DNA from: Dethiobacter sp.
Lineage (GTDB): Bacteria; Bacillota; Dethiobacteria; Dethiobacterales; Dethiobacteraceae
Assembly (NCBI GenBank): GCA_018333635.1
Contig: JAGXTL010000003.1
Span: 1-64,000, forward strand
Length of the DNA: 64,000 bases
Direction: 5' to 3'
This document shows positions 1 through 64,000 of the stretch, piece after piece; the first letter of the stretch is position 1, and each line of letters starts with the position of its first letter. Under the pieces are notes generated by a model. That model made no database searches. It was given only the letters and a program-made list of their open reading frames with translations, and had not been told where the DNA came from. Made by a program: the position numbers and the translations under genes.

Positions 1-23
1 ACCCAATCCGGATAATTTGACAT
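1..23 (-). CDS. 5' end of a leftward gene cut by the window edge
   Basis: An ATG on the minus strand at 23-21 follows an AAGGAGGG ribosome site with normal spacing. The frame stays open to the left edge and reads MSNYPDW. Only seven residues are visible, so no family can be named. The AT-rich dyad at about 41-66 is the probable promoter region. Confidence 0.5.
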
Positions 24-81
24 ACGAGCCCTCCTTAAATATGTATAATGTATTATACTATACATTTAAGGAAAAAACGAT

Positions 82-110
82 AGGGAATTGCATTCATTCT
101 GCAATTCCCT
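82..110. terminator. Strong hairpin in the 5' intergenic region
   Basis: An 11-bp perfect stem (82-92 with 100-110) has a 7-nt loop. On the minus strand it is followed by a run of six T, so it could terminate leftward transcription. On the plus strand the downstream T content is weak. Between 111 and 348 I see no convincing gene, only leader sequence for the TPR gene. Confidence 0.5.
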
Positions 111-348
111 ATACATAGTTTTACTTGCTATCGTTGGCTTTTCAGTTTTTCAATTTTCTTTTATGCGATTGCCCTGGACGATTTTCTGAACGGGGATGAT
201 TTTGTGAACGGACTGTGATGATTGATTTGCTTGGTGAATTGCGCTTGAGACGGGAGACTTCTTGGCAATGCAGGTTAAACGTATTTTTTTGAGGTGAAGT
301 GTGAAAACCTAGAGAAGGAGTCTGCATATTGGAGGTTGAAAGAGAGTT

Positions 349-1326
349 ATGAAAGAGAACGAATTTACGCAAATCTTTGCCGCCTTGGAAGGGGTAGAAG
401 ATGAACTGGAAAAAATGGGAGGCAACCAGGAAAAACGTCAGGATTGTTACAAACATCTTTTGGAGCTGCGTAAACGCATGGATCGCTGCGTAGAGCTCTG
501 GTTGCGCTTTGAAGAAAAAATCAATGAAATCCAGGAGAAATATGATTTTTTACTGCCGGATGAATTGCCTGACTCTTTTTTGCAGGCGTTTGTAAAAGTG
601 CTGCCTGATAACTTGCAGGAGAACATTCCTCCTGATAGAGGAGTAGGGGAGTCTTTATCGTTACAGTTTGATAATGAAGCTTGTATCCGCTCATTTAAGC
701 GTGGTTTAGGATTTTTGGAGCTGGCCATGATGGATGAGGCGATTAAGGAGTTTGAGACTGTTATAAGCCAAGAACCAGAGATACTGTTGGCTCACCTGTG
801 TCTTGGCGTGGCATATGCTGAGCGAAGGATGGCAGATGAAGCCATGCGTGAATTGCGTCTTGTGCAGGCGCTTACAGGAGATCCGCAAACGAATGCAATA
901 GTTCATAATGCCTTAGGTAATATTTATGCGGACGGAGCGCAATATGATCTGGCTTTGGAAGAATTCAGCAAAGTAATAGAGCTGGATTCTGAGTTTGCGG
1001 TAGCCAGATTTAATCTTGGTGCTGTATATTATAACCTAAAGCAGTACGAGAAGAGCATTCTTGCCTTTGAGGAAGTTAAAGTGAACTTCCCCAGAGATTG
1101 GGAGGTCTATTTTTATCTTGGCAAAGGTTACAAGAAGTTGGGGGATGAGAAAGAGGCTCTGTTAAACTTGCTAAAGGCAGCATATCTGGCCCCGCAAGAA
1201 GCACATGTCATGTTTGAGCTGGGAGTCAGCTACGATGCCCTGGGCGAAACGCGCAAAGCTTTAGAATGCTATTACCGGGCCAAAATATTGCATCAGCTCG
1301 AGGAACAAGAGATAGAGAGGAGCTAG
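349..1326 (+). CDS. Tetratricopeptide-repeat protein
   Basis: A 325-aa soluble protein. The first ~100 residues are charged and helical. From about residue 108 onward there are at least five consecutive TPR units, with the typical A-x-x-x-L-G-x-x-Y and F-x-x-x-x motifs (for example ALGNIYADGAQYDLALEEF and FYLGKGYKKLGDEKEALL). TPR arrays are protein-interaction scaffolds and the partner cannot be read from sequence. There is no signal peptide or membrane segment. The start is the first ATG after an in-frame stop. Its own ribosome site is poor, while a stronger AAGGAG lies further upstream before a short TTG mini-ORF that overlaps this ATG. It sits about 90 bp upstream of ahcY and may be co-transcribed. 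The TPR assignment is firm; the function is unknown. Confidence 0.85.
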   Translation: MKENEFTQIFAALEGVEDELEKMGGNQEKRQDCYKHLLELRKRMDRCVELWLRFEEKINEIQEKYDFLLPDELPDSFLQAFVKVLPDNLQENIPPDRGVGESLSLQFDNEACIRSFKRGLGFLELAMMDEAIKEFETVISQEPEILLAHLCLGVAYAERRMADEAMRELRLVQALTGDPQTNAIVHNALGNIYADGAQYDLALEEFSKVIELDSEFAVARFNLGAVYYNLKQYEKSILAFEEVKVNFPRDWEVYFYLGKGYKKLGDEKEALLNLLKAAYLAPQEAHVMFELGVSYDALGETRKALECYYRAKILHQLEEQEIERS

Positions 1327-1418
1327 TGAAGAAATTGCCCTCTTGTGCAGGAAAATAAAGGCGGATGCAGAAAGTGTTGATTTGAGGACATAGCCCTCAA
1401 GGGAAAAGGAGGCTTCTG

Positions 1419-2663
1419 ATGAGTACAATCCGCAATCTAAATATCGCTCCGGACGGAAAACTGAAAATTGACTGGGTTAGTCAACATATGCCCGTTTTAA
1501 ACGAGCTGGCTAATGAGTTTCGTCAAACAAAACCTTTTTCTGGGCTGCGTGTGGCTATCTGTTTGCACCTGGAAGCAAAAACTGCCTATATGGCAAAAGT
1601 TATCCAGGAAAGCGGCGCCCAGGTTACTATCACAGGCAGTAACCCGTTGTCCACCCAGGATGATATTGCTGCCGCCCTTGTGGCAGATGGCTTGACAGTC
1701 TATGCTTGGCATGATGCCACTGCGGCGGAATATGAGGAGCATTTGCACAAAACTTTGCAAAGTGAGCCACATTTAATTATCGACGACGGCGGTGATCTGG
1801 TAGCTTTGCTGCATACCGATTACCGGCAGCTCATTCCCAATGTACGCGGCGGGGCGGAAGAAACCACAACGGGCTTAGCCAGACTCAGGGCTATGGCGGC
1901 TGAGGGGGCGCTGAAAATTCCGATGATTGCCGTCAATGACGCTTATTGCAAGTATCTCTTTGATAATCGTTACGGCACCGGACAGTCTGTCTTGGAGGGT
2001 ATTATTAGGGCTACAAATTTGGTGATAGCAGGGAAGACTGTGGTGGTTGTCGGTTATGGCTGGTGCGGCAAAGGGGTTGCTCTGCGAGCCAGAGGTATGG
2101 GTGCGCGTGTAATTGTCTGTGAAATTGATCCTGTTAAAGCAGTTGAGGCGGTGATGGATGGAAACGCTGTCATGCCCCTTGCTGAAGCTGCGGTTAGCGG
2201 CGATATTTTTATTACCGTGACCGGCTGCCGCGATGTCATTACAAAAGAACATTTTCAGATACTAAAAAATGGAGCTATTTTATGTAACGCCGGACATTTT
2301 GATATTGAAATTGACAAGCAGAGCTTGGCAGAACTGGCGAGTGGTAAGCGCTTGGCTCGGCGCAACGTGGAAGCGTATGAGTTTGACGGTAAAACAGTCT
2401 ACCTAATCGCCGAAGGAAGGTTGGTAAACCTGGCTGCGGCTGACGGTCATCCCTCAGAAATTATGGATATGTCTTTTGCCCTCCAATTGGAAGCTCTTAA
2501 CTATTTAAATGATAACTACGGTAAATTGGCAAATGATGTTCTGCCGCTACCATCCGCGCTGGACGAAAAAGTTGCACGCTGTAAACTGCGTGCACTAGAG
2601 ATTACGATTGATACTCTGTCGCCTGCGCAAAAGTGTTATCTTTCAAGTTGGAAATCGGAATAG
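1419..2663 (+). CDS. ahcY: Adenosylhomocysteinase (S-adenosylhomocysteine hydrolase)
   Basis: Hydrolyses S-adenosylhomocysteine, the product of SAM-dependent methylation, to adenosine and homocysteine using bound NAD. At 414 aa it belongs to the shorter archaeal/Thermotoga-like size class. The active-site block NDAYCKYLFDNRYGTGQS carries the expected Lys and Asp. The Rossmann motif VVVVGYGWCGKG near residue 207 binds NAD, and the C-terminal half has the usual cofactor-binding pattern. An AAAGGAGG ribosome site precedes the ATG. It heads a tight run of genes that all process SAM by-products (MTA phosphorylase, MtnA, aldolase, MtaD), which supports the call. I saw no SAM or SAH riboswitch upstream. 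Confidence 0.95.
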   Translation: MSTIRNLNIAPDGKLKIDWVSQHMPVLNELANEFRQTKPFSGLRVAICLHLEAKTAYMAKVIQESGAQVTITGSNPLSTQDDIAAALVADGLTVYAWHDATAAEYEEHLHKTLQSEPHLIIDDGGDLVALLHTDYRQLIPNVRGGAEETTTGLARLRAMAAEGALKIPMIAVNDAYCKYLFDNRYGTGQSVLEGIIRATNLVIAGKTVVVVGYGWCGKGVALRARGMGARVIVCEIDPVKAVEAVMDGNAVMPLAEAAVSGDIFITVTGCRDVITKEHFQILKNGAILCNAGHFDIEIDKQSLAELASGKRLARRNVEAYEFDGKTVYLIAEGRLVNLAAADGHPSEIMDMSFALQLEALNYLNDNYGKLANDVLPLPSALDEKVARCKLRALEITIDTLSPAQKCYLSSWKSE

Positions 2664-2673
2664 GGGGGAAATT

Positions 2674-3462
2674 ATGGCTATACGACTTGCCATCATCGGC
2701 GGTACTGGGGTTTATGACCCCAAGATGCTGGATGCCATGCAAACAATGGAAGTGGAGACACGCTATGGGAGAGCGCTTTTAACTCAGGGGGAATACCAAG
2801 GACACGAAGTTGTCTTTTTGGCGCGGCACGGGACAGAGCATGGTACACCGCCTCACAAAGTCAATTATCGGGCAAATATTGCAGCGCTAGTTAAACTTGG
2901 CGTCACTCGCGTTGTGGCTACCGCTGCCGTAGGCTCTCTTAATGAAAAGATGCCTCCAGGAACGATGGTGCTCTTGAGCCAGTTTCTTGACTTTACAAAG
3001 GCAAGGGAAGCCACTTTTTTTTCCGGCGGTGATGCCGGTGTGATACATACTGACTTTACTGAACCGTATTGCGCTGATCTGAACGCGACTTTAGTTGCGG
3101 CAGCGAAAAATGCAGATTTTGAAATATTAACAGGTGCCACCTACGTTACGACAGAAGGGCCGCGCTTTGAGACTCCGGCTGAAATAAGAATGTATAAGTT
3201 ATTGGGCGGCGACTTGGTTGGAATGACTAATGTGCCGGAAGTTGTTTTGGCTCGGGAAGCTGGCTTGTGCTACAGCACAGTGGCTTTATCGACTAATTTT
3301 GCTGCCGGAATTTCGCCCACAGTATTAACACACAATGAAGTGTTGGCCGTAATGGCCGAAAATGTGGAGAAAGTCAGGCGCCTTTTGATGGAAGCGATTC
3401 CGTCACTGCGCATGGAAAGAGACTGCCGGTGTCGTGAACTTGGCAGCTCAATCCTCTTATAG
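2674..3462 (+). CDS. mtnP: S-methyl-5'-thioadenosine phosphorylase
   Basis: Phosphorolyses 5'-methylthioadenosine (MTA, from polyamine synthesis and radical SAM side reactions) to adenine and 5-methylthioribose-1-phosphate. The 262-aa protein has the purine nucleoside phosphorylase/MTAP signature: GGTGVYD at the N-terminus, ARHGTEHGTPPH (phosphate and ribose contacts) and TTEGPRFETPAE. The GMTNVPEV motif is typical of MTAP-type members. I chose the ATG at 2674, ten bases after the ahcY stop and preceded by GGGGG. A longer reading from 2608 would overlap ahcY and lacks a ribosome site. The product feeds mtnA directly downstream. Related 6-oxopurine phosphorylases are the main alternative, but the neighbourhood argues for MTA. 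Confidence 0.93.
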   Translation: MAIRLAIIGGTGVYDPKMLDAMQTMEVETRYGRALLTQGEYQGHEVVFLARHGTEHGTPPHKVNYRANIAALVKLGVTRVVATAAVGSLNEKMPPGTMVLLSQFLDFTKAREATFFSGGDAGVIHTDFTEPYCADLNATLVAAAKNADFEILTGATYVTTEGPRFETPAEIRMYKLLGGDLVGMTNVPEVVLAREAGLCYSTVALSTNFAAGISPTVLTHNEVLAVMAENVEKVRRLLMEAIPSLRMERDCRCRELGSSILL

Positions 3463-3471
3463 GTAAATCAA

Positions 3472-4524
3472 ATGGATGCAATCCGTTTCGAAAGAAACAA
3501 ACTGATGTTATTGGACCAGCGATTACTTCCCGCTGAAGCAATCTATTTGGAATATAGTGATTGGCGTACGACCGCAAATGCAATCAAGGAAATGGTGGTG
3601 CGCGGAGCTCCAGCTATAGGTGCCGTAGCCGCTTATGCTATTGCTTTGGCTGCCGATGAATTGAAAGATGCTGATGCCGACAGTTTTTTTTCGGGCTTGA
3701 CGGTGGCGGCGAAAGGATTAAAGGCTGCACGGCCTACAGCAGTAAATTTGGCTTGGGCGGTTGAGAGGATGTTGGCTGTGGCAAAAAGCCAAAGCGCTTG
3801 TTCTCCCGCACAAATAGCAAAAATCTTGCTGGAGGAGGCAGAACAGATTGCTCAGGAAGACCGGGAGGTCAACAAAAAGATTGGCGACCTTGGTGCGTCA
3901 CTGATCCCCGATAATGCCAGAGTGCTAACTCATTGTAACGCAGGCGCCTTGGCTACCGTAGCTTATGGTACTGCGCTTGGAGTTATTCGTAGCGCTGTGG
4001 CAGCCGGAAAGCAAGTCAGTGTCTATGCAGATGAAACTCGTCCTTACCTGCAAGGCTCTAGGCTGACAGCATGGGAATTGAGCCGTGATAATATTCCTGT
4101 AACCATAATTGCCGACAATATGGCAGGCTTTTTAATGAAACAGAAAAAGATTGACCTTGTAATAGTGGGCGCCGATCGCATTGCCGCAAACGGCGATGTT
4201 GCTAATAAAATAGGCACCTATTCCTTGGCGGTATTGGCTGCGGTTCATCAGCTTCCGTTTTATGTGGCGGCACCTTTTTCCACGTTTGATTTAACTTTAG
4301 AAACCGGTGAGGAAATACCTATCGAGGAAAGATGCGAGACAGAATTAACTCATTTTTACGGTAAACGGATCGCACCGGAGGGGGTAGGTTGCTATAATCC
4401 CTCTTTTGATGTCACACCTGCAAATTACCTGACGGCTATTATTACTGAAGCCGGAATTATTTATCAACCTTCCACAGAAAAAATTCACTCTTTTTTCAAG
4501 GAGGCGGATGATGACCTCCTCTAG
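3472..4524 (+). CDS. mtnA: Methylthioribose-1-phosphate isomerase
   Basis: Converts 5-methylthioribose-1-phosphate to the ribulose form. The 350-aa protein belongs to the eIF-2B alpha/beta/delta-like fold family. The catalytic Cys is in THCNAGALATVAYGT and the catalytic Asp is in IVGADRIAANGDVANKIGT; VRGAPAIG near residue 43 is also characteristic. It lies 9 bp after the MTA phosphorylase and its last codons contain the ribosome site of the aldolase gene that follows. With both partners adjacent, isomerisation of MTR-1-P is much more likely than a ribose-1,5-bisphosphate isomerase role. Confidence 0.95.
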   Translation: MDAIRFERNKLMLLDQRLLPAEAIYLEYSDWRTTANAIKEMVVRGAPAIGAVAAYAIALAADELKDADADSFFSGLTVAAKGLKAARPTAVNLAWAVERMLAVAKSQSACSPAQIAKILLEEAEQIAQEDREVNKKIGDLGASLIPDNARVLTHCNAGALATVAYGTALGVIRSAVAAGKQVSVYADETRPYLQGSRLTAWELSRDNIPVTIIADNMAGFLMKQKKIDLVIVGADRIAANGDVANKIGTYSLAVLAAVHQLPFYVAAPFSTFDLTLETGEEIPIEERCETELTHFYGKRIAPEGVGCYNPSFDVTPANYLTAIITEAGIIYQPSTEKIHSFFKEADDDLL

Positions 4525-5161
4525 GAAAGAAGTTATTGAGACGATTAAACTGATGTGTCGGGATAATCTGGTGCTTGGTACTTGGGGGAATGTTTCCGTC
4601 AGGGAAGGCGAAAACAGGATGTTAATTACGCCAAGCGGCATGGATTACGGTTTGCTAATGCCGGAGGATTTAGTCTGCATTTCATTTGACGGGCAGGTTC
4701 TTGAAGGTCTTTGGCAGCCGTCGTCGGAATGGCGCGTTCACGCGGCTATTTTCGCTGGCAGGCCGGAAGTGCGAGCTATTGTTCATACCCATAGCGTTTA
4801 CGCCACCGCTTTTGCCGTGGCGCGCCAGGCTATTCCTCCTGTGGTTGAGGATATGGCGCAGGTGGTGGGAGGCGCTGTGGATGTGGCTGACTATGCATTG
4901 CCGGGAACTGAGCAGTTGGCTGAAAATGCTTTATATGCCTTGGGAGCAAAAAGTGCGGTTATTTTAGCAAGTCATGGCCTTGTGGGAGTGTCTGCCACCT
5001 TGGGCGAAGCATTAAAAGTTTGCCAGATTGTGGAGAAAACCGCACAAGCAGTTCTGTTCGCTCGTCAGTTGGGTCCGGTGTTTTCTTTGAGCGAAGAAGA
5101 TATTATAACAATGCGCAGCTTTTATCTTACGTCATATGGTCCAGGCAAGCGGGGGAGGTAA
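4511..5161 (+). CDS. Class II aldolase/adducin family protein, probable 5-methylthioribulose-1-phosphate aldolase
   Basis: A 216-aa zinc-dependent class II aldolase. Visible features are GTWGNVS near the N-terminus, the catalytic Glu in PSSEW, the zinc ligands in IVHTHS, and the third His in ASHGLVG. The fold is shared by L-fuculose-1-phosphate aldolase and by MtnB dehydratase. It follows mtnA with an overlap, and no mtnC or oxygen-dependent mtnD dioxygenase is nearby in an apparently anaerobic genome. I therefore infer an aldolase of the DHAP shunt type, giving DHAP and 2-methylthioacetaldehyde, rather than MtnB; sequence alone cannot settle this. Two ATGs occur in tandem, and the one at 4511 has better spacing (6 nt) from AAGGAGG than the one at 4508. 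Confidence 0.8.
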   Translation: MTSSRKEVIETIKLMCRDNLVLGTWGNVSVREGENRMLITPSGMDYGLLMPEDLVCISFDGQVLEGLWQPSSEWRVHAAIFAGRPEVRAIVHTHSVYATAFAVARQAIPPVVEDMAQVVGGAVDVADYALPGTEQLAENALYALGAKSAVILASHGLVGVSATLGEALKVCQIVEKTAQAVLFARQLGPVFSLSEEDIITMRSFYLTSYGPGKRGR

Positions 5162-5165
5162 AAAA

Positions 5166-6452
5166 ATGAAGACACTGATACGTGAAGTTACTGTCATCAC
5201 CATGCAAGATAACAACGAGATTATTCGCGATGCAGATGTGGTGGTGGACGGACAGACTATCTCATATGTCGGCCCGCAGAAATTATGGGAAGAAAACTTT
5301 GACCGAGTGATCAACGGTCAAGGGAAACTTCTCTTGCCCGGTTTTGTCAATGCTCATGGTCATGCGGCTATGACGTTATTTCGTTCTTATGCCGATGATC
5401 TGCCATTGATGGATTGGCTGCAAAAACGCATCTGGCCGGCGGAAGGCAAGTTAAAGCGGGAAGACGTTTACTGGGGCACAATGTTGGCCATTCTTGAAAT
5501 GATAAAATGCGGTACCACAACTTTTACGGATATGTATTTCTTTATGGATCAGGTCGCGGAAGCAGCGGAAGAAGCAGGAATTAGAGCTGTTTTAGCCAGG
5601 GGTCTTATCGGTGTCGGAGAGACGGCAGATAAAGGACTTGAAGAAAGTGAACAGTTTGTGAAAACCTGGCAAGGCCGGGGAAACGGTCGGATTACCACCA
5701 TGTTGGGTCCTCATGCCCCATATACATGTCCGCCTGAATTTTTGCGGCGCGTCATGCTTTTGCAAGAAACTTTGGCGGTACCGACTCATATCCATCTTGC
5801 GGAAACTAGAGATGAAGTCGAGCGTATAAATAAAGAATTCGGTGTTTCTCCCACAATGCTCCTGAAAAATATCGGATTGTTCGAGAGACCAGTCCTGGCA
5901 GCCCACTGTGTTCATCTAAGTGAAGAAGATATGGAAATTTTAAAAGAATATAATGTCTGTGTGGCTCACAACCCGGGCAGCAATTTGAAGTTGGGCAGCG
6001 GTATTGCACCAGTGCCTGATTTACTAAGTCGTGGCATAACAGTTGGTCTTGGTACGGACGGCGCAGCCAGTAATAATAATTTAGACATGATGGAAGAGAT
6101 GCGACTTGCCGCCTTGATTCATAAGGGTAATCGTCTGGATCCCACTGTTATTCCCGCCCGGAAAGCTTTGGCCATGGCTACCCGAGAAAGCGCCAAAGCA
6201 GTATTTCTGGAGAAGGTGGGAATTGTGGCACCGGAAATGAAAGCTGATATAATTATGTTGGATCTGCAGCGGCCTCACCTCACACCACAACACGACCTAG
6301 TGGCTCATTTGGTCTATGCTGCTCAACCTGCCGACATTACCATGGTAATGATAAATGGGCAGATTATCTTGGAAAAAGGGCAACTAACAACATTGGATGA
6401 AGAAAAAATAATTTTTCAGGCGCAACAGCGTGCATTACATTTAGTTCAGTAA
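5166..6452 (+). CDS. mtaD: 5-methylthioadenosine/S-adenosylhomocysteine deaminase
   Basis: Amidohydrolase that deaminates MTA and SAH to the inosine derivatives. The 428-aa protein has the metal-binding NAHGHAAM (HxH), the HIHLAET block, AAHCVHL, the catalytic His/Asp region VAHNPGSNLKLGSG, and GLGTDGAASNN. The ATG at 5166 lies 4 bp after the aldolase stop and is preceded by GGGGGAGG. It is the last gene of the SAM-recycling run and gives the cell a second route for MTA and SAH beside the phosphorylase and hydrolase upstream. Other substrates such as guanine-like bases or adenosine are possible for this family, but the MtaD-type motifs and context fit well. Confidence 0.9.
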   Translation: MKTLIREVTVITMQDNNEIIRDADVVVDGQTISYVGPQKLWEENFDRVINGQGKLLLPGFVNAHGHAAMTLFRSYADDLPLMDWLQKRIWPAEGKLKREDVYWGTMLAILEMIKCGTTTFTDMYFFMDQVAEAAEEAGIRAVLARGLIGVGETADKGLEESEQFVKTWQGRGNGRITTMLGPHAPYTCPPEFLRRVMLLQETLAVPTHIHLAETRDEVERINKEFGVSPTMLLKNIGLFERPVLAAHCVHLSEEDMEILKEYNVCVAHNPGSNLKLGSGIAPVPDLLSRGITVGLGTDGAASNNNLDMMEEMRLAALIHKGNRLDPTVIPARKALAMATRESAKAVFLEKVGIVAPEMKADIIMLDLQRPHLTPQHDLVAHLVYAAQPADITMVMINGQIILEKGQLTTLDEEKIIFQAQQRALHLVQ

Positions 6453-6491
6453 TGAGCTAACAGCATTATATAATTTGGTGCATAATAATAA

Positions 6492-6519
6492 ACGAAGCCA
6501 GGGAAGGCCCGGGCTTCGT
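6492..6519. terminator. Hairpin between convergent mtaD and sporulation lipoprotein gene
   Basis: Eight-base-pair stem ACGAAGCC/GGCTTCGT (6492-6499 with 6512-6519) enclosing a GC-rich interior. On the minus strand it is followed by a TTATTATTAT tract, so it best serves the leftward lipoprotein gene. It may also stop mtaD transcripts. Confidence 0.55.
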
Positions 6520-6527
6520 GGCTATAT

Positions 6528-7061
6528 TTAGGTGTTGGTTTCCGCTCTCATACGACGTAACACTTCGCTAATTTGCTCAAAGAATGTGCTGATTGGTTCA
6601 CCTCGTTGAATACCGCGGCTAATTTCTTGTAACTGCCGGATAATATCCGGGTTGGCGGAGACGTACGCACTTACAATGCGCGGCTGCCGCTCTTCCACAA
6701 TCTTGGCTACTTCTCTCTTGATTTCAACTTCATTGCGGGCTGTGTCTCGTTCCAATGTAATCCCTACCATAGCAAGATTAGAAATTACTATGGCAACGGC
6801 GTTCTCCACACCTTCAACTCTGGAGGCGGCATCAGCAATCTGTTCGGCAAGATCCATTGCCTCAGGTACCGGCTGCCGCGGTTGGACGTTCAAGTCTGGA
6901 GCAGGCACGGCTGGCTGTTGCCGGGGAACCTGGATTTCCGGCGGCGGAGCAGGTGCCGGTTGGCGCTCAGGTTCCGGCCGGCGGAAGGGCGGACATCCGC
7001 TCGTAAGCAGCGTGACAATCAGGAGAATGCTTAGAATCAAGAATATACGCTTGTTTTTCAT
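6528..7061 (-). CDS. YhcN/YlaJ-type sporulation lipoprotein
   Basis: A 177-aa secreted lipoprotein. A hydrophobic signal of about 20 residues ends in the lipobox LTSGC. A proline-rich linker (roughly residues 24-65) follows, then a globular domain beginning MDLAEQIADAASRVEGVENA that matches the YhcN/YlaJ family, which is seen in spore inner membranes and coats of Bacillus and Clostridia. It is preceded by GGAGGTGAAACG on the minus strand and is transcribed alone. The family assignment rests on the VEGV-x-A-V-I repeat-like core. The exact role in sporulation or germination is unknown. Confidence 0.8.
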   Translation of the reverse strand: MKNKRIFLILSILLIVTLLTSGCPPFRRPEPERQPAPAPPPEIQVPRQQPAVPAPDLNVQPRQPVPEAMDLAEQIADAASRVEGVENAVAIVISNLAMVGITLERDTARNEVEIKREVAKIVEERQPRIVSAYVSANPDIIRQLQEISRGIQRGEPISTFFEQISEVLRRMRAETNT

Positions 7062-7140
7062 CGTTTCACCTCCTTGTTGTGTTGAACTTAGTTTTTGAAT
7101 TTGCCAAGTTTCTTATACGTTTTTTCTGGCATCGCCAAAA

Positions 7141-7169
7141 TTGACACACTCTGTGGCATAAACTATAAT
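7141..7169 (+). promoter_or_regulatory. SigmaA-type promoter for surE
   Basis: TTGACA at 7141-7146 and TATAAT at 7164-7169 with a 17-bp spacer, a consensus housekeeping promoter, about 33 bp upstream of the surE start. Confidence 0.85.
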
Positions 7170-7202
7170 TGAGAGAAGTTTTAATCAACGGGAGGGATTG
7201 CC

Positions 7203-7967
7203 TTGCGCGTACTTCTTACTAATGATGACGGTATTTTTGCTGAAGGTCTGCATGTCCTAGCCCGAGAAGTCAAGAAGGTTGCCGAAATACATGTTGTTGC
7301 CCCTGACCATGAGCAAAGCGCCACAGGTCATGCCATAACGATGCACCGGCCGTTACGTGCCGAAAGTGTGAAATTCCTGCATTCAACTGATTTGCCGGCC
7401 TGGGCTGTGAACGGCACGCCGGCAGACTGTGTGAAATTGGCAGTCGAGTCAATCTTGCCGTATAGGCCGGATTTAGTTATTTCAGGGATTAACAGGGGAG
7501 CTAACCTGGGGACTGATGTGCTCTATTCCGGAACTGTATCAGCCGCCATTGAAGGAGTAATTCTCGGCATACCTGCTATCGCCGTAAGCCTGACAGAATA
7601 TTACGAACCCCGCTTTGAATATGCCGCCGAGTTCGTGGCACGATTGGCTACTGTGCTTTTGAAACAGGGAGCGGCTTGTGACACGCTTTTGAATGTTAAC
7701 GTTCCCGGTTGCGATCGCGAAAAGGTAGCAGGCGTAGTCATCACCAAGCTTGGTGTTAGGCAATATAAGAATGCTTTTGAAAAAAGGGCTGACCCGCGCG
7801 GCAGGAGTTACTATTGGCTGGCAGGAGAACTAGTTGATACAGAGCATGACGAAGGCAGTGACGTGGCAGCCATCAAGCAGTCTAAAATATCTATAACGCC
7901 CATTCAACACGATCTTACCAACTATAAACTAATCGACAGCCTGAAAGAATGGAGCATTGAACTCTAA
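7203..7967 (+). CDS. surE: 5'-nucleotidase SurE
   Basis: Metal-dependent nucleoside 5'-monophosphate phosphatase of stationary-phase survival and nucleotide-pool balance. The 254-aa protein opens with RVLLTNDDG, which contains the paired Asp metal ligands. It also has APDHEQSATGHA, the VNGTPADCVKLA block and ISGINRGANLGTDVLYSGT, all standard SurE motifs. The start is TTG at 7203, seven bases after GGAGG. A consensus promoter lies just upstream. It is followed at close spacing by the ypmA-like gene and rtcB. Confidence 0.95.
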   Translation: MRVLLTNDDGIFAEGLHVLAREVKKVAEIHVVAPDHEQSATGHAITMHRPLRAESVKFLHSTDLPAWAVNGTPADCVKLAVESILPYRPDLVISGINRGANLGTDVLYSGTVSAAIEGVILGIPAIAVSLTEYYEPRFEYAAEFVARLATVLLKQGAACDTLLNVNVPGCDREKVAGVVITKLGVRQYKNAFEKRADPRGRSYYWLAGELVDTEHDEGSDVAAIKQSKISITPIQHDLTNYKLIDSLKEWSIEL

Positions 7968-7986
7968 GCAAGGGGAAGTGGTAAGC

Positions 7987-8154
7987 ATGGAGAAAAAAGG
8001 CAAACTCGAGCTTATGGCGACTTTAAAATTAAAAAATAACGAAGAATTTTATCGGGTAGTCGATTTCCTTAACCGGAATCTAAAATCCCATAACCTGATG
8101 TTTGGCTTAACGAAAAAGGATAATGAACTAACATTTTCGATTTATGAAGTATAG
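7987..8154 (+). CDS. YpmA-like small protein (DUF4264)
   Basis: A 55-aa protein with the core VDFLNRNLKSHNLMFGL and a C-terminal FSIYEV, which I recognise as the YpmA/DUF4264 family of spore-forming Firmicutes. Function is not established. The ATG at 7987 has AGGGGAAG upstream at normal distance; a longer reading from 7957 would overlap surE without a ribosome site. It stands between surE and rtcB and is probably in the same operon. Confidence 0.8.
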   Translation: MEKKGKLELMATLKLKNNEEFYRVVDFLNRNLKSHNLMFGLTKKDNELTFSIYEV

Positions 8155-8166
8155 GGGGTGAATCGT

Positions 8167-9591
8167 TTGCCCGCTCTAATTAAGCAGGGGCAGAACCGCT
8201 ACTTGTTGCCTAAGGAAGGGGCAATGAGGGTGGATGCCCTTGTTTTTTTAAGTGAAAGGCTGTACGCCGAGCTTAAAAATGGTGGCCAAGAACTTCAACA
8301 ACTCTGCGACGCTGCCGCACTGCCAGGAGTTTTCAGCCCTGTACTTGGCATGCCGGACATTCACGCAGGCTTTGGTTTGCCTATTGGAGGGGTGCTTGCC
8401 ATGCGAGTTGAAGACGGTGTGGTGTCATCTGGCGCAGTAGGAATGGATATTAACTGTGGCGTACGTCTGCTCTCTACTAATTTGTCATGTGATGCTTTGG
8501 ACAAACCAACTATCCGCGCCTTGATGGATGCTGTAGAAAAGAGGGTGCCGACAGGTATCGGCCGTAAATCCCGCCATAACAACCTCGGTAGGGAAGCGTT
8601 GCCAGAGGTCCTGGTAGACGGTGCATTAGCGCTGGTCAAAAGAGGATACGGCAAAATTGACGATCTGGAATGCATGGAAGAAGGTGGGCGGTTTGAAGGT
8701 GCAGATCCGGCAGCCGTGACGCCACATGCGTTGCAAAGAGCCGTACAACTTTCTACCCTTGGGGGCGGAAACCATTTTTTAGAATTTGGCACAGTGGATG
8801 AAGTGCTGGATAGTGATACTGCTCTCGCTTTTGGTCTGCAAAAAGGAATGTTTACCGTTATGATTCATACCGGCAGTCGCGGGCTTGGACACCAGATTTG
8901 CACTGATTATACAGAGATTATGAGAAAGGCCGCAAAGCGCTACGGGATTAACCTTCCTTCAACCGGGTTGGCCAGTTGCCCTATTAACTCAGCCGAAGGA
9001 CGAAACTATTTGGCGGCCATGGCCTGCGCCGTCAACTTTGCGTTTGCCAATCGTCAGCTTATCACTCACGACATTCGTGAGGCTTTTATCGACATTTTTG
9101 GTTCTTCTATTGAACTTAAAGTGGTTTATGACGTTGCTCACAATATTGCAAAGTTTGAAGAACATTTTGGTCAAAAGTTGCTTGTTCACCGAAAAGGTGC
9201 GACAAGAGCGCTGCCACCCAAACATCCGCAGAATTCGAAACAATTCGAGAAAACCGGCCATCCCGCCATTATTCCAGGCAGTATGAATTCTCCGTCCTAT
9301 ATTCTCACGGGAAGGGATGCGGTTCGTGAGACATTTTGCTCTGTCAATCATGGAGCAGGCAGAGTGATGTCGCGTTCTTATGCGCGCAAAAACATTAGTG
9401 CGGAAGCTTTTTTGTCATCAATAGGCGAAGTGATGCTAAGTACCAGAAATGTGCGTCAGCTGCTTGACGAAGCACCGTCTGCTTACAAAAATATTAGCGA
9501 AGTTGTTGCCACTTTAAGCGAAATCGGTCTGACAAACATAGTGGCAAGGCTAAAACCGCTTGCTGTAATCAAAGGAGAGGGTGATGAGTAG
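8167..9591 (+). CDS. rtcB: RNA-splicing ligase RtcB family protein
   Basis: GTP/Mn-dependent ligase that joins RNA 2',3'-cyclic phosphate or 3'-phosphate ends to 5'-OH ends. The 474-aa protein shows GMDINCGVRL (metal-binding Asp/Cys), LGGGNHFLEF, HTGSRGLGHQ, HRKGATRALPP, and VNHGAGRVMSR with the His that receives GMP. TTG at 8167 is placed six bases after AGGGGGTG. The earlier GTG at 8158 would lie inside that ribosome site. No RtcA or archease gene adjoins it. Its 3' end overlaps the last codons of a frameshifted gene on the opposite strand by 23 bp. Confidence 0.92.
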   Translation: MPALIKQGQNRYLLPKEGAMRVDALVFLSERLYAELKNGGQELQQLCDAAALPGVFSPVLGMPDIHAGFGLPIGGVLAMRVEDGVVSSGAVGMDINCGVRLLSTNLSCDALDKPTIRALMDAVEKRVPTGIGRKSRHNNLGREALPEVLVDGALALVKRGYGKIDDLECMEEGGRFEGADPAAVTPHALQRAVQLSTLGGGNHFLEFGTVDEVLDSDTALAFGLQKGMFTVMIHTGSRGLGHQICTDYTEIMRKAAKRYGINLPSTGLASCPINSAEGRNYLAAMACAVNFAFANRQLITHDIREAFIDIFGSSIELKVVYDVAHNIAKFEEHFGQKLLVHRKGATRALPPKHPQNSKQFEKTGHPAIIPGSMNSPSYILTGRDAVRETFCSVNHGAGRVMSRSYARKNISAEAFLSSIGEVMLSTRNVRQLLDEAPSAYKNISEVVATLSEIGLTNIVARLKPLAVIKGEGDE

Positions 9592-9993
9592 TGTTATACT
9601 CTACTACAGTATGATTTTTTATGTCGCCGCCATAATGCTGAAGCACTTTTTTAACAAATTCTGGATCGTGATGATCTGTTACGTCGATAGCCACCGCGTA
9701 AGCACTTGGTTCGTCAATCTCGCCGCCCATGATTTTTCTGGCATCCTCTTCGCTGTATAGCAGGTTTTTTCATTCGTGCGCCCTTCTATGGCAACATCAC
9801 TGCCTTTCACGCCACGGCCAAACAAGGGCAATTCGCCGGCATAGGAGTTTTTCATGGTATCAATCCCTTCAACCGGCGTATTTCCTATTTGATAAATAGA
9901 GGTTTTAAGAAAGCCATGCCTGCCTAATTCTTCAATTGCTCTTTGGGCAGTGTCTCTTGAGCGGAACTCTCCGATAACCAAATGCACATTCAT
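9569..9993 (-). pseudogene. Small hypothetical gene broken by a single-base frameshift
   Basis: The minus-strand ATG at 9993 has a GGGAGGA site and begins NVHLVIGEFRSRDTAQRAIE. The original frame runs to 9679, but its last ~29 residues look unlike protein. At a run of six T (plus strand 9765-9770) the neighbouring frame takes over sensibly as NLLYSEEDARKIMGGEID and stays open to a TGA at 9571-9569. Adding one base to the run would restore an intact ~140-aa protein. It resembles small YflT-like stress proteins that begin with a V-I-G/A-x-F-x-x-x-x-x-A module, but I cannot name the family. It is either a true pseudogene or a homopolymer sequencing error. The 3' end overlaps rtcB by 23 bp. Confidence 0.7.
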
Positions 9994-10031
9994 GTGTATT
10001 TCCTCCCGAGTGATTCTATATAAAAGATTAC

Positions 10032-10055
10032 AAAAAGCTCATTTCTGAGCTTTTT
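10032..10055. terminator. Bidirectional hairpin upstream of cooS
   Basis: Perfect 10-bp stem AAAAAGCTCA/TGAGCTTTTT with a TTTC loop and A/T tracts on both sides. It separates the leftward small gene and the rtcB region from cooS and could stop read-through into cooS. Confidence 0.65.
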
Positions 10056-10149
10056 AGTTTTCCCGTAGATCTTTTTTTTTACTACGGCATATTTGTTGTT
10101 TTCTAACAGAAACTATAGTGAAGTGAATTGTTGAGGAGGATTGCAAACA

Positions 10150-12279
10150 ATGCCGGTAAATGATATTTTTAAATCGTTTGAACGCAGTGCGGAAAGAATG
10201 CGCGGTGATAATAAAACGTACGCTGCGGATTTAACAAAACAGGACTTCAATGATCCCGCTATGCACGAGCACGCTCATGATGCGAAGGTGGATTATGACG
10301 GGATCAATAAGTCGCCTTCCATGGAGAAGGTCCATCAGTGGCAACGCGAACATATCCAAAGAGAGGACCAGTCCAAAGAAGGGTATCCCTTAAATGTGAT
10401 TCTTGATCCTGCAATGCGGGAAATGTACCAGGTTGTGCATAATGCGGGGATGACCAACGTTTTTGACCGTTTTAGCCAGCAACAACCGACACAATGCAAG
10501 TTTTGCATCGAAGGCTTATCTTGCCAGCTTTGCGCCAACGGCCCCTGCCGCATCAGTCAGAAATCGCCGCGCGGCGTTTGTGGCGTGGACGCACACACAA
10601 TGGTGGCAAGAAACTTCATGTACCGGCATGTAACGATTGGGACAGCCGCAAACATTTTTCATTGTCACCAGGCGGCAAGAACCCTTAGAGCTGCCGGAGA
10701 ATCTCCTCAAAGCGGCCTGAAAATCCGTGACGCAAAAAAGCTGAAGAAATATGCGGATATGGTCGGATTGAATACGAATCAATCCGTAGAAAGATTGGCA
10801 GTTGAATTCGCCGATTGGGTCATCAATGATATTCATGCGCCACACCACGTGGAGTCAAGGGCCGTTGAAGCGTTCGCTCCCACTAAAAGAAAAGAACTTT
10901 GGCGGCAGTTAGGATTATTCCCCGGGGGCGGCTACAGTGAGGTTGCCTATGCGCAGACGCAGTGCATGACCAACTTTACATCGGATCCCATCGAATTTTT
11001 GTTAAGAGGGGTCCGTTTAGGGGTTGCCAACGAGTATCAAGGACTTTTCCTGCTGAACATTGTACAAGAGATTCTCATGGGTACCCAGGAAATCTCAATG
11101 AAACAACAGAACATGGGCTTGTTAAAAGAAAATATGGTGAATATCATTACCAACGGCCATATGCCGTTACTGGCTCATGTAGCCATTGACCTGGCATCCA
11201 GCGACGAGTGGCAGCAGAAAGCGCGACAAGCAGGGGCAGACGGTATGCAAATCCTGGGCCATGTCTGCGAAGGTCAGCAACTGGCCAATTATGAGGGGAT
11301 GCACAATCTGAAGGCGTTTGGAGGCCAGGAAGGCGAGTGGCTTTCGCAGGAGTATCTTCTGGCTACCGGTGTGGTTGATCTCTTCATGTTTGACTATAAC
11401 TGCACTGTTCCCACCATGCCGCTCTTTGCCAAGCGGTTTGGCACCAAACTGCTAAGCACCCATCCGGTTATTAAACTGCAGGGAACCGAAACACTGGACT
11501 TTGTGCCGGAAAAAATGAAGGAACAAGCAGAAAGAGCGTTAAGCATGGCGCTGGAAGCGTTTAGCAAACGGAAAGCGGAAAACAGGAAAACGTATATCCC
11601 GCCCCATATCTCCGATTGTATGGTGGGCTTCAGCACTGAATCCATTAAGAAAGCTTTAGGCGGAAGTTTTCAGCCTCTGATTGATCAGATTGCCAACGGC
11701 AATATCCGCGGCATTGCTACGATCGTTGGTTGCACAACGGCAAGATACGGCCAGGGCGGTAGCAATATCTTTAAGATTGCGAAAGGCTTGATTAGAAGTA
11801 ACATTTTGGTGCTCTCCGGCGGCTGTACTTCTTCTGTTATGGAATATACAGGACTGACTAATCCGAAGGCTGCGGAGGAGTGCGGTGAAACCCTCAAAGC
11901 TGTCTGCGAACAGTTAGGGATTCCGCCAGTTTTAACATACGGTGCCTGTGTGGATATCGGCAAAATGACGCATACGGCCATGGAACTGGCCGATGCGTTA
12001 AATGTGGATACCAACATGCTCCCGCTGGTGATCGGCGCTCCCGAATATTTGGAGCAAAAGGCTGTAGCCGACGCTTGCACCGCCGTTGCACTGGGCTGGC
12101 TTGTCCATGTGGCTCCCGTCCCCTCGATTACCGGCAGTGATGTGGTGGTAAAGACTCTGACAGAGACCACAGAAACGCTGGGCTTGGGTAAAGTGCTTGT
12201 GGAAATGGATGCGGAAAAGACAGTTCAGATTTACGTGGAACATATTGAGAAGAAAAGAAAAGAGCTGGGGCTAGACTGA
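10150..12279 (+). CDS. cooS: Anaerobic Ni-Fe CO dehydrogenase catalytic subunit (divergent, orphan)
   Basis: A 709-aa CooS-family protein that would interconvert CO and CO2. Aligned from memory to Carboxydothermus CODH-II, all C-cluster ligands are present: His337, Cys373, Cys418, Cys528, Cys559 and Cys600, plus the conserved Lys637. The N-terminal cluster region is CKFC (Cys116, Cys119) then Cys125, Cys128, Cys133 and Cys144. Cys116-x2-Cys119 replaces the usual C-x7-C of the D-cluster, a pattern linked to a [2Fe-2S] D-cluster. The histidine proton-relay positions read Asn168, His171, Gln174 and Arg177, so three of four are changed. The ~110-residue N-terminal extension is longer than usual. 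ATG at 10150 is nine bases after AGGAGGA; TTG at 10141 is too close. No cooC, cooF or acs genes adjoin it. Confidence 0.9.
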   Translation: MPVNDIFKSFERSAERMRGDNKTYAADLTKQDFNDPAMHEHAHDAKVDYDGINKSPSMEKVHQWQREHIQREDQSKEGYPLNVILDPAMREMYQVVHNAGMTNVFDRFSQQQPTQCKFCIEGLSCQLCANGPCRISQKSPRGVCGVDAHTMVARNFMYRHVTIGTAANIFHCHQAARTLRAAGESPQSGLKIRDAKKLKKYADMVGLNTNQSVERLAVEFADWVINDIHAPHHVESRAVEAFAPTKRKELWRQLGLFPGGGYSEVAYAQTQCMTNFTSDPIEFLLRGVRLGVANEYQGLFLLNIVQEILMGTQEISMKQQNMGLLKENMVNIITNGHMPLLAHVAIDLASSDEWQQKARQAGADGMQILGHVCEGQQLANYEGMHNLKAFGGQEGEWLSQEYLLATGVVDLFMFDYNCTVPTMPLFAKRFGTKLLSTHPVIKLQGTETLDFVPEKMKEQAERALSMALEAFSKRKAENRKTYIPPHISDCMVGFSTESIKKALGGSFQPLIDQIANGNIRGIATIVGCTTARYGQGGSNIFKIAKGLIRSNILVLSGGCTSSVMEYTGLTNPKAAEECGETLKAVCEQLGIPPVLTYGACVDIGKMTHTAMELADALNVDTNMLPLVIGAPEYLEQKAVADACTAVALGWLVHVAPVPSITGSDVVVKTLTETTETLGLGKVLVEMDAEKTVQIYVEHIEKKRKELGLD

Positions 12280-12286
12280 AAGCAAA

Positions 12287-12311
12287 CAGGGCTGATCATC
12301 GATCAGCCCTG
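12287..12311 (+). terminator. Hairpin after cooS
   Basis: Perfect 11-bp stem (12287-12297 with 12301-12311) and ATC loop, eight bases after the cooS stop. There is no T-tract, so it may be an mRNA-stabilising hairpin or weak terminator before ku. Confidence 0.5.
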
Positions 12312-12371
12312 CACTTGGAGTCTGCCGTATTAGTCTGGATTTCAGAATATTGGAGAGAGGAGGTTTTAGTT

Positions 12372-13199
12372 TTGAGGACCATCTGGAGAGGCGCCATCAG
12401 TTTTGGCTTGGTCAATATACCTATTAAACTGTTTCCGGCTACGGAAGAAAAGGACGTGAAGTTCCGGTATCTGCACAAAACATGTCAGGCACCGATTAAA
12501 TACCAACGCATTTGTTCTGCATGCGGCCAGGAAGTAGCCCAGGACGACATTGTACGCGGGTATGAGTATGAAACCGACCGCTATGTTATTATCAACGAGG
12601 AAGATCTGGAGAAAATTCCCGATGAGAGAACGCGTTCGGTGGACATCGTGGATTTTGTTGCTCTGGAAGAAATTGACCCGGTTTATTTTAATAAGACATA
12701 TTATCTTTCGCCGGGTGAAGCGGGTGAAAAAGCGTATGCGCTACTCAGAAAGGCGATGGAAGAGACGGGAAAAATTGCCGTGGCAAAGGTTGTTATCCGC
12801 AGTAAAGAGTCATTAGCTGTAATCCGAGGTTACAAAAACCTGCTTGTTATGGAAACAATTTTCTATCCGGATGAAATCAGGGATACTTCTTTACTGCCGG
12901 GCTTTTCCCGGGAGATTAAGCTTCACGATAATGAAATTACAATGGCACAGGAGTTAATAAACAACCTCGCTACCGTCTTTGACCCGCAGAAATATGATGA
13001 TGAATACCGCAAGAAGCTCATTGAATTAATTCACGCAAAGATTGAGGGTGAACAGATTGCCATTCCTGAGGTGGCAGCGAAAGGGAAGGTTGTTGACTTA
13101 ATGGAAGCGCTAAAAGCGTCCGTGGCAATAGCTAAAAAAACTGCTGACGCTAGGGATAAACCTGCCCGTAAAAAACGTAAGAATGCGGCGGGTGAGTAA
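12372..13199 (+). CDS. ku: Ku-family DNA end-binding protein (NHEJ)
   Basis: Bacterial Ku homodimer subunit that rings double-strand DNA ends and recruits LigD. The 275-aa protein starts RTIWRGAISFGLVNIPI, the family signature, continues with the core bridge/barrel domain (KFRYLHKTC, YFNKTYYLSP) and ends in a Lys/Arg-rich tail (RKKRKNAAGE). TTG at 12372 is about eight bases after GAGAGGAGG; a longer reading from 12315 would have no ribosome site. Its stop abuts the GTG start of the ligase gene. With the two LigD genes it forms a complete end-joining set, a system commonly used to repair breaks in spores and stationary cells. Confidence 0.95.
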   Translation: MRTIWRGAISFGLVNIPIKLFPATEEKDVKFRYLHKTCQAPIKYQRICSACGQEVAQDDIVRGYEYETDRYVIINEEDLEKIPDERTRSVDIVDFVALEEIDPVYFNKTYYLSPGEAGEKAYALLRKAMEETGKIAVAKVVIRSKESLAVIRGYKNLLVMETIFYPDEIRDTSLLPGFSREIKLHDNEITMAQELINNLATVFDPQKYDDEYRKKLIELIHAKIEGEQIAIPEVAAKGKVVDLMEALKASVAIAKKTADARDKPARKKRKNAAGE

Positions 13200-14144
13200 G
13201 TGCTTTTTTTATCTTTTAAACCGATGGAACCTATCTCCTCCGACCACGTCCCCCAGGGTGAATTTCTCTATCAATTTAAGTGGGACGGTGTTCGCATGCT
13301 GGCGCATGTGGGGCGCAACCGTGTCTGGTTACACAACAGAAAGCTTAAGGAGCGGACGTGCCATTATCCTGAACTTGTTGTTCTCACTGATCTGGTGAGA
13401 GGTGAAGCAATACTAGACGGTGAAATTGTGGCGCTCAGGAACGGCAAGCCCAGCTTCCCACTTGTTTTGGAGAGGGATTTAATCAATCCGGCCGCCACTG
13501 AAAACAAAACCCGCCGCTTGATGGCGCAAGTCCCGATTTTCTATATGGTTTTCGATTTAATATGGTATAACGGTCAATCCTTAATAAGCTTGCCTCTGAC
13601 TCGACGGCAGTCTATCCTGGCGGAAGCGCTCCAAGAGAATGACACGGTGCGCATTGTTGAAAGTTTTGCAGACGGAAATGCGCTGTTTGAAGCTGTATCG
13701 CAGCAGAAAATGGAAGGAATTGTGGCAAAGCTCAAAGAAGGACACTACGCAGCCGGCAAGAAACACCGTGCCTGGATAAAAGTAAAGCACCGCCAAAAGC
13801 AGTTGGTGGCTATCGGTGGCTATACTGTAAAATCAGGCCAGATTAATGCTCTTTTGGCCGGTGCCTATCATAATGGTCAGTTTCTTTATGTGGGCAGGGT
13901 GGCAACCGGACTGACGGGGCGTGATCTAGCGGCGCTAACCCCTTATCTTAAAGAAGCAGAAATTGCCAAACCAGAGTTTGTCAACGCTATACCCGGCAAG
14001 GATAATAGGTGGGTAAGCCCCTCGTTAACCGCATTGGTAGACCTTCAGGAATGGACGGAAGATTTGCGCATGCGCCAACCGGTCATTATCGGCCTCACCA
14101 AAGACCTACCAAAAAATTGCATTCTGGGACAAGGGGACAGGTGA
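13200..14144 (+). CDS. ligD: ATP-dependent DNA ligase, LigD ligase domain protein
   Basis: Seals double-strand breaks held by Ku. The 314-aa protein has ligase motif I FKWDGVR (adenylated Lys), LDGEIVAL (motif III-like), EGIVAK (motif IV), and AWIKVKHR (motif V), then an OB-fold C-terminal half. This corresponds to the ligase module of Mycobacterium LigD as a separate gene. The start GTG follows the ku stop directly. The last residues GQGDR and the stop are encoded by an invading REP sequence (14125-14153), so the native C-terminus has probably been altered. I expect it to work with the separate polymerase-domain gene downstream. Confidence 0.93.
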   Translation: MLFLSFKPMEPISSDHVPQGEFLYQFKWDGVRMLAHVGRNRVWLHNRKLKERTCHYPELVVLTDLVRGEAILDGEIVALRNGKPSFPLVLERDLINPAATENKTRRLMAQVPIFYMVFDLIWYNGQSLISLPLTRRQSILAEALQENDTVRIVESFADGNALFEAVSQQKMEGIVAKLKEGHYAAGKKHRAWIKVKHRQKQLVAIGGYTVKSGQINALLAGAYHNGQFLYVGRVATGLTGRDLAALTPYLKEAEIAKPEFVNAIPGKDNRWVSPSLTALVDLQEWTEDLRMRQPVIIGLTKDLPKNCILGQGDR

Positions 14145-14153
14145 TTTGTCCCA
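14125..14153 (+). repeat. REP copy A (forward), overlapping the ligD ligase stop
   Basis: 29-bp unit TGGGACAA...TTGTCCCA with 8-bp terminal inverted arms. It contains the TGA stop (14142-14144) of the ligase gene. It has the same sequence as the copies around the RAYT gene, which is about 1.2 kb downstream. Confidence 0.9.
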
Positions 14154-14196
14154 GTATTTTTCAAATTGACTAAAGCAACAGGAAGTGAGGAATTGG

Positions 14197-15111
14197 GTGC
14201 CAGAACTGGAAATTAACGGTCGAATACTTAAGCTGACAAACCTGGAAAAAGTCATTTGGCCGGCAGAAGGTTATACAAAGCATGATATGATTAACTTTTA
14301 CATTGCCATTTCCCCCTATCTCTTACCTTTCCTCAAAGATAGGCCATGCAATTTTCAGCGTTTTCCTGAAGGCATCCATGGGAAGCGATTCTACCAAAAA
14401 AATGTTCCTTCATTTGCGCCGGACTGGATAAGGACGTTTCCCATCCCTTCAAAAGAGAGGAATATTGACTACATCGTTGTTAGCAATTTGGAAACGCTCG
14501 TATATATTGCTAACCTGGCTTGTTTGGAAATACATCCTTGGCATTCCAGAGTCAAAAGCATACTTAATCCTGATTGGGGTATTGTGGATCTCGATCCGCA
14601 GGAAGGGGTTGACTTTACTGCTGTTATTGAAACGGCACGTCATGTTAAGGAAGTCCTATGCCAACTTGAACTTAAAGGTTATCCGAAAACATCAGGCGCA
14701 ACCGGTCTGCAAATTTATATCCCACTTAAACCGCTTTATACATATGAACAAGTCAGGGATATAATCGGTTACATATGCACTCTGGTACACCAAAAGGCGC
14801 GGGGAGTCACTACAATGGAAAGAATTATTAAGAAGCGGGGTGCAAAAGTATATCTTGACTACTTACAAAATCTTTGGGGAAGGACCATTAATGCACCTTA
14901 TACCGTCCGTCCTGTACCCGGTGCGCAAGTATCAACACCCCTGACCTGGGAAGAGTTGCTTTCGGGTCGAATCAATCCTGCCGACTTTACGATTAAAAAT
15001 ATTTTTGCTCGACTGGAGAAAACCGGCGACCTGTTTGAATCAGTAGTTAATCAAGGACAATCCGCTGCCGCAATACTAAAAAAAATAAGGGAGAGACAAG
15101 GGGACAGGTGA
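14197..15111 (+). CDS. ligD: LigD-type primase-polymerase domain protein
   Basis: Archaeo-eukaryotic primase-like polymerase that fills gaps and adds (ribo)nucleotides during NHEJ. The 304-aa protein has LTNLEKVIWPAEGYTKHDMI at the N-terminus, the nucleotide-binding FYQKN, IHPWHSR, the metal-binding Asp pair in IVDLDPQEG, and SGATGLQIYIPL, all typical of LigD PolDom. GTG at 14197 sits six bases after AGTGAGG; the earlier GTG at 14185 lies within that site. The C-terminal residues QGDR and the stop come from REP copy B, a mirror of what happened to the ligase gene. No 3'-phosphoesterase module of LigD is present in the window. Confidence 0.93.
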   Translation: MPELEINGRILKLTNLEKVIWPAEGYTKHDMINFYIAISPYLLPFLKDRPCNFQRFPEGIHGKRFYQKNVPSFAPDWIRTFPIPSKERNIDYIVVSNLETLVYIANLACLEIHPWHSRVKSILNPDWGIVDLDPQEGVDFTAVIETARHVKEVLCQLELKGYPKTSGATGLQIYIPLKPLYTYEQVRDIIGYICTLVHQKARGVTTMERIIKKRGAKVYLDYLQNLWGRTINAPYTVRPVPGAQVSTPLTWEELLSGRINPADFTIKNIFARLEKTGDLFESVVNQGQSAAAILKKIRERQGDR

Positions 15112-15120
15112 TTTGTCCCA
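15092..15120 (+). repeat. REP copy B (forward), overlapping the polymerase-domain stop
   Basis: Same unit as copy A with a degenerate left arm (GAGACAA for GGGACAA). It supplies the TGA at 15109-15111. Confidence 0.85.
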
Positions 15121-15186
15121 ATCTCAACTTAATAGTTGACCAGCACATTTGTTCGATATAAAATATTAGTAATAAGGCAAAGGGAC

Positions 15187-15231
15187 TGAGACAAGGGGAC
15201 CTTCTCCGTGGACAGCAGGTGATTTGTCCCA
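15187..15231 (+). repeat. REP copy C (forward) with internal insertion
   Basis: The same arms and GGGGAC/AGGTGATTTGTCCCA blocks are interrupted by about 16 bp. It lies 131 bp upstream of the RAYT start. The rest of the interval 15232-15361 holds only the RAYT leader. Confidence 0.8.
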
Positions 15232-15361
15232 GCAATATAGAAATATGCATAGGAGGTGGGTCTCAACTGCTCCAATATATATGTCATTGTCTGGTATTTA
15301 GCGTAGCCGGGATACGGGTATGAGTAGCAGGCCCGGACACTACTAAGATGAGGTGATAGCT

Positions 15362-16114
15362 ATGCCCAGGCAGGCACGTAAAAAAAGCAGCAGCGGGATT
15401 TACCACATTATTTTGCGAGGAGTTAACAAGGAAGCGATTTTTCATGATCGCGAAGACAAGGAGAAGTTTTTGGCTACATTGAAATTCTATAAGAACGTTA
15501 GTGAGTATGAGCTCTTTGCTTACTGCCTTATGGATAATCATGTTCATTTGTTGATTAAAGAAGTTTCCGATCCGCTCCAAATAATAATTAAGAGATTTAG
15601 TTCAAGTTACGTAATATGGTTTAATAAAAAGTATATGCGATGCGGGCATTTGTTTCAGGAGAGATACAGAAGCGAAGCTGTTGAAAATGACAGGTATTTT
15701 TTAAGCGTTCTTCGCTATATACATCAAAATCCGGTGAAAGCCGGCATTATTAAACGCGTCGGTGATTACCAGTGGAGCAGTTTTAGTGAATTTATAGGCA
15801 AGCCGACGTTTGTGAACGTTGATTTTGTATTTGCATTTTTCGCGGATGAACGGTTTTTGGCTATAAATCTCTTTTCTAAATTTATAAATGAAATAAATGA
15901 CGATAAATGTTTGGAAGTAAAGAATCAGTTTACAGATAGCGAACTTGTTAAATATATTATCACAATGGGCTTAGATGAAGTTGGGGAACTCCAAAGTTAC
16001 AGCAAAGAACAGAGAAACGCTTTTATTAAAACATTGAAATCACTTGATGGTGTAACAATAAGGCAAGTTGAAAGGGTAACAGGGATAACGAGAAGCGTAA
16101 TTAGCAGAGCTTAG
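15362..16114 (+). CDS. REP-associated tyrosine transposase (RAYT, Y1 family)
   Basis: A 250-aa single-strand nuclease/transposase of the IS200/IS605-like Y1 superfamily, domesticated to mobilise REP hairpins. The N-terminus MPRQAR, then SGIYHIILRGVN, the HUH motif MDNHVHLL near residue 57, and the region RYIHQNPVKAG with GHLFQERYRSE are classic RAYT features. The C-terminal part ends in a DnaA-like helix-turn-helix (IRQVERVTGITRSVISRA). ATG at 15362 is five bases after GAGGTGAT. Three REP units in forward orientation lie upstream and three in inverted orientation downstream. The final codons lie inside a 44-bp unit that is repeated downstream. Confidence 0.93.
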   Translation: MPRQARKKSSSGIYHIILRGVNKEAIFHDREDKEKFLATLKFYKNVSEYELFAYCLMDNHVHLLIKEVSDPLQIIIKRFSSSYVIWFNKKYMRCGHLFQERYRSEAVENDRYFLSVLRYIHQNPVKAGIIKRVGDYQWSSFSEFIGKPTFVNVDFVFAFFADERFLAINLFSKFINEINDDKCLEVKNQFTDSELVKYIITMGLDEVGELQSYSKEQRNAFIKTLKSLDGVTIRQVERVTGITRSVISRA

Positions 16115-16233
16115 ACATGGGACAAATCACCTGTCCCCTTGTCCCAAGCAGAGCTTAGACATGGGACAAATCACCTGTCCCCTTGTCCCAAGCAGAGCAT
16201 AGACTGGGACAAATCACCTGTCCCCTTGTCCCA
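16103..16233 (-). repeat. Three tandem inverted REP units after the RAYT gene
   Basis: Two identical 44-bp units (16103-16146, 16147-16190) and a third 43-bp unit with small changes (16191-16233). Each holds one REP in the orientation opposite to copies A-C. The first unit includes the last three codons and stop of the RAYT gene. The array ends about 24 bp before deoC. Confidence 0.93.
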
Positions 16234-16256
16234 GGGAGGGAGGGTAATGAGTAATA

Positions 16257-16925
16257 ATGGAGATTTCTCGATTTGTTGCTGCGATTGATCACACACTTTT
16301 AAAATCTGATGCCACAGGAGGAGAGATTGCTCAGTTGTGTGCGGAAGCCAAGAGGTTTAGCTTTGCTGCTGTATGCGTTAATCCTTGGCATGTCGCTAAC
16401 GCGGCGCGACTCCTTTCCGGTTCCGGTGTTGCTGTGGCGGCAGTGGCCGGTTTTCCTCTTGGTGCCACCACCTCTACCGTCAAAGTGTTTGAAGCTGGGG
16501 AGGCCGTACAAAACGGTGCGCAAGAAATTGATCTGGTGATGAATGTCGCCGCGCTTAAAGAAGGTCTGCTGAGTTTAGTAAGCGATGAAATTGCTTTGGT
16601 TCGTCAGGTTACTGCCGGCGCTAAGTTAAAGGTAATTTTGGAAACTGCACTTCTGAAGAACGAAGAAAAGCGCATAGCAGCACGCTTGGCTGTTGAAAGC
16701 GGAGCTGATATGCTAAAAACATCCACCGGATTCTTTGGCGGTGTTACAGAAGATGATATCCGCCTGCTTGCGGAGGCGGCTCCCGGACTAGGCATTAAAG
16801 CCTCCGGCGGGATTCGCGATGCCATATTTGCGCTTAGGCTGCTCTCAGTTGGGGCTACGAGGCTTGGAACCAGTTCCGCCGTAAAAATAATTCACGAATT
16901 AGAAAAAAAACAGCCTATGTATTAA
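16257..16925 (+). CDS. deoC: Deoxyribose-phosphate aldolase
   Basis: Class I aldolase that splits 2-deoxyribose-5-phosphate into glyceraldehyde-3-phosphate and acetaldehyde in deoxynucleoside catabolism. The 222-aa protein contains IDHTLLK, the CVNP motif, GFPLGATTS, and the Schiff-base Lys in DMLKTSTGF, followed by KASGGIRD with the second active-site Lys. The ATG has GGAGGGAGGGTAATGAG upstream, so the REP array ends right before its ribosome site. No other deo genes are nearby. Confidence 0.95.
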   Translation: MEISRFVAAIDHTLLKSDATGGEIAQLCAEAKRFSFAAVCVNPWHVANAARLLSGSGVAVAAVAGFPLGATTSTVKVFEAGEAVQNGAQEIDLVMNVAALKEGLLSLVSDEIALVRQVTAGAKLKVILETALLKNEEKRIAARLAVESGADMLKTSTGFFGGVTEDDIRLLAEAAPGLGIKASGGIRDAIFALRLLSVGATRLGTSSAVKIIHELEKKQPMY

Positions 16926-16999
16926 ACAAGGCTTTCTAGTATTATTTTGCTTGCCGGTCTCATAAACTGCACCGAGATAATTATTTGGAGGTGCCGCCG

Positions 17000-17746
17000 G
17001 TGAGACAAGCTCCGCAGATTTCCAAGAAACATGTTAAGATTGTTGTGCAATTACTACTATTCTTTTTTTTGGCAGGCGTTTTGGCGGCGTTTTGGCGAAT
17101 GACATACTCCGCCCGCCCTGAGAAAGAGGCAAATCCGACTGTCAGCCTGGAAATTATCCGAAACAAGGTCTCGGCAGCCGCAGCGTTTAATGACTACAGT
17201 CTGGTAGTCGATGAAAGAGGGCCCGGCTATGCACTTCATTTTGAAGGACAGATAATAGACGGTCATCTATATGGAAAAATTGAGTCGTACGACTTGGAAA
17301 TATACAGCAACCACGAACAGTTTTTTGTTAAAGACAGTAAAGTTATCACTGAATGGAAGGAGGCGGGGAAAGCTGAACTGGGCGGGTTAGCTTTCCTGGC
17401 AGGTGACCCATTCGTGCTCCTGTCAGAACTTCTTTCCGACAAGCAGATCCTGGCGGTGGAAGGCCCGGTGAGGATGGTGGAAGATATTGCATGTCAAACA
17501 TATTTTCTGGAGATTCCGCCCCCAGAGCTGCGAATTCTAACTCACTTTGAGGAAGATGCCACCCTTGATAAGCTGCAGCTTTACCTTTGGTTTGCCGAAG
17601 ATAATTTGTTTATGCACAGAATGGCTCTGTTGCTCAGTATAACTGTAAAAGAGGAAAAAATTCAGCTTTACAGAATTTATAACTTGAGGCCCGGTGTAAT
17701 AGAAATGCCGGAAAACCTTCCTAATTTTACAGCAGCATCTCGGTAA
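17000..17746 (+). CDS. Membrane-anchored hypothetical protein
   Basis: A 248-aa protein with one N-terminal membrane segment (VVQLLLFFFLAGVLAAFW) after a basic cytoplasmic stretch, then a ~210-residue extracytoplasmic domain rich in beta-type patterns. The alternation of FEGQIIDGHLYGKIES with later EIPPPELRILTHFEED recalls LolA/outer-lipoprotein-carrier-like sporulation proteins, but I cannot assign it. The start is GTG at 17000, six bases after GGAGGTG. It lies between deoC and a small zinc-ribbon gene. Confidence 0.7.
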   Translation: MRQAPQISKKHVKIVVQLLLFFFLAGVLAAFWRMTYSARPEKEANPTVSLEIIRNKVSAAAAFNDYSLVVDERGPGYALHFEGQIIDGHLYGKIESYDLEIYSNHEQFFVKDSKVITEWKEAGKAELGGLAFLAGDPFVLLSELLSDKQILAVEGPVRMVEDIACQTYFLEIPPPELRILTHFEEDATLDKLQLYLWFAEDNLFMHRMALLLSITVKEEKIQLYRIYNLRPGVIEMPENLPNFTAASR

Positions 17747-17780
17747 ACCATCTCTCATAAGCAATAAGAAAGGGGACTTC

Positions 17781-17972
17781 ATGTTTTATTATGTTGATTG
17801 CCCGGAATGCAAAAAAGATCTAAGTCGCTTTGCTGAACAGGAGAACCTAGATAAAGGAGCCATCTATTGCCCTTACTGCGAGAGCGCCCTGCGCTTAAAG
17901 TATGGAGAAATATATGAGCAGGAAATGGGCGGCGACTGCATTATATTCTGGTTTGAAAAGTGGGAAGATTAA
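17781..17972 (+). CDS. Small zinc-ribbon-like protein
   Basis: A 63-aa protein with CPEC and CPYC pairs about 20 residues apart, forming a likely four-Cys zinc site, and an acidic aromatic tail (FWFEKWED). AAAGGGGAC precedes the ATG. It converges with queE and overlaps its end by 4 bp. Function unknown. Confidence 0.7.
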   Translation: MFYYVDCPECKKDLSRFAEQENLDKGAIYCPYCESALRLKYGEIYEQEMGGDCIIFWFEKWED

Positions 17973-18541
17973 CGTATGTTTAATATTTTGTGAATCTGCA
18001 AGCTCAGTTTCAACTCAGGATACTTGTCTATATACTCCAGGCAGCGATTAATACTTTGAGGCTTCATGCTCTCAGGTTGCAGATAGACAAGCGAGTAACT
18101 CATTAGCAAATCTGCTATCAACTGTTCATGGAGATGATTATCCATCACTAATTTGACTTCATCGACTTTTTGCGGTTTAAGAATATAGCCGCTTAGGAAT
18201 TTTGGGGAGACTGTAACCCAGTCTATATTAATGCCGTCAGGTAAAGGTAATGTCCCGTTAGTTTCTAAATGCACCTGCTGTCCGCGGTCATGCAGCAAGG
18301 AAACCAAAGGTGATATATCTTGCAGCAATGGTTCTCCTCCGGTTAGAATCACTATCTGTCGCTGACATCTATTTGCTATCTCAATGGTTTCCAGCTCATA
18401 CCCAGCGGAGAGTTCCCAACTTTCTTTTGTGTCACACCAGTGACAGCGCAAATTGCAGCCAGCCAATCTGACAAATGAAGCCGCATGGCCGGTGTAGGCG
18501 CCCTCTCCTTGGATAGAGTTAAAAACCTCAACCACCCGCAT
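17969..18541 (-). CDS. queE: 7-carboxy-7-deazaguanine synthase QueE
   Basis: Radical SAM enzyme converting carboxy-tetrahydropterin to 7-carboxy-7-deazaguanine in queuosine synthesis. The 190-aa protein has the substrate motif FNSIQGEG, the cluster motif CNLRCHWCDT (C-x3-C-x2-C) and ILTGGEPLLQ. The ATG at 18541 is one base after the queD stop. The order of transcription is queC, queD, queE; no folE homologue is in the window. Confidence 0.94.
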   Translation of the reverse strand: MRVVEVFNSIQGEGAYTGHAASFVRLAGCNLRCHWCDTKESWELSAGYELETIEIANRCQRQIVILTGGEPLLQDISPLVSLLHDRGQQVHLETNGTLPLPDGINIDWVTVSPKFLSGYILKPQKVDEVKLVMDNHLHEQLIADLLMSYSLVYLQPESMKPQSINRCLEYIDKYPELKLSLQIHKILNIR

Positions 18542-18542
18542 G

Positions 18543-18893
18543 TTATTTCTCCCATTCCGCATAACTGGTTGGGGTTTCCCACAATCGTGCCTTTTTTAAA
18601 CTGACTCTTGCCGGCAGTTTGCCGGTCACCTCTTTGACTATATATATCAGGATATTTTCGGCAGTAGTCCTGAAAGGCAAGATGTGATTCAAACACTTGT
18701 GATCCAACTGCTCTACCACAGGTTTTACTATCTCCTTTAGCTCACCGAAATCCATCACCATGCCATCAACCAGGTCTCCGGCTACGGTTATCTCCAATTT
18801 GAATCTATGGCCATGCAGTTGGCCGCAAGACCCCTCGTAATCTGTTAACCAGTGGGCTGAATCAAAATTGAATGTCTTTGTTATGCTTAACAT
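18543..18893 (-). CDS. queD: 6-carboxytetrahydropterin synthase QueD
   Basis: Makes 6-carboxy-5,6,7,8-tetrahydropterin from dihydroneopterin triphosphate. The 116-aa protein has the zinc ligands in DSAHWL and LHGHRF, the catalytic Cys in GSCGQLHGH, and the LDHKCLN and PTSYAEW motifs. It sits between queC and queE with one-base spacing to queE. Confidence 0.94.
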   Translation of the reverse strand: MLSITKTFNFDSAHWLTDYEGSCGQLHGHRFKLEITVAGDLVDGMVMDFGELKEIVKPVVEQLDHKCLNHILPFRTTAENILIYIVKEVTGKLPARVSLKKARLWETPTSYAEWEK

Positions 18894-18928
18894 TTGCAGA
18901 CCTCTTCTTTGCTCTGATTTCTTTCATG

Positions 18929-19600
18929 TTATACTTTTTTATAAACAATAGGATCAACTATGCCGATTTCATTGAAGGCTTTAATCCTTAGCCGACAACT
19001 AGGGCATTCGCCGCAAGCCTGCTCACTCTCTTCGTAGCATGTCCATGTTTTAGAATAGTCAACTCCAAGCTCGTTGCCCAGTTTTATCTCATCAACCTTA
19101 GACATGTGCATGAAAGGGGCTATCACCTTGATCGAGCCTTGGCCTTCAGCACACCAGGTAATCCCTTCATTTATAGCTTTCTCCATTGCAGTCACAAATG
19201 GTTCGCGACAATCAACATAGCCAGAATAGTCCACCTGGCTGACTCCCAGATAGATTTTTTCAGCTCTTTTTGTCTCTGCGTAAGCAGCTGCAAATGACAA
19301 AAAGATCATATTCCTTCCCGGCACTACAGTATTTGGGATTGAATCAGTTTCCTCTTTTGGAATAGCAATGGCTCTGTCCAGCAACGATGAACAGCTTATC
19401 GAAAGCATATCTAATTCTATCAGTACATGCTCTTTCACGGCAAAATACTTTGCCTGCCAACGGGCACATGCTAATTCCTTGCTGTGCCGTTGTCCATAGT
19501 TAAAAGAGAGAGCATATATTTCCTCATTTTCTCTTGAAGCCAAGGCCAACGCTGTAACCGAATCGATCCCACCCGATAAGAGGACGACTGCCTTGTTCAT
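18929..19600 (-). CDS. queC: 7-cyano-7-deazaguanine synthase QueC
   Basis: ATP-dependent conversion of carboxy-deazaguanine and ammonia to preQ0. The 223-aa protein shows the PP-loop LLSGGIDSVTAL, FNYGQRH, VVPGRNMIFLS, and the C-terminal zinc site CYEESEQACGECPSCRLR. ATG at 19600 is six bases after GGAGGTG. An earlier GTG at 19609 lies inside that site. No preQ1 riboswitch is evident; the upstream hairpin belongs to tRNA-Trp. Confidence 0.94.
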   Translation of the reverse strand: MNKAVVLLSGGIDSVTALALASRENEEIYALSFNYGQRHSKELACARWQAKYFAVKEHVLIELDMLSISCSSLLDRAIAIPKEETDSIPNTVVPGRNMIFLSFAAAYAETKRAEKIYLGVSQVDYSGYVDCREPFVTAMEKAINEGITWCAEGQGSIKVIAPFMHMSKVDEIKLGNELGVDYSKTWTCYEESEQACGECPSCRLRIKAFNEIGIVDPIVYKKV

Positions 19601-19633
19601 CAAAGGCACCTCCAGTAATTAAAAGTGGCAGTA

Positions 19634-19661
19634 GTAAAAAGCACCGCAAGAGATTGCGGTG
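19634..19661 (-). terminator. Terminator after tRNA-Trp
   Basis: 8-bp stem CACCGCAA/TTGCGGTG with a 4-nt loop, followed on the minus strand by CTTTTTAC. It separates the tRNA from queC. Confidence 0.85.
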
Positions 19662-19679
19662 TTTAGTTAATTTATTATG

Positions 19680-19755
19680 TGGCAGGGGAGACAGGACTCG
19701 AACCTGCAACCAACGGTTTTGGAGACCGCTACTCTACCAATTGAGCTACTCCCCT
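19680..19755 (-). tRNA. tRNA-Trp (anticodon CCA)
   Basis: 76 nt including an encoded 3' CCA. Acceptor stem AGGGGAG/CTCCCCT with discriminator G, a D-arm with GGTA, anticodon loop CTCCAAA, and T-loop TTCGAGT. It is solitary, with its own promoter and terminator. Confidence 0.96.
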
Positions 19756-19767
19756 GCGTCCATAGTT

Positions 19768-19796
19768 ATTGTAGCGTAACTTCTGTGGTTTGTCAA
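19768..19796 (-). promoter_or_regulatory. Promoter of tRNA-Trp
   Basis: On the minus strand TTGACA (19796-19791) and TACAAT (19773-19768) are separated by 17 bp, ending 13 bp before the tRNA 5' end. Confidence 0.85.
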
Positions 19797-19807
19797 ACAA
19801 TGATAGG

Positions 19808-20590
19808 TCATTTGTCGGTAAACTCTGGTTTGCGTTTTTCAAGGAAAGCTGCCATGCCTTCTTTTTGATCCTGAGCAGAAAAACAGATGCAAACGGACTG
19901 GATTTCCATAGCATTACCGGCTGCTCCGCCTCCGTCAAGATAGGCATTAACTGCCGCTTTTGCCATGGTAAGCGGTACAATGCTTTTACTGACTATGGCT
20001 TTTAGTTCTTCCTTTACTGCATCAAGGAAACCCTCAGCCGGAAAAAGCTTGTTTACTAAGCCAATAGCTTTTGCCTCTGCCGCATCGATCACTTTCCCGG
20101 TGTAGATCATTTCTTTGGCCAGCCCGGTGCCAACGCGCTGCGGCAGGCGTTGCGTACCGCCCCAGCCGGGAATAATGCCCAAGGTTATTTCCGGCAGACC
20201 GAAACGTGCATTTTCCGCCGCGTAAATAAAGTCGCAGGCTAGTGCCAGCTCGCAGCCGCCGCCCAGGGCAAATCCATTGACAGCGGCAACCACCGGTTTA
20301 GGAAAGCCGGCAATTAAGTCAAATGTTTCATGGCCAGCCATTATATATTTACGCGCTTCCAGTGAGCCCAACTCCGCCATGACAGCAACGTCTGCCCCTG
20401 CGACAAATGCTTTTGGTCCGGCGCCTGTAATTACAACGACTTTAACTTCAGTATCGTCCCGCAGAGTGAGCATTGCGTCTCGTAGTTCACTTAGCACTTC
20501 GAATTTTAGAGCGTTTAGAACTTCAGGACGGTTTATAGTGATTGTCGCAATTTTAGCTTGAATAGCTATTTGTATGAATGTATACTGCAT
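19808..20590 (-). CDS. Enoyl-CoA hydratase/crotonase family protein
   Basis: A 260-aa crotonase-fold enzyme. Oxyanion-hole motifs AGADVAVMAE and GFALGGGCELALACD are present. The two catalytic Glu positions of 3-hydroxyacyl-CoA dehydratases are kept (CELA and LPEITLG), followed by IPGWGGTQRLPQ. It therefore probably hydrates crotonyl-CoA or a similar enoyl-CoA. ATG at 20590 is placed after AGGTGG. No other beta-oxidation or butyrate genes adjoin it, so the exact substrate is open. Confidence 0.88.
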   Translation of the reverse strand: MQYTFIQIAIQAKIATITINRPEVLNALKFEVLSELRDAMLTLRDDTEVKVVVITGAGPKAFVAGADVAVMAELGSLEARKYIMAGHETFDLIAGFPKPVVAAVNGFALGGGCELALACDFIYAAENARFGLPEITLGIIPGWGGTQRLPQRVGTGLAKEMIYTGKVIDAAEAKAIGLVNKLFPAEGFLDAVKEELKAIVSKSIVPLTMAKAAVNAYLDGGGAAGNAMEIQSVCICFSAQDQKEGMAAFLEKRKPEFTDK

Positions 20591-20820
20591 TAGATCCACC
20601 TGCCATAAAATATTTCCAACTATGACTTAGTCGGATATTAGAGTTAATAATTTCTATTCTTCACGGTTAGCAAATTTTCCTTCCAGAAACTTTATCTTAC
20701 GCGAAAAAATCATCCCGCCGCGATGAAATAGTGGCTAAATTGGGTTATATCTTGAAAATGGGCGTCAGGTGTAATAAAATAGAGGAAATTGCAGGGTTTG
20801 ATTTTACGGGAGGTGAAAGT

Positions 20821-21621
20821 TTGAACCAGATAGGTTTTATTGGTCTTGGGACTATGGGCGGAGCTCTTTTAAAGGGTTTGTTGGCTGAAGGGGTTGCGCC
20901 AGCCGAAATTGTGGCATTCGACACCCTCAAGGTAAAGCTGGAGGGTGTGTCTGAAGCCTTTGGGATTAAAGCTGCTTCTGATGCGCAGGATGTCGCCCTG
21001 GCAGCCAAGGTTATTTTTCTGGCTGTAAAGCCACAAGATATGAAACCATTACTGCGGCATATCGCCCCAAAAATGATGGACGGACAAGTTATAGTCTCTG
21101 TGGCGGCGGGAATAAGTATTAAAGAAATAGAAAAATGCTTCACCAGCAAAGTGGGGGTAATTCGTGTGATGCCAAATACCCCGTGCCAGGTGGGGGAGGG
21201 AGCCATGGCGCTTAGCACAGGGCAGCATGTGGCTGATGAAGATTTGCACCAAGTGGCTTCTTGGTTGGAAACACTGGGAATGGTGCATATTGTGCCGGAG
21301 AAGTTGTTAGATGCTGTTACAGGTTTGAGCGGGAGTGGTCCGGCTTATGTTTATTTGCTGATAGAGGCTTTGGCGGACGGTGGTGTGCTGGGCGGAATGC
21401 CGCGGGCCATGGCTTTGGAAATGGCTGCGCAGACAGTTTTTGGTGCGGCAAAGATGGTGCTGGAGACCGAGGAACATCCGGCTGTGCTGCGGGAGATGGT
21501 AACATCTCCGGGGGGCGCCACGGCCGCCGCATTATATTCATTGGAGAAAGACGGTTTTCGCGGCGCCGTGCAAAAAGCCGTCAAGAAGGCGACGGAGCGC
21601 TCGAGGGAGTTAGGTGACTAA
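20821..21621 (+). CDS. proC: Pyrroline-5-carboxylate reductase
   Basis: Last step of proline synthesis. The 266-aa protein opens IGFIGLGTMGGALLKG (NADPH Rossmann) and carries FLAVKPQDM, VIRVMPNTPCQVGEG, the LSGSGPAYVYL motif and VTSPGGATAAAL near the C-terminus. TTG at 20821 follows GGGAGGTGAAAG; a longer reading from 20731 has no ribosome site. Its stop TAA overlaps the proB ATG by one base. Confidence 0.95.
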   Translation: MNQIGFIGLGTMGGALLKGLLAEGVAPAEIVAFDTLKVKLEGVSEAFGIKAASDAQDVALAAKVIFLAVKPQDMKPLLRHIAPKMMDGQVIVSVAAGISIKEIEKCFTSKVGVIRVMPNTPCQVGEGAMALSTGQHVADEDLHQVASWLETLGMVHIVPEKLLDAVTGLSGSGPAYVYLLIEALADGGVLGGMPRAMALEMAAQTVFGAAKMVLETEEHPAVLREMVTSPGGATAAALYSLEKDGFRGAVQKAVKKATERSRELGD

Positions 21622-22748
21622 TGGACTCTCGCAGAAGTTCGTTAAAAGAAGCAAAGACTGTGGTAGTTAAAGTAGGGACTAGAACTTTAACACATGCCAC
21701 AGGCAAATTAAATTTACGTCAGATGGAAAAAGTGGTGCGAGAACTGGCTGATCTGGTCAATCAGGGTAAGAGGGTAGTTTTAGTCTCCTCCGGCGCGGTA
21801 GCCGCCGGTGTTGGACGGCTGGGACTACCAAGCAAACCGCAAACCACCCCGGAAAAACAAGCGGTGGCAGCAATTGGCCAAGGTCTGCTAATTCAAATGT
21901 ATGAAAAGCTGTTTACAGAATACGGGTTGGTGGTGGCGCAAGTGCTTCTGACCCGCGATGACTTCAATGACAGAAAGAGATACTTGAATTCCCGCAATGC
22001 GCTCCAGTCTTTGCTGCAGTATGGCGCTGTGCCTGTGATTAATGAGAATGATACTGTTGCTGTAGAGGAAATTGAGTTTGGCGATAATGATACTCTTTCT
22101 GCCATGGTTGCCAGTATTCTCGATGCCGACTTATTGGTTCTCCTCTCAGATATTGATGGGTTGTATTCTGCAAATCCTAAAGTGGATGATTGTGCGGAGA
22201 TAATTAGTGTTGTAGAACATATCACGCCGGATATTCGCAAGTTGGCGGGAGAGAGTTCCGAATCTCTGGCTACCGGCGGAATGATTACCAAGCTGATAGC
22301 TGCTGAGGTGGCAACAAATTCAGGAATACCGATGGTGATTGCGCACGGTGCCAGAACCGATGTGCTGCAGCAGATTTTGGCCGGCGAGGATGTGGGGACG
22401 TTTTTTTGCGCTCAGAAAGGATGTTTGGAGAGCAGGAAGCGCTGGATAGCTTATGGGCAAGCAATCCACGGCCGACTTGTTGTTGACGATGGAGCGAGGA
22501 GAGCTCTCTTAGTAGAGGGAAAAAGTCTGCTGCCAAGCGGCATTTTGGCAGTAGCCGGAGATTTTGAATTGGGTGAGATGGTCGTGATTGAGGACTGCTG
22601 CGGCAATGAATTTGCCAGGGGATTGGTGAATTACAGTGCGCCGGAACTCACAAAAGTCAAAGGGCTGCGGACTGAGAAAGCTGCAGAAGTGCTGCAGCGT
22701 GCTTGCTCGGAAGCTGTTCACAGAAACAATATGGTGGTTAAAAAGTGA
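21621..22748 (+). CDS. proB: Glutamate 5-kinase
   Basis: First step of proline synthesis, phosphorylating glutamate. The 375-aa protein has an amino-acid-kinase domain (VVKVGTRTL, VLVSSGAVAAGVGRLGL, INENDTVAVEEI, TGGMITKLIAAEVA) and a C-terminal PUA domain from about residue 280. It is translationally coupled to proC. proA is not adjacent here. Confidence 0.95.
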   Translation: MDSRRSSLKEAKTVVVKVGTRTLTHATGKLNLRQMEKVVRELADLVNQGKRVVLVSSGAVAAGVGRLGLPSKPQTTPEKQAVAAIGQGLLIQMYEKLFTEYGLVVAQVLLTRDDFNDRKRYLNSRNALQSLLQYGAVPVINENDTVAVEEIEFGDNDTLSAMVASILDADLLVLLSDIDGLYSANPKVDDCAEIISVVEHITPDIRKLAGESSESLATGGMITKLIAAEVATNSGIPMVIAHGARTDVLQQILAGEDVGTFFCAQKGCLESRKRWIAYGQAIHGRLVVDDGARRALLVEGKSLLPSGILAVAGDFELGEMVVIEDCCGNEFARGLVNYSAPELTKVKGLRTEKAAEVLQRACSEAVHRNNMVVKK

Positions 22749-22794
22749 TGGTTGCTGCAATACCGCACTAGAAAGTTGCTGAGGAGGTATTTTC

Positions 22795-23967
22795 ATGAAA
22801 CGTTTTTTTGAAGGCATGAAGAATAAAGAGATTATCCTTGTGGATACTACGTTACGCGACGGTGAACAGACTGCCGGTGTTGTGTTTTCAAATAAAGAAA
22901 AAGTTCGGATTGCTCAAATGCTGGATTTCCTGGGGGTTCATCAGTTAGAAGTCGGGATTCCTGTGATGGGTGGCGACGAAAAAGAAGCTATTAAAGCAAT
23001 TGTGGATTTGGGACTTGATGCAAGTATAATGGCATGGAATCGTGCCAATGTAGGTGATATTAAGGAGTCACTCGACTGTGGCACAGATTCACTGGCTATT
23101 TCTATCTCAACATCCGATATTCATATTATTCATAAGCTGCAGACTTCTCGTGAGTGGGTGCTTGACAACATGGCAAGGGCGGTCGAATTTGCCAAGAAGC
23201 ATAATAAGTATGTTTCTGTCAACGCCGAAGATGCTTCAAGAAGTGATTTTGAGTTCCTAATTAAATTTATCTTGCGCGCTAAAGAGTGTGGAGCAGATCG
23301 GTTACGTTTTTGCGATACGGTTGGGATTTTGGAGCCGTTTAAGACATATGACGTTATCAGGCAGTTGATTGACGCTACCGGTATGAGCATTGAAATGCAC
23401 ACACATAACGATTTTGGCATGGCTACAGCTAACGCTCTGGCCGGAGTGAGAGCGGGTGCTTCTCTGGTAGGCGTCACCGTTAACGGTCTTGGTGAACGGG
23501 CAGGTAATGCCGTTCTGGCTGAAGTAGCCATGGCATTGAAATATCTTTATGAAACAGATGTCCACGTGAAGCTGCGGGAGCTTCGTGAAATTTCTGAATA
23601 TGTGGCCCTCGCTTCCGGACGTACTTTATCGGTGTGCAAACCGATTGTGGGTACCAATATGTTTGCCCACGAGTCGGGAATACACGCTGACGGCGTTATC
23701 AAGAATCCGGCTACTTATGAAGCTTTTCATCCGGAAGAAGTTGGCTTGGAACGTCAGATTATTATCGGCAAGCATTCCGGCAGCCGCTCTATTGTTTTGA
23801 AATTCCAGGAATACGGCATCGTACTCTCAGACGATGTGGCAGGAGAAATGCTTGCCATGGTACGCTCCGCGGCCGTTGACTTAAAAAGGACTCTCTTTGA
23901 TAAAGAGTTGATGTATATTTATGAAGAGTATTTACAGGGTAAAAACAAAAAGAGCATGGGCGCCTGA
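22795..23967 (+). CDS. nifV: Homocitrate synthase (NifV-like)
   Basis: Condenses acetyl-CoA with 2-oxoglutarate to homocitrate. The 390-aa DRE-TIM metallolyase has DTTLRDGEQTAGV, the HTHNDFGMATANALAG metal site, GLGERAGNA and GIHADGVIKNP. The size and the C-terminal stretch match NifV rather than LeuA, which carries a longer regulatory domain. The ATG follows GAGGAGGT. No nif genes are in the window, so homocitrate may be for a distant nitrogenase or another use. Citramalate or isopropylmalate synthase activity is the alternative. Confidence 0.85.
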   Translation: MKRFFEGMKNKEIILVDTTLRDGEQTAGVVFSNKEKVRIAQMLDFLGVHQLEVGIPVMGGDEKEAIKAIVDLGLDASIMAWNRANVGDIKESLDCGTDSLAISISTSDIHIIHKLQTSREWVLDNMARAVEFAKKHNKYVSVNAEDASRSDFEFLIKFILRAKECGADRLRFCDTVGILEPFKTYDVIRQLIDATGMSIEMHTHNDFGMATANALAGVRAGASLVGVTVNGLGERAGNAVLAEVAMALKYLYETDVHVKLRELREISEYVALASGRTLSVCKPIVGTNMFAHESGIHADGVIKNPATYEAFHPEEVGLERQIIIGKHSGSRSIVLKFQEYGIVLSDDVAGEMLAMVRSAAVDLKRTLFDKELMYIYEEYLQGKNKKSMGA

Positions 23968-24009
23968 AATCTTTCTAAGCGAACTGCATGATTATAGAGA
24001 AAGAAAAAA

Positions 24010-24228
24010 TTAGCCAGGAAGTGTGTAGATGTATTCAATGCCACATTTTTGGCAATAGGTCTGGTGAACACAGTCAAAGTGAGCATGCTTAAGAGCACTT
24101 TCTTCATATGGAGCGTAGGGCCCCAGTGCTTCCTGAAGTGTACCGCAGTCATCCAAGGTAGTGCCGCAGGACGGACATTGGATTTCCAGTGCTTTTAGTC
24201 CGTTACAGTATGGGCAGATATGATTCAT
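24010..24228 (-). CDS. Small multi-Cys zinc-ribbon protein
   Basis: A 72-aa protein with CPYC, CPSC and CQKC pairs plus further Cys and His residues, implying two zinc sites. A GGAGG site is well placed. It shares its direction with the amidohydrolase gene upstream of it (24279-25385). Function unknown. Confidence 0.75.
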   Translation of the reverse strand: MNHICPYCNGLKALEIQCPSCGTTLDDCGTLQEALGPYAPYEESALKHAHFDCVHQTYCQKCGIEYIYTLPG

Positions 24229-24278
24229 TGTCGCCTCCGAGCATTTTTTTTTAGTCTGCCCCGGAGTCGAAAACCCTA

Positions 24279-25385
24279 TTAATTCAGCAACAGCGCCTCA
24301 GGTTGTGCCAATATTTCCGGCTGTATCAGTGGATTTCCCCTAACGGCTAAAAGCAGCGCCCTGTACCCCGGTTGGATTACACCAAGGTTTGCAAAAGCGC
24401 AGATTTTGGCAGCTTCTGATGTGGCAGCTTTTAGAACTTGAGCGTTTGGCAATCCAGCCTGGCGGAGCAGCTCGATTTCCTTAACCAGGGAAGAGCCATG
24501 AGGAACGCCTTTTCCTCCCGCATCTGTCCCGGCGCCGATGCGTATTCCTAGGGCACCGCCTAAGCCGACCATCTCAATCTGACGCTCAAGAGAACGGCTG
24601 ATCGTATTTTTTTCTGCTGGGGAAAGCAAGGAGCACAAGTGAGGATTACTCAGGTGAACTGCCACCGGGGTTAATGTAGGAACCCAGGCTATATCATGCT
24701 TTATCAATTCTGGCAGTGTTTCTTCCAGCATAAAGTAACCGTGCTCTATAGAGTTGACCCCGGCTTCAATGCAGCGGCGCACTGCTTCGTCTCCGCTGGC
24801 ATGGGCCATTACAGCCAGACCAAGTTTTTTTGCCAGCTCCGTCATTGCTGTAAGCTCGCTTTGGCTAAAAGGCAAAGGTCCAGTCTTTCCATATTGGCTA
24901 AAACTAAAAATGTCTGAAGTGATCAGTTTGAGATGCTGTGCCCCTTGGGATGCCAGACGGTTTATTTCAGCTAATGCTTCGGGCAAGGAGCTTACTTCTT
25001 TACTTAGGTTACTGCCGTAGAACCCCTTCTTGCTGATGGCGCGGCAACAGTTTGCAATAAGCAGACGGGGATCGCTGAAAAAAGTTTCGTTGCGGGAACC
25101 GGCCTCACGGACAGCTGCAACACCGGCCATAAGTATTTTATTTATCCGCGCAGCAAGCGAATCGCTGCTTTTATAAGGCATTGCCAGGTGGACATGGCAG
25201 TCGATCATTGCGGGCATAAGCGTCAGGTGGCTAAAATCTAATGATTTCGCTTGACAGCCGGGCTTGTTACTGATAAGCCCGCCTATAGTATAGAGAGTTC
25301 CCGCACCCGCAATTTCAGTATCAATTCCGTTCCAAAGTGCGCCGTAGTAAATTGCCGTTTCTTCAGGTAGCGTAATAATTTGCAT
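24279..25385 (-). CDS. Amidohydrolase family protein
   Basis: A 368-aa imidazolonepropionase/prolidase-like metal hydrolase. Metal ligands are visible in MIDCHVHLAMP (HxH), a Lys in HLKLITSD, MAHASGDEAVRRCIEAG, SIEHGYFM, and GAGTDAGGKGVPHG with the catalytic Asp. The substrate cannot be told; related enzymes act on cyclic amides, dipeptides or organophosphates. The ATG has GGAGGA upstream. It stands alone apart from the zinc-ribbon gene. Confidence 0.85.
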   Translation of the reverse strand: MQIITLPEETAIYYGALWNGIDTEIAGAGTLYTIGGLISNKPGCQAKSLDFSHLTLMPAMIDCHVHLAMPYKSSDSLAARINKILMAGVAAVREAGSRNETFFSDPRLLIANCCRAISKKGFYGSNLSKEVSSLPEALAEINRLASQGAQHLKLITSDIFSFSQYGKTGPLPFSQSELTAMTELAKKLGLAVMAHASGDEAVRRCIEAGVNSIEHGYFMLEETLPELIKHDIAWVPTLTPVAVHLSNPHLCSLLSPAEKNTISRSLERQIEMVGLGGALGIRIGAGTDAGGKGVPHGSSLVKEIELLRQAGLPNAQVLKAATSEAAKICAFANLGVIQPGYRALLLAVRGNPLIQPEILAQPEALLLN

Positions 25386-25599
25386 GGTTTTCCTCCTGCC
25401 AGCTTTTCTTATCTGTTTAATATTCGCTTAAATTGTTCAGCTTCCCTCTCGAAAGAGTAAAAACAAGATCAATCGGAAAACAAATTTGTGAGATAATGCA
25501 TTGCGGTTTTAACAGGCAAATACAGCACTTTTTGGCTTAAATTATGAGAATATTGCTATTATTTTCTTGCAGAAGAGCCGAACGGAGGGGGAGTTGCCT

Positions 25600-27255
25600 G
25601 TGGCAAATATGAAAAATTACGAGGAAGTTTACCGAAGCTTTAAACTGGAAGTGCCGGAATATTTTAACTGGGCTCGCGATGAATTTGACCGCTGGTGCGA
25701 AAATCCGCATAAGTTGGCTCTCTGGGTGGTAAATGATTTTGGCAGTGAAACAAAGCTTACATTTAGACAATTAGCCAAGCTTTCTCGAAAGTTGGCTAAT
25801 GTCTTTAAAGCAAATAATATTCTGCCCGGCGATCGAATTATTGTTATTTTGGGGAAAAGGTCTGCATTTTGGGTTGCAATGCTGGCTTCTCTTCGTTCCG
25901 GTGTGGTGATTTCGCCCGGCTCTACACAACTTACCGCAAAGGATATTCAGAGCCGTTTTGTCGCCTCCGGCGCGACTGCCATAATAGCGGAAGAGGAGAT
26001 TGCTGATAAAGTAGATGCCGTAGCAATGAATTGCCCCACATTGAAAACTAAGATTTTAGTCGGCCGGCGCGCGGGTTGGCTATCTTTTGATGATGAACTG
26101 GAAAAAGCGCCTGAGGAATATGAAGCCGTTAACACGCGGGCAGATGACAACGCCCTCTTATACTTTACTTCAGGTGCTGCCGGTTTGCCAAAAATGACTA
26201 TACACACCCATGCTTCATATGGGATTGGACATCTGGTTACCGGAAAGTTCTGGCTGGATCTGACAGAGAATGATCTGCACTGGAACTTGACTGACACCGG
26301 CTGGGCTAAAGCAGCTTGGAGCAGTTTCTTTGGACCTTGGAACTGCGGAGCCAGTGTTTTTGTTCATGATAGCGCAGGTAAGTTTGACGGCAGACGGACG
26401 CTTGCTATTCTCAGCAAGTATCCTATTACTACTCTTTGCGGCCCACCGACAGCTTATAGGGTATTAGTGCAGGAAAATTTGCAGAGCTACAGCTTTAATA
26501 CTTTGCGTCATTGCGTGGCCGCCGGCGAGCCACTAAATCCGGAAGTTATTAAAGTTTGGAAAGAAGCTACCGGAACAACGATTTACGATGGTTACGGCCA
26601 GACGGAGACGGTGTTACTCGTTGCTAATTTCCCTGCAAACTTTGTCAAAGTCGGCTCAATGGGCAAACCTTCCCCCGGGTTTAAAGTGGCGATAGTGGAT
26701 CGGGATGGCAACGAAGTTGAGCCTGGCCGAGCAGGGGACATTGCTGTGCGTGTAAAGCCGGAGCGTCCGGTAGGTATCTTTAAGGAGTATTACAATGAAC
26801 CGGAACGAACTGCGGCGACACTGCGTGGTGACTGGTATATTACCGGAGACCGCGGCGTGTGTGATAAAGATGGCTATATTACTTTTGTGAGCCGCGCTGA
26901 CGATGCAATTCTTAGCTCTGCGCACAGAATCGAGCCGTTTGAAGTTGAAAGCGCCCTGATAGAGCATCCGGCAGTTGCCGAAACTGCGGTAGTTGCCAGC
27001 CCGGATAGTCTGCGTGGCGAAATTGTTAAAGCGTTCATTATTGTAGCGACAGGCTATGAAGGCTCTGAAGTATTGACTAAAGAGCTGCAGGATTTCGTAA
27101 AAAAAATGACTGCTCCGTATAAGTGCCCTCGTGAAATTGAATATGTAGACAGTTTACCCAAAACCATTAGCGGTAAAATTCGACGTACTGAGCTGAGGGA
27201 AATGGAAAAACAGAAAAAGTTAATGAAAATATTTGCAGAGAGTGGGATTTCATAA
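25600..27255 (+). CDS. Acyl-CoA synthetase (AMP-forming, medium-chain type)
   Basis: Activates a carboxylic acid to its CoA thioester via an acyl-adenylate. The 551-aa protein has the ATP motif YFTSGAAGLPK (a variant of TSGTTGxPK), the DTGWAKAAWSSFFGPW block typical of medium-chain (ACSM) enzymes, YDGYGQTETV, TGDRG, and the catalytic Lys in SGKIRR. GTG at 25600 is about eight bases after GGAGGGGG; earlier starts would overlap the ribosome site. It converges with the next gene, leaving 2 bp between stops. Confidence 0.88.
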   Translation: MANMKNYEEVYRSFKLEVPEYFNWARDEFDRWCENPHKLALWVVNDFGSETKLTFRQLAKLSRKLANVFKANNILPGDRIIVILGKRSAFWVAMLASLRSGVVISPGSTQLTAKDIQSRFVASGATAIIAEEEIADKVDAVAMNCPTLKTKILVGRRAGWLSFDDELEKAPEEYEAVNTRADDNALLYFTSGAAGLPKMTIHTHASYGIGHLVTGKFWLDLTENDLHWNLTDTGWAKAAWSSFFGPWNCGASVFVHDSAGKFDGRRTLAILSKYPITTLCGPPTAYRVLVQENLQSYSFNTLRHCVAAGEPLNPEVIKVWKEATGTTIYDGYGQTETVLLVANFPANFVKVGSMGKPSPGFKVAIVDRDGNEVEPGRAGDIAVRVKPERPVGIFKEYYNEPERTAATLRGDWYITGDRGVCDKDGYITFVSRADDAILSSAHRIEPFEVESALIEHPAVAETAVVASPDSLRGEIVKAFIIVATGYEGSEVLTKELQDFVKKMTAPYKCPREIEYVDSLPKTISGKIRRTELREMEKQKKLMKIFAESGIS

Positions 27256-27257
27256 AC

Positions 27258-28319
27258 TTAGCGCAAATTCTTTATGGCTTGGCTTAATATTTGAATTGGC
27301 ATGTGAGCGTAGGCATCAATCAGCGCAGGCATTGATGGATCAAAGCGTTCGGCAAAAGTTGCTGCCAGCTTATTGCTTTCCAGAAAACGGGGAATACCAT
27401 CGCCTGGGATTATAAAATCGGCAGAATAAATGACGCGTTCTGTTTGAAATGCCAGCGCCTCAGCAAAAGGATAAAATTCGCATATTTGATCTACTGTTCC
27501 AACTGTAATAAGAGGTTCACCAATAAAATCGGGCAGCGGTAAAGCACCCTGTTTGCGCAAGTTTTGCCAGTCACACCGGTGAATAAACCGTTGACAAACT
27601 GTTCCGTAAGGATTTGCGCCAATAAAGTGCATTTTATGAACAACATGGTCTGCGTGTGCCGCATATGGATCGTTAGTAATAATAAATTCACTGCAGATAA
27701 TTCCTTCACCAGCGGACAAGCCGGCCAAAACAGCTGGAAGCTCTTTTTCCAATGATTCTCTTTGCCAAACAGTATAATGGTCGCCGTCACTACTGCGACC
27801 TGCAGCACCGAATAGTGATTTAAGTATATACAAGCCGTCTTTGCTTGGCGGCAAAAAATTGGCTGAGTTTTGTTGGTAGACTTTCTGGGCAGGCAGGTAC
27901 CTTTTGCCGCCATTATTTCTTAGGTAAGCAGCCAATACAGCTTTGGAGGAGAATTTCTCCGGCAGATAACCAAAAACTTGAATTTTTTGCTGAATTAGTG
28001 CTTGATAGGAAGAAAAGGATAATCCGCAAAATTGAACATCTATGATTTGACAGCCGATTCTTGTCTTTAACAGACTGGCAGGTGCAAGGAAAACCTGATA
28101 CCCCTGCCTTAAATATTGCTCAACTAGGCCTTCTACTCCCTTTGCGCGGCAGCCGAAAAGGTACCAGGCCGGGTATGCTCTGCTCCCAGCCTGGTAGAAG
28201 TACTGACGGATCTGCAAGGTTTCTTCCGAATTAATGAGTCGTGAGATTCGCGGGACAGCCAGTGCGGCAGCCAACATTTTGTCTTCCATAGCGATACAAA
28301 TGGTCTGCACAACTCTCAC
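27258..28319 (-). CDS. ATP-grasp-like hypothetical protein
   Basis: A 353-aa protein I cannot assign firmly. The segments YILKSLFGAAGR (nucleotide-binding Lys and Gly-rich loop), GEGIICSEFI, and PRFLESNKL near the C-terminus (an E-x-N metal-site pattern) resemble an ATP-grasp fold. Such enzymes ligate a carboxylate to an amine or thiol. The GTG start overlaps the TGA of the upstream 56-aa ORF (GTGA), indicating translational coupling. It converges with the acyl-CoA synthetase gene. Confidence 0.65.
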   Translation of the reverse strand: MRVVQTICIAMEDKMLAAALAVPRISRLINSEETLQIRQYFYQAGSRAYPAWYLFGCRAKGVEGLVEQYLRQGYQVFLAPASLLKTRIGCQIIDVQFCGLSFSSYQALIQQKIQVFGYLPEKFSSKAVLAAYLRNNGGKRYLPAQKVYQQNSANFLPPSKDGLYILKSLFGAAGRSSDGDHYTVWQRESLEKELPAVLAGLSAGEGIICSEFIITNDPYAAHADHVVHKMHFIGANPYGTVCQRFIHRCDWQNLRKQGALPLPDFIGEPLITVGTVDQICEFYPFAEALAFQTERVIYSADFIIPGDGIPRFLESNKLAATFAERFDPSMPALIDAYAHMPIQILSQAIKNLR

Positions 28320-28486
28320 CTATGCTTGTTAGTTAACAACTTTTCCCAATAACGGCGCAAGAAAGATGTGCGAGCAGATCCTTGTGATCCATGTGGCGGG
28401 TCCAGTGCCTCCAACGCAGAAAGTTCCTCTGCAATTTCCATATCTTCTTTTCCTTCATGCTTCCATGGTTCAGGTACAAAAGACAT
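28316..28486 (-). CDS. 56-aa hypothetical protein coupled to the ATP-grasp-like gene
   Basis: The minus-strand ATG at 28486 is preceded by AAGGGGGTG with seven-base spacing. It reads MSFVPEPWKHEGKEDMEIAE, then an acidic and a basic half ending in LLTNKHR. The stop overlaps the next gene's GTG. The good ribosome site and the coupled junction support translation. No family recognised. Confidence 0.7.
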   Translation of the reverse strand: MSFVPEPWKHEGKEDMEIAEELSALEALDPPHGSQGSARTSFLRRYWEKLLTNKHR

Positions 28487-28580
28487 CTGGTTACACCCCC
28501 TTGGTGAAAAATTCTTTCTTACTCACTTTAGTATTTCTCCAAAGCAGAAAAATATTGCATCTTAATCTATGGCAGAATTG

Positions 28581-28612
28581 CAAAAAAAAGAAAGGGTTAG
28601 TAAAACCCTTTC
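28581..28612 (-). terminator. Terminator of the coat-protein operon
   Basis: 9-bp stem GAAAGGGTT/AACCCTTTC with a 5-nt loop and eight T on the minus strand. Confidence 0.85.
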
Positions 28613-28625
28613 TTTGAGCGCAGCC

Positions 28626-28889
28626 TTATTGCAGTTGATTGCTTTGAAACTGATTTTGCATTTGATTCAGTTGCTGCATATCTGCTTTCGCCGGTGAGTA
28701 CCAACCTCTTTGATTCATAGCATCAAAAACTCTTTTTTGCAATTGGTATGAGCTTTGTAAGCAGCTCTGCCAGTCACGCCGGAGATTATCACTTTTTGCT
28801 TCCAAAATAGCTGTGTTAATCATCCCGCAAACTGATTTTTCCTCTTTTAATAAAGATTGGGCAATTTCTTGATCTGTCAGTTTTTGCAT
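28626..28889 (-). CDS. CotF-like spore coat protein
   Basis: An 87-aa helical protein. LTDQEIAQSLLKEEKSVC followed by a second helix pair and the tail MNQRGWYSPAKADMQQLNQ is the pattern of the C-terminal half of CotF/YhcQ coat proteins, with a Gln/Asn-rich end. The leader AAAGGAGGGATATA is identical to that of the next coat-like gene. Probably made in the mother cell during sporulation; no sigma-K or sigma-E promoter could be assigned with confidence. Confidence 0.75.
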   Translation of the reverse strand: MQKLTDQEIAQSLLKEEKSVCGMINTAILEAKSDNLRRDWQSCLQSSYQLQKRVFDAMNQRGWYSPAKADMQQLNQMQNQFQSNQLQ

Positions 28890-28930
28890 TATATCCCTCC
28901 TTTGAAAATTTTAGCAGAACACTGCTGCCA

Positions 28931-29131
28931 CTATTGAAGCGAGTTGCTATTAATGTGTTTAAGCATTGTCTGGAAGTTTTGTTTGTGGGATTGCGCGCAG
29001 TCCAGACAAAGTTGTTTTACAGTCTGGTCTGTGCATTGTTCTGCAAAAAAATTCATTGACTTGTAGGTGAGCTGTTCTGATTTCAAAAAGTCATCCAGAT
29101 ACATTAGTTCACGTTGGGTAAGATGATGCAT
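28931..29131 (-). CDS. CotF-like spore coat protein, N-terminal-type module
   Basis: A 66-aa protein, MHHLTQRELMYLDDFLKSEQ then two Cys-containing helices, resembling the N-terminal half of CotF-like proteins. With the 87-aa gene 41 bp downstream it looks like a two-gene split version of one coat protein (ferritin-like helical bundle). Its leader is the same AAAGGAGGGATATA. Confidence 0.7.
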   Translation of the reverse strand: MHHLTQRELMYLDDFLKSEQLTYKSMNFFAEQCTDQTVKQLCLDCAQSHKQNFQTMLKHINSNSLQ

Positions 29132-29295
29132 TATATCCCTCCTTTGTGGTAATTTCCTTCTCTAGTATTTAACAATCGAAAGAGGAATATTCACCGGTCG
29201 ATGATTATCTAGATAATTTTCCAGACAACAGGAAAACACCTGTTAAGGAGAGAATTTAATTTAGTTAATTAAGAAAAACTGGTGGGGAGTGCTTT

Positions 29296-31437
29296 ATGAG
29301 CGACAAATATATGCTGGCTCTTGACGTAGGTACGCGAAAAGTGACCGGTATGCTACTGGAACAAAGCGAGAGCGGGTTTGATATCCTAGCCGTGGAAACA
29401 AGGGAGCATAGAACCCGTGCCATGCTTGATGGGCAAATTCATGATATTCCCAGAGTGGCAGAGGTAGTCTCTGAAGTACATAATGTCTTACAGCAAAGAG
29501 GGCAATGTAAAATTTCAAGGGCGGCCGTGGCGGCCGCAGGCAGATCACTTTATACGCAACGGGGCCGAGCACAGTTGCCGGCTGTTTCATCGAAGCGCGT
29601 GCTGCAAGAAGATGTGCTTCGCCTGGAATATGCAGCCATTCAGCAAGCCCAGCAGCAGCTGCTCTCAGGGCATGTTGCCAGAGCAAGTTTTGCTGAAAAG
29701 CATAATTGTGTGGGCTACAGTGTTATCCGCTACGAACTGGATAACTCTTTGATTCGAAATTTAGTTGGGCAGCGGGGTAACTCGCTTGCTTGTGAGGTAA
29801 TAGCCACTTTTTTGCCGCGGGTAGTTGTGGATTCTCTGCGAGGGGTACTGGAACTGGCCGGACTAACGTTGCAAAGCTTAACTTTGGAGCCAATTGCTGC
29901 GCTGCGGATGGTTGTGCCTGAGGAAATGCGGCGACTGAATGTCGCTCTCGTGGATATTGGTGCCGGCACATCAGATATCGCCATCACAAGAGACGGTACA
30001 GTATTTGCGTATGAGATGGTTTCTGTAGCGGGGGATGAAATTACTGAAGCTTTGGCGGAGAAACTGCTGTTGAACTTCATGACGGCGGAAGAGATTAAAA
30101 GGAAATTGCTAAAAACTGAATTGCTGACGTTTAAAAACATTCTTGACGAGAAAGTTTCTCTTTCAGCCGGGAAAATACTTAAAGAGCTGGAGGAAGCAAT
30201 TGATTTTCTGGCGGGAAAAATTGCTCGAGCAATTCTGGATAAAAACGGGCTTGCTCCGCAGGTGGTATTTTGTGTAGGCGGAGGCAGTCTAACTCCGGGG
30301 CTGACTGAAGTTTTGGCGAATAAACTGGCCATGGATCCCAGCAGGGTCACGATTAAAGGCAAAGAAATGTTAGGCCTGCTCCCAGAAAAAACAAAGAAGT
30401 ACCAGGGGCCGGAGTTGGTTACACCACTTGGAATTGCCCATACTGCAATCTCAGGTGATGCGCTGCACTTTTATCGCGTTGAAGTTAATAACCAGTCGGT
30501 AGATGTAATGGATCTGGGAAATAGCAGAGTATCAGATGCACTGCTGGCGGCAGGTATAAGCTCACGTGAATTAGTGGGCCTGCCAGGGCGGGGCTTGAGT
30601 TTAGAAATTAACGGACAGATAACAGTTTTTCCGGGAGAAAGAGGGGAAATGGCAGAAATCAGGGTAAACGGTGAATTAGTTAACCTAGATACTGCTATTT
30701 CACCTGGAGATAAGATATTATTCATTTCGGCTAAGCCCGGGGCAGAAGCAAAAGTAAATGTTGCTGCCGTCTTGAGCCGGATATCTCCCTATACTCTGCA
30801 GCTGAACGGTAAAGAAAAGCTGCTGCAGCCACCGCTTTTTCGGGGCGAAGAAAAATTAGCGTCGACTTCTGAGCTCTTTGACAGGGACAAGCTGCGCATT
30901 CTTAAAACTATGCCCTTATCTTGGGTGTTAACCGAACTAGGCTTAGAAGCAGAATTACAAGGCGGTTACGTAGTAGTGACAGTAAATGGCATTAATCAGC
31001 AGATTCCCTATGGGCCGAAGGTTATCCGTGTCAATGGAAAAATTTCAGTACCTGACAGTTATGTTTCTGCAGGAGATTTCCTGGAAACAGCTGACGACGG
31101 CTCTTATCCAACTATAGATTGTCTTACAGATGAAAGGCCCCACCAGATAGAATTAACAGTTAACGACAAAAAAGTAATAGCTTTTATAAAAGAAGTAGAT
31201 TATTCAATAAATGGCAAGAAAGTTCCCCTGGGAACTCCGTTGACGGCGGGCGACAGAGTAGAGATCAGTGTAGTAAAGCACGAGATCACCATGGCTGATA
31301 TCCTCAATATTATTAACTTTCAGGCCACACCGTCACTCGGTCAGAACAGACTGATGCTGCGGCTTAATGGTCGGGAAGCGCAGTTCACAACTTCCGTGAA
31401 GGATGGCGACTGTTTGGAAATTGGCTGGACAATCTAA
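29296..31437 (+). CDS. FtsA/PilM-like actin-fold protein with repeated C-terminal modules
   Basis: A 713-aa protein. Residues 1-390 are an actin/FtsA-type ATPase: LALDVGTRKVTGMLL (phosphate 1), VDIGAGTSDIAI (phosphate 2) and CVGGGSLTPG (adenosine motif). From about 395 to the end there are at least four beta-rich units with the pattern V-N-G...I..GD...I, resembling ThiS/ubiquitin-like or SLBB-like modules. It is not the cell-division ftsA (no ftsZ neighbour and the tail is unusual), though it could still organise a membrane or envelope structure. ATG follows GGTGGGGAG. A ClpP-fold protease gene follows closely. Confidence 0.8.
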   Translation: MSDKYMLALDVGTRKVTGMLLEQSESGFDILAVETREHRTRAMLDGQIHDIPRVAEVVSEVHNVLQQRGQCKISRAAVAAAGRSLYTQRGRAQLPAVSSKRVLQEDVLRLEYAAIQQAQQQLLSGHVARASFAEKHNCVGYSVIRYELDNSLIRNLVGQRGNSLACEVIATFLPRVVVDSLRGVLELAGLTLQSLTLEPIAALRMVVPEEMRRLNVALVDIGAGTSDIAITRDGTVFAYEMVSVAGDEITEALAEKLLLNFMTAEEIKRKLLKTELLTFKNILDEKVSLSAGKILKELEEAIDFLAGKIARAILDKNGLAPQVVFCVGGGSLTPGLTEVLANKLAMDPSRVTIKGKEMLGLLPEKTKKYQGPELVTPLGIAHTAISGDALHFYRVEVNNQSVDVMDLGNSRVSDALLAAGISSRELVGLPGRGLSLEINGQITVFPGERGEMAEIRVNGELVNLDTAISPGDKILFISAKPGAEAKVNVAAVLSRISPYTLQLNGKEKLLQPPLFRGEEKLASTSELFDRDKLRILKTMPLSWVLTELGLEAELQGGYVVVTVNGINQQIPYGPKVIRVNGKISVPDSYVSAGDFLETADDGSYPTIDCLTDERPHQIELTVNDKKVIAFIKEVDYSINGKKVPLGTPLTAGDRVEISVVKHEITMADILNIINFQATPSLGQNRLMLRLNGREAQFTTSVKDGDCLEIGWTI

Positions 31438-31450
31438 AGGAGGGTCTATT

Positions 31451-32284
31451 TTGGGCGAAGGATTTAATTTTTTTCAACTCATTTGGCTATTTTTTATTTT
31501 TTCCGCTTTAACTCCTGTACTGCGGCAAGCGCGGCTGGAAGCTGCCCGGATTCGCTTAATTCGCAGCCTGGAGAGTAAACGGAAATCCCGTGTAATTACT
31601 CTTGTCCATCGTCAAGAATCAATTGCACTGTTTGGTATTCCAATTACTCGCTATATCAATTTGGAAGATTCAGAACAAATTCTGCGTGCCATTCGACTGA
31701 CGCCTGGAGATATGCCTATTGATTTGCTTTTGCATACTCCGGGAGGGCTTGTGCTGGCTTCAGAGCAAATAGCCCATGCCTTAAAGAAGCATTCCGCCAA
31801 AGTTACAGTATTTGTTCCCCATTATGCCATGTCCGGCGGTACTATGATTGCATTGGCTGCTGATGAAATAGTTATGGACGGCAACGCGGTACTTGGACCG
31901 GTGGATCCTCAGCTTGGACGTTATCCTGCCGTATCAATTTTGAAAGCAGTCCAGGCTAAGGATGCTAATGAGGTGGATGATGAAACGCTGATCCTGGCCG
32001 ATGTTGCCGAGAAGGCTATTAAGCAGGTAAAAAAGACGATCAAAGAAATCTTGTTGGAAAAGCTGGGTGAGGAAAAAGCCGAGGAATTAGCTAATCTGCT
32101 GACAGAGGGCCGATGGACCCATGACTATCCCATTACTTGTACTGAACTGGGTGAGATGGGCTTAAATGCCTGTGGTCTCCTGCCGCAGGAAATCTATGAA
32201 TTGATGGATCATTTCCCGCAGCCGATAAAAATCAGATCTGCCGTTCAATATATCCCCATTCCCTACAGCAAGGAAAAAAAATAA
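31451..32284 (+). CDS. SDH-sah family ClpP-fold membrane serine protease
   Basis: A 277-aa protein with one N-terminal membrane anchor (FFQLIWLFFIFSALTPVL) and a ClpP/crotonase-fold protease domain. LLLHTPGGLVLASEQIA forms the oxyanion region and HYAMSGGTMIALAADEI carries the catalytic Ser. DGNAVLGPVDPQLG and the helix IKQVKKTIKEIL follow, as in the serine dehydrogenase proteinase family (PF01972). TTG at 31451 is seven to eight bases after AAAGGAGGG. It is close behind the FtsA-like gene and probably co-transcribed, suggesting a shared membrane role. Confidence 0.87.
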   Translation: MGEGFNFFQLIWLFFIFSALTPVLRQARLEAARIRLIRSLESKRKSRVITLVHRQESIALFGIPITRYINLEDSEQILRAIRLTPGDMPIDLLLHTPGGLVLASEQIAHALKKHSAKVTVFVPHYAMSGGTMIALAADEIVMDGNAVLGPVDPQLGRYPAVSILKAVQAKDANEVDDETLILADVAEKAIKQVKKTIKEILLEKLGEEKAEELANLLTEGRWTHDYPITCTELGEMGLNACGLLPQEIYELMDHFPQPIKIRSAVQYIPIPYSKEKK

Positions 32285-32312
32285 GACCCTAGGGTCTGCT
32301 AAAATCTTATTT
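32279..32312 (-). terminator. Terminator between the SDH protease and thiD genes
   Basis: Outer stem AAATAAGA/TCTTATTT (32279-32286 with 32305-32312) with an alternative inner palindrome AGACCCTAGGGTCT. On the minus strand it runs into a T-tract, so it mainly serves thiD. It also overlaps the protease stop. Confidence 0.65.
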
Positions 32313-32325
32313 GTCGGACAAAGCC

Positions 32326-33612
32326 TCAGCAGCTGCAGAAGTAACGGGCGAGTGCAGCAGTTTTCTGGGCAACTTCCTCAACTGTTTGGGCAAAAAGGAT
32401 GAGCTGCGGCTCTTTGTTTGGCGTGTCCTCTAAGGTTAAGGCTTCGGGTACAGAAGTAAGCATAGGAAATGGTGTGTTCAGTGTTGCTGCTCGATAACCT
32501 ATCTCTTTGATTGCCGCAACTATTTCCGGGGTATGGCGCAAATTGATCATGGCACGTATACGCTTGTCCTTGTTGTGCGCTGCCAGCAGGTATTCGCCAG
32601 GAAAGAGACGACTGTCAAAGGTTGGTTCACCTACTGCGCCAATCTGTTGCTGACAGAGCAGAAGAGGGGCAGGGTAGGAGATAATTTCGGTTAAGCTGCC
32701 GGCACCTTCTAGGCAATAGAAAAAATTGGTGCGGCCGGTTGCTATTAAGTTGACGGCCGGTTTTGTTTTTTGCAAGAGGGAGAGTGCTCTTGCCAGATCA
32801 CGTGAAACACGTCCCAGCTCTAACTCCCTGAACAAAGCTCCCATCGGATTGGTCGGGCCGTAACCGCTGCCCACACAAATTCCGTGGGTAATCGCATCAG
32901 TAATAAACTTTTTTGCTCTGCCGAAGGCATCGAGCGGAGTCAAGCCCTTGGCCAAATAGGCGGTAATGGCAGCGGCATAGGTGCAGCCGGTGCCATGAGT
33001 ATTGATGGTGTCTAGTTTGCTTTCGCTAAGCGTATGCATATCTTTGCCGTCAAAGAAAATATCTGTCATCTCTGTGCCCGGAAGGTGTCCGCCTTTTATC
33101 AATACGTGGCGCGGGCCAAGGCGACGAATTTCGCGGGCGGCAGCCGCCATCTCCGCCACAGAAGAAATTTCTCTGCCTAAAAGAATCTCTGCTTCCGGCA
33201 AATTAGGAGTAACGACCATAGCTAAAGGAAGCAGTTTATCGCGCAGTGCATCAACTGCATCTTCCGGCAGAAGTCTCTGACCGCTCTGGGCTATCATTAC
33301 AGGGTCTACGACAAGATTTGTTATTCTGTACCTGGTCAAGATGTCTGCCACGATGCTGATTATATCGGCATCGCCCAGCATGCCGGTTTTGGCTGCGTGA
33401 ACATGGATATCGGAAAGAACGGCCTCCAGTTGGCAAACGATAAATTCCGGCGGTACCGTATGGATGCCGTGGACCCCTTGGGTGTTTTGCGCCGTCAAAG
33501 CTGTGATTACGCTAGTGCCGTATACGTCAAGCGCTGCAAAGGTTTTTAGGTCGGTCTGGATTCCGGCGCCACCCCCGGAGTCTGATCCGGCTATTGTTAA
33601 TACTTTATACAT
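32326..33612 (-). CDS. thiD: ThiD-ThiN fusion: HMP(-P) kinase with thiamine-phosphate synthase-like domain
   Basis: A 428-aa protein. Residues 1-260 are phosphomethylpyrimidine kinase: [37 protein letters not shown] and [13 protein letters not shown]. The C-terminal ~170 residues resemble ThiN ([21 protein letters not shown]), the non-ThiE thiamine-phosphate synthase fused to ThiD in archaea and some Clostridia. If active, this one protein phosphorylates HMP twice and couples it with thiazole phosphate. ATG at 33612 follows AGGGGTGAAACT. It is 10 bp after pfkA and probably co-transcribed. No TPP riboswitch is visible. Confidence 0.87.
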
Positions 33613-33622
33613 AGTTTCACCC

Positions 33623-34720
33623 CTAATCGCCAAAGGAAATGCCTACAGATTTGGCTGCGCGGACCAACTCGCAATCCGGCTTGACCAGTTTTTGCTCTGC
33701 AACTGCCGCTTCAAGCGATACAGACTGAACGGTGCTGCTGCAGAGGCAGACCATCTTGCCAAACTCTCCATTGAGGGCTAGTTCAACTGCCTTTACGCCA
33801 AAGCGCGTGCCTAGAATACGGTCAAACGGTGTGGGTGTTCCGCCGCGTTGCAGGTGGCCTAGTACTGTCACCCTAGTTTCTACCCCACAATTTTCCTGGA
33901 TTTCGCGGCCAATTATCTCTGCCACTCCGCCGAGCTTATTATGATGGGGGTTATCTTTTACTTCTGTTTGATAGATAAGTTGCCCGTCCGGAAGTTTAGT
34001 TCCCTCTGCTACAACCATAATAGAAAACTTTTTGCCACGCAGGCGGCGATCAGCAATTTTTCCGCAGATAGCCGCATAAGAAAAGGGTATTTCCGGAATG
34101 AGAATCACGTCGGCTCCGCCGGCAATGCCGCTATGCAGAGCGATCCAGCCGGCATCACGACCCATCACTTCCAAAATCATTACTCGGTGATGAGATTCCG
34201 CGGTGGTATGCAGTTTGTCAATAGCGTCTGTAGCGGTATTCAATGCTGTGTCGAAACCAAAAGTAACATCAGTAGCCGATAAATCATTGTCGATAGTTTT
34301 GGGAATACCCACAACCGGAACCCCTTTTTTGTGCAGCTCATTGCCAATGTTCAGACTGCCGTCGCCACCAACCACCACCAACGCGTCCGCACGCATATTA
34401 GTCAGATTGGCGATTGCTTGTGCAGACACATCGCCCCAAACTGTTTTGCCGTTTTCCTCCCTTATTGGATAGCGAAAGGGATTGTCGCGGTTGGTAGTGC
34501 CGAGAATAGTGCCACCGCGGTGTAAAATTCCGGAAACATCTTTGTCTTCCAGCAGAAAAGACTTGTTTTCGATTAAACCTCCAAAACCATCCATGATGCC
34601 CATCACTTCCACTTTGTAGCGATGAAAACAGGTTTTTGCCACAGCGCGAATCACCGCATTCAGCCCTGGACAATCTCCGCCACCGGTAAGAATAGCAAGT
34701 CTTTTTAGTTGATGCCGCAA
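33623..34720 (-). CDS. pfkA: 6-phosphofructokinase (group III signature)
   Basis: Phosphorylates fructose-6-phosphate to the 1,6-bisphosphate. The 365-aa protein has [20 protein letters not shown] at the nucleotide position and PKTIDND at the catalytic loop. Gly in GGDGS favours ATP while Lys in PKTIDND is typical of PPi enzymes; this combination marks the mixed group [12 protein letters not shown] and [10 protein letters not shown] are also present. The start is TTG at 34720 after GGGGGTAGATGAT. It precedes thiDN in the same operon. Confidence 0.92.
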
Positions 34721-34829
34721 ATCATCTACCCCCTAGTATTCCTTTTTTGGCAGAATATCTCATAATAAGTATTCCACAGTTATAGAGCGAAATCCTTTCT
34801 CGAAAGACCCGGGACGAATATCACAAAAC

Positions 34830-34856
34830 TTACATAAAGTTAACACAAAGTTAACA
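34830..34856 (+). promoter_or_regulatory. PhoP-box-like tandem repeats upstream of pstS
   Basis: Three hexamers TTACAT (34830), TTAACA (34840) and TTAACA (34851) spaced 10-11 bp, as in the Bacillus PHO box TT(A/T)ACA. Further TTAACA copies occur at 34873 and 34893. A TATAAT at 34888-34893 preceded by TG is a likely -10. Confidence 0.75.
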
Positions 34857-34966
34857 GAGCAGGCTTCCGTTTTTAACAATGCGCTGTTATAATTAACAAT
34901 GTTGCAATTAAAATACTAAAAGACAACTAGAAAAACAAAAAATCTACCTGAAGGAGAAATGAGAAA

Positions 34967-35923
34967 ATGAAGAAGTTTTCGCAAACAAGAGTTGCAGTAT
35001 TATTGGTGCTTGCTTTTCTGTCAGTCGGGTTTTTGAGTGGGTGTGGCGGAGGTAACCAAGTTCAGCCGCCTGCCGGGAACAACAATGTGACTCCGGATCC
35101 GGCAGGAGAAATGCCAAGCGGTTCTTATCAAATCAAAGGTTCTGATAGTGAAGTAAATGTGGTGCAATCTCTTGTGGAAGCATTTTATGAGATAAATCCC
35201 AATGTGGAATTTTCTGTAACCGGTGGCGGTTCCGGCGTTGGTATTTCCGCCTTGACTGCGGGTGAGATTGATGTGGCAAACTCGTCCCGGCCTATGAGCG
35301 ATTCAGAAATTGAGAGCGCCAGAGCTAATGGCGTGGAGCCGATTCCGATCGTTTTTGCAATGGATGGTCTGGCTGTGATTATCCATGCCGACAATCAGGT
35401 AGAGAATTTGACTGTGGAGCAGGTCGGAAAAATCTTTGCCGGTGAAATCACTAACTGGAGTGAAGTTGGTGGTGCAGATTCGCCTATCTCTCTTTATGGA
35501 CGGCAGAGCAACTCCGGCACATATGTCTTTTTTAGAGAGCGTGTTGTCAAAGGCGATTATTCCCCGGCAAAGAAAAACATGAACGGCAATTCACAAATAG
35601 TGGAAGGTGTTCGCGCCGACGTAAGCGGCATTGGCTATGTTGCTATGGGTTTCATTCAGGGAACCACCGGTATTAAGGCAGTAGGCTTGGCTGAAACGGC
35701 TGCAGGTCCCTTTGTAACACCAACTGAACTTGACAGGGTAAAAGCAGGTGAGTATGTATTGACACGTCCGCTTTACCAGTATTATGGCGGCCAGCCTACA
35801 GGTGCGTTGTTACAGTTTCTCGAGTTTGTTTTAAGCGCAGAAGGGCAGCTTATTATTGAAGAAGCAGGATTTCTGCCTGCCACAGCAGAATTTATGCAAG
35901 AGAACCGAGCCTATCTGAACTAA
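34967..35923 (+). CDS. pstS: Phosphate ABC transporter substrate-binding lipoprotein
   Basis: Captures phosphate outside the membrane for PstCAB. The 318-aa precursor has a signal peptide ending in lipobox LSGCG, a low-complexity linker, then the PBP domain: IKGSDSEVNVVQSLVEAFYE, VTGGGSGVGI, and GRQSNSGTYVFFRE, which contact phosphate. The ATG has GAAGGAGAAATGAG upstream. It is first in the pst-pho operon and lies behind PhoP-box-like sequences. Confidence 0.95.
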   Translation: MKKFSQTRVAVLLVLAFLSVGFLSGCGGGNQVQPPAGNNNVTPDPAGEMPSGSYQIKGSDSEVNVVQSLVEAFYEINPNVEFSVTGGGSGVGISALTAGEIDVANSSRPMSDSEIESARANGVEPIPIVFAMDGLAVIIHADNQVENLTVEQVGKIFAGEITNWSEVGGADSPISLYGRQSNSGTYVFFRERVVKGDYSPAKKNMNGNSQIVEGVRADVSGIGYVAMGFIQGTTGIKAVGLAETAAGPFVTPTELDRVKAGEYVLTRPLYQYYGGQPTGALLQFLEFVLSAEGQLIIEEAGFLPATAEFMQENRAYLN

Positions 35924-35996
35924 GCCGGAGTTTGCTTATTCCTTCCCTTGCTCTTTGGGGCGTTTTGGAAGAAAGTTCGGCTGTTGAGTTTTGTTT

Positions 35997-36020
35997 AAGG
36001 GAGCCGTATCCGGCTCTCTT
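35997..36020 (+). terminator. Attenuator-like hairpin between pstS and pstC
   Basis: 10-bp stem with one G-U pair and TATC loop, 74 bp after the pstS stop. There is no long T-tract. It probably makes pstS mRNA more abundant or stable than the downstream genes, a usual arrangement in pst operons. Confidence 0.6.
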
Positions 36021-36054
36021 TCCCCATGTATTAAAGCAGAAAGGGGGTTTATTT

Positions 36055-36936
36055 CTGAATAGAAAGCTTGAAACTGCCATAGCGTATTTTTTTACGTTAA
36101 ATGGAGCATTTGTTATCTTTATTTTAGTTGGAATCTTCGCTTTGCTACTGAGCAGCAGTTTTGCCGCCTGGCAGGATGTGGGCTTCATCAGTTTTCTCAC
36201 CGATCGGGTTTGGAATCCGTCTGGATTTGTAGCCTCACACTTTGGGATTTTTACAAAGATTGTGGGAACGCTGATGGTTACAGCCGGAGCGATGTTATTT
36301 GCCGTGCCTCTTGGTATTGCAACGGCTGCATATCTCGCTGAGGTGGCCTCTTCTTGGGAACGAGAAATTGTCAAGCCAGTGATTGAACTATTGGCAGCAG
36401 TGCCGTCAGTTGTCCTCGGTTTTTTTGGAATCGTTGTTTTCTCACCGTTGCTGGCCAGAATATTCAATTTGCCAAACGGCTTAAACGCTTTAAACGGTTC
36501 TATTCTGCTGGGGTTGATGTCATTGCCAACAATTATCAGTATTGCTGAGGATGCGCTGACTGCTGTGCCTAAAGAGTATAAAGAGGCATCCCTTGCGTTG
36601 GGTGCCACTCGTTGGCAAACTTTATCCCGGGTCATTATTCCGGCTGCCGGTTCCGGCGTCACTGCCGCCATCATGCTTGGTATCGGGCGATCTTTAGGAG
36701 AAACAATGACGGTGATTATGGCCACCGGTAATGCACTGCAGTTTCCCAGCGACTTTTTCTCTTCTGTGCGGACTATGACGGCTACTATTGCCATTGAGCT
36801 AGGCGAAGTTCCGGCAGATACTACTCACTACTACTCGCTGTTTGCCATTGGCTTTGTCCTTTTCAGCATGACCTTTTTGGTCAGCCTTTTGGCAGATATT
36901 TTCCTGCATCGGGCAGGTGAGGTGAAAAAACTATGA
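36055..36936 (+). CDS. pstC: Phosphate ABC transporter permease PstC
   Basis: Membrane subunit with about six transmembrane segments. The EAA-type loop reads KEYKEASLALGATRWQT, and LLAAVPSVVLGFFGIVVF is typical of PstC. The protein proper begins NRKLETAIAYFFT. Upstream in frame there is no ATG, GTG or TTG with a ribosome site nearby, but CTG at 36055 is seven bases after AAAGGGGG, giving 293 aa. An extended reading from TTG at 35932 would cross the hairpin and adds a sequence unlike a membrane protein N-terminus. It ends in a 4-bp overlap with pstA. Confidence 0.88.
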   Translation: MNRKLETAIAYFFTLNGAFVIFILVGIFALLLSSSFAAWQDVGFISFLTDRVWNPSGFVASHFGIFTKIVGTLMVTAGAMLFAVPLGIATAAYLAEVASSWEREIVKPVIELLAAVPSVVLGFFGIVVFSPLLARIFNLPNGLNALNGSILLGLMSLPTIISIAEDALTAVPKEYKEASLALGATRWQTLSRVIIPAAGSGVTAAIMLGIGRSLGETMTVIMATGNALQFPSDFFSSVRTMTATIAIELGEVPADTTHYYSLFAIGFVLFSMTFLVSLLADIFLHRAGEVKKL

Positions 36937-37847
36937 GAAAACTTCAACTGTTTTCTGCTCATGGCGGACTTGAGACTGACGACTTGCGTCGCAAAGGGCA
37001 TCCTTCGTTAGTTGAAGGAATAGCTTTTGCTTTATTAAGATTGTCGATGCTCTTGGTGATTGCCGCCATATTTTTTATTTTCTTCGATATTTTCAGTAAG
37101 GGTATCGGCATTATAAGCTGGGAGTTTATCACTGCCATGCCGCGGCGGGGTATGACAGAAGGCGGTATTTGGCCTGCTGTGCTCGGGACAGTTTATATTA
37201 CCTTAATTACGGCGGCAGCATCTGTTCCGGTTGGTGTTTTTGCCGCCATCTATCTTAATGAGTATGCCAGGAAAAATATCTTTACAAGAATTATTCGTCT
37301 TTCCATTCGCAACTTGGCCGGTGTGCCTTCCATTGTGTACGGTCTTTTTGGGGTGGCTTTGTTTGTTCGCGCGTTGGAACTTGGTACAAGCCTTCTCTCG
37401 GCAGGCTTGACGCTCGGTCTCTTAACTCTGCCGGTTACAATTACGGCTTCTGAGGAAGCACTGAAAGCTGTGCCGGATTCGTTTCGGGAGGGGGCGCTGG
37501 CACTCGGAGCTACAAAGTGGCAAGCAATCCGTACAAATGTTATTCCTTCAGCACTACCAGGTATTATCACCGGGATGATTCTCGGCATTTCCAGAGCTGC
37601 GGGGGAGACGGCTCCAATTCTCTTCACAGGAGCCGCTTTCTATCTGGCAAGCCTGCCCAGCTCTCTTTCTTCAAGATTTATGGCCTTACCATATCACTTG
37701 TTTATTATGTCCACCCAGCATCACAGTATTGAAAAAGTCAGGCCTATCGCGTATGGGACTGCCTTGGTGCTAATTGGGTTGGTGGTGACAATGAATATGT
37801 CTGCTATAATATTGCGTGCTCATTACCGTAAGAAAATGAGGGGTTAG
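36933..37847 (+). CDS. pstA: Phosphate ABC transporter permease PstA
   Basis: 304-aa membrane partner of PstC. A ~25-residue polar N-terminus precedes six hydrophobic segments. RNLAGVPSIVYGLFGVALFV and the EAA loop PDSFREGALALGATKWQ are the family motifs. The ATGA overlap with pstC shows coupling. Confidence 0.94.
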   Translation: MRKLQLFSAHGGLETDDLRRKGHPSLVEGIAFALLRLSMLLVIAAIFFIFFDIFSKGIGIISWEFITAMPRRGMTEGGIWPAVLGTVYITLITAAASVPVGVFAAIYLNEYARKNIFTRIIRLSIRNLAGVPSIVYGLFGVALFVRALELGTSLLSAGLTLGLLTLPVTITASEEALKAVPDSFREGALALGATKWQAIRTNVIPSALPGIITGMILGISRAAGETAPILFTGAAFYLASLPSSLSSRFMALPYHLFIMSTQHHSIEKVRPIAYGTALVLIGLVVTMNMSAIILRAHYRKKMRG

Positions 37848-37856
37848 GAGGTTGTT

Positions 37857-38618
37857 ATGGAAACTAGTTCAGTGATTCAGGTGAAAAAGCTGAATCTTTA
37901 CTATGGCAAGTTTCAGGCTCTAAAAGATGTCAATATGGAAATCGGCAAGCAGGAGGTGACAGCGCTCATCGGTCCCTCGGGCTGTGGCAAATCCACGTTT
38001 TTGCGTACACTTAACCGCTTAAACGACTTGATTGACAGTGTGCAAATTGAGGGCGACGTTTCGATTGACGGCAATAATATCTACGATAAATCCTGTGACG
38101 TGGTAGCACTTCGTAAAAAAGTTGGCATGGTTTTTCAAAAGCCAAATCCTTTTCCTAAAACAATTTATGAAAATGTTGCCTACGGGCCGCGAGTTCATGG
38201 GGTTAAAGAGAGAAAAAAACTTAATGCGATCGTAGAAAAGAGTTTGCGGGAAGCGGCGCTCTGGGAAGAAGTAAAAGATGACTTGAGCCGCTCTGCGCTG
38301 CGACTTTCCGGTGGGCAGCAGCAGCGTTTATGCATTGCCAGAGTTCTGGCGGTGGGGCCTGATGTGGTCTTGATGGATGAACCTACATCTGCTCTTGACC
38401 CTATTGCTACTCAAAAAATTGAGGATTTAATCCGGGAATTGAAGGAGAAATTCACTATTGTCATCGTCACCCATAATATGCAGCAGGCAGCTCGGGTTTC
38501 CGACAGCACGGCGTTTTTTCTCAACGGGGAAGTGCTGGAGATGGGACAGACGGAGATTATGTTTACCCGCCCACTGGATCAGCGCACAGAAGATTATATT
38601 ACCGGTAAATTCGGTTAG
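37857..38618 (+). CDS. pstB: Phosphate ABC transporter ATPase PstB
   Basis: 253-aa ABC ATPase energising phosphate uptake. Walker [10 protein letters not shown], the PstB-type Q-loop [20 protein letters not shown], signature LSGGQQQRL, Walker [14 protein letters not shown], and the switch His in VTHNM. The ATG follows GGGGTTAGGAGG. Confidence 0.96.
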
Positions 38619-38636
38619 AAGAAAGGAATGGGCTAG

Positions 38637-39296
38637 ATGATTCAACGCAGTGAATATCAGAAGTCACTGGAAGAGTTGCAACAGGATATTTTGCAAATGG
38701 GTGGTTTGGTAGAAGAAAACATTTCTCGAGCAGTGGATTCTTTGGCAAAACAAGATTTAGAGTCAGCGGAAAAAGTTTTCGCCGTTGAAGAAGAAATTGA
38801 TAAAATGGAACGAAAAATTGAGGAAACCTGTTTGCGTTTAATCGCTACTCAGCAACCCATGGCTAAAGATTTACGTAAAATTGCTTCTGCCTTCAAAATT
38901 ATTACTGATTTGGAGCGGATGGGAGATTATTCGGTAGATATAGCAAAAGTTACAAAAAGAATTGGGAAAGATAAACTGATCAAACCGCTGATAGATATAC
39001 CTCAGATGGCTCGCATTGTCCAGGAAATGGCCAAAAATTCCCTTGACGCCTATGTCGCAGAAGATGTAGAACTGGCTAAAGCTGTAGGCAGAGATGATGA
39101 TCGGGTTGACGCTTATCACAAACAGATTTTTAGGGAATTACTGGTGTTAATGATGGAAAATCCACGGACAATTACTCAAGCAACTAATTTGCTCTTCGTC
39201 AGCCGTTCTTTAGAACGCATTGCTGACCATGCCACAAACATCAGCGAAAGCGTTATCTATCTGGTAAGTGGCAAACGAATTGATTTGAATGAATAA
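38637..39296 (+). CDS. phoU: Phosphate transport regulator PhoU
   Basis: 219-aa helical protein with two PhoU repeats. Each has the E-x-x-x-D metal motif (EEEIDKMERKIEE, GRDDDRVDAYHKQ) and the FKIITDLERMGDYSVDIA and SLERIADHATNISE halves. It links transporter state to the PhoR kinase. 18 bp after pstB, same operon. Confidence 0.95.
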   Translation: MIQRSEYQKSLEELQQDILQMGGLVEENISRAVDSLAKQDLESAEKVFAVEEEIDKMERKIEETCLRLIATQQPMAKDLRKIASAFKIITDLERMGDYSVDIAKVTKRIGKDKLIKPLIDIPQMARIVQEMAKNSLDAYVAEDVELAKAVGRDDDRVDAYHKQIFRELLVLMMENPRTITQATNLLFVSRSLERIADHATNISESVIYLVSGKRIDLNE

Positions 39297-39352
39297 AATC
39301 AAAGAGAATAGTGTCACGCCGCTGCAGTAAAGTTTAAAAAGAGGTGGTCTAT

Positions 39353-40060
39353 TTGGCACGTATTCTGGTTATTGATGACGAAGAAACTATTGTTGAATTA
39401 ATCGTTTTTAATCTTGAAAAGGAAGGCTTTATTGTCGATACTGCCACCGACGGACAAGAGGCCCTGGTAAAAATAACAGCTAAGAAGCCTGATCTGATAG
39501 TGCTTGACTGGATGCTGCCCGGCTTAGACGGCCTAGATCTCTGCCGCATAATTCGCCATAATCCCGATACGGCAGATATTCCAGTGATTATGCTGACAGC
39601 ACGGGGCGAAGAAGTAGACAGGATTCTTGGCTTAGAGCTTGGAGCCTCTGATTATGTTACTAAACCTTTTTCGCCGCGGGAACTGGCAGCCAGGGTAAAG
39701 GCTCAGCTACGAGCAAGACAGATAAAACCTGCCCCGCAGGAAGAAAAGCGACGCATTGTCAGACAAGGCAGCTTGTCTCTCGATTTGGATCGTTACTTGG
39801 CACAAAAGAACGGCAAGACACTTGATTTGCCGCCTAAAGAATTTGAGCTGCTTTTTTTGCTGATCTCCCATCCCGGCCGGGTATTTCGACGTGAAGATAT
39901 CTTAAATAAAGTCTGGGGATATGATTGCCCTGCCGATACCAGAACTGTTGATGTGCATATTCGTTATTTGCGCCAGAAGGTGGAGGAAGACGCTCACAAT
40001 CCTGCTTTGCTGCTGACGGTGCGTGGCATAGGCTACAAATTCAAGGAGCCGGATCGATGA
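39353..40060 (+). CDS. phoP: Phosphate response regulator PhoP (OmpR family)
   Basis: 235-aa DNA-binding regulator. Receiver domain with acidic pair DDEE, phospho-acceptor Asp52 in VLDWMLPG, Thr in MLTAR and Lys in VTKPFSPREL. The C-terminal winged helix ends VDVHIRYLRQKVEED and GIGYKF. TTG at 39353 is six bases after GAGGTGG; GTG at 39344 lies inside that site. It overlaps phoR by 4 bp. Likely binds the boxes upstream of pstS. Confidence 0.93.
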   Translation: MARILVIDDEETIVELIVFNLEKEGFIVDTATDGQEALVKITAKKPDLIVLDWMLPGLDGLDLCRIIRHNPDTADIPVIMLTARGEEVDRILGLELGASDYVTKPFSPRELAARVKAQLRARQIKPAPQEEKRRIVRQGSLSLDLDRYLAQKNGKTLDLPPKEFELLFLLISHPGRVFRREDILNKVWGYDCPADTRTVDVHIRYLRQKVEEDAHNPALLLTVRGIGYKFKEPDR

Positions 40061-41841
40061 AAACTATAAGTGCCAAATTATTTGCCACTTATGGTTTGCT
40101 GTTTTTGTTAGCCGTCATGCTAATGAGTGCGGCCACGATTCTTTTTTTTCGCACTTTTTACTTAGATGATTTACGCGCTCGCTTGTCAGATCAAGCTCGG
40201 GTAAGCGGGGAGCTTCTGCTGCCGCTGCTGCTCGATTATCCTGATATCGAGCTTGATAAAATTGATGAGATGATTAACAGACTGGGAAGACAGACTAGCA
40301 CTCAAATTACACTTATTGCTCCTAATGGGGTAGTACTAAGCGATTCTGCGCGTGAAGTCCCATTGCTTGATAATTATCTCTTGTTGCCTGAAATTCTTGC
40401 TGCCCGCGATAACCGTGTCGGAAGTTTTGTCCGTCTCTCCCCTGTTGCAGGCACAGAAGTACTCAATATCGCCGTTTCCCTGGTGAGTGACGGCCAGCGC
40501 TTCGCTTTTCTGCGCTTAGCTCTGCCCCTGACAGAGTTAAACAATGCTATCCGTCGGATTCAGAGCGGACTGCTGGCAGGGCTGCTCTTAGCATTGCTTC
40601 TGCTGTTTGGGATTAGCTTAAAGATTTCCTTTGGGCTGACGTCGCCACTGGCGCAAATGATGGATGTGATTAGGCAAATTGGCGGAGGCAACTTAAATAG
40701 CAGAATATATTTTAATAACAAAAGCGAAATCGGTCAGCTCGCCGATACGATAAACAGAATGGCTGATTCACTGCAGGTTATAGTTAATCAGGCCATGGAA
40801 AAGAAAGACCAGCTGGAAGCTATTCTGGCCACGATGGTTGAAGGGGTAATTGTTTTTGACTGTGATATCAGGGCGGTGATGGCTAACCCTGCTGCCGAAG
40901 AGATGCTGGGGCTGCAAAAAGATACTTGGCGCGGACGCCGTGACCTGGAAATTATTCGCAGTGCTGAACTGCATGAGAAAATATCGACAGTCAGCAGAGA
41001 AAAAATTTTTTTAGAACATGAAATGAGCACCTTCTTTCCGGATAAGAAAGTGCTCAGTATCTCTTTGATGCCTCTGCGTGCGGAGATTGTCAAAAAAGCC
41101 GGCGTCTTAACTGTGATCCACGATATTACGCGGCTACGACGGTTAGAAGACATGCGGGCAGATTTTGCTGCTAACGTATCACATGAACTGCGCACCCCGC
41201 TTACTGCCATTCGTGGTTTTGCGGAAACTTTGTTAGATGGCGCGTATAGCCAGCCGGAATCGGCACTTCGTTTTGCACGGATCATCCATAACGAGGCTGA
41301 GCGTTTATCCGAGCTGATTGAAGACGTGCTGAAGCTTTCTAAAATTGAAAGCGGGCGGGTAGCCATTGCCAAAGAAGCGGTAGATGTGTCGGAGTTAGTG
41401 CGGGAAGTGATGGGACGCCTGCAAGAAAGAATGAAAAAGCATCTGATTAAAATTGATATCCCGGCGGGCTTGCCGCCCATCCAGGGAGATAGAGGTTTGT
41501 TGGCTCAGGCGCTTGATAATTTATTAGATAATGCGGCAAAGTATACTCAATTACAAGGACTCATAGCCGTCAGTGCCAAACAGCAGGACGGGAAAGTATT
41601 TCTTTCGGTCAGAGATAATGGGATTGGGATCCCGGAGGAAGCAAAGGAGAGAATTTTTGAACGGTTTTATCGTGTTGATCGTGCTCGAACTCGCCGGTTT
41701 GGTGGTACAGGCCTGGGACTTGCCATTGTTAAGCATATTGTGGAAGTCCATAAAGGCGGCTTGCAGTTAAATAGTATCGAGGGAAAGGGAACAGAGGTCA
41801 TTATCTCTCTGCCGATAATGGAGAAAGTTGAAAAAGAATAG
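40057..41841 (+). CDS. phoR: Phosphate sensor histidine kinase PhoR
   Basis: 594-aa membrane kinase. Two transmembrane segments (about residues 10-32 and 168-190) flank an extracytoplasmic region. A HAMP domain, then a PAS domain (about 255-360) follow. The dimerisation domain has His376 in VSHELRTPLTAIRG. The ATPase domain has the N box NLLDNAAKY, DNGIGIP and GGTGLGLAIVKH. Domain order and operon position match PhoR. Its stop codon lies inside a long terminator stem shared with the opposing rubredoxin gene. Confidence 0.94.
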   Translation: MKTISAKLFATYGLLFLLAVMLMSAATILFFRTFYLDDLRARLSDQARVSGELLLPLLLDYPDIELDKIDEMINRLGRQTSTQITLIAPNGVVLSDSAREVPLLDNYLLLPEILAARDNRVGSFVRLSPVAGTEVLNIAVSLVSDGQRFAFLRLALPLTELNNAIRRIQSGLLAGLLLALLLLFGISLKISFGLTSPLAQMMDVIRQIGGGNLNSRIYFNNKSEIGQLADTINRMADSLQVIVNQAMEKKDQLEAILATMVEGVIVFDCDIRAVMANPAAEEMLGLQKDTWRGRRDLEIIRSAELHEKISTVSREKIFLEHEMSTFFPDKKVLSISLMPLRAEIVKKAGVLTVIHDITRLRRLEDMRADFAANVSHELRTPLTAIRGFAETLLDGAYSQPESALRFARIIHNEAERLSELIEDVLKLSKIESGRVAIAKEAVDVSELVREVMGRLQERMKKHLIKIDIPAGLPPIQGDRGLLAQALDNLLDNAAKYTQLQGLIAVSAKQQDGKVFLSVRDNGIGIPEEAKERIFERFYRVDRARTRRFGGTGLGLAIVKHIVEVHKGGLQLNSIEGKGTEVIISLPIMEKVEKE

Positions 41842-41867
41842 CAGCCCCACGGGCTGCTATTCTTTTT
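41831..41867. terminator. Bidirectional terminator shared by phoR and rubredoxin
   Basis: A perfect 17-bp stem (41831-41847 with 41851-41867) with a CAC loop and A/T tracts at both outer ends. It contains the phoR stop (41839-41841) and the rubredoxin stop (41859-41857). Confidence 0.93.
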
Positions 41868-42015
41868 CAAACATATCTTTGCCTACACCGCATTCAGGGC
41901 ATTCCCAGTCATCTGGCAATTCAGCAAAAGATGTGCCGGGAAGTACACCGTTGTCCGGGTCACCTTCCTCCGGGTTATAAACATAGCCGCATACCGTGCA
42001 AACCCACTTTTCCAA
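41857..42015 (-). CDS. Rubredoxin
   Basis: 52-aa iron-sulfur electron carrier. Cys ligands are in [20 protein letters not shown] and CPECGVGKD (two C-x2-C pairs), with the conserved aromatic and Pro-Gly positions between. It transfers electrons to oxygen- or superoxide-reducing enzymes and other anaerobic partners. The start is TTG at 42015, seven bases after AAGGAGGG. A longer open frame over the same DNA (41883-42071) is a shadow. Confidence 0.95.
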
Positions 42016-42069
42016 AAAATATCCCTCCTTAAATTATAAGGCAATGGCAGGCTGTTGCCTGCCTTCATC

Positions 42070-42158
42070 ATACAATATGCCCCAATGATTTACAATAAAT
42101 GAAATCTAAAGAGTGGTTCATCTAGAAGTCGTGCGGCTTTTCAATAGGGAAATTTTAA
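42070..42158 (+). repeat. 89-bp direct repeat, left copy
   Basis: Starts ATACAATATGCCCC and ends GGGAAATTTTAA. It is nearly identical to 42805-42894 (about ten differences by eye). The pair brackets the toxin-antitoxin module. Confidence 0.92.
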
Positions 42159-42178
42159 CAATCTTAAGCAGTAATGTT

Positions 42179-42207
42179 TTGACTCCTAAACGTTATAATG
42201 CTATAAT
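42179..42207 (+). promoter_or_regulatory. SigmaA-type promoter of the toxin-antitoxin operon
   Basis: TTGACT at 42179-42184 and TATAAT at 42202-42207 with a 17-bp spacer. A second TATAAT lies at 42194. Confidence 0.75.
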
Positions 42208-42230
42208 GGATGTCAAGAGGTGATTTTTTA

Positions 42231-42464
42231 ATGAGTGAAGCCACCAAGCGTTCCACAGTGTATTTCAAGCCTGAAATTTACAGCGCTTTGCGGTTGAAAG
42301 CAGCTGTAACGAACCGCTCCTTATCAGAACTGGTAAATGAGGCTGTGCGGTATACCCTCCGTGAGGACGAGGAGGATTTGGCCGCTTTCGAAGAGCGGGT
42401 AGCCGAGCCAACCATAAGTTACGAAGCGCTGCTTAAGAAACTTAGAGCCGATGGCAAACTTTGA
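42231..42464 (+). CDS. Ribbon-helix-helix antitoxin
   Basis: 77-aa protein. RSTVYFKPEIYSALRLKAA followed by RSLSELVNEAVRYTL is a CopG/Arc ribbon-helix-helix DNA-binding domain. The acidic C-terminal tail (FEERVAEPTISYEALLKKL) would wrap the toxin. ATG at 42231 has AAGAGGTGAT upstream. It overlaps the toxin gene by 14 bp and probably autoregulates the operon. Confidence 0.87.
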   Translation: MSEATKRSTVYFKPEIYSALRLKAAVTNRSLSELVNEAVRYTLREDEEDLAAFEERVAEPTISYEALLKKLRADGKL

Positions 42465-42714
42465 GATTCGCTTTAAGGAGTCGGTGTCCAAGGATCTCCG
42501 GCACTTGCCGAATAAAGATGTCAAAAGAATCCTTCAGCGTATTGAAGCGTTGCGTAACGACCCACGACCTGCCGGTTGTGATAAACTCTCGACCCAGGAG
42601 CGATACCGTGTGCGTCAGGGAGTCTATCGTATAATTTATGAGGTCAGGGATAATGAACTTGTCGTTATTGTGGTCAAGGTCGGTCATAGACGGGAAGTTT
42701 ATAATAGGGGCTAA
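42451..42714 (+). CDS. RelE/ParE-family toxin
   Basis: 87-aa protein. IRFKESVSKDLRHLP, then RILQRIEALRNDPRPAGCDKL, YRVRQGVYRIIYEV and VVIVVKVGHRREVY are the RelE/ParE fold with the basic C-terminal strand. RelE-type members cut mRNA at the ribosome and ParE-type inhibit gyrase; the sequence looks closer to RelE (YRIIYEV and the H-R-R end). Paired with the RHH antitoxin in one operon. Confidence 0.88.
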   Translation: MANFEIRFKESVSKDLRHLPNKDVKRILQRIEALRNDPRPAGCDKLSTQERYRVRQGVYRIIYEVRDNELVVIVVKVGHRREVYNRG

Positions 42715-42804
42715 TCCAACACCGATTCACAAAACTATATAGTTCCCGTGATTAAAGAGTTTATGCGACTTACCAGTTCACATAAGCCCTTTTTTTTTTA
42801 CTAT

Positions 42805-42894
42805 ATACAATATGCCCCAATGATTTACAATAAAAGAAATCTAAAGAGTTGTTGCATCTAAAAGTGGTGCGGCTTTTCAATAGGGAAATTTTAA
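42805..42894 (+). repeat. 90-bp direct repeat, right copy, with HD-GYP promoter
   Basis: Second copy of the 42070-42158 repeat. Its TTTTCA (42874-42879) forms a -35 with a TATAAT at 42897-42902 (17-bp spacer), likely driving the HD-GYP gene. In the left copy about 40 bp separate the repeat from the matching GCTATAATG. Confidence 0.85.
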
Positions 42895-42936
42895 GCTATA
42901 ATGAAAGCATTAGACTGAAGGAGAATAAGGAGTGCC

Positions 42937-44076
42937 GTGCGTAAAATACCCGTTTCTTTATTGCATCCCGGGATGGTGTTGTATCGACCGGTTTATGGGC
43001 CGGACGGGCAATTATGGCTAAACGCCGGGGTTGAACTGAAAAGTAATTATATCAACAGTTTGTGGCGTGCAGGAATTTCTTTTGTATTTATTAGTGACCC
43101 ATATTTAAGTGATGTAGTGGTGAGTGAGGTGGTTTCGGAAGAAACGCGCCGCGAAGCAGTAAAAACGGTTAAAGAAACGCTGCAAATTGCCAAACTTCCC
43201 AAACGTAACAGCCTTTTGCTTGACAGGCGTTTCTCTTCCATAGTTGAAAAGCTTGTTAGCGAAGTGCTGGCCAATAAAGATGTTGTCATAAATCTGGCAG
43301 ATATCCGTGATGTTGATGATTATACATTCTTTCATTCCGTAAATGTTTGTGTATTGTCTCTCTTGAATGCTGCGGATTTAGATCTCTCCAAAGCACGGCT
43401 GGAAGAATTGGGAGCGGGTGCCCTGCTTCATGATTTAGGTAAAATCTGGATTAGTGAATTCACTTTAAAGAAGAAAGGTAGCCTAACCCCTGAAGAATAT
43501 TACGAAGTCAAAAAACATCCCACTTTCGGCTTTGAGATTTTAACCAGTCAAGCTAACTTTTCTCCTAACAGTGCCAAAATTGTGGTGCAGCATCATGAGC
43601 GTTGTGACGGCAGCGGTTACCCTCATAATCTTGAAAAAGACGATATTCACTCTTACGCGCGTCTGGTAATGATTGTGGATGTCTATGACGCACTTACGGC
43701 CGACCGTCCCTATCGACTGGGGATGAAGCCCCATCAGGCGATTGAAATAATAACTGATTGTGCTGAATCATATGACTGCTCGCTGCTTACTTCATTCTTG
43801 AAACACATCGCACCTTTCCCGGTAGGTACGGCTCTTCGTTTCAGTAATGGTTATCTGGGAATAGTGATCGAAAACCGCAAAGAAACACCTTTGCGGCCAG
43901 TTGTACGGATTTTTAAGAATGGTGACGGATTCCAGTACCGAGAGCCATTTGATTTGGATTTGTCGGACAAGTCCAATTTGCAAATAAATGAGGTATTAAG
44001 CGATGCGGAAAGCGAGCAGGAGTTACCAGTAATGACAAAATATAGAAAGGGAGTGATTAAATGGCAACCAAAGTAG
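42937..44076 (+). CDS. HD-GYP domain protein, probable cyclic-di-GMP phosphodiesterase
   Basis: 379-aa protein. An N-terminal ~110-residue domain starting [16 protein letters not shown] precedes the HD-GYP domain: [11 protein letters not shown], the HD pair in [25 protein letters not shown] with the GYP loop, and [14 protein letters not shown]. All metal-binding His/Asp residues are kept, so it should hydrolyse c-di-GMP. GTG at 42937 follows AAGGAG. The last codons overlap the desulforedoxin gene by 16 bp. Confidence 0.92.
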
Positions 44077-44177
44077 GCGAAGTTTATAAGTGCGATATTT
44101 GCGGTAATGTGGTTTCAGTGGTGGAGAGCGGAGGCGGCACGCTGGTATGTTGCGGCGAGGCCATGGTAAAGCAGTAA
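44061..44177 (+). CDS. dsr: Desulforedoxin
   Basis: 38-aa mononuclear iron protein. It contains [20 protein letters not shown] and the adjacent CC pair in [12 protein letters not shown], almost the exact pattern of Desulfovibrio desulforedoxin (36-37 aa): C-x2-C plus C-C. The same module forms the N-terminal domain of class I/desulfoferrodoxin superoxide reductases, but here it stands alone. ATG at 44061 follows AAAGGGAGTG and lies inside the 3' end of the HD-GYP gene. Probably an electron carrier in oxygen defence. Confidence 0.95.
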
Positions 44178-44182
44178 AAGAT

Positions 44183-44210
44183 AAATAACCCGGCTTAAGC
44201 CGGGTTATTT
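44183..44210. terminator. Bidirectional terminator between desulforedoxin and OsmC genes
   Basis: Perfect 28-bp palindrome (14-bp arms) AAATAACCCGGCTT/AAGCCGGGTTATTT. It overlaps the 3' end of the osmC-like gene. Confidence 0.88.
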
Positions 44211-44633
44211 AAGTAAGTCTACTTGATTTAAAATAACGTGATATATTATTTGTGAGCGGAGTGAGTTCGCCACCACACTATATTTTTTGTACGAGCTATC
44301 CACCGCTTTCCATGCTAACTCCGCCGGAATTTCACCTTCAATGCGGTAAATGGCGGTGATAGTTTCAAAACTTTTTGGATGCTCTGTACGTTTGCTCCCG
44401 TTTAATTCAACTGAGAGGGAAGTGGGCGGGGTTTTAAACTTTTGCAGCAGGGAGACAATATCCATCGCGGTACAACCACCCAGTGCCATCAACAACATTT
44501 CTCCGGGAAGTACTCCGCGTCCCTGACCGCCGACGGCAGCTCCGGCTTCGAGGAGCACTGAATGTCCGGAGCCGGAATGACCCTCAAAATATAATCCTTC
44601 CTGCCATCTTAAAGTAACTGTCAGTATGATCAT
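44205..44633 (-). CDS. OsmC family protein lacking the second Cys
   Basis: 142-aa OsmC/Ohr-fold protein. The first redox Cys is Cys54 in LGGCTAMD with LPGEMLLMAL before it. The second active-site Cys, normally in a KYCSV-type motif, is replaced: the protein reads YKKYSVVANSL with Tyr118 at that position. Peroxide reduction by the usual two-Cys cycle is thus unlikely without another thiol. The ATG lies only three bases from GGAGG, unusually close, so the true start could be a few codons later. Convergent with desulforedoxin. Confidence 0.85.
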   Translation of the reverse strand: MIILTVTLRWQEGLYFEGHSGSGHSVLLEAGAAVGGQGRGVLPGEMLLMALGGCTAMDIVSLLQKFKTPPTSLSVELNGSKRTEHPKSFETITAIYRIEGEIPAELAWKAVDSSYKKYSVVANSLRSQIIYHVILNQVDLLK

Positions 44634-44672
44634 TCACCTCCAAAACTATTAGATGCAAATAGGAGTGATCTG

Positions 44673-45596
44673 GTGAAAACAACTATTGGCTCAGAAGTTT
44701 TAGCTGCCATGCGGGCCGGTCACCCGCTTGTCGCTCTGGAAACTGCCCTTGTCACCCACGGATTGCCCAAGCCATTAAATTTGGAAACAATTCTTGGCAT
44801 GGAAGCGGCGGTGCGAGAGGTTGGCGCTATCCCGGCCACCATAGGTGTTTTATCAGGCGAAGTTATAATAGGTCTTTCAGCAGCGGAGCTGACTGCGTTG
44901 GCAATAGCAGAGTCCCCAGTGAAAGTAGGAGTCCGCGATTTACCGCTTGTTGCGCTTGGAAAGGTAAGCGGAGGAACCACCGTCTCCGCCACAGCCTACT
45001 TGGCACATCGTTATGGCTTAGCTGTTCTTGCTACCGGCGGCATTGGTGGTGTCCACCGCGGTGCCTGTGATTCTCTCGATATTTCCGCAGACTTGACTAT
45101 TCTTGGCCGAACCCCGATTACTGTTATTTCCTCCGGAGCCAAGGCGATTTTAGACCTTGGCTTGACCTTGGAATATTTGGAAACACAAGGCATAACAGTG
45201 GCAGGTTATGGTACCGACCTTTTCCCGGCATTTTATGCGGCAACATCACCATATCGCTTAGCGCTTAGGATTGATTCCCCCAGGGAAGCGGCAAAGGTAG
45301 CGCTGGCCCGGGATGAGTTGGGTTTGCCTTCGGCAATATTGATTAATAACCCGGTGAGGACAGCGCTGGAAATTCCTTGGCAGGAACTGCTAACGTACAT
45401 TGTGCAAATAGAGGGTGAAGTTAAAGCGGCAGGAATTACCGGCCAGGATGTGACCCCGCAAATGCTGAGCAGGCTGTTTGCAGTAACAGCAGGTCGCACC
45501 TTGAAGGCAAATCTATCTTTGCTGACAGAAAATGCTCGCCTAGGCGCTGAAATTGCGCAGGCACTCTGCGCAGAAAGGAAGCGATCCAATGGATAG
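44673..45596 (+). CDS. psuG: Pseudouridine-5'-phosphate glycosidase
   Basis: Splits pseudouridine-5'-phosphate to uracil and ribose-5-phosphate. 307 aa with ALETALVTHGLP, the Lys-containing VGVRDLP segment, GGTTVSATAYLAHRYGL, ATGGIGGVHRGA, and AILINNPVR. GTG at 44673 follows AGGAGTGAT. The usual partner kinase PsuK is not adjacent; an overlapping DUF1786 gene takes its place. Confidence 0.94.
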   Translation: MKTTIGSEVLAAMRAGHPLVALETALVTHGLPKPLNLETILGMEAAVREVGAIPATIGVLSGEVIIGLSAAELTALAIAESPVKVGVRDLPLVALGKVSGGTTVSATAYLAHRYGLAVLATGGIGGVHRGACDSLDISADLTILGRTPITVISSGAKAILDLGLTLEYLETQGITVAGYGTDLFPAFYAATSPYRLALRIDSPREAAKVALARDELGLPSAILINNPVRTALEIPWQELLTYIVQIEGEVKAAGITGQDVTPQMLSRLFAVTAGRTLKANLSLLTENARLGAEIAQALCAERKRSNG

Positions 45597-46623
45597 TCTG
45601 TTAGCAGTGGATGTGGGCGGAGGCACACAAGATATATTGCTCTACGAGCAAGGCAAACCACTGGAAAATTGCATTCAACTTGTGCTGCCGGCTCCTACAG
45701 TCCTAGTGGGCAGAAAGATAAATTTGGCCACAATCCGGGGAAAAACCATTTTCTTATACGGTCGGACTATGGGGGGCGGCCCTTCTGTCAAAGCAATCAA
45801 AGAGCATATAACCGCCGGATTTCCGGTTTATGCCACGACTGAAGCGGCGCTGACAATTCATGATAATCTGGAAAAAGTCCAAGAGATGGGCATAATCCTA
45901 ACGGCAGACAAGCCGGAAGAGGCTGAGGCAGTACGGCTTGGTGATTTGGATCTGCAGATGCTGGAGCAAATTTTGCTTAAAGTGGGGTATACTTTACCTG
46001 CGCAGATTGCGGTAGCAGTCCAGGATCACGGGTATTCCCCGCGCCAATCAAATAGGATTTTCCGGTTTAGGTTATGGGAGGAGTTTATGAAATCCGGCGG
46101 TAAGTTGCCTGATCTTGCCTATCGAACAGTTCCCTCGGTGTTTACAAGGATGCAGGCAATAAAGCTGGATGTGCCGGACGCACTTTTAATGGATACCTGT
46201 GGAGCAGCACTGCTTGGGGCACTTTCGGACAGCGTAGTCAGAGAAGCGGCTGAAAAGAGCATTGTGACGGTGCTTAACCTAGGTAATCAGCACAGTTTTG
46301 CCGCACTAGTCCACCAAGACCAAGTCTTAGGTCTCTTTGAACATCATACAGCGAAAATGACGGCCAAGAAGGCTCGGGGATATCTGGAACGACTTTGTGG
46401 AGCTACTCTCACAAACAAGGAAGTGCAGGATGACGGCGGCCATGGTTGCATCCCGCCTGAAAAACCGGTGAGAACGGGGCTAATTGTTGTCACAGGGCCT
46501 CGCCGAGCGCTCTTGTCAGCTGGTGATTACTATTTTGCGGCACCCCAAGGGAATATGATGTTGATGGGTTGTTTTGGTTTGATAGCGGCAGCAAATAGTT
46601 TAAAGAGAGATAGACTCCCCTGA
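45589..46623 (+). CDS. DUF1786 protein, ASKHA-like nucleotide-binding fold
   Basis: 344-aa protein. It begins LLAVDVGGGTQDILLYE, an actin/sugar-kinase phosphate-1 motif, and has a second Gly-rich stretch in VLNLGNQHSFAALV. These features and IPPEKPVRTGLIVVTGPRR fit the DUF1786 family, sometimes annotated as related to pyruvate-formate-lyase activation without proof. ATG at 45589 follows AAAGGAAG and overlaps psuG by 8 bp, so the two are translated together. A kinase role in pseudouridine use is a possibility from context only. Confidence 0.8.
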   Translation: MDSLLAVDVGGGTQDILLYEQGKPLENCIQLVLPAPTVLVGRKINLATIRGKTIFLYGRTMGGGPSVKAIKEHITAGFPVYATTEAALTIHDNLEKVQEMGIILTADKPEEAEAVRLGDLDLQMLEQILLKVGYTLPAQIAVAVQDHGYSPRQSNRIFRFRLWEEFMKSGGKLPDLAYRTVPSVFTRMQAIKLDVPDALLMDTCGAALLGALSDSVVREAAEKSIVTVLNLGNQHSFAALVHQDQVLGLFEHHTAKMTAKKARGYLERLCGATLTNKEVQDDGGHGCIPPEKPVRTGLIVVTGPRRALLSAGDYYFAAPQGNMMLMGCFGLIAAANSLKRDRLP

Positions 46624-46631
46624 GGGGAGTC
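46613..46631. terminator. Hairpin at the DUF1786 stop
   Basis: Perfect 8-bp stem GACTCCCC/GGGGAGTC whose 3-nt loop is the TGA stop codon itself. No T-tract. Lies between convergent DUF1786 and sod genes. Confidence 0.55.
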
Positions 46632-46638
46632 GAATTCG

Positions 46639-47229
46639 CTATCCTAACTGTTTTGCAAGCCTCTCATTGACCACATCCCAATCAATCACCTTCATAAATG
46701 CCTCAATATAGGGCGGGCGTTTTACACCATAATCAATCATATAGGCGTGTTCGTACGTGTCCATCACAAGAATCGGCACTGCACTCCAGATTGGTCCCAG
46801 ATTGTGGGAGTCGCTGCCAAAATTATGGAGTGTACCACTTTCTAAATCATATCCCAGTACAACCCAACCACGCACAGCCAGGCCGGCAGCTTTAAAGTCT
46901 TTTTCCCAAGCTTCATAGGAGCCAAAGTCTCTCTCTATTAGGGTCAGGGCTTGACCCACAGCTTTGCCGCCTAAGCCGCCCATGTTATCAAAATATGCTT
47001 CGTGAAGCTTAATCCCATTTAAGGCGAAAGTTTCTTCAATTTTCAATGACCGCAATTCACTAAAGCTCTGATTTGCCTTGCTGTGGTCTACACTGACCAT
47101 CAGTTTCCTAATTTCATTTAGTTTGTTTACATATCCTTTGTAGAGAATGCCATGATGTTCCTCAAGCTGACGCTCTGAAAAACCTTCTATTTGACGATTT
47201 TTTAGTTCCTTTGCAACAATTTCAGCCAT
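46639..47229 (-). CDS. sodB: Superoxide dismutase (Fe/Mn)
   Basis: 196-aa SOD. Metal ligands: His in EEHHGILYKGYVNKL, His in KLHEAYFDNMGG, and Asp/His in VMDTYEHAYMIDYG. GSDSHNLG and RGWVVLGYD are typical of the family. The metal (Fe, Mn or cambialistic) cannot be read. GGAGGGCAACT precedes the ATG. Part of a neighbourhood rich in oxygen-defence proteins. Confidence 0.94.
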   Translation of the reverse strand: MAEIVAKELKNRQIEGFSERQLEEHHGILYKGYVNKLNEIRKLMVSVDHSKANQSFSELRSLKIEETFALNGIKLHEAYFDNMGGLGGKAVGQALTLIERDFGSYEAWEKDFKAAGLAVRGWVVLGYDLESGTLHNFGSDSHNLGPIWSAVPILVMDTYEHAYMIDYGVKRPPYIEAFMKVIDWDVVNERLAKQLG

Positions 47230-47363
47230 AGTTGCCCTCCTAATGTTTTTTTACAATCATATCAGGTAATTTGCAGATTTAAAAGGTTATCGAGACAGAC
47301 GTAAGCTTTTATTAATCCTTGTTAACTTTAGCCGAAGATGGTAAGCTTAATCTAGGGGGTGCC

Positions 47364-47456
47364 ATGATGCAATACTTTTGGACTGTCGCCGTTTATCTTG
47401 GCCTTGCAGTTGCCATAGCTATTTTTGTTATTCGCTTTAGTCGCGGTGGCGGCTGA
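47364..47456 (+). CDS. 30-aa single-pass membrane peptide
   Basis: ATG at 47364 follows CTAGGGGGTGCC. The peptide is MMQYFWTVAVYLGLAVAIAI then a short FVIRFSRGGG tail, one hydrophobic helix with a basic Gly-rich C-terminus. The strong ribosome site and the terminator downstream (47523-47555) support expression. Function unknown. Confidence 0.65.
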   Translation: MMQYFWTVAVYLGLAVAIAIFVIRFSRGGG

Positions 47457-47522
47457 TAGTAAAATTTACCTGCAGTTGCAGGAAAAACGTGATTTTCACC
47501 TTACTATCTTTTATTTGCAAGT

Positions 47523-47555
47523 AAACCGGCTGATTCTGAGGCCGGTTTGCTTTTG
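47523..47555 (+). terminator. Terminator after the 30-aa gene
   Basis: 8-bp stem AAACCGGC/GCCGGTTT with a 10-nt loop followed by GCTTTTGC. Confidence 0.65.
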
Positions 47556-47736
47556 CATAGGAATTTATACCGTTCAGAGAAGCTACGATCCTATGCGTAG
47601 GGGTTTGTAAGGGGCGTGCCCCTTACTCTTGCGGGGTGCTCAGGGCCCGCAGGCCCGCCGAAGGGGCGGCAGCCCCTAGCGGATAAAAAAGACGCGTCAG
47701 CTGATAAAAAACAGTAGCGTCTTTTTTATTTTTTCA
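47555..47736 (+). ncRNA. Structured GC-rich intergenic element, candidate small RNA
   Basis: No gene is evident between 47457 and 47797. This part can fold into successive hairpins: GCATAGG/CCTATGC (47555-47561 with 47590-47596), TAAGGGGC/GCCCCTTA (47608-47625), AGGGGC/GCCCCT (47662-47677), ending in an 11-bp terminator stem with T-run (47685-47736). Could be a small RNA or a GC-rich repeat element; neither family is recognised. Confidence 0.45.
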
Positions 47737-47797
47737 CTTCTCTGCAGTTAAGCACATATACTGAAGGGCGGCAAATCTATTCAAAAGGAGGAAAAAG

Positions 47798-48616
47798 ATG
47801 GAGAATGTAATGTTGGCAGCAGGGCTGACCCTGTTTGCCGGATTGGCCACCAGCGTAGGTGGCGCAACCGCCTTATATCTAAAACGCACAAACACTCGTT
47901 TTCTCACCGTAGCCCTCGGTTTCTCCGCCGGTGTAATGATCTATGTTTCGATGATTGAAATTATGGGTAAGGCAGGAGAAATTTTAACCGAAAGCCTGGG
48001 GGAAAGAATGGGCAATTGGCTGACGGTGGCAGCTTTCTTTGGCGGTATGCTGCTCATTGCCCTAATTGACAAATTTGTTTCGCTCTTTGAGAGAGCGCCG
48101 AAGTTTAAAGAGCTAGAGGGGACGACCCTGGAAATAGGAAATACTTATTCCGATGCCCATAGGCGGAAACTGCTGCGGATGGGCCTCTTCACAGCTTTAG
48201 CAGTGGCAATTCATAATTTCCCGGAAGGCTTTATTACATTTTTCTCGACGATGCGCGACCCGGTATTGGGAGTCAGCATCGCCATTGCAGTTGCTATCCA
48301 TAATTTCCCAGAAGGAATTGCAGTAGCAGTACCCATCTTCTATGCTACCGGGAATCGTAAAATAGCATTTTTCTGGGCTTTTCTATCGGGCATTGTTGAA
48401 CCAATAGGCGCTCTTATCGGCTATGCCGTATTGGCCAACTTTCTGACAGACACTGTTTACGGGATAATTTTTGCTTCGGTGGCTGGAATTATGGTCTATA
48501 TTTCCTTTGATCAATTATTGCCAACCGCCCGCGAATATGGTGAACACCATCAGTCACTGCTCGGACTGGTCGGAGGAATGGCATTGATGGCTCTTAGTCT
48601 GCTCTTATTTCTTTGA
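47798..48616 (+). CDS. zupT: ZIP family metal transporter (ZupT-like)
   Basis: 272-aa permease with eight hydrophobic segments. The metal-path motifs HNFPEGFITFFS and HNFPEGIAVAVP in TM4 and TM5 are intact. It imports zinc or other divalent metals. AAAAGGAGGAAAAAG precedes the ATG. A variable loop (about residues 90-122) lies between TM3 and TM4. Confidence 0.94.
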   Translation: MENVMLAAGLTLFAGLATSVGGATALYLKRTNTRFLTVALGFSAGVMIYVSMIEIMGKAGEILTESLGERMGNWLTVAAFFGGMLLIALIDKFVSLFERAPKFKELEGTTLEIGNTYSDAHRRKLLRMGLFTALAVAIHNFPEGFITFFSTMRDPVLGVSIAIAVAIHNFPEGIAVAVPIFYATGNRKIAFFWAFLSGIVEPIGALIGYAVLANFLTDTVYGIIFASVAGIMVYISFDQLLPTAREYGEHHQSLLGLVGGMALMALSLLLFL

Positions 48617-48738
48617 GCCATTATATAGTGAGAATGCTAATGACAATTTCCTGCACAGTAAACATACTGAGTACTTTCCGTCCGTGTATATCCTCTCTGC
48701 CAGCGTTCATACTACCCTTAGATAAGGAGGTGGCGAAG

Positions 48739-48951
48739 GTGGCAAAGCAGACAAAAAAGGCGGAGAAGATGAGCGCGAGGGAGCTGGAACTGGAAAAGAT
48801 TAAACTCGAAATCGCCGAAGAACTGGGTTTTGGCAATAAGGTGAGAGAAAACGGTTGGGGAGATATAACGGCCAGAGAGACGGGGCGTGTAGGCGGTATC
48901 ATGTCACGACGTCTGAGAAATGGAGAAAGTTCAATTGCCTTAAAAAAGTAA
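48739..48951 (+). CDS. Small acid-soluble spore protein, alpha/beta type
   Basis: 70-aa DNA-binding spore protein. EKIKLEIAEELGFGNKV and WGDITARETGRVGGIMSRRL match the two conserved SASP halves (E-x-A-x-E-L-G and the T-A-R-E-x-G-x-x-G-G germination-protease and DNA-contact regions). A Lys-rich head (AKQTKKAEK) precedes. GTG at 48739 follows AAGGAGGTGGCGAAG; the longer frame from 48613 overlaps zupT and has no such site. Expressed in the forespore in known species. Followed by DNA repair gene nfo. Confidence 0.9.
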   Translation: MAKQTKKAEKMSARELELEKIKLEIAEELGFGNKVRENGWGDITARETGRVGGIMSRRLRNGESSIALKK

Positions 48952-48993
48952 GTATGTTATAACTTAGATAAAATGGATTAATTGGAGGAGATT

Positions 48994-49845
48994 ATGCGGC
49001 TCGGTTCCCATTTGTCTGTGGCAAAAGGTTTCAATCAGGCAGCTGAAATTGCGCGTCAGATTGGTGCTAATACTTTTCAGTTTTTTACCCGTAACCCCCG
49101 GGGAGGTGCTGCACGGACGATCTCCTTGCAGGAAGCTGCAAAGTGGCTGGAGATTAAAGAGAAATATGATATTGCTCCCATAGTGGGTCATTTGCCCTAC
49201 ACAGTGAATATGGCGGCTCCGTCGGAACAAGCGTATGCCTTTGCCAAAAAGGTGGTAGCTGATGATTTAAGCAGGATGGACGCGGTAGGCGCAGAGTATC
49301 TTGTTGTTCATCCCGGGTCTCATGCAGGATCCGGGCGTGCGGCTGGAATAAGGCGGATTGTTGCCTGTCTGGCAGAAACGCTTTTACCTTTTAGTGGTGA
49401 CACGGAACTTCTTTTGGAAACCATGGCGGGGCAAGGATCAGAAATCGGAACATTAGAAGAGCTGCGAGAGATTATTGAGGCGTTAGGGAACCCCCGTCAA
49501 CTAGGTGTTTGTCTCGATTCCTGCCATCTGTTGGGAGCTGGGTATAATTTTCTGGATAAGCAGGAAGTCGAAAGATTAGTGGCTGAGATTGAATCGACAG
49601 TAGGGCTTTCCCGAGTTAAAGCTATCCATTTGAATGATTCCAAGTTTCCCCCGGGAGCACATAAAGACAGGCACGAACTGATTGGAAAAGGCTATCTCGG
49701 AAAAGATGGACTGCTGAATTTGATTACACACCCGGCAATCTGCCGCTTGCCGATGATCTTGGAAACGCCCGTGGCTGATTATCGTCAGTATGGAGAAGAA
49801 ATAAAACTCATTCGTAACTGGCTAACTGAGGTTGAAGAGCGATAA
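48994..49845 (+). CDS. nfo: Endonuclease IV
   Basis: AP endonuclease for base-excision repair. 283 aa with RLGSHLSVAKG, QFFTRNPRG, VVHPGSHAG, LLLETMAGQG, VCLDSCHLLGAGY, KAIHLNDSKFPPGAHKDRHELIGKG, the trinuclear zinc-site motifs. ATG at 48994 follows GGAGGAG. In spore-formers Nfo often works in spore DNA repair, in keeping with the SASP neighbour. Confidence 0.95.
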   Translation: MRLGSHLSVAKGFNQAAEIARQIGANTFQFFTRNPRGGAARTISLQEAAKWLEIKEKYDIAPIVGHLPYTVNMAAPSEQAYAFAKKVVADDLSRMDAVGAEYLVVHPGSHAGSGRAAGIRRIVACLAETLLPFSGDTELLLETMAGQGSEIGTLEELREIIEALGNPRQLGVCLDSCHLLGAGYNFLDKQEVERLVAEIESTVGLSRVKAIHLNDSKFPPGAHKDRHELIGKGYLGKDGLLNLITHPAICRLPMILETPVADYRQYGEEIKLIRNWLTEVEER

Positions 49846-49888
49846 TTTCCGGAGCAACAAAATGAGCTCTTGGTAGCGACATGCGCTT

Positions 49889-50953
49889 TCAGGAGGATAA
49901 GTATTGGAGCATGGCTTGCCAGTTGCAGTAATTGATGACGTTATCCTGTGCGATACGTACGCCCTGCTCATCGCCCGGGTGAATGCGGTGTGATATTTCA
50001 TGCAGCCGCTCGATTGCTGAAAATGTATCGTAATGAACTAAAATTACAGGCACATTTTTTTCGGCGGCACGGGTTAGTACGCCTACATCCGGGTAGAGCC
50101 CCCCGGTAAGAATTAGTACTGAGGTGCTCGTCTCCAAGGCCGTTAGAGCGATGTCGGAGCGATCCCCCCCGGTGATAACAGCCTTGTTAGGAGCACGTCG
50201 GAGGTAACCAAGAGCACTCTCTATTGTCATGGAACCGACCACCACTTCTTCAACGATCCGCTCTAGACCGCTCCCTTCGTTTGTCAGCAACTCTCCACCG
50301 AGCGTATTATAGAATTGCTTAACGTTTGGTGAGGCAATTTCCGCATTGCGGGGAATGACTCCCAAAGCATGGTGTCCCTGTTCTTCCATAAGAGAAAGAT
50401 AAATGCCTCTTACTTTATCAATGAGTGTTCTGTCAACGTTATTAAAAATATTTCCTAAAACAGGAAGGCCTGCCAAGCGGAAATGGTTGTTGATGAAGAT
50501 GGTTTTATCCAAATCATAATCATTTTCCGGACGGATTACATAGAGCATAGCAGCGTCGAAAAGCTTAACAAGACTGATGGAGTCAATCCCTATGCTCGCT
50601 GCCGTATCGAGTGCAAGAGAGCCCTCGATTAATAACGTATCAAAATTGTCCTTGGCTGTCTGCCAGGCAGTTTTGATTTTTTCCTTTAGCGCTTCAGTAT
50701 CGCGCCGCTGTCCGCCGCTTAAATAGTGGGGTCCTGTCTGAAGCGGGGAAAGGACGGCAGGCTCATAGGTCAGTGCGAGAATCTCCTTTAAAAGCGCAAC
50801 ATCCTCACCCCTTTGATGCTGAATGCCTTTGGCTGAATCAACCGGCTTAAAATAGCCTACTTTTAATCCTTCTTTCTGTAATTTTAATGCTAAGCCAAGC
50901 GCGACAACCGTTTTTCCGCTGCCGGAATCACCGGCGATAAAAATACTCCTCAT
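49889..50953 (-). CDS. P-loop (BioD-like) protein with DRTGG domain
   Basis: 354-aa protein. N-terminal dethiobiotin-synthetase/phosphotransacetylase-type P-loop GDSGSGKTVVALGLALKL, FKPVDS, and LIEGS. C-terminal DRTGG domain (VITGGDRSDIALTALET, ILTGGLYPD). The two domains together occur at the N-terminus of some phosphotransacetylases and as stand-alone regulators. It is 5 bp downstream of the ADP-forming acyl-CoA synthetase gene, so it may control or assist acetyl-CoA to acetate conversion. The function is inferred. Confidence 0.82.
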   Translation of the reverse strand: MRSIFIAGDSGSGKTVVALGLALKLQKEGLKVGYFKPVDSAKGIQHQRGEDVALLKEILALTYEPAVLSPLQTGPHYLSGGQRRDTEALKEKIKTAWQTAKDNFDTLLIEGSLALDTAASIGIDSISLVKLFDAAMLYVIRPENDYDLDKTIFINNHFRLAGLPVLGNIFNNVDRTLIDKVRGIYLSLMEEQGHHALGVIPRNAEIASPNVKQFYNTLGGELLTNEGSGLERIVEEVVVGSMTIESALGYLRRAPNKAVITGGDRSDIALTALETSTSVLILTGGLYPDVGVLTRAAEKNVPVILVHYDTFSAIERLHEISHRIHPGDEQGVRIAQDNVINYCNWQAMLQYLSS

Positions 50954-50958
50954 AACCT

Positions 50959-53085
50959 TCACCCTTTCAGCTCATCAAGGTTGGAAACCGTTATTTTTAC
51001 ATCCAAAGCTAGGGCACTGTCAGGATAAGCGATAACCGGATTTAAATCAATCTCAGTAATTTCCGGGAAGTCAAGAGCCAGTTTGGCTACCTGAACCAGG
51101 ATATGGACAAGTGCTCCGATATCTGAAGGCTTGCTGCCACGATAACCACGGATTAAAGAATAAGCTTTCGTTTCAGCGATCATTTCTTCAATCTCTTCCA
51201 GACTTAAACCAATTGCCAGGCGGAATGAAACGTCTTTGAGCAGATTTACGTAAATGCCGCCCATGCCAAAGGCAATAAGCGGTCCAAACTGCAGATCTCT
51301 GCTCATGCCGATGATTAGTTCATTTCCTTTAGGCATCATTTTTTGAACTTCGATGCCATAAATAGTGGTTGCAGGCAGCAGGCGCCTAACGCTTTCCATA
51401 ATAGCAGAATAGGCTTCACGGACGGCAGCAGCATTTTCCAGGCCAGTCTTTACACCGCCTAGATCAGTTTTGTGAATAATTTTTGGAGAAGCAACTTTTA
51501 AGACAACAGGGTAACCCACTGTCTCTGCCATGGCCACAGCTTCATCCGGGTTTTTTGCGAGATAGACTTCTGCCACCGGAATACCATAAGCATCTGCTAC
51601 TTTAGTCGCTTCATTGCCAAGCAAGACCAAGCGCCTATCACGAATAACGTCATAAAATATTGCTTTAACTGCTTGATGATCCGCCTTAGCAATACGCAGA
51701 ATTTTTTGCTCCCGCTCTATTTTTCTGTGGAGGGCTGAAAAACGAACCATGCCGGCAATAGCTTTTAAGGCCGGCTCAGGGAAAGTGAAACAGGGGATGC
51801 CGGCATCAGTGAGAATTCGGCAACCTTCCGCCAAGCCTTCTCCCCCCATATAGGCCGCAAAAACCGGCTTTTCTTGGTAACGTCGCTGCAATTCAACTAT
51901 CGCTTCAGCCGTTTCTGCCGGCTCGCTTACGGCGGCAGGAGAAAGCAATACTAAGGCAATGTCAGTATTTTCATCAGCCAAAACAGCTTCCAGCGCCACG
52001 TTGTAACGCTTAGTCCGGGCATCGCCTAAAACATCCACAGGATTATAGATATTGGCTTCAGCCGGCAGGTAATTTCGCAGCTTTGCAATGGTTTCTTTCT
52101 GAAAACGGGTCATGCGCAAATTGTTACGTTCCACGCTGTCAGTAGCTATGATTCCGGGACCGCCGGAATTAGTAACGATAGATACTTGATCACCCGTAGG
52201 AATCGGTTGATTTACAAAGGAAATAGCAAGATCAAAGAGCTCAGACATGGTTTCTGCTCTAATAACACCACTTTGCCGGAATGCCGTTTCATACGCCAGA
52301 TTGCTGCCGGCGAGCGCTCCTGTATGGGATGCGGCAGCACGAGCGCCGGCCGTGGACGTGCCGGACTTGAGAATAATCACAGGCTTTAGCTTGCTTGCCG
52401 CCTGCACTACAGCTAGAAATCGTTTTCCGTCGGCTACATCCTCAATGTAACAGAGAATCACTTTCGTATTTGGGTCTATGGCCGCCGACCAGATAAAATC
52501 AACTTCATTCAAATCTGCTTTGTTACCCATTGAGATAAAACGGGAAAAACCCAGCCCTACACTGCGACTCCAGTCGAAGATCGACAAAAGCATCGCTCCG
52601 CTTTGTGAAATAAAGGCAATTTTCCCCTTGCTAGGAATTGCGGGAGCAAACGAGGCATTTATAGGCGTGTTTGTGTCCACAATGCCCACCACGTTTGGAC
52701 CTACCAAGCGCATCTGATGCTCGGCACAGATCTTTTGTAGTTCTTTTTCACGCCGCAAACCGATTTCGCCTATTTCTTTGAAGCCTGAACTGACAACCAC
52801 CAGGAATTTTACTCCGGCTGCCCCACAGTCTCTGGCCACATTGAGAGAAACATCTGCCGGCACAGAGATAACGGCTACGTCTACCGCTTTGCCCAGCGCT
52901 TGCAGAGAAGGGTAACACCTGTACCCTAAGATTTCCTCCTCCCTGGGGTTCAGCGGATAAACCTGGCCGGTATAACCGCTGGCCTTAATATTTGCCATAA
53001 TTGTATAGCCGATTTTAGTCTCGTTTTTCGAGGCCCCGATTACTGCTATGGAAGCGGGCTGAAAGAGGGCTTGTAACTCGTCCAT
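50959..53085 (-). CDS. ADP-forming acyl-CoA synthetase (acetate-CoA ligase type)
   Basis: 708-aa fusion of the alpha and beta parts. The CoA-binding domain (ASIAVIGASKNETKIG), succinyl-CoA-ligase-like domain with the phospho-His in ASHTGALAG, then an ATP-grasp domain (VVLKVASPKIIHKTDLGGV) from about residue 480. It makes ATP from acetyl-CoA or another acyl-CoA plus ADP and phosphate. ATG at 53085 is seven bases after AAAGGTGAG; GTG at 53097 lies within that site. The acyl specificity cannot be told. Confidence 0.92.
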   Translation of the reverse strand: MDELQALFQPASIAVIGASKNETKIGYTIMANIKASGYTGQVYPLNPREEEILGYRCYPSLQALGKAVDVAVISVPADVSLNVARDCGAAGVKFLVVVSSGFKEIGEIGLRREKELQKICAEHQMRLVGPNVVGIVDTNTPINASFAPAIPSKGKIAFISQSGAMLLSIFDWSRSVGLGFSRFISMGNKADLNEVDFIWSAAIDPNTKVILCYIEDVADGKRFLAVVQAASKLKPVIILKSGTSTAGARAAASHTGALAGSNLAYETAFRQSGVIRAETMSELFDLAISFVNQPIPTGDQVSIVTNSGGPGIIATDSVERNNLRMTRFQKETIAKLRNYLPAEANIYNPVDVLGDARTKRYNVALEAVLADENTDIALVLLSPAAVSEPAETAEAIVELQRRYQEKPVFAAYMGGEGLAEGCRILTDAGIPCFTFPEPALKAIAGMVRFSALHRKIEREQKILRIAKADHQAVKAIFYDVIRDRRLVLLGNEATKVADAYGIPVAEVYLAKNPDEAVAMAETVGYPVVLKVASPKIIHKTDLGGVKTGLENAAAVREAYSAIMESVRRLLPATTIYGIEVQKMMPKGNELIIGMSRDLQFGPLIAFGMGGIYVNLLKDVSFRLAIGLSLEEIEEMIAETKAYSLIRGYRGSKPSDIGALVHILVQVAKLALDFPEITEIDLNPVIAYPDSALALDVKITVSNLDELKG

Positions 53086-53296
53086 CGGTTCACTCACCTT
53101 TATCTAGGGTCAAAAATATTCGCCACAAGGATATGAGAGCGGGATTAAGCTTTTTCCTTCTCTGTCGATAATGCTTATAAGCTTATTGTTAAGTTAGAGT
53201 GAGAGAATTATGCCCGTTTACGCTGACAAGCTTTTTTAGAGTATAGAAAATTATCTCGTTTAGGGAAACTGCGATGCAATGCGTGGGGACACTCTC

Positions 53297-53325
53297 GTCC
53301 CCTCTCCACCCTCTGGGGGGAGAGG
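53297..53325. repeat. Palindromic GTCCCCTCTCC repeat, copy 1
   Basis: CCCTCTCC...GGAGAGG hairpin unit in the 333-bp interval before degS. The rest of the interval (53098-53430) shows no gene. Confidence 0.8.
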
Positions 53326-53356
53326 CAAGTGAGATGATAAAAACGTAAGGAGAGAA

Positions 53357-53400
53357 GTCCCCTCTCCACCCTCTGGGGGGAGAGGGTTAGGGTGAGGGGG
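53357..53400. repeat. Palindromic GTCCCCTCTCC repeat, copy 2
   Basis: The first 29 bases are identical to copy 1, followed by the extension GTTAGGGTGAGGGGG. It ends 30 bp before the degS start. Confidence 0.82.
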
Positions 53401-53430
53401 GATTAATATCGTATATAAGGCGGTGCAAAA

Positions 53431-54573
53431 GTGCAGGCTTTAGCAGAACTTGATGGTGTCATAAAAAAAACGTTAACGGCGGTTGAGCAGGGTAAAAACC
53501 AGATTGCTTCAATTGCCGAGGGGATAAGAATGCAACGTGATGAGCTTCTGGCTCGTCTTGTTGAGATAAAAGGAGAGATTTTGGAGGTAATCACCAAGGT
53601 TGATAGACTTGAGCGTGAAGACAGGCTGGCGCGATTCCATTTAATGGAGGTGAACCGGAACTTTACCCGTTACGTTGAAAAGGATATTCAGGCTGCTTAT
53701 GAGGAAGCACAGCACATTCAACTGGAACTGACTCAGATGCGGGAACGGGAATTGCAGTATAGGCAACGGCGTGATCAACTGGAAATTTTGTTGCGTCGTA
53801 CTGCTGAAACACTGGCCAAGGCTGAAAAGTTGCAAGATCACGTGAATATGGCTTTACAGTTTTTGGCTGGTGGTGTTCAAGGTGTCAGCGTCCAATTAGA
53901 CGAGTTACACCTTCGCCAGCAGTTAAGTCTGCGGATCATTAAAGCGCAGGAAGAAGAACGTTCACGGGTTGCGCGGGAAATCCATGACGGACCGGCTCAG
54001 TCCATGGCCAATGTGGTGTTGCGTGCTGAGATTTGTGAAAAACTGATGACGGTTGAACCTGATAAGGTGCGGGAAGAGTTACACGATTTGAAGGAAATGG
54101 TGAAAGAGAGCCTGCAAGAAGTACGGAAAATTATTTTTAATCTCCGTCCCATGGTTTTGGATGATCTGGGGATAGTGCCCACACTGCGTCGTTTTATCCA
54201 AGAATTGCAGAAGAGAACAGAGATGAACATCGAACTGGTGGTGCTAGGCGGCGAGGAAGAACGACTGCCGGGCGTACTGGAAGTGGCTATTTTCAGGATT
54301 GTGCAGGAAGCGTTAAATAATAGTCAAAAACATGCTAAAGCAAGGCGATGTGTCATTAGGCTGGAAATATTAGCCAGCCGCGTAAACATTTCTATTGCTG
54401 ATGATGGTTGCGGCTTTGATACTGAACCGGTGCTTCATGGCTCTGAAAGAGACTGTTTTGGCCTCCTAGGCATGCGTGAGCGTGTGGAATTGCTAAATGG
54501 CCAGATTCGCATCGGCTCTGTTGCTGGCAAGGGAACAGAAATTTATGTTAGTATCCCGGTAAAGAAGAGGTGA
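53431..54573 (+). CDS. degS: DegS-type sensor histidine kinase
   Basis: 380-aa cytoplasmic kinase. An N-terminal coiled-coil sensor region (about residues 1-165) is followed by HisKA_3 with His185 in VAREIHDGPAQSMANVV, and an ATPase domain (EALNNSQKHAKA, DDGCGFD, GLLGMRERVELLNG). No membrane segment. Directly upstream of degU. GTG start at 53431. Confidence 0.93.
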   Translation: MQALAELDGVIKKTLTAVEQGKNQIASIAEGIRMQRDELLARLVEIKGEILEVITKVDRLEREDRLARFHLMEVNRNFTRYVEKDIQAAYEEAQHIQLELTQMRERELQYRQRRDQLEILLRRTAETLAKAEKLQDHVNMALQFLAGGVQGVSVQLDELHLRQQLSLRIIKAQEEERSRVAREIHDGPAQSMANVVLRAEICEKLMTVEPDKVREELHDLKEMVKESLQEVRKIIFNLRPMVLDDLGIVPTLRRFIQELQKRTEMNIELVVLGGEEERLPGVLEVAIFRIVQEALNNSQKHAKARRCVIRLEILASRVNISIADDGCGFDTEPVLHGSERDCFGLLGMRERVELLNGQIRIGSVAGKGTEIYVSIPVKKR

Positions 54574-54577
54574 ACAA

Positions 54578-55228
54578 ATGTCCCTGGAAAAAATCAGTCT
54601 AATTATCGTGGACGATCACGCTTTGATCCGCGACGGGCTCCGGAAGATTCTCGCTCTTTACGATGATTTGGTTGTGCTCGGGGAAGCCGCTGACGGTGAA
54701 ATTGCTGTTGTCCTGACTGGCGAACTAATGCCTGACATGGTGCTGATGGATATTAATATGCCCAATCTAAACGGTATTGACGCTACTCGTCAAATTAAGG
54801 CATTATATCCCGCCATTGGAGTTATTGCGCTCACCATACATGACGAAGAGGAATATATCTATGAATTGGTTAAGGCTGGAGTTTCTGCATACGTCTTAAA
54901 AGACATTGAGTCAGACAAGCTAATTGAGACTATCCGCGCGGTAAAACGCGGCGAAACAATCTACCATCCAAGAATTTCGGAGAAAATCTGCGGTGAATTT
55001 CAGCGGATAGCCAGGGAGCAAATAGTGAAAGAACCACTTTCAAAACGAGAAGGAGACGTATTGATTCTAATCGCCCGTGGCAAAACGAACAAAGAAATTG
55101 GCTTAGAATTATATATCAGCGAAAAGACAGTAAAAAACCATATCAGTAATATTTTTCGAAAAATTCAAGTTAGTGACCGTACGCAGGCAGCCCTCTATGC
55201 CGTGAAAAACCGGATTGTAAAACTATAA
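54578..55228 (+). CDS. degU: DegU-type response regulator (NarL/LuxR family)
   Basis: 216-aa regulator. Receiver domain with VDDHALIRDGLR, acceptor Asp in VLMDINMPN and Lys in YVLKDIESD. The C-terminal HTH has LSKREGDVLILIARGKTNKEI and SEKTVKNHISNI. It is 4 bp after degS. In Bacillus this pair controls motility, exoenzymes and multicellular behaviour; the nearby Tad pilus locus is one possible target. Confidence 0.93.
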   Translation: MSLEKISLIIVDDHALIRDGLRKILALYDDLVVLGEAADGEIAVVLTGELMPDMVLMDINMPNLNGIDATRQIKALYPAIGVIALTIHDEEEYIYELVKAGVSAYVLKDIESDKLIETIRAVKRGETIYHPRISEKICGEFQRIAREQIVKEPLSKREGDVLILIARGKTNKEIGLELYISEKTVKNHISNIFRKIQVSDRTQAALYAVKNRIVKL

Positions 55229-55270
55229 TTCCCCTGGAACATTAGCTAAGCTAATAATTCAGGGGAATTA
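55226..55270. terminator. Double-stem terminator between degU and sbtB genes
   Basis: Outer 11-bp stem TAATTCCCCTG/CAGGGGAATTA and inner ATTAGC/GCTAAT stem. It serves both converging genes. Confidence 0.75.
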
Positions 55271-55292
55271 TTACAAACAATAAGTTTACTGC

Positions 55293-55613
55293 TTATTCCG
55301 GAAGCTGAACTTTTTTTGCCTGAACGACTTCCACGTCTTCTAAATATATTATCCCGGCGTAATTTATAAAAAAATCATCCATTACTTTGTCAACTATTTT
55401 TTCTGCAATTTCCGCACTTGTAACCACTTCAATTTTAACATTTTTATAGAGACTGCTGACTCCGTTGCCAAGCCTTAATCCCCTTTCTCCTTTTCCCGTA
55501 GCACCCATAATGGTATAAGCACTGACGCCCAGCTTTTGCAGCGCCTGTATCATCTCATCCAAAATATAGGATTCGGTTACAATAACAACCTTCTTGGCTT
55601 TATGAAATTTCAT
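55293..55613 (-). CDS. sbtB: SbtB-like PII signalling protein
   Basis: 106-aa PII-fold protein. GATGKGERGLRLGNG occupies the T-loop position of SbtB (cyanobacterial pattern G-x-G-G-K-G-x-R). VKIEVVTSAEIAEKIVDKV and FFINYAGIIYLEDVEVV match the SbtB core. The C-terminal redox loop CGPxGC found in some SbtB proteins is absent. SbtB binds adenine nucleotides including cAMP and controls the SbtA transporter. The sbtA gene is 228 bp upstream on the same strand, a strong context match. Confidence 0.85.
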   Translation of the reverse strand: MKFHKAKKVVIVTESYILDEMIQALQKLGVSAYTIMGATGKGERGLRLGNGVSSLYKNVKIEVVTSAEIAEKIVDKVMDDFFINYAGIIYLEDVEVVQAKKVQLPE

Positions 55614-55739
55614 TATGGTTTCCTCCCTCTTTTTTAAAAGCCTTACTTTGCGGAAATAAGCAAACAGAACAAAGGTAAGGCTGTAATCTGAGTTTACTAT
55701 AACAATCTGCTAAAAACTACCCTGAAACTAGCCACCACA

Positions 55740-55775
55740 GTCCCCTCTCCCTTTGGGAGAGGGTTAGGGTGAGGG
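55740..55775. repeat. Palindromic GTCCCCTCTCC repeat, copy 3
   Basis: Shorter-loop copy of the 53297/53357 repeat with the same GTTAGGGTGAGGG tail, in the sbtA-sbtB interval. Confidence 0.8.
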
Positions 55776-55841
55776 CAGAGTAAAGGATTACTCATTTTCT
55801 ACCGCTGGTGCCACCGGCAGTATGCGGGTCTGCCTATAGCC

Positions 55842-56864
55842 TTATAAGCCAAAGACTGCCATGCCAAGAGTTGTAAAGAACGGAACACAGAAAACTAAGG
55901 CTACCGGGGTGCCTAAACTTGTGGATGCACCGATATAGGCTGCAGGATTTGCGCTGGGCAATCCTCCGCGAATAGTAGGCGGGCCTGAAATATCAGAATT
56001 TGAGGCAGCAATTATAGCCAACATAATTACACCCCCCGGACTGAGTCCGGTTAAGAGATGAGCCAAATAACCAAAGCCAAAGCCGATAAATCCATGGACA
56101 AAAGGTCCCAACAGGGCATACAAAACATACCAGTGACCGACAGAAACGAGTGATTTTATGTGTTTAGCGGCATCCATGCCTAAAATTAGCATTAGAATCG
56201 AAAGAAATCCCCTAAAAAGCGGGTCGTAAAACCCTTCGAACACCTTTTCAGGACTTGTGAAAATCCCAAGCAAGAGGCCTACAATCATGGCGGAGATGGC
56301 AAACCCGCTGATACTTTCCCTGGCGATCGACTTAACTATTTTCAGATTAAACTTTTCGCCGCTCTTTGAGCTTTTGCGAAGATAGAGATTCCCGACAATT
56401 ACTGCTGTTATCAATGCGGGAATATCCATGAAAGGATAGAGTGCAGGGACCCAACCTTCAAACGGAATGCCCGCTTGTTCCAGGGCTAACATGCCAGCCA
56501 TGAGCGTGGCGCCGCTTACTGCTCCGAATAATCCCGCAGTACCCATGGCATCATCTTTCTTAATCCCTGGAAGTTTAGCTAAGGTGAGGGAGCCTAGAAG
56601 CACAATCGCTACCCCTATTACGACGCAGAATAAGGCAGGAATAGCCATGGCCGCCAGGCCTGCGATTCCTGCTTCTTTTATTTCCAGACCGCCGGCCATG
56701 CCAATTCTCATTAGCAGCATGAAAATGGTAAAATTGTAAATTGCTTCAGGTAATTTTAGCTCGGATTTAAAAAAAGCCAGGAAAAATCCTGCAATCAGAA
56801 ACGCCATAGCAGGCGATTGCAGTTCCCTGATAATTCCCCCCAACAAGCCTGTCAAATCTTCCAA
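55842..56864 (-). CDS. sbtA: SbtA-family sodium-dependent bicarbonate transporter
   Basis: 340-aa membrane protein with about ten hydrophobic segments and an internal two-fold pattern, of the SbtA family (PF05982). Family-like stretches include FLIAGFFLAFFKSELKLPEAIYN (residues about 25-45), GLFGAVSGATL, a cytoplasmic linker near residue 170-185, and IIAASNSDISGPPTIRG with LPSANPAAYIGAS near the C-terminus. SbtA imports HCO3- with Na+. TTG at 56864 follows AAAGGGTGATTGTC; GTG at 56873 lies in that site. A PII-like sbtB follows and a structured leader precedes. Confidence 0.87.
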   Translation of the reverse strand: MEDLTGLLGGIIRELQSPAMAFLIAGFFLAFFKSELKLPEAIYNFTIFMLLMRIGMAGGLEIKEAGIAGLAAMAIPALFCVVIGVAIVLLGSLTLAKLPGIKKDDAMGTAGLFGAVSGATLMAGMLALEQAGIPFEGWVPALYPFMDIPALITAVIVGNLYLRKSSKSGEKFNLKIVKSIARESISGFAISAMIVGLLLGIFTSPEKVFEGFYDPLFRGFLSILMLILGMDAAKHIKSLVSVGHWYVLYALLGPFVHGFIGFGFGYLAHLLTGLSPGGVIMLAIIAASNSDISGPPTIRGGLPSANPAAYIGASTSLGTPVALVFCVPFFTTLGMAVFGL

Positions 56865-56928
56865 GACAATCACCCTTTCCGTCAGCGTTAGTCATGAATA
56901 AGCTGAAATGTGCTAATTATTTCGCAAT

Positions 56929-56975
56929 AAAAAAAGCTACAAACACACCTCCCTTGAGGAAAAATGTTTTGTAGC
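56929..56975 (-). terminator. Leader terminator upstream of sbtA
   Basis: GCTACAAA/TTTGTAGC stem with an inner CCTC/GAGG helix and seven T on the minus strand, 65 bp before the sbtA start. A conditional terminator is likely. Confidence 0.85.
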
Positions 56976-57110
56976 CGCTATCCCAGTTTTTAATCAAGCT
57001 TAAACCCCAGGCAAACTAGCTATGCTCTTAAATTGGCGGTATGTACTGCCCTTCTCCTTTCTTTGAGAGATTGGCACTAACACCAAAGCGTTTTTCTTGT
57101 AGATGACTTT
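56976..57110 (-). promoter_or_regulatory. Candidate riboswitch/attenuator leader of sbtA
   Basis: About 130 nt of GC-variable sequence on the minus strand directly upstream of the terminator. It has self-complementary segments (GGAGAAGGGCAGTAC, ACCGCC, TAGCGGC) that could form an aptamer and an antiterminator. I do not recognise the class. The rest of 57111-57291 holds the flp leader with no gene. Confidence 0.5.
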
Positions 57111-57291
57111 TATTCTAACATGGGGCGGAGAATTTAGTCAAGTTGCCTGGTTTTAAAAATATTGAAAATTAGGACAATAGTCCTGTGCTTTTTGAGACGC
57201 TTGATGGATTCCAGCGCTCGCTTGGAGGTGCTAAACTGACAGTAGCAAAAAGTTTACGGAGATTATCCTAATACAAAATGGAGGGAAGAAA

Positions 57292-57459
57292 ATGAAAGAA
57301 ATAATGAAGCGCTTGTTAGCTGAAGAATCTGGTCAAGGGATGACGGAGTACGCTCTCATTCTGGCACTCGTTTCAGTTGTGGCTATCGGTGTACTGACAG
57401 GTTTAGGCGACCGAATTCAGGATGTGTTCCAAAGTGTTCTTGATGGGTTTGCCCCGTGA
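57292..57459 (+). CDS. flp: Flp-family type IVb pilin
   Basis: 55-aa prepilin. A basic leader ends at Gly14; the mature start then reads QGMTEYALILALVSVVAIGV, with the Glu5-Tyr6 pair and hydrophobic stalk of Flp pilins. It is the major subunit of the Tad pilus encoded downstream. ATG follows GGAGGGAAGAA. A terminator lies 45 bp after the stop. Confidence 0.94.
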   Translation: MKEIMKRLLAEESGQGMTEYALILALVSVVAIGVLTGLGDRIQDVFQSVLDGFAP

Positions 57460-57504
57460 GTTTTAAGTTTAAACAAATCAAATAGATCCTCCTCCCAGAG
57501 TTGG

Positions 57505-57533
57505 CCCTGCCCGCAAGGGCAGGGTTATATTTT
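57505..57533 (+). terminator. Terminator/attenuator between flp and tadE
   Basis: 8-bp stem CCCTGCCC/GGGCAGGG, loop GCAA, then TTATATTTT. It would make pilin mRNA exceed that of the assembly genes. Confidence 0.82.
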
Positions 57534-57561
57534 CAGCCGTTTAAACAGGTGGGGTGAAAAT

Positions 57562-57954
57562 GTGCTGTTGCGTTGCAAAAATGAGCAAAAAGGTCAGGCG
57601 TTAGTGGAATTTGCTTTAGTTTTGCCTCTGATCCTGCTTTTATTGCTTGGGATAGTGGAACTGGGCAGGGTTAGCAATGCTTATCTTGTGGTAATTCATG
57701 CGGCAAGACATGGAGCCCGTCACGCTGCTGTCGGCGCTACAAACGCAGAAATAATCAGCAGTGTGAATCAAGCCTCGTTACCTTTAAATCCGGGAAAGCT
57801 GATCATTTCCATCCTGCCGGAGCAGGGAAGGCTGGCAGGGAGTGATGTCAGAGTTGTTGTGAGTTATCCTCTCCGTCTGATTACGCCGCTTGCCGGAAAC
57901 CTCCTGAATAATCCCGTAATAGTGCGTGGTGAAATCACAATGCGGATAGAATGA
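57562..57954 (+). CDS. tadE: TadE-like pseudopilin
   Basis: 130-aa protein with KGQALVEFALVLPLILLLLLGIVELGR, the TadE prepilin-like motif and membrane segment, then a small periplasmic-type domain. Minor pseudopilin of the Tad system. GTG at 57562 follows GGTGGGGTG. Overlaps closely with the tadG-like gene. Confidence 0.9.
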   Translation: MLLRCKNEQKGQALVEFALVLPLILLLLLGIVELGRVSNAYLVVIHAARHGARHAAVGATNAEIISSVNQASLPLNPGKLIISILPEQGRLAGSDVRVVVSYPLRLITPLAGNLLNNPVIVRGEITMRIE

Positions 57955-57964
57955 GGTGACGAGA

Positions 57965-58942
57965 ATGAAAATTTGGTATGAACTTCTGCGTGCACAGGCA
58001 AATGAAGAAGGGACGGCTCTCGTGATTTTGACACTGGCTATGACAGTACTGATAGGAAGCACGGCTCTGGTAGCTGATCTGGGAGTAAATTACGTTACGC
58101 AGGCCAGGCTGGCTGTGGCGGCAGATGCGGCAGCTCTGGCCGGCGGGACACTACTTGGCGCAGGTCGAGACAGAGCTATTCAAGCAGCTAAAGAAATGGC
58201 CGAAAAAAATGGAATTACTGCCGACGCTGTGGTTGTAGAAGTCGCGCCAAACAATAGAGGCGTTTCCGTCACGACCAAAGCTCCCGTTCGTCTGTTTTTC
58301 GGCAGAATTTTTGGGCTGCAGGCGGCCGGAATGGAACAGCAGGCTCACGTTGTACTGGCCAGACCGATAAGCATGGACCAACTGGTGCCTCTGGGGATTG
58401 ATCAGGAGATGGATTTTAAGATTGGGAGCAGACGGCTGCTTTTTGCAAAAAATGATAATTCCGGTGAAATTAATTTAGGATCGGGAAACTCTGGAGCGCT
58501 AGAGTTTGCAGCACAATCAACAGGGGCGCAAGGCTTTGAGAAGCAGTTGCGCCTGGGCTGGCCTGAACTGATTAGCAAAGGAGACATTCTGGAAACAAAG
58601 TCCGGCGTAAAATTTTCGGCGGTAAAAAGAGCCATGGAGGATCGACTTACCAGAGCAGCAGCTCTGAATCACGAGTGCAACCCTAATAGCTGCCCGCCGC
58701 ATTGCCCACGTATCGTTTATGTTCCCGTGTATCGGCCGCTTCCGAACGGTGAGAACAAAGTAAAGCAGGTGGAGGTGGTGGATTTCGCCGCTTTCTGGCT
58801 GGACGGCACTCGTAGAGCCAACGGAAGCTGGGAAATAGCAAAAGAAATCCCCGGGATTTTTATCGGTATTCAAAAGGGCGGGCTTCTCTCAGTAGCGGGA
58901 GAAAGCCCTTATGGCATCAGAACAGGCAAGCTTGTCCGGTAG
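57965..58942 (+). CDS. TadG-like pilus assembly protein
   Basis: 325-aa protein with an N-terminal Tad (TadE/TadG-like) region: EEGTALVILTLAMTVLIGSTALVADLGVNY, membrane segment and AADAAALAGG, the hallmark of putative Flp pilus-assembly TadG proteins. The C-terminal ~200 residues are an extracytoplasmic domain with a Cys/His cluster (NHECNPNSCPPHCPR) that could form disulfides or bind metal. ATG at 57965 follows GAGGTGACGAG. Confidence 0.82.
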   Translation: MKIWYELLRAQANEEGTALVILTLAMTVLIGSTALVADLGVNYVTQARLAVAADAAALAGGTLLGAGRDRAIQAAKEMAEKNGITADAVVVEVAPNNRGVSVTTKAPVRLFFGRIFGLQAAGMEQQAHVVLARPISMDQLVPLGIDQEMDFKIGSRRLLFAKNDNSGEINLGSGNSGALEFAAQSTGAQGFEKQLRLGWPELISKGDILETKSGVKFSAVKRAMEDRLTRAAALNHECNPNSCPPHCPRIVYVPVYRPLPNGENKVKQVEVVDFAAFWLDGTRRANGSWEIAKEIPGIFIGIQKGGLLSVAGESPYGIRTGKLVR

Positions 58943-58994
58943 AAAAAAAGTTGGGAGAGGATTCTAAAAGAAATATTTTAAGGGGGGTTAGTCA

Positions 58995-59690
58995 TTGAAG
59001 GGTAACAAATTACTGCTACTTTCTTTGCTTTTGGCGATGGCGGCAGCAGCTTCAGTCTATAGTTACTTAAATCAGATTGAACAAAAAAGCAAAATGTCTG
59101 CTGACATGGTTTCTGTCCTAATTGCTAAACAAGAAATACCTGCCAGAACAGAACTGAAAGAATCCATGTTTGTCGAGACTTACGTACCAAGAGTGGCGCT
59201 CCATCATGAAGCAGTGACAGATAAAACTGCGCTCACTGGCTCCTTTGCCCGTGAGAGGATGGTAGCAGGTGAACAGGTGCTTAGTACCAGGTTGGTTTTC
59301 ACTAAAGAAAATAACGGTTTAGCATATAAGATTTCAGTCGGACATCGGGCCGTTACAATTCCGGTGAATAACGTGTCTGGGGTAGCCGGTTATATTTTGC
59401 CGGGTGATTTTGTGGATTGTATCGTCACCATTGACCCGCCGGCGGAAGAAAGCCTGACTGTTACTGCTTTGGTTGCAGCTAATATTCGGGTCTTAGCCTC
59501 TGGTCAACATACCATTAACGAAAGTGAGGAAATGTTGATTGTCGATACTCTGACGCTTGATGTGCCAGTGGAAAGGGTGACGGCTATCATTCAAGCATCA
59601 GAGCGGGGTAGTCTGCGACTGGTTCTTCGCTCTGCGGCAGTGGATAGAGGCCTCCAGGTGCAGCCTCACCGGATTAGTCAGTTTCAGTAA
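58995..59690 (+). CDS. cpaB: Flp pilus assembly protein CpaB (RcpC)
   Basis: 231-aa protein: membrane segment near the N-terminus, then SAF domain (VLIAKQEIPARTELKESMF) and the RcpC/CpaB domain (AVTIPVNNVSGVAGYILPGDFVD). In Gram-negatives it works with the secretin; in this Gram-positive setting it probably sits at the membrane or wall. TTG start at 58995 after AGGGGGGTTAG. Confidence 0.92.
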   Translation: MKGNKLLLLSLLLAMAAAASVYSYLNQIEQKSKMSADMVSVLIAKQEIPARTELKESMFVETYVPRVALHHEAVTDKTALTGSFARERMVAGEQVLSTRLVFTKENNGLAYKISVGHRAVTIPVNNVSGVAGYILPGDFVDCIVTIDPPAEESLTVTALVAANIRVLASGQHTINESEEMLIVDTLTLDVPVERVTAIIQASERGSLRLVLRSAAVDRGLQVQPHRISQFQ

Positions 59691-59722
59691 ATTCTATCAG
59701 GAGATAACAGGAGGGTAACAAA

Positions 59723-61012
59723 GTGGAGAAAATCAAACTGCTAATTGTGGATGATATTGCCCAAACACGAAAAGATATCACCCGCCTGTTGTATTTTGAG
59801 GATGATATGACTGTGGTGGGTGAAGCTGGAGACGGTGCTGAAGCATTGGAAAAAATGGCTGAACTGCAGCCTGATGTGGTTTTGATGGATATCAATATGC
59901 CCCAGACAGATGGAATTACAGCCACGGAAAAAGCCTGTCAGCTCTATCCACAGGTGGCTGTTGTGATTATTTCTATTCAGAGTGAATCCGAGTACTTAAA
60001 AAAAGCAATGGTGGCAGGCGCCAGAGATTATTTGGTGAAACCGCTGAGCAGTGAGGAAATGGCCACCACTATACGCTCAGTCTATAAGCAACAGCAGTTG
60101 CGTACCAGTCAGTTAAGCCATTGCGTCGGCATATTGGCAGCGGGAGGCGGCGAACACCCTCCCCAAAGAGAATATCCAGTCTCCGCTCCTACTTCTAACC
60201 AGTCTGCCAGGTCAGATGAAAAACCACTGGGTCATGTTTCTGTATTTTTTTCCGGTAAAGGAGGGGCAGGGAAAACCACCATAGCCACTAACTTAGCGGT
60301 GGTCATAGCGCAGCAAGGGAAAAAAAGAGTTGCTCTGGTTGATTATGATTTGCAGTTTGGTGATATTGCAGTGATGCTAAATCTTACAGAAGGAAAGAAC
60401 ATCAGTGATCTGGCACGAGAAGAAGGCTTATTAACCACAATGAAGATGGATTGCTATTTAATCAGGCACTTTTCAGGTGTTGATATCCTGTCGGCACCGT
60501 TATTTCCTCAAGACGCAGAGTATGTAAAACCAAGGGATACAGAGCAGATTTTGAGACTGTTAAAAGAAAGCTATGACTATATCATTGTGGATACAGCGGC
60601 AACATTTGACGAAGTAACTTTGTTGGCACTGGAGATGGCCGATTTGATTCACCTTGTGGTTACCCGGGATATTAGCACAATTAAAAACGCAAAAACCAGT
60701 CTTAAGATCATGGAGTCTCTGGATTACCGGGATAAAGTCAGGGTGGTGCTCAATCGCAGCGATCAGGACTTAGGGGTTGAAATCGCCGATTTGGAAAAAG
60801 GACTTGAAATTGCTGTGGCGCATCAGATTACAAGCGATGAAAAGGCGGCAACTTCTGCCATTAACAAAGGGGTGCCGGTGGTGATTAGTCACCCGGCGGC
60901 AGAAATTTCCAGATCTTTTCGTCGCCTAGGTGAACGAATCTTGAGCGGGCGGAGGGTTTCGCTTGGGGAGAGGCAAGGAAAAGGAATGATTTCACGGATT
61001 TTTAGCTTGTAA
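59723..61012 (+). CDS. cpaE: CpaE/TadZ-type receiver and ParA-like ATPase
   Basis: 429-aa protein. Residues 1-125 form a complete response-regulator receiver (DDIAQTRKDI, Asp in VVLMDINMPQTDG, Lys in YLVKPLSSEE). A linker follows, then a MinD/ParA ATPase with deviant Walker A FFSGKGGAGKTT and VDYDLQFGD. TadZ localises the Tad machine to a pole. GTG at 59723. The intact acceptor Asp suggests it may be phosphorylated. Confidence 0.92.
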   Translation: MEKIKLLIVDDIAQTRKDITRLLYFEDDMTVVGEAGDGAEALEKMAELQPDVVLMDINMPQTDGITATEKACQLYPQVAVVIISIQSESEYLKKAMVAGARDYLVKPLSSEEMATTIRSVYKQQQLRTSQLSHCVGILAAGGGEHPPQREYPVSAPTSNQSARSDEKPLGHVSVFFSGKGGAGKTTIATNLAVVIAQQGKKRVALVDYDLQFGDIAVMLNLTEGKNISDLAREEGLLTTMKMDCYLIRHFSGVDILSAPLFPQDAEYVKPRDTEQILRLLKESYDYIIVDTAATFDEVTLLALEMADLIHLVVTRDISTIKNAKTSLKIMESLDYRDKVRVVLNRSDQDLGVEIADLEKGLEIAVAHQITSDEKAATSAINKGVPVVISHPAAEISRSFRRLGERILSGRRVSLGERQGKGMISRIFSL

Positions 61013-61029
61013 GAGAGGTGTTGATTACG

Positions 61030-62397
61030 GTGTCACTTTTAGAACGGTTGGAACGAATCAAGCAGCAGGAACTGCTTGAGAAAAAGCCTGGGCTTGTAAC
61101 GGTGGAAAAAAAAGCTGAAGCAGTTGCGAAAAGTGACCCTCATCACAAGCTTAAAATAATGGTTCATAAAAAAGTGATTGAAGAAATGGGGCGACAGCTG
61201 GAAGGCGAAGCTGACAGCGCTCTTGCACTTCGGCTAGAAGAGCTTGTTGCTGCAGTAATTGAACAGGAAGTAACTGTCATCCCTAAAAGCGATAAACAGC
61301 GGGTTATTAAGGAGATTGTTGATGAAGCTGTGGGATTTGGACCGATACATCCCTTGCTGAATGATGAATTAGTCTCTGAAGTGTTGGTGAACGGCCCAAA
61401 CCAAGTCTATGTGGAACGAAAGGGAAAACTTGAGCTGACAGAGGTGGTGTTTCGTGATAACGCGCATGTTCAGCATATTATTGAAAAAATTGTGGCTCCC
61501 ATTGGCCGTCGTATTGATGAAAGTTCTCCTATGGTAGATGCTCGCCTGCCAGACGGCTCTCGTGTTAATGCTATCATTCCGCCCATTTCCCTCTGCGGTC
61601 CGTGTATTTCCATCCGGAAATTCTCCAAGGACCCACTAACGGTTGATGATTTACTGGGATTTGGCACACTAAGCTTAGAAATGGCGGCTTTTTTGGAGGC
61701 AGCAGTTAAATCAAGGTTAAATGTGGTCGTTTCCGGCGGCACAGGTTCAGGCAAAACAACGACACTAAACATTTTGTCATCGTTCATTCCTGATGATGAA
61801 CGAATTGTCACAATTGAAGACGCGGCAGAGCTTCAGCTTCGTCAGGATCATGTGGTTTCCTTGGAAACACGGCCTGCCAACATAGAGGGGAAAGGCGCCG
61901 TCACCATTCGTGACTTAGTGAAAAACTCGTTGCGGATGCGACCTGAGCGGATTGTAGTGGGTGAAGTCAGAAGCGGAGAAGCACTCGATATGTTGCAGGC
62001 AATGAATACAGGTCATGACGGCTCGCTAACTACCGGTCACGCCAACTCGCCTAGAGATATGCTTTCCCGCCTTGAGACTATGGTGCTGATGGCAGGGATA
62101 GATCTGCCTGTCCGCGCCATCCGAGAGCAAATTTCCTCGGCTATTGATCTTATCGTCCAGCAAAGCCGTTTGCGCGACGGTTCGCGCAAAATAACCCATA
62201 TTACGGAAGTGCAAGGTATGGAAGGAGAAGTTATTGTTCTGCAAGATCTTTTCATTTATGAACAGACAGGTATCAGTGAAAATGGTAAATGCCTGGGCAA
62301 TTTCCGCTCCACCGGAATCCGGCCAAAATCTATCCATCAACTGGAGTTAGCAGGTATAAAGCTGCCGTCAGTTATGTTTGCCAGTGCCCGCTTCTAA
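61030..62397 (+). CDS. cpaF: CpaF/TadA secretion ATPase
   Basis: 455-aa hexameric ATPase powering pilin assembly. N-terminal two-helix region, then LNDELVSEVLVNGPNQVYVE, Walker A VSGGTGSGKTTTLN, Asp box TIEDAAELQL, Walker B RPERIVVGEVRSGEALDMLQAMNTGH and the His box. GTG at 61030 follows AGAGAGGTG at about 10 bp; TTG at 61021 is too close. Confidence 0.94.
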   Translation: MSLLERLERIKQQELLEKKPGLVTVEKKAEAVAKSDPHHKLKIMVHKKVIEEMGRQLEGEADSALALRLEELVAAVIEQEVTVIPKSDKQRVIKEIVDEAVGFGPIHPLLNDELVSEVLVNGPNQVYVERKGKLELTEVVFRDNAHVQHIIEKIVAPIGRRIDESSPMVDARLPDGSRVNAIIPPISLCGPCISIRKFSKDPLTVDDLLGFGTLSLEMAAFLEAAVKSRLNVVVSGGTGSGKTTTLNILSSFIPDDERIVTIEDAAELQLRQDHVVSLETRPANIEGKGAVTIRDLVKNSLRMRPERIVVGEVRSGEALDMLQAMNTGHDGSLTTGHANSPRDMLSRLETMVLMAGIDLPVRAIREQISSAIDLIVQQSRLRDGSRKITHITEVQGMEGEVIVLQDLFIYEQTGISENGKCLGNFRSTGIRPKSIHQLELAGIKLPSVMFASARF

Positions 62398-62417
62398 GGG
62401 GAAAGGAAGTGAAATGC

Positions 62418-63380
62418 TTGACAAAAATCCAGGTTGTTTTAGTTGTTTTTCTAACTGTTCTAATGCTTATTAACCTTTTGCTTGGCTTCGCTAATAAGGA
62501 TAAAGAAGAAATAGCACGGCGCGTACGGATGGTTACAGGAGACGGCGGCACAGATAAAAAAAGAGAAGCTGAAAAAGTAAAGAATAAACCTTTAGCTGGT
62601 CTGACAGAGTTGTTTCGCCTTTTCACTCCCCAGCGTATCTTAAGAAAACTGGAAACAGACTTGATTCAGGCAGATCTTCCGTTGAAGGGAGAAGAAATGG
62701 TACTTGTTAATCTGGCGTCTACAATACTGTTTGCCATCCTTGCTCAGCTGATTCTAGGCAATGTGATTTCGTCCATGCTTTTTGCAATTGGTGGCGCATA
62801 CCTGCCGCTGATTTTTATTAAAACCGCTAAGGCTAAGCGCTTGAAAAAATTTGATGAGCAACTGAGTGACGCTTTAACCATTATGACTAATTCTTTGCGG
62901 GCAGGCCTTTCTTTTCTGCAGACCATGGATTCGCTCCAGAGAGAGATGGCACCGCCTATCTCTGTCGAGTTTGGCAGAGCGTTGCGGGAAATGCGTTTGG
63001 GAACAACTACGGAAGAAGCGCTGCGCAACATGGTCGAGCGGATAAAGAGCGAGGATTTAGAACTTATTGTGACTGCGGTTAATATTCAGCGGCAAGTGGG
63101 CGGAAACCTTGCTGAAGTTTTGGATAACATTTCTGCCACCATTAACGAACGTTTACGCATCAGGGGAGAATTAAAAACACTCACGGCACAGGGGCGTATT
63201 TCCGGCGTTATTGTGGCCTTGTTGCCGATCATTCTTGCCGGTGGAATTTCTGTGATCAACCCAGCTTACATTGCATTGCTTTTTAGCCATCCCCTCGGTT
63301 TGCTCTTGATTACAAGTGCAGTTATTTCAGAATTGATTGGCATTTTGACCATTAAGAAAATTGTCAATATTGACGTTTAG
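62418..63380 (+). CDS. tadB: TadB-like inner-membrane platform protein
   Basis: 320-aa T2SSF-domain protein. One N-terminal membrane segment, then two in the middle, with the cytoplasmic motif LSDALTIMTNSLRAGLSFLQ and ERIKSEDLELIVTAVNIQRQVGGNLAEVLDNI, and C-terminal segments. TTG at 62418 follows AAGGAAG. Confidence 0.9.
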   Translation: MTKIQVVLVVFLTVLMLINLLLGFANKDKEEIARRVRMVTGDGGTDKKREAEKVKNKPLAGLTELFRLFTPQRILRKLETDLIQADLPLKGEEMVLVNLASTILFAILAQLILGNVISSMLFAIGGAYLPLIFIKTAKAKRLKKFDEQLSDALTIMTNSLRAGLSFLQTMDSLQREMAPPISVEFGRALREMRLGTTTEEALRNMVERIKSEDLELIVTAVNIQRQVGGNLAEVLDNISATINERLRIRGELKTLTAQGRISGVIVALLPIILAGGISVINPAYIALLFSHPLGLLLITSAVISELIGILTIKKIVNIDV

Positions 63381-63392
63381 GGGGTAGCCTTT

Positions 63393-64000
63393 ATGCAGAC
63401 GACTATTTCTGTGTTGGTGTTTTTTTCCCTGCTCACACTGATTAGAGGATTACAAATAAAAGAACAGGCTGCAAGAATCGACGTGCATGGCCGGTTAAAG
63501 CAGGTGATGTCAGGTGAAGAAACGGTTTGCATAAGACAGGTTGAGCTAAGCCGTCCCCTGAGCGAGCGAATTTTTCGCCCGCTGCTGATAGTAATGGCCC
63601 AAATAGCCACGCGCTTGTTGCCAGGGGAAGTGCTGCAGAGACTTGAAAAAAAAGTGCAGCAGTCTGGTGGTCACGGAGCACTTTCAGCTCGTGATTATCT
63701 CGGGCTGAAAGTGCTGCTCGCTCTTGGTTTGCCAACATTTGTCTATCTCATGCATCGCGGTGTCTGGTCTGCCCAACTGGCAGTAACCACAGTTTTCGCA
63801 GTAATCATCGGTTGGCGTTTCCCAGAAATTCAGCTAAAGCGGAGCGCTAGGATTAGATGCGTACAGTTAGAGAAAATATTCCCCGAGGTACTCGATCTGC
63901 TTACTGTCAGCGTGGGCGCAGGTTTGGGTTTTGACGGTGCCTTGGCCAAGGTGGTTGAAAAAAGCAATGGGCCAGTGTCGGATGAGTTTAAGCGAGTCCT
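63393..64000 (+). CDS. tadC: TadC-like platform protein (partial, cut by right edge)
   Basis: 202 residues visible. Begins MQTTISVLVFFSLLTLIRGL, a middle hydrophobic pair, then the T2SSF motif FPEVLDLLTVSVGAGLGFDGALAKVVE, as in TadC. ATG at 63393 lies after GGGGGTAG, 12 bp after tadB. Pilus genes likely continue beyond the window. Confidence 0.9.
   Translation, partial: MQTTISVLVFFSLLTLIRGLQIKEQAARIDVHGRLKQVMSGEETVCIRQVELSRPLSERIFRPLLIVMAQIATRLLPGEVLQRLEKKVQQSGGHGALSARDYLGLKVLLALGLPTFVYLMHRGVWSAQLAVTTVFAVIIGWRFPEIQLKRSARIRCVQLEKIFPEVLDLLTVSVGAGLGFDGALAKVVEKSNGPVSDEFKRV

Follow-up and report, generated by a model that had tools for sequence, protein, structure and literature searches.

Results

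The sbtA–sbtB locus

Two genes occupy the minus strand between 55293 and 56864 of the window, by which we mean the whole stretch of 64,000 nucleotides that was analyzed. The first, sbtA (55842–56864), encodes a 340-residue predicted Na+/HCO3− symporter of the canonical SbtA type (IAASNSDISGPPT) with a short TM5–TM6 loop; the second, sbtB (55293–55613), encodes a 106-residue PII-like regulator. Both reading frames lie where an earlier sequence-only reading had placed them, and the start of sbtA, a TTG codon at 56864, is upheld by a Shine-Dalgarno sequence, GAAAGGG, 8 nt away. A longer start at the GTG at 56873 was ruled out, since it would overlap the Shine-Dalgarno sequence.

The permease matches the Pfam family Sbt_1 (PF05982) with 257.6 bits in a profile search, against a cut-off of 27; this was the check that the earlier reading had proposed for its identification of the protein as SbtA. 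A phmmer search retrieved the Synechocystis SbtA (PDB 7cye), with which it shares 52% sequence identity, at an E-value of 3e-107. In the numbering of Slr1512, the Na+ site of SbtA consists of F110, G111, A112, A320, and S322 and the HCO3− site of S114, Y140, S324, and S327 (PMC8352866), and in our alignment all mapped residues of both sites are kept in the window permease, which has the site motif string FGASYDASSDSGPP in common with 78 other canonical rows ranging from Cyanobacteriota to Pseudomonadota. The AF2 model of the permease (pLDDT 91) shows the 5+5 TM elevator fold and can be superimposed on the SbtA–SbtB complexes 7egl, 7egk, and 7cyf with TM scores of 0.92–0.93; for 7egl, the HCO3−-bound structure, the score is 0.92 at 52% identity. 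By sequence, residue-level, phylogenetic (see below), and structural tests alike, the permease belongs within canonical SbtA, as had been claimed.

The small protein matches the Pfam P-II profile with 66 bits (cut-off 25). Among solved sequences, it comes closest to SbtB and to 3dfe, a cyanobacterial PII-like protein, with E-values from 6e-17 to 2e-15, while CPII and classical GlnB/GlnK follow at 6e-5 or weaker, about ten orders of magnitude behind; this ranking rules out a canonical PII (GlnB/GlnK) identity. The AF2 model has a pLDDT of 86.5, with low values in the T-loop, and its Foldseek matches are TTHA0516, SbtB (E about 1e-10), and CPII. As had been noted from the sequence, the NYAGIIYL core is present and the C-terminal CGPxGC R-loop is missing. 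This loop is accessory rather than family-defining, being found in about 50% of cyanobacterial SbtBs (PMC10991534). The PII tree places the window protein with its relatives from the CROMO serpentinite wells (support 99/95) and, more weakly, with a Lost City pair (94/80). The earlier reading had called the protein SbtB and named a phylogenetic position outside SbtB as what would refute it; the nearest sequences and the fold bear the assignment out, whereas the best tree unites the window protein with all other SbtBs on an unsupported branch (12/0). SbtB-type is the best assignment from sequence ranking and fold. The GYT motif has an almost invariant Gly, but in the window protein this position, residue 32, is Ala (SAYT); both close relatives keep the Gly.

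The two genes follow each other on the same strand in the order sbtA, sbtB, in agreement with the order that had been described as kept, and in many phyla the canonical sbtA genes inspected almost always have a PII-like gene beside them. The spacer measures 228 bp, compared with 107–115 bp in the relatives. It contains an insertion of about 110 bp, missing in both close relatives, that harbors a REP-like repeat, GGGAGAGGGTTAGGGTGAGGG (55755–55775, plus strand), with an adjoining CCCTCTCCC arm. About 220 copies of GGGAGAGGGTTAGGGTGAGGG occur in the 2.4-Mb genome when up to 2 mismatches are allowed, against 0 for the reversed control, and a second copy in the window lies at 53378–53398. The window also encodes a Y1/IS200-like transposase (15353–16114, plus strand; Pfam Y1_Tnp, 52 bits), of the kind that mobilizes REP elements, from which the repeats may stem. 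Convergent with sbtB are genes for a sensor kinase and a response regulator (53431–55228), a neighborhood that is kept in two further loci (L006 and L007).

A structured leader RNA precedes sbtA

Upstream of sbtA, we predict a promoter on the minus strand at 57112–57141 (TTGACT-18-TAGAAT, with a TG before the −10 element), which matches the consensus at 10 of 12 positions and is 83–93% identical in the three relatives. It is followed by a structured 5′ leader RNA of about 175 nt (56929–57104, minus strand; core 56971–57090), made up of two hairpin domains and, behind them, an intrinsic terminator hairpin, GGCTACAAAA...TTTGTAGCTTTTTTT (56929–56976, minus strand; −17.9 kcal/mol, followed by 7 T). 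Folding predicts that the 5′ arm of the terminator (56972–56976) also closes an upstream helix (57018–57022), i.e., the second hairpin domain, and that the alternative conformations are within 1.5–4.7 kcal/mol of each other. Among three species the leader is 90–94% identical, compared with 63% at fourfold sites of sbtA and 55–61% in the stretch between terminator and Shine-Dalgarno sequence, and it folds more strongly than shuffled sequences (z about −2.9 to −4.0). The predicted pairs are kept in 99% of cells; with three sequences only, there is one compensatory pair, which is not above shuffles.

Covariance-model searches found the leader in three congeneric genomes, one copy in each and always before sbtA, but not in a fourth congener, which also lacks sbtA. 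No credible further copy was found among 98 genomes of the class and 398 of the phylum, beside the two paralogous Sbt_1–PII pairs (see below), beside the sbtA genes of other phyla, or in viral contigs scanned for motifs of the leader. The only extra hit (24 bits, in genome G453) lies inside an aminotransferase-like reading frame and was taken as chance. A search of Rfam 15 families returned no match at the gathering cut-off, nor up to an E-value of 10, and a known riboswitch class was rejected on this ground.

Transcription of sbtA is probably controlled by this leader, by attenuation in which the upstream helix competes with the intrinsic terminator. As to the nature of the leader, we lean slightly toward either a protein-bound attenuator or simply a structured 5′ UTR rather than a ligand-binding riboswitch: the element is confined to three near relatives with one copy per genome, and its covariation is slight. 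Against such a simpler element speaks a conservation far above that of fourfold sites, as does an arrangement typical of riboswitches: both hairpin domains are conserved, and the terminator behind them has one strand in common with the upstream helix. A conserved leader peptide across the hairpin loop was rejected, as the length of the loop differs by 1–2 nt among the three relatives. More tentatively, the leader can be considered a candidate for an undescribed riboswitch class, one that would sense a ligand and switch bicarbonate uptake on and off via termination and that, within the genomes searched, would be confined to the Dethiobacter-like lineage. HCO3− or carbonate, Na+, or an adenine second messenger are among the signals about which one may speculate. 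In the seven papers that a full-text search on riboswitches and sbtA listed, titles and abstracts, as far as listed, make no mention of RNA control of this gene, and the leader RNA could be new.

Relatives, habitat, and carbon metabolism

The source genome (2.39 Mb, 98% complete) belongs to a Dethiobacter-like bacterium, a member of the Bacillota as judged by its nearest relatives. The nearest named SbtAs, at 93% identity, are those of Dethiobacter sp. CROMO_SB6 and 'Clostridium' CROMO_A_128, from the CROMO wells; over the stretches compared, two congeneric genomes have loci identical to those of these two MAGs. In the permease tree, a quick tree in which some long branches were flagged elsewhere, the window protein falls into a group of 7 rows with an SH-aLRT support of 99, together with the CROMO MAGs, Thermodesulfovibrionales MAG-1293, a Desulfotomaculum MAG, Desulfonatronaceae, and Hydrogenophaga. 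MAG-1293 is a Lost City genome named in PMC9469722, and the Desulfotomaculum MAG belongs to its naming series. Since four phyla are represented in this one group, the sequences suggest horizontal spread of SbtA. Within the Bacillota, Sbt_1 scored above the cut-off in 17 of 398 sampled genomes, and among those placed in the alignment only the source genome carries the canonical motif; within the family, canonical sbtA is present in the three congeneric genomes. Canonical SbtA is rare in Bacillota.

At CROMO, Dethiobacter OTUs accounted for about 14% of samples at pH 9.5–11, and acsB and cooS have been assigned to them (PMC5331062). Both Dethiobacter alkaliphilus strains that were studied possess the Wood–Ljungdahl pathway, and strain Z-1002 requires carbonate (PMC10376724). 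Judged from these relatives, the habitat of the source genome is probably alkaline serpentinite water low in dissolved inorganic carbon (DIC). The sequence-only reading had offered two settings for the pair, an alkaline, sodium-rich habitat or the supply of carboxylation in an anaerobe. As the nearest SbtA copies come from MAGs of CROMO serpentinite groundwater, the former is the better supported of the two; the latter is also plausible, given the presence of acetyl-CoA synthase.

The gene for this enzyme occurs twice in the genome, and by inspection a CooS-like protein is also encoded in the window (10141–12279). We did not find a β-carbonic anhydrase in the genome, and no γ-carbonic anhydrase was recognized, the Hexapep hits examined being acetyltransferase-like, CysE-like, or in long reading frames. 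The acetyl-CoA pathway uses CO2, not HCO3−; with no β- or γ-carbonic anhydrase recognized, the link from HCO3− import to CO2 fixation would therefore be only indirect. An either/or pattern of transporter versus carbonic anhydrase has been described in Firmicutes (PMC10880623), and the combination of SbtA without a recognized β- or γ-carbonic anhydrase in the source genome agrees with it.

The alkaline habitat of the relatives would also fit a role of the pair in pH or Na+ homeostasis, or in buffering the cytoplasm at high pH, instead of carbon supply, as would the lack of a recognized β- or γ-type enzyme to make CO2 from HCO3− for the acetyl-CoA pathway. We regard such a role as improbable, however. 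SbtA is known for high-affinity bicarbonate uptake, DIC is scarce in serpentinite water, and carboxylases that use HCO3− would need a supply of it in a cell without carbonic anhydrase.

Paralogous permease–PII pairs

Two more Sbt_1 permeases, on contigs C37 and C104, are encoded in the genome. They are 33–34% identical to the window SbtA, and each is directly followed by a PII-like gene. Their motifs are altered (GASYVSVPA, GASFISAPI), while the equivalents of S114, Y140, S324, and S327 are kept. Neither these pairs nor the leader RNA and the spacer insertion had been remarked on in the earlier reading. Although these paralogues illustrate that Sbt_1 contains divergent subfamilies, so that the window permease might resemble SbtA in family only and carry another small anion or a carboxylate, we consider this very unlikely for a protein that has every mapped Na+ and HCO3− site residue, groups with cyanobacterial SbtA in the canonical clade, and matches the HCO3−-bound structure with a TM score of 0.92.

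Behind the C37 pair (locus L001, 619–3518 of contig G000:C37) lies a gene for an FMN_bind lipoprotein-like product, and a regulator of the Crp type is encoded upstream on the other strand. At a further locus (L121, 1593–3770 of contig G000:C70), genes for two DUF1538 membrane proteins precede that of a 229-residue protein with a PII-like repeat sequence. All four P-II matches in the genome, i.e., the three Sbt_1 pairs and L121, adjoin genes for membrane proteins, and no match has a score like that of classical GlnB.

Discussion

The window's SbtA and SbtB very probably constitute a working module for Na+-driven HCO3− import in an anaerobe with the acetyl-CoA pathway, with SbtB as an adenylate sensor and the leader as a control element. 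SbtA would work as an elevator-type symporter, a trimer that draws on the Na+ gradient to bring HCO3− into the cell, which would be of use when dissolved inorganic carbon is low. The imported HCO3− could be passed to bicarbonate-using carboxylases and, after dehydration, to CO2 fixation. SbtB, as a PII-like trimer, would bind adenine nucleotides; when the adenylate charge falls, its T-loop would enter the cytoplasmic cleft of SbtA and close the transporter. A PF00211 search of the genome returned no class III adenylate cyclase, which makes AMP/ADP/ATP or c-di-AMP a likelier signal than cAMP, and SbtB is accordingly proposed to read adenylate charge rather than cAMP. Because the R-loop is absent, thiol redox input to SbtB by that route is not expected. 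At the level of transcription, competition between the upstream helix of the leader and the intrinsic terminator would set the expression of sbtA.

A textbook cyanobacterial carbon-uptake module, together with its regulator, is thus present in a Bacillota member that uses the acetyl-CoA pathway and is related to bacteria of serpentinite groundwater. An SbtB devoid of the redox loop, in a genome devoid of a class III adenylate cyclase, offers a simple setting for nucleotide sensing, and the three permease–PII pairs of one 2.4-Mb genome lend themselves to comparing specificity for substrate and for signal. The leader, in turn, poses the question of whether bicarbonate uptake is switched by RNA in bacteria that live in DIC-starved fluids.

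The best-known counterpart is Slr1512–Slr1513 of Synechocystis sp. PCC 6803, which has the same gene order, Na+ and HCO3− site residues, both folds, and a PII partner with a T-loop. In contrast, the window pair is found in an anaerobic Bacillota host, its SbtA has a short TM5–TM6 loop (340 versus 374 residues), its SbtB lacks CGPxGC, its locus has a leader RNA with a terminator, and its genome has no class III adenylate cyclase. The SbtB fold is shared with TTHA0516 of Thermus and CPII of Thiomonas, both of which are among the top Foldseek matches alongside SbtB; however, CPII is only 22–25% identical to the window protein, and sequence searches put 3dfe and SbtB first. With transcription-attenuating riboswitches, the sbtA leader shares a promoter, folded domains, and a helix that competes with a terminator; it differs from them in having no Rfam 15 match and in being represented by only three sequences.

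Canonical SbtA has also been published from Serpentinimonas, Methanocellales Met12, and Lost City Methanosarcinaceae (PMC11176372, PMC9469722), and the SbtA phylogeny of serpentinization archaea and bacteria has been drawn (PMC11176372, PMC9469722, PMC7325909). Like the window SbtA, these proteins belong to alkaline, DIC-poor settings, and carbon acquisition by Na+ symport has been proposed for them there; the Serpentinimonas SbtA lies outside the 7-row clade of the window protein. The available portions of PMC11176372 and PMC9469722 mention neither a Dethiobacter SbtA nor SbtB partners, paralogous pairs, or a leader RNA. With SbtA of serpentinization microbes already published, the window pair itself is of a known type, and what is new are the two further pairs and perhaps the leader.
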